From Nocardioides sp. (lineage in GTDB: Bacteria; Actinomycetota; Actinomycetes; Propionibacteriales; Nocardioidaceae): 10,613 nt of DNA. The notes under the pieces were generated by a model. The model had not been told where the DNA came from, did no database searches, and saw nothing but the letters and a program-made list of their open reading frames with translations. Below, piece by piece: positions 1 through 10,613 of the stretch. Where the stretch lies: the NCBI GenBank assembly GCA_021166815.1, contig JAJPEO010000365.1, positions 1-10,613 of the forward strand, read 5' to 3'. The translations under genes and the position numbers were made by a program. The stretch's first letter is position 1. Every line of letters begins with the position of its first letter.

Positions 1-106
1 CCCACTGACCGTTGAGGTTGCTCCAGGTGTCCCTGACCAGCTGCGGACGAGGATGCTCCGGCAGGGGCAAGTCCGCGTCCACGACGTCGGACCAGTGCGT
101 CCTCAC
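1..106 (-). CDS. Glycoside hydrolase family 2 protein, N-terminal fragment (runs off left edge)
   Basis: Only the first 35 codons are inside the window. The minus strand reads from a GTG at 106 through M-R-T-H-W-S-D-V-V-D, then E-H-P-R-P-Q-L-V-R-D-T-W-S-N-L-N-G-Q-W at residues 17-35. The pattern PRPQLxR...W..LNGxW is the typical opening of GH2 enzymes (beta-galactosidase, beta-glucuronidase and relatives), just ahead of the jelly-roll sugar-binding domain. The GTG overlaps the TGA of the upstream MFS gene in a GTGA tetranucleotide, so translation is probably coupled and transporter and hydrolase form one operon. The likely role is hydrolysis of a glycoside imported by that transporter; the substrate cannot be told. 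No catalytic residue lies in the window. A GTG at codon 9 is a possible alternative start. The family call rests on one short motif. Confidence 0.68.
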   Translation of the reverse strand, partial: MRTHWSDVVDADLPLPEHPRPQLVRDTWSNLNGQW

Positions 107-1404
107 GAGCCCACGCCCACGACGCTGCGTTCGGCCGGCGCCTTCCTCAGCAGGCGCCACGGCACCAGCACCAGCAGGGCGACGAGGGCTGCGGTGGGGA
201 AGATCCAGGGCGTGGGGACGACCTTGGTGACCCCGAGGTCGACGTACGTCTCGTCGGCACCGGCGATGACGGCGGCGCCGATGAAGGGGCCCACCACCAT
301 GGGCACGAGCACGGCGGCGACCATGCGCAGGCCCTGGACCTCTCCGGCGCGATCAGGCGGGGTGTGGTTGCGCACGGTGGCCGAGATCGAGGCGATCGCG
401 AGCATCATCCCGGACATCGTGACGATGCCCGCCCCGATCACCGGCAGCATCCCGCGCGCCCAGAACATCAGGAGCAGGCCGACGGCGAAGATCCCCACCG
501 CCGGACCGACCCCGTTGACGGCGCCGATGCGGTCCAGCACCCTGCCGCCCAGCATGCTGAGCACCGCCGCGCCGATCAGGACGGACGCCAGCACGATGGC
601 GTAGCCCTCGATGTCGAGGTAGCGCTGGACGTAGATGATCAGGTAGGGCAGGAACACCTGGGTGCTGACGCCCAGCACCGCCCACGTGCCGAGCGCCAGG
701 TAGAGCGCCGGGCGGTGGCGGACCGTGCTGGGGCGCAGGCCGTCCAGCACCGAGGAGAGATAGGTGCCGCTGGGCCGGGGGAGGGGTGCCTCGCGTACGC
801 CGAACCAGGCCACGACACCGACGAGGGTGGTCGTCACGCCGACGACGGCGAAGAAGGTGGTCCAGTGGCCCGCACGGGTGAGTGGGTCGAGCGCGCCGAA
901 CACGAGGAGCATGGCCAGGAGCGGCATGGTCGCGAGGACGCCGTCGACCCGGCCACGGTTGCCGGTCGTCGTCGTGTCGGTCACCCAGGCGTTGAACGCC
1001 GCGTCGTTGGCCGTCGCCCCGAGCGCACTCATCACGCAGTCGAGGACGATGATCGCGACCACGGCCACGACCACCGCGTCGAGGGCGGGAGCCAGGCTCG
1101 CCGCGGCGTCGACTCCGACCAGTCCGAAGGCCGCGGTGGCGAGCCCCCACGTGACGTAGCCGAGCGCGATGAACTCGCGGCGTCGGCCGCGACGGTCGGA
1201 GGCCGAGCCGGCCAGAAGCGTGGCGACCGTGGCGGCGACTGCGCTGCTGGCCACGAGCAGCGCCAGCACCGTGGGGGAGTCGGTGATCGTCTCGTGGACG
1301 AAGACGTTGAGGTACATGTTCTCGACCGCCCACGCCACCTGGCCGGTGAGCCCGAGCAGCACCACCCAGGCCCAGGTGCGGCCGCCCACGGCGTGTGTCG
1401 ACAT
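103..1404 (-). CDS. MFS transporter, probable sugar/glycoside importer
   Basis: This is a 433-residue integral membrane protein with about 12 hydrophobic segments, the usual length for the major facilitator superfamily. MFS motif A is seen after the second helix as GSASDRRGRRR (residues 66-76). The charged stretch R-N-H-T-P-P-D-R-A-G-E-V-Q-G late in the second half is typical of a cytoplasmic loop in these carriers. The start is the ATG at 1404: it has no Shine-Dalgarno, but a TAGGGT box lies 7 nt upstream, which suits leaderless translation. The stop overlaps the start of a GH2 glycosidase gene. MFS-GH2 pairs commonly belong to the GPH/SLC45-like sugar carriers, so uptake of an oligosaccharide or glycoside is inferred; export of a compound cannot be excluded. 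It is divergent from cobT, 90 nt away, and probably unrelated to it. Confidence 0.85.
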   Translation of the reverse strand: MSTHAVGGRTWAWVVLLGLTGQVAWAVENMYLNVFVHETITDSPTVLALLVASSAVAATVATLLAGSASDRRGRRREFIALGYVTWGLATAAFGLVGVDAAASLAPALDAVVVAVVAIIVLDCVMSALGATANDAAFNAWVTDTTTTGNRGRVDGVLATMPLLAMLLVFGALDPLTRAGHWTTFFAVVGVTTTLVGVVAWFGVREAPLPRPSGTYLSSVLDGLRPSTVRHRPALYLALGTWAVLGVSTQVFLPYLIIYVQRYLDIEGYAIVLASVLIGAAVLSMLGGRVLDRIGAVNGVGPAVGIFAVGLLLMFWARGMLPVIGAGIVTMSGMMLAIASISATVRNHTPPDRAGEVQGLRMVAAVLVPMVVGPFIGAAVIAGADETYVDLGVTKVVPTPWIFPTAALVALLVLVPWRLLRKAPAERSVVGVGS

Positions 1405-1410
1405 GCGGGA

Positions 1411-1416
1411 ACCCTA
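1411..1416 (-). promoter_or_regulatory. -10 box (TAGGGT) of a probable leaderless promoter for the MFS operon
   Basis: On the minus strand a TAGGGT hexamer ends 6 nt before the A of the MFS ATG at 1404. That is the usual distance from a -10 box to a transcription start, so the mRNA would begin at or next to the start codon. No SD-like purine run precedes the ATG, which agrees. No good -35 match is seen 16-18 nt further upstream. Confidence 0.5.
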
Positions 1417-1454
1417 GTGGCGGACGCCGTTCTCTGGAGGCAGTTGCCGAGCCC

Positions 1455-1460
1455 TAGGCT
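1455..1460 (+). promoter_or_regulatory. -10 box (TAGGCT) candidate for cobT-cobS
   Basis: TAGGCT fits the actinobacterial TANNNT -10 pattern and would give a start near 1467, leaving a leader of about 28 nt with a GAGGAG SD at 1484-1489. The -35 region is poor. The leader is far too short to hold a cobalamin riboswitch. Confidence 0.35.
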
Positions 1461-1494
1461 GGCCGGGCCCGCGACCGACGCACGAGGAGCACAG

Positions 1495-2532
1495 ATGGCC
1501 GTCGTCCCACCCTCCCCGACCGCGCACCGCATTGCCGCGGAGCGGCTCGCGGGACTGGCGACGCCGCCGGGTGCGCTGGGGCGCCTGGGCGATCTCGGTG
1601 TGTGGCTGTGCGCGACCCAGGACCGCGTTCCCCCACGAGCCGTGGAGCAGGCGCGCCTGGTGATCTTCGCCGGGGACCACGGCGTGGCCCGGCACGGGGT
1701 CTCTGCCTTCCCGCCGGCCATCACCGGCGCGATGGTGCGGACGTTCCTCGCCGGACGTGCGGGCGTCAACGCCCTGGCGCGCGCCAACGGGGTGGCGGTA
1801 CGAGTCCTCGACCTCGGGGTGGACGAGGACTTCGCGGACCTCGATTCCGCGGCCAGGGCCGACCTCCAGCGGCACAAGATCAGGCGCGGCAGCGGTGCCA
1901 TCCACGTCGAGGACGCGCTCACGTCCGACCAGGCTCGCGATGCCGTCGCCGCAGGCCGTGCGGTGGCTCGGGAGGAGGTCGCCGCCGGGGCCGACCTGCT
2001 CCTGAGCGGTGACATGGGTATCGGCAACACGACGCCCGCCGCCGCCCTGGTCGCCGCCGCCCTGGGACTGCCCGCGTCCGAGGTCGTCGGCCGGGGCACG
2101 GGCATCGACGACGAGGCACTGCGGCACAAGACCGAGGTGGTCGACCAGGCGCTGCGCCGGCTCGGCGGCCGAGCAAGTGATCCGCTGCAGACGCTGGCCT
2201 CGGTGGGGAGTGCTGACCTCGCCGCCACCACCGGCTACCTCGCCGAGGCGGCCGTGCTCGGTGTCCCGGTGCTCCTCGACGGTCTGATGAGCGTGGCGAG
2301 CGCGCTGACCGCCGACCGGCTCGAGCCCGGGGCGGCGGCGTGGTTCGCCGCCGGACACCGTTCCACCGAGCCCGCGCAGTCCCTGGCCCTCGAGAAGCTC
2401 GGGCTGGTGCCCCTCCTCGACCTCGACCTGCGCCTGGGCGAGGGGTCGGGCGCGGTGGCCGCCGTCCCCCTCGTGCGCAGTGCGACGGCCCTGCTGCGTG
2501 ACGTCGCGCTCATCTCCGAGATCGCTCCGTGA
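1495..2532 (+). CDS. cobT: Nicotinate-nucleotide:dimethylbenzimidazole phosphoribosyltransferase CobT
   Basis: CobT transfers phosphoribose from nicotinate mononucleotide to 5,6-dimethylbenzimidazole. The product is alpha-ribazole phosphate, the activated lower ligand of cobalamin; the enzyme is cytosolic. The protein has 345 residues, close to the family's usual 350. Hallmarks are GDHGVARHGVSAFP (from residue 60), GDMGIGNTTPAAAL (from 172) and the C-terminal LDGLMSVASAL...GHRSTEP. L-G-E-G-S-G-A at 314-320 holds Glu316, matching the catalytic Glu317 of the Salmonella enzyme. The frame is open far upstream, but that part is antisense to the MFS gene. The ATG at 1495 is chosen because a GAGGAG SD lies at 1484-1489 and family homology starts there. 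The stop overlaps the cobS start (GTGA), so the two are probably co-translated. Confidence 0.96.
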   Translation: MAVVPPSPTAHRIAAERLAGLATPPGALGRLGDLGVWLCATQDRVPPRAVEQARLVIFAGDHGVARHGVSAFPPAITGAMVRTFLAGRAGVNALARANGVAVRVLDLGVDEDFADLDSAARADLQRHKIRRGSGAIHVEDALTSDQARDAVAAGRAVAREEVAAGADLLLSGDMGIGNTTPAAALVAAALGLPASEVVGRGTGIDDEALRHKTEVVDQALRRLGGRASDPLQTLASVGSADLAATTGYLAEAAVLGVPVLLDGLMSVASALTADRLEPGAAAWFAAGHRSTEPAQSLALEKLGLVPLLDLDLRLGEGSGAVAAVPLVRSATALLRDVALISEIAP

Positions 2533-3302
2533 CCCCAGGCGCGCTGTCCTCGGGCTGGCGCCTGGCCGTCGGCACGCTGACCGCCATCCCCGTACGTCCG
2601 CCGGCACTGGTCGACAGGCATGCGGCCACGTGGGCCGTACGCCTCGCCCCGGTGGCCGCCCTGGCCCTGGCGGTCCCGGCGGCGCTCCTCGCGTGGGCCA
2701 TGACGGTCACGATGGGGACCCCGGCCCTGGTCGGCGCCCTGGTCCTGGTGGGCGCGGTGGCCTGGGGCACCCGTGGCCTGCACCTGGACGGCCTCTCCGA
2801 CACCGCTGACGGCCTGGCGTCCTCGTTCGACCGGCACCGTTCGCTGGAGGTCATGAAGACCGGTGTCGCCGGTCCGGCTGGGGTGGCGACCACCGTCCTC
2901 GTCCTCGGCCTCCAGGTCGCGGGCGCGGCCAGCGTGCTGCAGCGCCCGCACGGCGCCTGGCTCGTCGCCGCCGCCGTGTGCGTCTCCCGACTGGGTCTGG
3001 CCGTCTGCTGTGTCGACGGGGTCGAGGCCGCTCGACCCGACGGCCTGGGTCGCCTGTTCACCTCCACCCAACCCCGGCGGGCGGTGGTCCTCCTGGGGGC
3101 GGTCGGCGGCCTGGTCGTCGCGGCGGGCGCCGAGCTGACCGGACTGGACTGGTGGCGCGGCCTGCTGGCGGTGGCGGCGGGCGGCCTCGTGGTGGTGCTG
3201 CTCGTACGCCGAGCCTCGCGCCGCTTCGGCGGTGTGACCGGTGACGTGTTCGGAGCCGCGATCGAGATCGCTCTCGCCGCAATGCTGGTGCTGCTGGCCT
3301 GA
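2529..3302 (+). CDS. cobS: Adenosylcobinamide-GDP ribazoletransferase (cobalamin synthase) CobS
   Basis: CobS joins adenosylcobinamide-GDP and alpha-ribazole (or its phosphate) to give adenosylcobalamin (phosphate), with release of GMP. It is a polytopic inner-membrane enzyme. The 257-residue protein starts at a GTG overlapping the cobT stop. The family signature HLDGLSDTADGL lies at residues 85-96, with its Asp residues likely binding metal. It is followed by S-F-D-R-H-R-S-L-E-V-M-K-T-G, the second conserved cytoplasmic motif. The remainder is mostly hydrophobic segments rich in Ala, Val, Leu and Gly, as expected. It takes the products of CobT and CobU, encoded next to it. It ends 4 nt from the convergent cobU stop. 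Confidence 0.95.
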   Translation: MTPGALSSGWRLAVGTLTAIPVRPPALVDRHAATWAVRLAPVAALALAVPAALLAWAMTVTMGTPALVGALVLVGAVAWGTRGLHLDGLSDTADGLASSFDRHRSLEVMKTGVAGPAGVATTVLVLGLQVAGAASVLQRPHGAWLVAAAVCVSRLGLAVCCVDGVEAARPDGLGRLFTSTQPRRAVVLLGAVGGLVVAAGAELTGLDWWRGLLAVAAGGLVVVLLVRRASRRFGGVTGDVFGAAIEIALAAMLVLLA

Positions 3303-3306
3303 CGGG

Positions 3307-3840
3307 TCAGATCACGAGGACGCGACCTGCCACCACGAGGTGCACCTCGTCGCAGGTGGCGGCCACGGCTTGGTTGAGCGTGCCGAGGAGGTCTCGGAAG
3401 AGCCGCCCCGAGCGGTGCTCCGGGACGACGCCGAGCCCGACCTCGTTGGTGACCACGACCACGTCGGCCGTCGCTGCGCGCAGGGCCTCCACCACCCGGG
3501 TCGTCTCCTCGGCGAACGCCGACTCCACCTCACTGACCGCGACGTCCCACAGATGCCGGTCGTCCATGAACCGGGCGAGCCACGTGCCGAGGCAGTCCAC
3601 CAGGAGCGGGTGAGTCGCAGCGAGGCCGAGGGCGTGCGGGAGGTCGGCGGTCTCGACGGTCTCCCAGTGCGGTGAACGGGACGCCCGGTGACGGTCCACC
3701 CGCGCCCGCCAGTCGTCGTCATCCTCTGCGACCGGTGTCGGGCCGAGCGCGACGTAGCGCACCGGGTCGGTGGCGGACAGCAGGGACTCGGCGTGCGTGG
3801 ACTTCCCCGAGCGCACACCACCGGTCACGAGAGTCTTCAT
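3307..3840 (-). CDS. cobU: Bifunctional adenosylcobinamide kinase / adenosylcobinamide-phosphate guanylyltransferase CobU (CobP)
   Basis: CobU phosphorylates adenosylcobinamide and then transfers GMP to it, making the adenosylcobinamide-GDP used by CobS. The 177-residue protein has its P-loop at the N terminus, G-G-V-R-S-G-K-S (residues 7-14). R-H-R-A-S-R-S-P-H-W-E-T-V-E-T follows; His51 is the candidate guanylylated histidine by analogy with Salmonella His46. The C-terminal family block is T-N-E-V-G-L-G-V-V-P-E-H-R-S-G-R, then L-N-Q-A-V-A and the E-V-H-L-V-V-A-G end. The frame is open to an ATG at 3975, but the ATG at 3838-3840 has an AGGAAG SD and gives the family's normal start at the P-loop strand. 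The gene is convergent with cobT-cobS, so it is expressed separately. Confidence 0.94.
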   Translation of the reverse strand: MKTLVTGGVRSGKSTHAESLLSATDPVRYVALGPTPVAEDDDDWRARVDRHRASRSPHWETVETADLPHALGLAATHPLLVDCLGTWLARFMDDRHLWDVAVSEVESAFAEETTRVVEALRAATADVVVVTNEVGLGVVPEHRSGRLFRDLLGTLNQAVAATCDEVHLVVAGRVLVI

Positions 3841-4013
3841 GGCTTCCTGTCGCGACGACGGCACGGGACGACACCATCCAACCCGACTCCCGTGGGAGCC
3901 GGCGGCCGGATACGCTGCGAGTGGCCAACCCGACGGCGAAAAGGCACTGCAGCACCCATGGACGGAAGTCTCCACAGCCCTTCCCCAGGGGTCCCGCGGC
4001 GGGCATCGACCAC
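3841..4013. other. Divergent intergenic region between cobU and the first CNNM gene
   Basis: These 173 nt must hold the promoters of both genes. On the plus strand a TACGCT (3911-3916) fits TANNNT. On the minus strand the best -10 candidate is only TTGGAT (3876-3881), a weak match. A short CTCCC/GGGAG inverted repeat with a 2-nt centre lies at 3887-3898 and could be a small operator. I could not align a cobalamin riboswitch or a magnesium M-box here. Confidence 0.3.
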
Positions 4014-5360
4014 ATGACCGCGGGCCTGCTCCTCGGCGTCTCGCTGCTGCTCATCGCCGCGTGCGGGGTCTTCGTCGCCGCGGAGTTCGCGTTCGTCACG
4101 GTGGACCGGACCGCGGTGAACCGGGCAGCCCGGGACGGCGACCGTCGGGCGGCCGGCGTGCAGCGAGCGTTGCGCAGCCTGTCGACCCAGCTCTCCGGGG
4201 CCCAGGTCGGGATCACGGTCACCAACCTGGCGATCGGCTTCCTGGCCGAGCCGGCCATCGCGGACCTCATCCGGCCCGGCCTGACGACGTGGGGGGTCGA
4301 CGAGGACCTCGTCGGACCGCTCGCCCTCGCGCTGGGCCTGCTGGTCGGCACGGTGCTGACCATGGTCTTCGGCGAGATGGTCCCCAAGAACCTCGCGATC
4401 GCTCGCCCCCTCGAGACCGCCCGCGCGACCCAGGCCCCGATGCGGGCGTTCACGACCGCGATGACCTGGCCGATCGCCCTCCTCAACGGGTCGGCGAACG
4501 CCATCGTGCGCCGCATGGGCATCGAGCCCCAGGAGGAGCTGCGCTCGGCCCGCAGCCTCGAGGAGCTGGACTCGCTGGTGCAGCGTTCAGCCCACCAGGG
4601 CACGCTCGACGCCGACACCGCCGAGCTGGTCGAGCGCTCCGTGGAGTTCGGGCAGCGCACCGCCGGGGAGATCATGACGCCCCGTGTGCGGGCGACGACG
4701 GTCACCGACACCGATCGGGCCTCCCAGGTGATCGAGGTGGCGCGCCAGACAGGTCATTCGCGCTTCCCCGTGCTGGGCGCAGACGAGTCGGTGGTCGGGA
4801 CCGTCCACGTCAAGCACGCGGTGGCCGTACCCGTCCACGAGCGCGCCGCCACCAGGGTCAAGCACATCATGGGCAAGCCGACCGTCGTCCCGGACAGCCT
4901 GCGTCTCGACCCGCTGCTGGGGATCCTGCGCAGCGAGGGCTTCCAGATGGCGATCGTCCTCGACGAGTACGGCGGCCACGCGGGAATCGTCACCCTCGAG
5001 GACGTCGTGGAGGAGATCGTCGGCGACATCTCCGACGAGCACGACCGGCTGGGAGCCCGGGCACGCCAACGCCGCGACGGCACGTGGTCGCTCTCCGGCC
5101 TGCTGCGCCCCGACGAGGTCGAGGCAGCGACGGGGGTGGCCCTGCCGGAGCACGAGGACTACGACACCGTCGCCGGCCTGGTCCTGCGCGAGCTGGGCAG
5201 GATGGCCGAGGCGGGGGACCGGGTCGAAGTGCTCGTCCGGGGCAGTGCGAGGCCACAGCGGCCGGCGTCGCTGGTGACGCTGACCGTCGAGCGGATGGAG
5301 GGGCTGCGCATCGACCGGGTCATGCTGCGCGTGGTGACCCAGGGGGGAGGGGCCTCATGA
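4014..5360 (+). CDS. CNNM/CBS-domain membrane protein with CorC_HlyC domain (hemolysin C/CorC-like)
   Basis: The 448-residue protein has three parts. The first is an N-terminal CNNM (formerly DUF21) membrane domain, residues 1-170. It contains AAEFAFVTV near 22-30, SGAQVGITVTNLAIGFLAEP at 61-80 and FGEMVPKNLAIARP at 119-132. A CBS pair follows at about 218-345, opening with E-I-M-T-P-R-V and closing with VLDEYGGHAGIVTLEDVVEE. A CorC_HlyC domain occupies about 355-440. Family members are linked to Mg2+/Co2+ transport or efflux, with CBS domains sensing nucleotides; the older name hemolysin is misleading. Length and domains fit mycobacterial Rv1842c. The ATG at 4014 begins directly with the first membrane helix, though its SD is weak. 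An in-frame GTG at 3921, 5 nt after a TACGCT box, is an alternative. The stop overlaps the next gene (ATGA). Confidence 0.9.
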   Translation: MTAGLLLGVSLLLIAACGVFVAAEFAFVTVDRTAVNRAARDGDRRAAGVQRALRSLSTQLSGAQVGITVTNLAIGFLAEPAIADLIRPGLTTWGVDEDLVGPLALALGLLVGTVLTMVFGEMVPKNLAIARPLETARATQAPMRAFTTAMTWPIALLNGSANAIVRRMGIEPQEELRSARSLEELDSLVQRSAHQGTLDADTAELVERSVEFGQRTAGEIMTPRVRATTVTDTDRASQVIEVARQTGHSRFPVLGADESVVGTVHVKHAVAVPVHERAATRVKHIMGKPTVVPDSLRLDPLLGILRSEGFQMAIVLDEYGGHAGIVTLEDVVEEIVGDISDEHDRLGARARQRRDGTWSLSGLLRPDEVEAATGVALPEHEDYDTVAGLVLRELGRMAEAGDRVEVLVRGSARPQRPASLVTLTVERMEGLRIDRVMLRVVTQGGGAS

Positions 5361-6421
5361 GCGCAGAGCTGTGGGCCGTCGTCCTCGCCGTCGTGCTGCT
5401 GGCGCTGAACGCGTTCTTCGTGGGGGCCGAGTTCGCGCTGCTGTCCGCCCGCCGGTCGCAGATCGAGCCGCGCGCGCAGGCCGGGTCACGGGCGGCAGCG
5501 ACCACCTTGCGCGCCATGGAGAAGGTGTCCCTGGTGATGGCCGGTGCCCAGCTGGGCATCACCGTCTGCTCGCTGGGGCTGGGCGCGGTGGGTGAGCCTG
5601 CCGTCGCCCACCTGATCGAGCCCGGGCTCGGCGCCCTCGCAGTGCCGGACCGGTTGCTGCACCCGATCGCCTTCGTGATCGCGATGACGGTGGTGGTCTA
5701 CCTCCACGTCGTGCTGGGCGAGATGGTCCCGAAGAACATCGCGCTGGCCGGCCCTGACCGCGCCGCGATCCTGCTCGGGCCGCCCATGATGGTGTTCGTC
5801 ACGCTCCTGCGACCGATCATCGCGCTGCTCAACCTCGTCGCCAACCTGGTCCTGCGCCTCGTCGGCGTGCGGGCCAAGGACGAGGTCAGCTCGAGCTTCA
5901 CGCGCGAGGAGGTGGCGGCGCTGGTCGAGGAGTCCCTCGGGGAGGGTCTCATCGAGGCCGACCAGTACGACCGTCTCAGCGGCGCCCTGGGGTTCACCGA
6001 GAAGACGGTGAGCTCGGTCCTCATGCCGACCGACGGGCTCACCACCGTTGCTCCGGGCGCCACGGGAGCCGACGTCGAGGACTTGTGCGCGGCCACCGGC
6101 TTCAGCCGCTTCCCGGTGGTGGACGACGACCACACCCTGCTCGGCTACCTCCACGTCAAGGACGTCCTCGAGCCCGACGAGGAGCGCCGTGCCCGCCCCG
6201 TCGACGCCAAGTGGGTACGCCCGCTGGCCTCGGTGCGGCCTGACGACCTGCTGCACTACGCCCTCGAGACGTTGCAGGCCAAGGGCGCGCACATGGCCCG
6301 CGTGGTGGGCGAGGACGGGGCCGTCCAGGGAATCGTGACTCTCGAGGACGTGCTCGAGGAGCTGGTCGGCGAGATTCGAGATGCAGCCCACCACGACGTG
6401 TCCGCCCTCGATGCTGGTTGA
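5357..6421 (+). CDS. CNNM/CBS-domain membrane protein, short paralogue lacking CorC_HlyC domain
   Basis: The protein has 354 residues. The CNNM membrane domain covers about 1-172, with FVGAEFALLSARRSQIE at 21-37, MAGAQLGITVCSLGLGAVGE at 61-80 and LGEMVPKNIALAGP at 120-133. A CBS pair follows at about 218-340 and ends in GAVQGIVTLEDVLEELVGEI. Translation stops shortly afterwards, so the C-terminal CorC_HlyC domain of its upstream neighbour is absent. The size matches mycobacterial Rv1841c, which pairs with Rv1842c in the same order. The ATG overlaps the upstream stop by 4 nt and has a GGGGGGAGG SD at 5342-5350, so both proteins are likely made together and may form a heteromer. A role in divalent cation (Mg2+) balance is inferred from the family. 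Confidence 0.9.
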   Translation: MSAELWAVVLAVVLLALNAFFVGAEFALLSARRSQIEPRAQAGSRAAATTLRAMEKVSLVMAGAQLGITVCSLGLGAVGEPAVAHLIEPGLGALAVPDRLLHPIAFVIAMTVVVYLHVVLGEMVPKNIALAGPDRAAILLGPPMMVFVTLLRPIIALLNLVANLVLRLVGVRAKDEVSSSFTREEVAALVEESLGEGLIEADQYDRLSGALGFTEKTVSSVLMPTDGLTTVAPGATGADVEDLCAATGFSRFPVVDDDHTLLGYLHVKDVLEPDEERRARPVDAKWVRPLASVRPDDLLHYALETLQAKGAHMARVVGEDGAVQGIVTLEDVLEELVGEIRDAAHHDVSALDAG

Positions 6422-6428
6422 GGCTGGA

Positions 6429-6434
6429 TAGGGT
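6429..6434 (+). promoter_or_regulatory. -10 box (TAGGGT) of a probable leaderless promoter for the pgsA-like operon
   Basis: TAGGGT lies 7 nt after the CNNM stop codon and 7 nt before a GTG at 6442 that is in frame with the downstream gene. Transcription would start at or beside that GTG. The same box and spacing occur upstream of the MFS gene on the other strand. No convincing -35 is seen; its position would fall inside the end of the CNNM coding region. Confidence 0.5.
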
Positions 6435-6441
6435 CATGGGC

Positions 6442-7047
6442 GTGTCAGAGGAGTCCATGAGCGCGCGCGTGTGGACCGTGCCCAACATCGTGAGCATGGT
6501 CCGCCTCGCCGGCGTCCCACTCTTCCTCTGGCTCGTGCTGGGTCCCGAGCAGGACGTGCTCGCCCTCGCGGTCCTGATGGTCGCCGGACTCACCGACTGG
6601 CTGGACGGCTGGCTGGCACGCAGGCTCGACCAGCGCTCCAACCTGGGCCAGATCCTCGACCCCGTCGCCGACCGGCTCTACATCCTGGCCGTCGTCGTGG
6701 GGCTGCTCCTGCGCGACATCATCCCCTGGTGGGTCGCGGTGGCGCTGCCGTTGCGCGACCTGCTCCTCTGGGTGCTCGTTCCCTTCCTGCGCACCCGCGG
6801 ATACAGCGCCCTGCCCGTGCACTTCCTCGGCAAGGCTGCGACGTTCAACCTGCTCTACGCCTTCCCGCTCCTGTTGCTCGGCGAGGGCACCGGCGTGCTC
6901 CCGACCCTGGCCAGCGTCTTCGGCTGGGCGTTCGCCTGGTGGGGGATCTGCCTCTACTGGTGGGCCGGGGTGCTCTACGCCTGGCAGGTCCGCACCCTGC
7001 TGCGCGAGACCGATCGAGCGATCCCGGCAGAGGACAGCTCCCCGTGA
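6442..7047 (+). CDS. pgsA: CDP-alcohol phosphatidyltransferase, PgsA-like (phosphatidylglycerophosphate or cardiolipin synthase)
   Basis: The enzyme displaces CMP from CDP-diacylglycerol with an alcohol acceptor at the membrane. The family signature DxxDGxxAR(x8)GxxxDxxxD is complete: D52, D55-G56, A59-R60, G69, D73 and D77, counted from the GTG at 6442. Several hydrophobic helices follow, and the total is about 201 residues, normal for the family. The position just before DUF881-sbp-DUF881 matches mycobacterial pgsA2 (Rv1822). The acceptor, glycerol-3-phosphate or phosphatidylglycerol, cannot be settled from the sequence. Starts in the same frame are TTG 6418 (overlapping the CNNM stop), ATG 6436, GTG 6442 and ATG 6457. 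I chose GTG 6442 because a TAGGGT box sits 7 nt upstream. ATG 6457 has GAGGAG only 3 nt away. The stop overlaps the next gene by GTGA. Confidence 0.88.
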   Translation: MSEESMSARVWTVPNIVSMVRLAGVPLFLWLVLGPEQDVLALAVLMVAGLTDWLDGWLARRLDQRSNLGQILDPVADRLYILAVVVGLLLRDIIPWWVAVALPLRDLLLWVLVPFLRTRGYSALPVHFLGKAATFNLLYAFPLLLLGEGTGVLPTLASVFGWAFAWWGICLYWWAGVLYAWQVRTLLRETDRAIPAEDSSP

Positions 7048-7913
7048 ACCGCGCCCCGAACGAGCCGCTGCCCACTCACGTCACCACGCCGTTGCTGACG
7101 CTGATCACGACGCGCTCGCTCGACGAGGACTACGCACACGTGGCATCCCGGAAGGCGGCCGTGGGTACTGAGCGGCCCGAGCGGAAAGGTCCGCGATGGA
7201 CCACCGTGGCGGCGGTCCTGGTCCTCGGCCTGCTCACGAGCGTCGTTGTCGCCCAGACCTCACGCGAGGCCGCCACCCACGAGCTCAGCCGCGCCGCGCT
7301 GGGCAAGCAGATCGGCATCGAACGCGATCGCGTCGCGTCCCTGCAGGACGAGGTCGCGTCGCTGGTCGACGCCAACCAGGCCACCGCCGCGCGCAACGCC
7401 ACCCTGGAGAACCAGCTCGAGAACCTCCAGGCCGGCGTCCAGCGGCTCGGTGTCCTCACGGGCTTCACCGCCGTGCACGGCGAGGGCGTGCGGATCTCCG
7501 TCGACAACCCCGAGTCCGCGGACAGCACCACCGAGATCCGCGACGAGGACCTGGCCACGCTGGTCGACGGCCTGTGGGCCGCCGGGGCAGAGGCAGTGTC
7601 CATCGACGGCGAGCGGGTCAACGCGCTCGGCGGCATCCGCAACATCAGCCGCGCCGTGCACGTCAACGGCCGCCCCGTGACCGCTCCCTACCTCGTCGTC
7701 GCGATCGGCGACCAGCGCACGCTGCAGGCTCGCCTGCTCGAGACGAGCCAGGGCCAGGAGTGGTTCGCCCGGGTCAACGGGCTCAGTTTCCGCTACACGG
7801 CACAGAACGTGGATGATGTCGAGGTGCCTGCAGCGCCGTTGCGGGCCCTCCGCCACACGTCCCAGATGAAGAGGCCCGGTGGCCGCACCGGGGGAGAGGA
7901 GACGGCCCCGTGA
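7044..7913 (+). CDS. DUF881 membrane-anchored coiled-coil protein (first copy)
   Basis: The protein has 289 residues and starts at a GTG that overlaps the pgsA-like stop. Its layout is a cytosolic N terminus of about 50 residues, one membrane helix at about 52-71, a coiled coil at about 75-135 (charged heptads such as ELSRAALGKQIGIERDRVASLQDEV) and a DUF881 domain at about 136-255. That domain includes GEGVRISVDNP, LATLVDGLWAAGAEAVSIDG and the stretch around IGDQRTLQARLLETSQGQEW. A Pro/Gly-rich tail ends it. The domain would face outside the membrane. It corresponds by order to Rv1823 and to the YlxW/YlxX family next to Bacillus division genes. No enzymatic motif is visible and the function is unknown. 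It probably acts as a membrane scaffold with Sbp and the second DUF881 protein. Confidence 0.88.
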   Translation: MNRAPNEPLPTHVTTPLLTLITTRSLDEDYAHVASRKAAVGTERPERKGPRWTTVAAVLVLGLLTSVVVAQTSREAATHELSRAALGKQIGIERDRVASLQDEVASLVDANQATAARNATLENQLENLQAGVQRLGVLTGFTAVHGEGVRISVDNPESADSTTEIRDEDLATLVDGLWAAGAEAVSIDGERVNALGGIRNISRAVHVNGRPVTAPYLVVAIGDQRTLQARLLETSQGQEWFARVNGLSFRYTAQNVDDVEVPAAPLRALRHTSQMKRPGGRTGGEETAP

Positions 7914-8242
7914 TCGCTGCGCTCGGACTGCTGCTGGGGATCGTCGCCGGATTCGTGTTCGCTCCCGAGGTGCCCCTCGGGCTGCAGCCGTATCTCCCGA
8001 TCGCGGTGGTGGCCGCACTGGACGCGGTGTTCGGTGGCTTCCGAGCCTTCCTCGACGGGATCTTCGACGACAAGGTCTTCGTGATCTCCTTCGTCTCCAA
8101 CGTCGTCATCGCCGCCGCGATCGTCTACCTCGGCGACCACCTCGGCGTCGGTGGCCAGCTCACCACCGGCGTGATCGTCGTGCTGGGCATCCGCATCTTC
8201 GCCAACGTGGCCGCGATCCGGAGGCACGTGTTCCATGCCTGA
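7910..8242 (+). CDS. sbp: Small basic protein Sbp (DUF1290), integral membrane protein
   Basis: The 110-residue protein starts at a GTG overlapping the upstream stop (GTGA), with GGGGAGAGGAG at 7890-7900 as SD. It has three or four hydrophobic segments (about 2-18, 27-42, 58-75 and 86-100). The DUF1290 hallmarks are Y-L-P-I-A-V-V-A-A-L-D-A-V-F-G-G-F-R-A, then F-V-I-S-F-V-S-N-V-V-I-A-A, and R-I-F-A-N-V near the end, with a short basic tail RRHVFHA. The family is named after Bacillus subtilis Sbp, encoded between DUF881 genes and ftsA-ftsZ. It has no established biochemical role. Its place between two DUF881 genes, overlapping both, argues that the three products form one membrane complex. Confidence 0.92.
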   Translation: MIAALGLLLGIVAGFVFAPEVPLGLQPYLPIAVVAALDAVFGGFRAFLDGIFDDKVFVISFVSNVVIAAAIVYLGDHLGVGGQLTTGVIVVLGIRIFANVAAIRRHVFHA

Positions 8243-8966
8243 GGAGTCCGGTCGCCAGCGGCTGCGCAGCGCCCTGACCAGCCCGTCACGGTCGCAGCTC
8301 GTCGTGGGCGTGCTGCTCGCTGTCCTCGGCTTCGCCTTCGTGGTCCAGGTCGAGGACTCCCAGCGCAACGACACCTACGCCGGCCTGCGTGAGTCCGAGC
8401 TCATCGAGGTGCTGGACGGCCTCACCGGTACGGCCGAGCGTGCCCGACGCGAGATCGACCGGCTCGAGGCTGCCCAGGGCGACCTGCAGTCCGAGACCCG
8501 GGCGCGCGAGGCGGCGCTCTCCGAGGCCGAGCAGCGCGCACGTGCCCTCAACATCCTGGCCGGTCTCGTTCCGGTGGCCGGCCCAGGGATCCGGGTCACG
8601 ATCAACGAGACGACCGGTCGGGTGAGCGTGGGTGCCCTCCTGGACGTCGTCCAGGAGCTCCGCACCGCCGGCGCGGAGGCCATGGAGTTCAACAACTCGC
8701 TGCGCGTGGTCGCGCAGAGCTCGTTCGAGTCCGTCCCGGGAGGCATCGAGCTGGACGGCCAGCTGCTCGAGGCACCGTACGTGCTCGAGGTGATCGGCGA
8801 CCCGCACGTGCTCAAGACGGGGCTCCTGTTCCGTACGGGCCCGGTGGAGACCCTGGAGACCTACGACGGCGCCACGGTCGAGATCACCGAGCTCGACCGC
8901 GTGGAGATCCAGAGCGTCCGCGACGCGGAGCGGCCGGAGCATGCAGAGCCGGTCGAGGCGCAGTAG
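8235..8966 (+). CDS. DUF881 membrane-anchored coiled-coil protein (second copy)
   Basis: The protein has 243 residues. Its ATG lies 8 nt inside the end of sbp, with GGAGG at 8220-8224 as SD. The order is a short basic cytosolic N terminus (about 20 residues), a membrane helix at about 21-39, a coiled coil at about 60-105 (REIDRLEAAQGDLQSETRAR) and a DUF881 domain at about 106-225. The domain includes GPGIRVTINETTG, LLDVVQELRTAGAEAMEFNN and APYVLEVIGDPHVLKTGL. An acidic tail ends it. It corresponds to Rv1825. Compared with the first copy it lacks the long cytosolic N terminus, so the two are not interchangeable. Function is unknown; a cell-envelope or division role is inferred from the gene neighbourhood in other phyla. 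Confidence 0.88.
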   Translation: MPEESGRQRLRSALTSPSRSQLVVGVLLAVLGFAFVVQVEDSQRNDTYAGLRESELIEVLDGLTGTAERARREIDRLEAAQGDLQSETRAREAALSEAEQRARALNILAGLVPVAGPGIRVTINETTGRVSVGALLDVVQELRTAGAEAMEFNNSLRVVAQSSFESVPGGIELDGQLLEAPYVLEVIGDPHVLKTGLLFRTGPVETLETYDGATVEITELDRVEIQSVRDAERPEHAEPVEAQ

Positions 8967-9002
8967 CCTGCCAAGCGACAGCCCGCCCAGGAGGAGAAGC
9001 CC

Positions 9003-9386
9003 GTGTTTCCAGAGGACCTGAAGTACACCGCCGAGCACGAGTGGGTGCGCGGTTCCGGCGACGCCGACGCCGTGCGGGTCGGCATCACCGACTACGCCCA
9101 GGACGCGCTCGGCGACATCGTCTACGTGTCCCTGCCGCAGGTGGGCGACCGTGTCACCAGCGGCGAGGCGTGCGGTGAGCTCGAGTCGACGAAGTCGGTC
9201 AGCGACATCTACGCGCCGCTCACCGGGGAGGTCGTCGCCGTCAACGACGCCCTCGACGCCACTCCCGAGCTGGTCAACAACGATCCCTACGAGGCGGGGT
9301 GGCTCTTCGAGGTGCGTCCGGACGACGCCTCGTCGGTCGACGGGCTCATGGACGCCGCGGCGTACCAGGCGACCCTCGACGGCTGA
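9003..9386 (+). CDS. gcvH: Glycine cleavage system H protein (lipoyl carrier)
   Basis: GcvH carries the aminomethyl group on a lipoyl arm between the P, T and L proteins of the glycine cleavage complex; it can also serve in lipoate transfer. The 127-residue protein is a full lipoyl/biotinyl-type domain: YTAEHEWVR near the start, G-I-T-D-Y-A-Q-D-A-L-G-D-I-V-Y-V, and the lipoylation site ESTKSVSDIYAP with Lys64. N-N-D-P-Y-E-A-G-W-L at the end is also typical. The GTG at 9003 is preceded by a strong AGGAGG SD (8989-8994). No other glycine cleavage gene is in the window. It lies 36 nt after the second DUF881 gene, so it may be read from the same operon. The order matches Rv1826 before garA. Confidence 0.97.
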   Translation: MFPEDLKYTAEHEWVRGSGDADAVRVGITDYAQDALGDIVYVSLPQVGDRVTSGEACGELESTKSVSDIYAPLTGEVVAVNDALDATPELVNNDPYEAGWLFEVRPDDASSVDGLMDAAAYQATLDG

Positions 9387-9392
9387 TTCGGC

Positions 9393-9420
9393 TTGCGGCG
9401 CACCGACGGGCTGGTAGGTT
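9393..9420 (+). promoter_or_regulatory. Candidate sigma-A promoter for garA-ftsR
   Basis: TTGCGG (9393-9398) and TAGGTT (9415-9420) are separated by 16 nt, a reasonable match to actinobacterial TTGNNN/TANNNT promoters. Transcription would start near 9427 and give a leader of about 50 nt. The promoter lies right after the gcvH stop, so garA and ftsR can be expressed apart from the upstream operon. Confidence 0.5.
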
Positions 9421-9438
9421 CGGGGGAACCATCAACCT

Positions 9439-9458
9439 CAACCCTCGACTGAGGGTTG
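9439..9458 (+). promoter_or_regulatory. Inverted repeat in the garA leader (8-bp stem, GACT loop)
   Basis: CAACCCTC (9439-9446) and GAGGGTTG (9451-9458) are perfect reverse complements around GACT. As DNA it resembles the CCTC/GAGG half-sites bound by MerR-family regulators, and a MerR gene lies downstream. As RNA it is a stable hairpin that leaves the SD free. No U-run follows, so it is not a classical terminator. Confidence 0.5.
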
Positions 9459-9472
9459 GCACGTCGAGGAGG
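9443..9472 (+). promoter_or_regulatory. Alternative stem that would hide the garA Shine-Dalgarno
   Basis: CCTCGAC (9443-9449) can pair perfectly with GTCGAGG (9463-9469), which covers the 5' part of the SD region GAGGAGG (9466-9472). It shares bases 9443-9446 with the other hairpin, so the two cannot form together. The SD is itself part of the self-complementary decamer GGAGGCCTCC (9468-9477) directly before the ATG. Confidence 0.35.
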
Positions 9473-9477
9473 CCTCC

Positions 9478-9990
9478 ATGCCGTTCTGCACCGCCTGTGG
9501 CAGGCAGAACCCCGACGACGCCCGATTCTGCGCCCAGTGCGGCACCCGTCTCGTCGGAGCCGACGCCGGTGAGCCGACGCCGGCCGAGAGCACCGCGACG
9601 ATCACGTTCGGCGCCCCCGAGCGGGTCGACACCTCGGACCGTCAGCTCAGCCCGGTCGACGCAGCCGCGGTCGACGCACTTCCCGAGGGGCACGCCCTGC
9701 TGGTCGTGCAGCGTGGACCCGGCGCCGGTAGCCGATTCCTGCTCGACGCGGACCTGATCGGCGCGGGCAGGCACCCCGAGAGCGAGATCTTCCTCGACGA
9801 CGTGACCGTGTCGCGACGCCATGCGGAGTTCCGCCGTGCCGGGCGCACCTTCACCGTCAGTGACGTCGGCAGCCTCAACGGCACCTACGTCAACCGCGAC
9901 CGGATCGACTCCGTCGAGCTGACCGACGGCGACGAGGTGCAGATCGGCAAGTACCGACTGGTGTTCTTCGCCTCCCACCCCGGATCGTGA
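9478..9990 (+). CDS. garA: GarA/OdhI-type FHA-domain regulator with N-terminal zinc ribbon
   Basis: The protein has 170 residues. The N terminus is a zinc ribbon with C4-x2-C7 and C18-x2-C21. A linker with E-S-T-A-T-I-T-F (37-44) follows. The FHA domain covers about 72-165 and is very close to mycobacterial GarA, with GRHPESEIFLDDVTVSRRH (G97, R98, S112, R113, H115) and GSLNGTYVNR (N134), the phosphothreonine-binding residues. GarA and OdhI bind and inhibit 2-oxoglutarate dehydrogenase and act on glutamate enzymes. A Ser/Thr kinase switches them off by phosphorylating an N-terminal ETTS motif, which the FHA domain then binds. Exact ETTS is absent here; ESTATITF is the candidate substitute. 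Gene order (Rv1827) supports orthology. The start has a strong SD (GGAGG 9468-9472), and the stop overlaps the next gene. Confidence 0.9.
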   Translation: MPFCTACGRQNPDDARFCAQCGTRLVGADAGEPTPAESTATITFGAPERVDTSDRQLSPVDAAAVDALPEGHALLVVQRGPGAGSRFLLDADLIGAGRHPESEIFLDDVTVSRRHAEFRRAGRTFTVSDVGSLNGTYVNRDRIDSVELTDGDEVQIGKYRLVFFASHPGS

Positions 9991-10613
9991 CCGTGGGCAC
10001 GTCGACCTCCTCGGGATCCTCGGCGCGGCCTCGTGCGGCACGGTTCAACATCGGTCAGGTCCTGGAGCAGCTGCGCCCCGACTTCGCCGGGGTGACCATC
10101 TCCAAGATCCGCTTCCTGGAGGACCAGGGCCTGATCAAGCCGGAACGGACGCCCTCGGGGTACCGGAAGTTCTCCGAGGCCGACGTCGACCGGCTGCGCT
10201 ACATCCTGCGGATGCAGCGTGACCACTACCTCCCCCACAAGGTGATCGGCGAGCACCTCGACGCGATCGACCGAGGCCTGGAGCCGCCGGCCATCGAGGG
10301 TGTCGTGCCCACGGTCCCCAAGGTCGCCCTGGCCGAGGACGGGGTTCCCTCTCCGGAGTCGTTCCGCCACACCCGCGACGTCAGGATGTCGCGGCGAGAG
10401 CTCATCAAGATCGCCGAGATCTCCGAGGACCTGCTCGCCCAGCTCGAGCAGTACGGCCTCGTCGCACCCAAGCCAGGCACCGACCACTACGACCCCGACG
10501 CACTCCTCGTGGCCCGCACTGCTCGAGAGCTTGCGGACTTCGGCATCGAGCCGCGTCACCTGCGGGCCTTCCGCACCGCTGCCGATCGCGAGATTGGTCT
10601 CGTGGAGCAGATC
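9987..10613 (+). CDS. ftsR: MerR-family transcriptional regulator, FtsR/Rv1828-type (runs off right edge)
   Basis: 209 codons are present with no stop before the window ends; relatives have about 250 residues. It starts at a GTG overlapping the garA stop (GTGA); GTG 9993 is an alternative. After a Ser-rich N terminus of about 20 residues comes a winged-helix MerR domain. It includes FNIGQVLEQLRPDFAGVTIS, then KIRFLEDQGLIKPERTPSGY, then RKFSEADVDRLRYILRMQRD and HYLPHKVIGEHLDAID. A second helical region follows, starting near M-S-R-R-E-L-I-K-I-A and continuing through Y-D-P-D-A-L-L-V-A-R-T-A-R-E-L. This domain order and the garA neighbour match Rv1828. Its Corynebacterium homologue FtsR has been described as an activator of ftsZ, so control of cell division is a likely role. 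It may also control garA through the leader inverted repeat. Confidence 0.88.
   Translation, partial: MTVGTSTSSGSSARPRAARFNIGQVLEQLRPDFAGVTISKIRFLEDQGLIKPERTPSGYRKFSEADVDRLRYILRMQRDHYLPHKVIGEHLDAIDRGLEPPAIEGVVPTVPKVALAEDGVPSPESFRHTRDVRMSRRELIKIAEISEDLLAQLEQYGLVAPKPGTDHYDPDALLVARTARELADFGIEPRHLRAFRTAADREIGLVEQI

Follow-up and report, generated by a model that had tools for sequence, protein, structure and literature searches.

Two questions are raised by a short gene chain of Nocardioides sp., in which a small Sbp gene is flanked by two DUF881 genes: whether the three products depend on each other, and what they do together. The window, that is, the whole stretch of DNA analyzed (10,613 nt of contig JAJPEO010000365.1), carries all genes discussed here on the plus strand. 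The chain begins with a gene of the CDP-alcohol phosphatidyltransferase family (6445..7047; PF01066, E = 1.8e-37). The original prediction had named a phospholipid synthase as a neighbor of these families; a lipid synthase does lie upstream, and it can now be specified as cardiolipin synthase ClsA (NF053678, 279.2 bits against a cut-off of 240). It is followed by DUF881-A (7044..7913; PF05949, residues 132-263, E = 5.9e-34, 117.5 bits), which occupies the YlxX-like position directly 5' of Sbp, by Sbp itself (DUF1290), a small membrane protein for which four helices are predicted (7910..8242; PF06947, E = 2.5e-34, 117.7 bits), and by DUF881-B (8235..8966; PF05949, residues 102-238, E = 2.1e-30, 105.9 bits). 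All three module proteins score above the Pfam gathering scores of 25 bits for PF05949 and 24.4 bits for PF06947. DUF881-A and Sbp start with GTG and DUF881-B with ATG, and overlapping starts run along the entire chain from the cardiolipin synthase to B: 4 nt between the ClsA gene and A (GTGA at 7044), 4 nt between A and Sbp (GTGA at 7910), and 8 nt between Sbp and B (8235-8242). Thus, open reading frames and Pfam matches bear out the co-directional trio and the 4- and 8-nt overlaps described earlier; the module, defined as Sbp with two adjoining co-directional DUF881 genes, is present in the window.

Further downstream lie GcvH (9003..9386; PF01597, E = 1.7e-42), a frequent neighbor that we place outside the proposed complex, and two genes of the wider context. 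The first encodes an OdhI/GarA-like FHA protein with an N-terminal zinc ribbon (9478..9990; PF00498, E = 2.3e-19; 185.6 bits with the OdhI model, below its cut-off of 200), and the second an FtsR-type MerR regulator that is incomplete at the window end (9987..10613; NF050798 TF_FtsR_Actino, 248.5 bits against a cut-off of 150). The module adjoins ftsR rather than fts structural genes, which we counted against the complex proposed below. A viral-contig scan yielded nothing, and the Rfam, tRNA, and promoter/terminator scans were all empty.

Each arm has a single strongly hydrophobic stretch, at about residues 52-70 in A and 21-39 in B. The predicted layout of DUF881-A is a cytoplasmic N-tail, one transmembrane helix, a coiled coil, and an outer DUF881 domain, in this presumed orientation; DUF881-B would have the same topology with a short N-tail. 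In profile searches with the DUF881 proteins, the stretch after the transmembrane helix resembles the coiled coils of GCN4, FtsB, and ZapB at weak E-values. Among solved structures, the domain of B is related to 3gmg (Rv1825; E = 4.3e-23), which A matches at 1.6e-9. The two arms are not identical, as had been claimed: an A-type copy precedes Sbp and a B-type copy follows it in 227 of 227 loci, and this assignment holds in all 95 loci where A is less than 90% identical to the profile set. A conserved motif in the tail of A (LLxxxxxxxLDxxY; LLTLITTRSLDEDY in the window, residues 17-30, 7092..7133, found by pattern scan) precedes the transmembrane helix in 118 of 206 distinct A sequences, with 56/78 in the named loci and 58/95 among further distinct A, and it occurs in only 2 of the 29 A proteins from the first phylum-survey loci, a scarcity that speaks against the complex proposed below. 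Among DUF881 copies it belongs to A only, being absent from all 205 distinct B sequences and from 17 third copies scanned over their entire open frame. The third DUF881 gene is unlinked to the module and adjoins crgA in all 24 comparable matches, as judged by eye.

The third component, Sbp, shows four hydrophobic peaks. In a comparison of 26 actinobacterial and clostridial sequences together with 221 distinct sequences, its polar residues D38, N64, D76, N99, R104, and R105 are invariant, and R45 and R95 are nearly so. A search against solved structures gave nothing related to Sbp (best E = 0.21). Some Sbp members match FUSC_2 (10 of 26, best E = 0.002) or holins weakly in Pfam, which was judged to be due to chance. 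Covariation, in which kinship is controlled only in part owing to one cluster of 98 sequences, is suggestive of a contact between Sbp and B: the maximum was 7.8, compared with 4.4-6.8 in ten within-cluster shuffles. For A and Sbp the maximum of 6.2 fell within the shuffled range (4.2-6.4). The Sbp-B enrichment in the transmembrane region of B is clear in the top 10 pairs only and weakens once the top 20 or 50 are taken. Pairs over z = 4 exceeded the shuffles in both comparisons (27 vs 2-9 and 30 vs 3-9), an excess that may reflect kinship. Five coarser shuffles were also made, and a joint run of the three proteins gave z above 7 for A-Sbp, Sbp-B, and A-B alike, these being raw values without a shuffled baseline. 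Apparent gene fusions were discounted as proof of contact. Two proteins read Sbp-DUF881 in one frame (P0053 and P0070), but each has a truncated or changed Sbp C-terminus, which makes an assembly error or frameshift likelier; two others have just a C-terminal piece of A ahead of Sbp (P0179 and P0208).

In 110 further distinct loci (L004-L033 and L064-L143) a DUF881 gene lies upstream of Sbp in every case and downstream in 107; such an arrangement is not due to chance. In the remaining three, B lies beyond the DNA retrieved (L024) or the contig ends 1.5 kb (L065) or 0.4 kb (L098) after Sbp. The 4-nt overlap of A and Sbp is found in 62 of 80 named loci, and also in Acetoanaerobium. For B, allowing any ATG or GTG in its frame, a start at -4 is possible in 37 of 78 loci and at -8 in 9 of 78; about 25 starts at -4 would be expected if the Sbp end and the B frame were independent (from 44 and 44 of 78). 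Among the named loci, 55 of 80 contain GcvH and 76 of 80 the FHA protein.

Evidence for mutual dependence comes from genome surveys. In two overlapping samples of 296 genomes each, both families, Sbp only, DUF881 only, and neither were found in 56, 0, 1, and 239 genomes of the phylum and in 179, 0, 2, and 115 genomes of the class, respectively; Sbp without DUF881 thus occurs in neither sample. Frequent occurrence of the families apart from each other had been named as grounds for rejecting the complex, and these counts speak for its cohesion. The two DUF881-only genomes of the class sample (G473 and G523) were rejected as true cases, as hit positions and locus lengths place a contig break just upstream of the B domain; the one in the phylum sample (G183) has a single DUF881 match in a 320-contig assembly, and its module may lie in a gap. 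Of the 117 Sbp-less genomes in the class, 115 lack DUF881 altogether, the third copy included, and 114 of these retain CrgA. Loss within one genus is clean: the matches to ClsA and GcvH are separated by 158 nt in G367 and by 126 nt in G381, and G535 has the module between them; crgA has no adjoining DUF881 in G381 and has one in G535. Because 117 of 296 class genomes do without Sbp, the module is dispensable and is no core part of the divisome, another point against the complex proposed below.

On balance, we lean towards the view that the products of this trio form an obligate hetero-oligomeric membrane complex of the envelope or division machinery, a scaffold in which a third, crgA-side arm also takes part. 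Sbp, the putative core in the original prediction, would be an integral membrane subunit, its four helices enclosing a conserved polar interior, and A and B would be different single-pass arms whose coiled coils raise the DUF881 domains into the wall zone. The N-tail motif of A probably binds a putative cytoplasmic partner. Most likely, the complex would act where the envelope grows or the septum forms, coupling cytoplasmic and membrane-lipid factors to outer peptidoglycan-binding or divisome proteins; in actinomycetes, the crgA-side arm would belong to the same functional unit as A, Sbp, and B. A more far-reaching version, which we regard as speculative and doubtful in its full form, is a septal scaffold of actinomycetes in which one Sbp serves three paralogous, exchangeable arms (A, B, and crgA-side) and joins cardiolipin-rich membrane, a cytoplasmic partner on the tail of A, and outer peptidoglycan-binding proteins, as part of a widespread Gram-positive division subsystem lost whole several times.

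A rather unlikely alternative is a membrane-lipid module, in which Sbp and its arms move, sense, or sort anionic lipids together with cardiolipin synthase and any effect on division is secondary. ClsA neighbors the module in 72 of 80 named loci, and in 54 of these 72 A could start at -4; the predicted helices of Sbp contain invariant charged and polar residues, and 12 of the 14 ClsA-less class genomes also lack the module (p = 4e-4). Outside actinobacteria, a gene of the diacylglycerol-glycosyltransferase type lies 22 nt after the third DUF881 of Acetoanaerobium noterae, and C. difficile DivIVA is drawn to cardiolipin membranes, according to the accessible text of PMC8348161. However, 103 of the 115 genomes without the module retain ClsA, which makes the lipid link mainly one of position. 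ClsA was also rejected as an obligate partner: 282 of 296 class genomes carry a match at E <= 1e-50, and in 198 it passes the curated cut-off. Moreover, the A. noterae copies sit in a murein and division cluster, and a gene for a VanW/peptidoglycan-binding protein directly follows B in 8 of 12 deeper-branching loci.

The MreC-MreD pair consists of a coiled-coil protein that crosses the membrane once and bears an outer domain, and of a small multi-pass protein. This similarity of layout, together with the VanW/peptidoglycan-binding neighbors and a D-Ala-D-Ala carboxypeptidase gene also found beside the module, would fit a scaffold for wall elongation or the cell pole instead of the septum. We give this reading little credence: no MreC or MreD Pfam domain was found in the window proteins or among the families, 25 at most, listed for the member alignments, and DivIB, FtsZ, CrgA, and FtsR occur as neighbors. 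In C. difficile, the YlxW and YlxX fusions localise at midcell, although MreC and MreD are there too (PMC12548448, from the accessible part of the text). That co-occurrence reflects adjacency without a common complex is very improbable: the genes adjoin in the examined loci, where one deletion removes all of them together, but the unlinked crgA-side DUF881 is missing from the same genomes while crgA remains, and the set is kept across phyla despite different gene order. As for the original prediction as a whole, its cohesion, non-identical arms, common overlaps, and division neighbors stand, and the accessible text of PMC12548448 agrees with it on midcell position; to be added are that gene order differs between phyla and that there is a third, unlinked arm.

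DUF881 and Sbp are widespread known families, and the system they form is uncharacterised. In the literature searched, mainly open-access, we found no functional study of the DUF881-Sbp module, no localisation or phenotype of its proteins in an actinobacterium, no functional work on genes of the Rv1822-Rv1825 type operon, and nothing on Rv0012 with crgA. The co-loss of the crgA-side arm, the chain-wide overlapping starts, the A-only tail motif, and the VanW/peptidoglycan-binding neighbor are new. That the families almost always occur together and, most of all, that the unlinked crgA-side arm is missing from the same genomes turns a guess from gene neighborhood into a testable claim, that the proteins need each other; the tail motif of A and the polar residues of Sbp are the parts to test, and natural losses within one genus offer comparison material.

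The complex proposed here can be compared with several known systems. The Bacillota YlxW/YlxX/Sbp set consists of the same two Pfam families, with two DUF881 proteins and one Sbp. As had been claimed, these families adjoin division genes: in the clostridium A. noterae, which shares the 4-nt DUF881-Sbp overlap, they lie between divIB and ftsZ, and in Bacillus subtilis they belong to the divIB/ftsZ operon, according to the accessible text of PMC6827917. However, Sbp comes last in Bacillota (DUF881-DUF881-Sbp) and in the middle in the window; the Bacillota set resides in a division cluster, whereas the module of the window adjoins clsA and gcvH-FHA-ftsR, and the divIB-ftsZ arrangement is absent here. 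A pairing of the arms as orthologs, YlxW with B and YlxX with A, was tried and the tree gave no decision: in the best arm tree, four Bacillota sequences cluster between A and B (support 91), and the AU test did not reject a grouping of YlxW with B (p = 0.29, although the program warned that replicates were too few). Constrained searches were fast, and the run forcing a Bacillota clade ended poorer than the free search already holding that clade and was thus uninformative. In mycobacteria, the Rv1822-Rv1825 type operon is similar in gene content, including pgsA2, rv1823, and rv1825 in the accessible text of PMC3317503, and in the solved Rv1825 domain; it was compared through 3gmg alone. With MreC-MreD and FtsQ-FtsL-FtsB, the likeness would be one of layout, not of descent. 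The general layout of MreC-MreD is alike, but it has one arm, whereas the DUF881 module has two or three different ones. FtsQ-FtsL-FtsB shares single-pass coiled-coil arms, the weak FtsB match being a low-complexity resemblance, and we know of no counterpart in it to the DUF881 outer domain or to Sbp. It also differs in that DivIB is a separate neighbor of the module in A. noterae.

The module at 7044-8966 is a putative obligate hetero-oligomeric membrane complex of the envelope or division machinery, a reading that we consider somewhat probable. The genes here lie on the forward strand and encode cardiolipin synthase (ClsA, 6445-7047), the upstream arm DUF881-A (A, 7044-7913), the DUF1290 protein Sbp (7910-8242), the downstream arm DUF881-B (B, 8235-8966), GcvH (9003-9386), an FHA protein (9478-9990), and an FtsR-type regulator (from 9987 on). 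The overlaps within the module, 4 nt for A and Sbp and 8 nt for Sbp and B, are those originally predicted, and clsA also overlaps A by 4 nt. We compared these junctions in 80 named loci, which rank highest among at least 318 relatives of the window Sbp and so are biased towards near kin. The 4-nt overlap of A and Sbp recurs in 62 of them; a start yielding a 4-nt overlap between clsA and A is available in 54/72 loci, and B could start 4 nt inside Sbp in 37 and 8 nt inside it in 9 of 78 loci. The A-Sbp gap is zero or negative in 85 of 110 distinct loci. YlxX and Sbp of the clostridium Acetoanaerobium noterae likewise overlap by 4 nt.

The neighbours are also shared: among the named loci (best 80 of at least 318), some of them short, ClsA is found in 72, the FHA protein in 76, and GcvH in 55. 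Against the ClsA model, the clsA product reaches 279 bits (cut-off 240); against the pgsA model it reaches 89.5 bits, short of the 109.1 cut-off. A membrane-lipid role of the module has to be considered beside this coupling, and we judge it unlikely. The FHA protein resembles OdhI/GarA (185.6 bits, below the OdhI model cut-off of 200) and carries an N-terminal zinc ribbon. Just upstream of clsA, two overlapping CNNM/CBS paralogues (3975-6421) are a rarer neighbour, recurring in only 7 of the 80 top-ranked named loci. The region 103-3975 contains DBI_PRT/CobT, CobS, and CobU cobalamin genes and an MFS transporter; an Rfam scan gave no cobalamin riboswitch above threshold at these genes.

The original prediction placed ylxW-ylxX-sbp of B. 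subtilis beside division genes. This is borne out by the order murF-mraY-murD-ftsW-murG-divIB-ylxW-ylxX-sbp-ftsZ in A. noterae, its first five genes named from sequence reading, not family search, and by the published B. subtilis operon (PMC6827917). In C. difficile, YlxW and YlxX are located at midcell (PMC12548448). Set beside this position, a role in elongation or at the pole is more unlikely still than a lipid role. One 2.63-Mb record filed as plasmid pTPELB2 (NZ_CP154629.1) holds a murein and division cluster with ftsZ, and looks like a mislabelled chromosome.

We hand-picked 12 further loci, with wide flanks, from survey matches elsewhere in the phylum. B is followed by a gene for a VanW and PG_binding_4 protein in eight of them and for GcvH in three; one has a D-Ala-D-Ala carboxypeptidase about 0.9 kb downstream of B. 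The VanW proteins directly after B (L265, 6028-7881; L266-L270, L273, and L274) have a G5 domain except in L268. They are a good lead as a candidate outer partner of the module. In L265, an IS605 OrfB/TnpB-type gene (9712-10905) lies immediately upstream of DUF881-A.

Sbp and DUF881 go together, as originally predicted, and within this phylum they were not found frequently apart, the Sbp set being nested in the DUF881 set in two samples of 296 genomes each. In the phylum sample (Actinomycetota), Sbp occurs in 56 genomes and DUF881 in 57, with 56 common to both and DUF881 alone only in G183. The class sample (Actinomycetes), chosen at 90% completeness and having genomes in common with the first, gave 179 and 181; the two genomes with DUF881 only have at least 1200 contigs each, with a contig end beside B. 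Fisher tests, uncorrected for kinship, gave p ~4e-60 (phylum) and ~2e-81 (class), and counted by genus, each family occurs in 56/105 in the class sample. The B. subtilis control genome has both. Since many complete genomes lack it, the module counts as accessory or replaceable.

That Sbp and the DUF881 proteins work together is best supported by an unlinked third DUF881 arm, which is missing from the same genomes as Sbp. Sbp is absent from 117 class genomes; 115 of these lack DUF881 altogether, and 114 of the 115 retain CrgA; CrgA and Sbp show no association (p 1.0). CrgA is described as a septation protein binding division proteins (PMC4255298). Comparison with CrgA among the matches listed was possible for 24 of the first 30 DUF881 matches, and in all 24 pairs, inspected by eye, the matches are on opposite strands at a distance of 0.35-0.57 kb. 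In a single genus, only 158 nt (G367) and 126 nt (G381) separate the ClsA match from the GcvH match, and in G535 A, Sbp, and B lie in between; the crgA locus is without DUF881 in G381 and has it in G535, and among the survey matches listed there is no DUF881 for G367. In a second genus, G308 is without the module and G421 has it. Mere hitch-hiking of adjacent genes, which the compact gene order might suggest, is very improbable beside this joint absence.

In the genome that the window comes from, a third DUF881 gene (L002:1189-2477) runs divergently from one of the CrgA family; it begins 2 nt from this gene, which encodes a 150-aa protein. Two CrgA matches occur in 14/16 genomes of this genus, perhaps both from a single gene. 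The third DUF881 of A. noterae (L147:1243-3382) lies 22 nt ahead of an MGDG/UgtP-type glycosyltransferase gene. Another DUF881 gene (L152:3977-4690) sits on a plasmid of Alkalihalophilus pseudofirmus, surrounded by insertion elements; the 8.7-kb stretch viewed there has no annotated Sbp.

The complex would have two different arms. The predicted non-identity of A and B is confirmed by profiles that tell upstream from downstream copies in 227/227 full-module loci (231 loci with Sbp; 206 distinct triples). In 99 later-fetched loci the margins are at least 101 and 58 bits; A is at least 90% identical to a profile-set member in four, and the remaining 95 are concordant (95/95). In the tree, actinobacterial B (45) and third copies (16) form separate clades with support 100 each; no one-to-one pairing of the arms with YlxW and YlxX emerged from it. 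Both arms have one strongly hydrophobic stretch near the N-terminus, then weak coiled-coil matches and the DUF881 domain, for which 3gmg (Rv1825 domain) is the sole clearly related solved structure. Basic residues precede the helix, so by the positive-inside rule the C-terminal domain is probably outside the cell. Ahead of the membrane segment, the pattern [LIVM][LIVM]x5-9[LIVMP]Dxx[YF] occurs in 118/206 distinct A, 0/205 distinct B, and 0/17 third copies (whole open frame scanned). It is a class feature (56/78 of the top-ranked named loci vs 2/29 first phylum-survey loci) and probably serves to bind a partner in the cytoplasm.

Sbp has four hydrophobic peaks (221 distinct sequences), and no relative was found among solved structures. 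In 26 actinobacterial and clostridial sequences, G10, G14, Y28, A35, D38, G42, F57, N64, A68, G75, D76, G79, F97, N99, I103, R104, and R105 are invariant, and R45 and R95 nearly so. Conservation of polar residues within the predicted helices suggests a functional interior. Mean-field covariation (206 distinct triples, ~164 effective; ten within-cluster shuffles) gave a maximum z of 7.8 for Sbp-B vs 4.4-6.8 in shuffles, kinship being only partly removed, as one cluster holds 98 of the sequences. Pairs in B residues 18-56 number 6 of the top 10 (1-4 in shuffles), 8 of the top 20 (4-8), and 18 of the top 50 (10-17). A contact between Sbp and B is thus suggested, nothing more; for A-Sbp, the maximum z of 6.2 is indistinguishable from shuffles (4.2-6.4). 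Two metagenomic proteins (P0053, P0070) join Sbp and DUF881 in one chain, probably as frameshift or assembly products.

The DUF881 and Sbp families, the actinobacterial operon (PMC3317503), and the Bacillota operon are already known. As far as literature searches show, the quantified co-occurrence of Sbp and DUF881, the joint absence of the crgA-side arm, the A-tail motif, the clsA coupling, and the VanW neighbour are new. The module in this window is an ordinary member of its kind. No MreC or MreD Pfam match, which would make it an MreC-MreD system, was found among the window proteins or the families listed for two family alignments; MreC-MreD and FtsQLB resemble the module in layout only.
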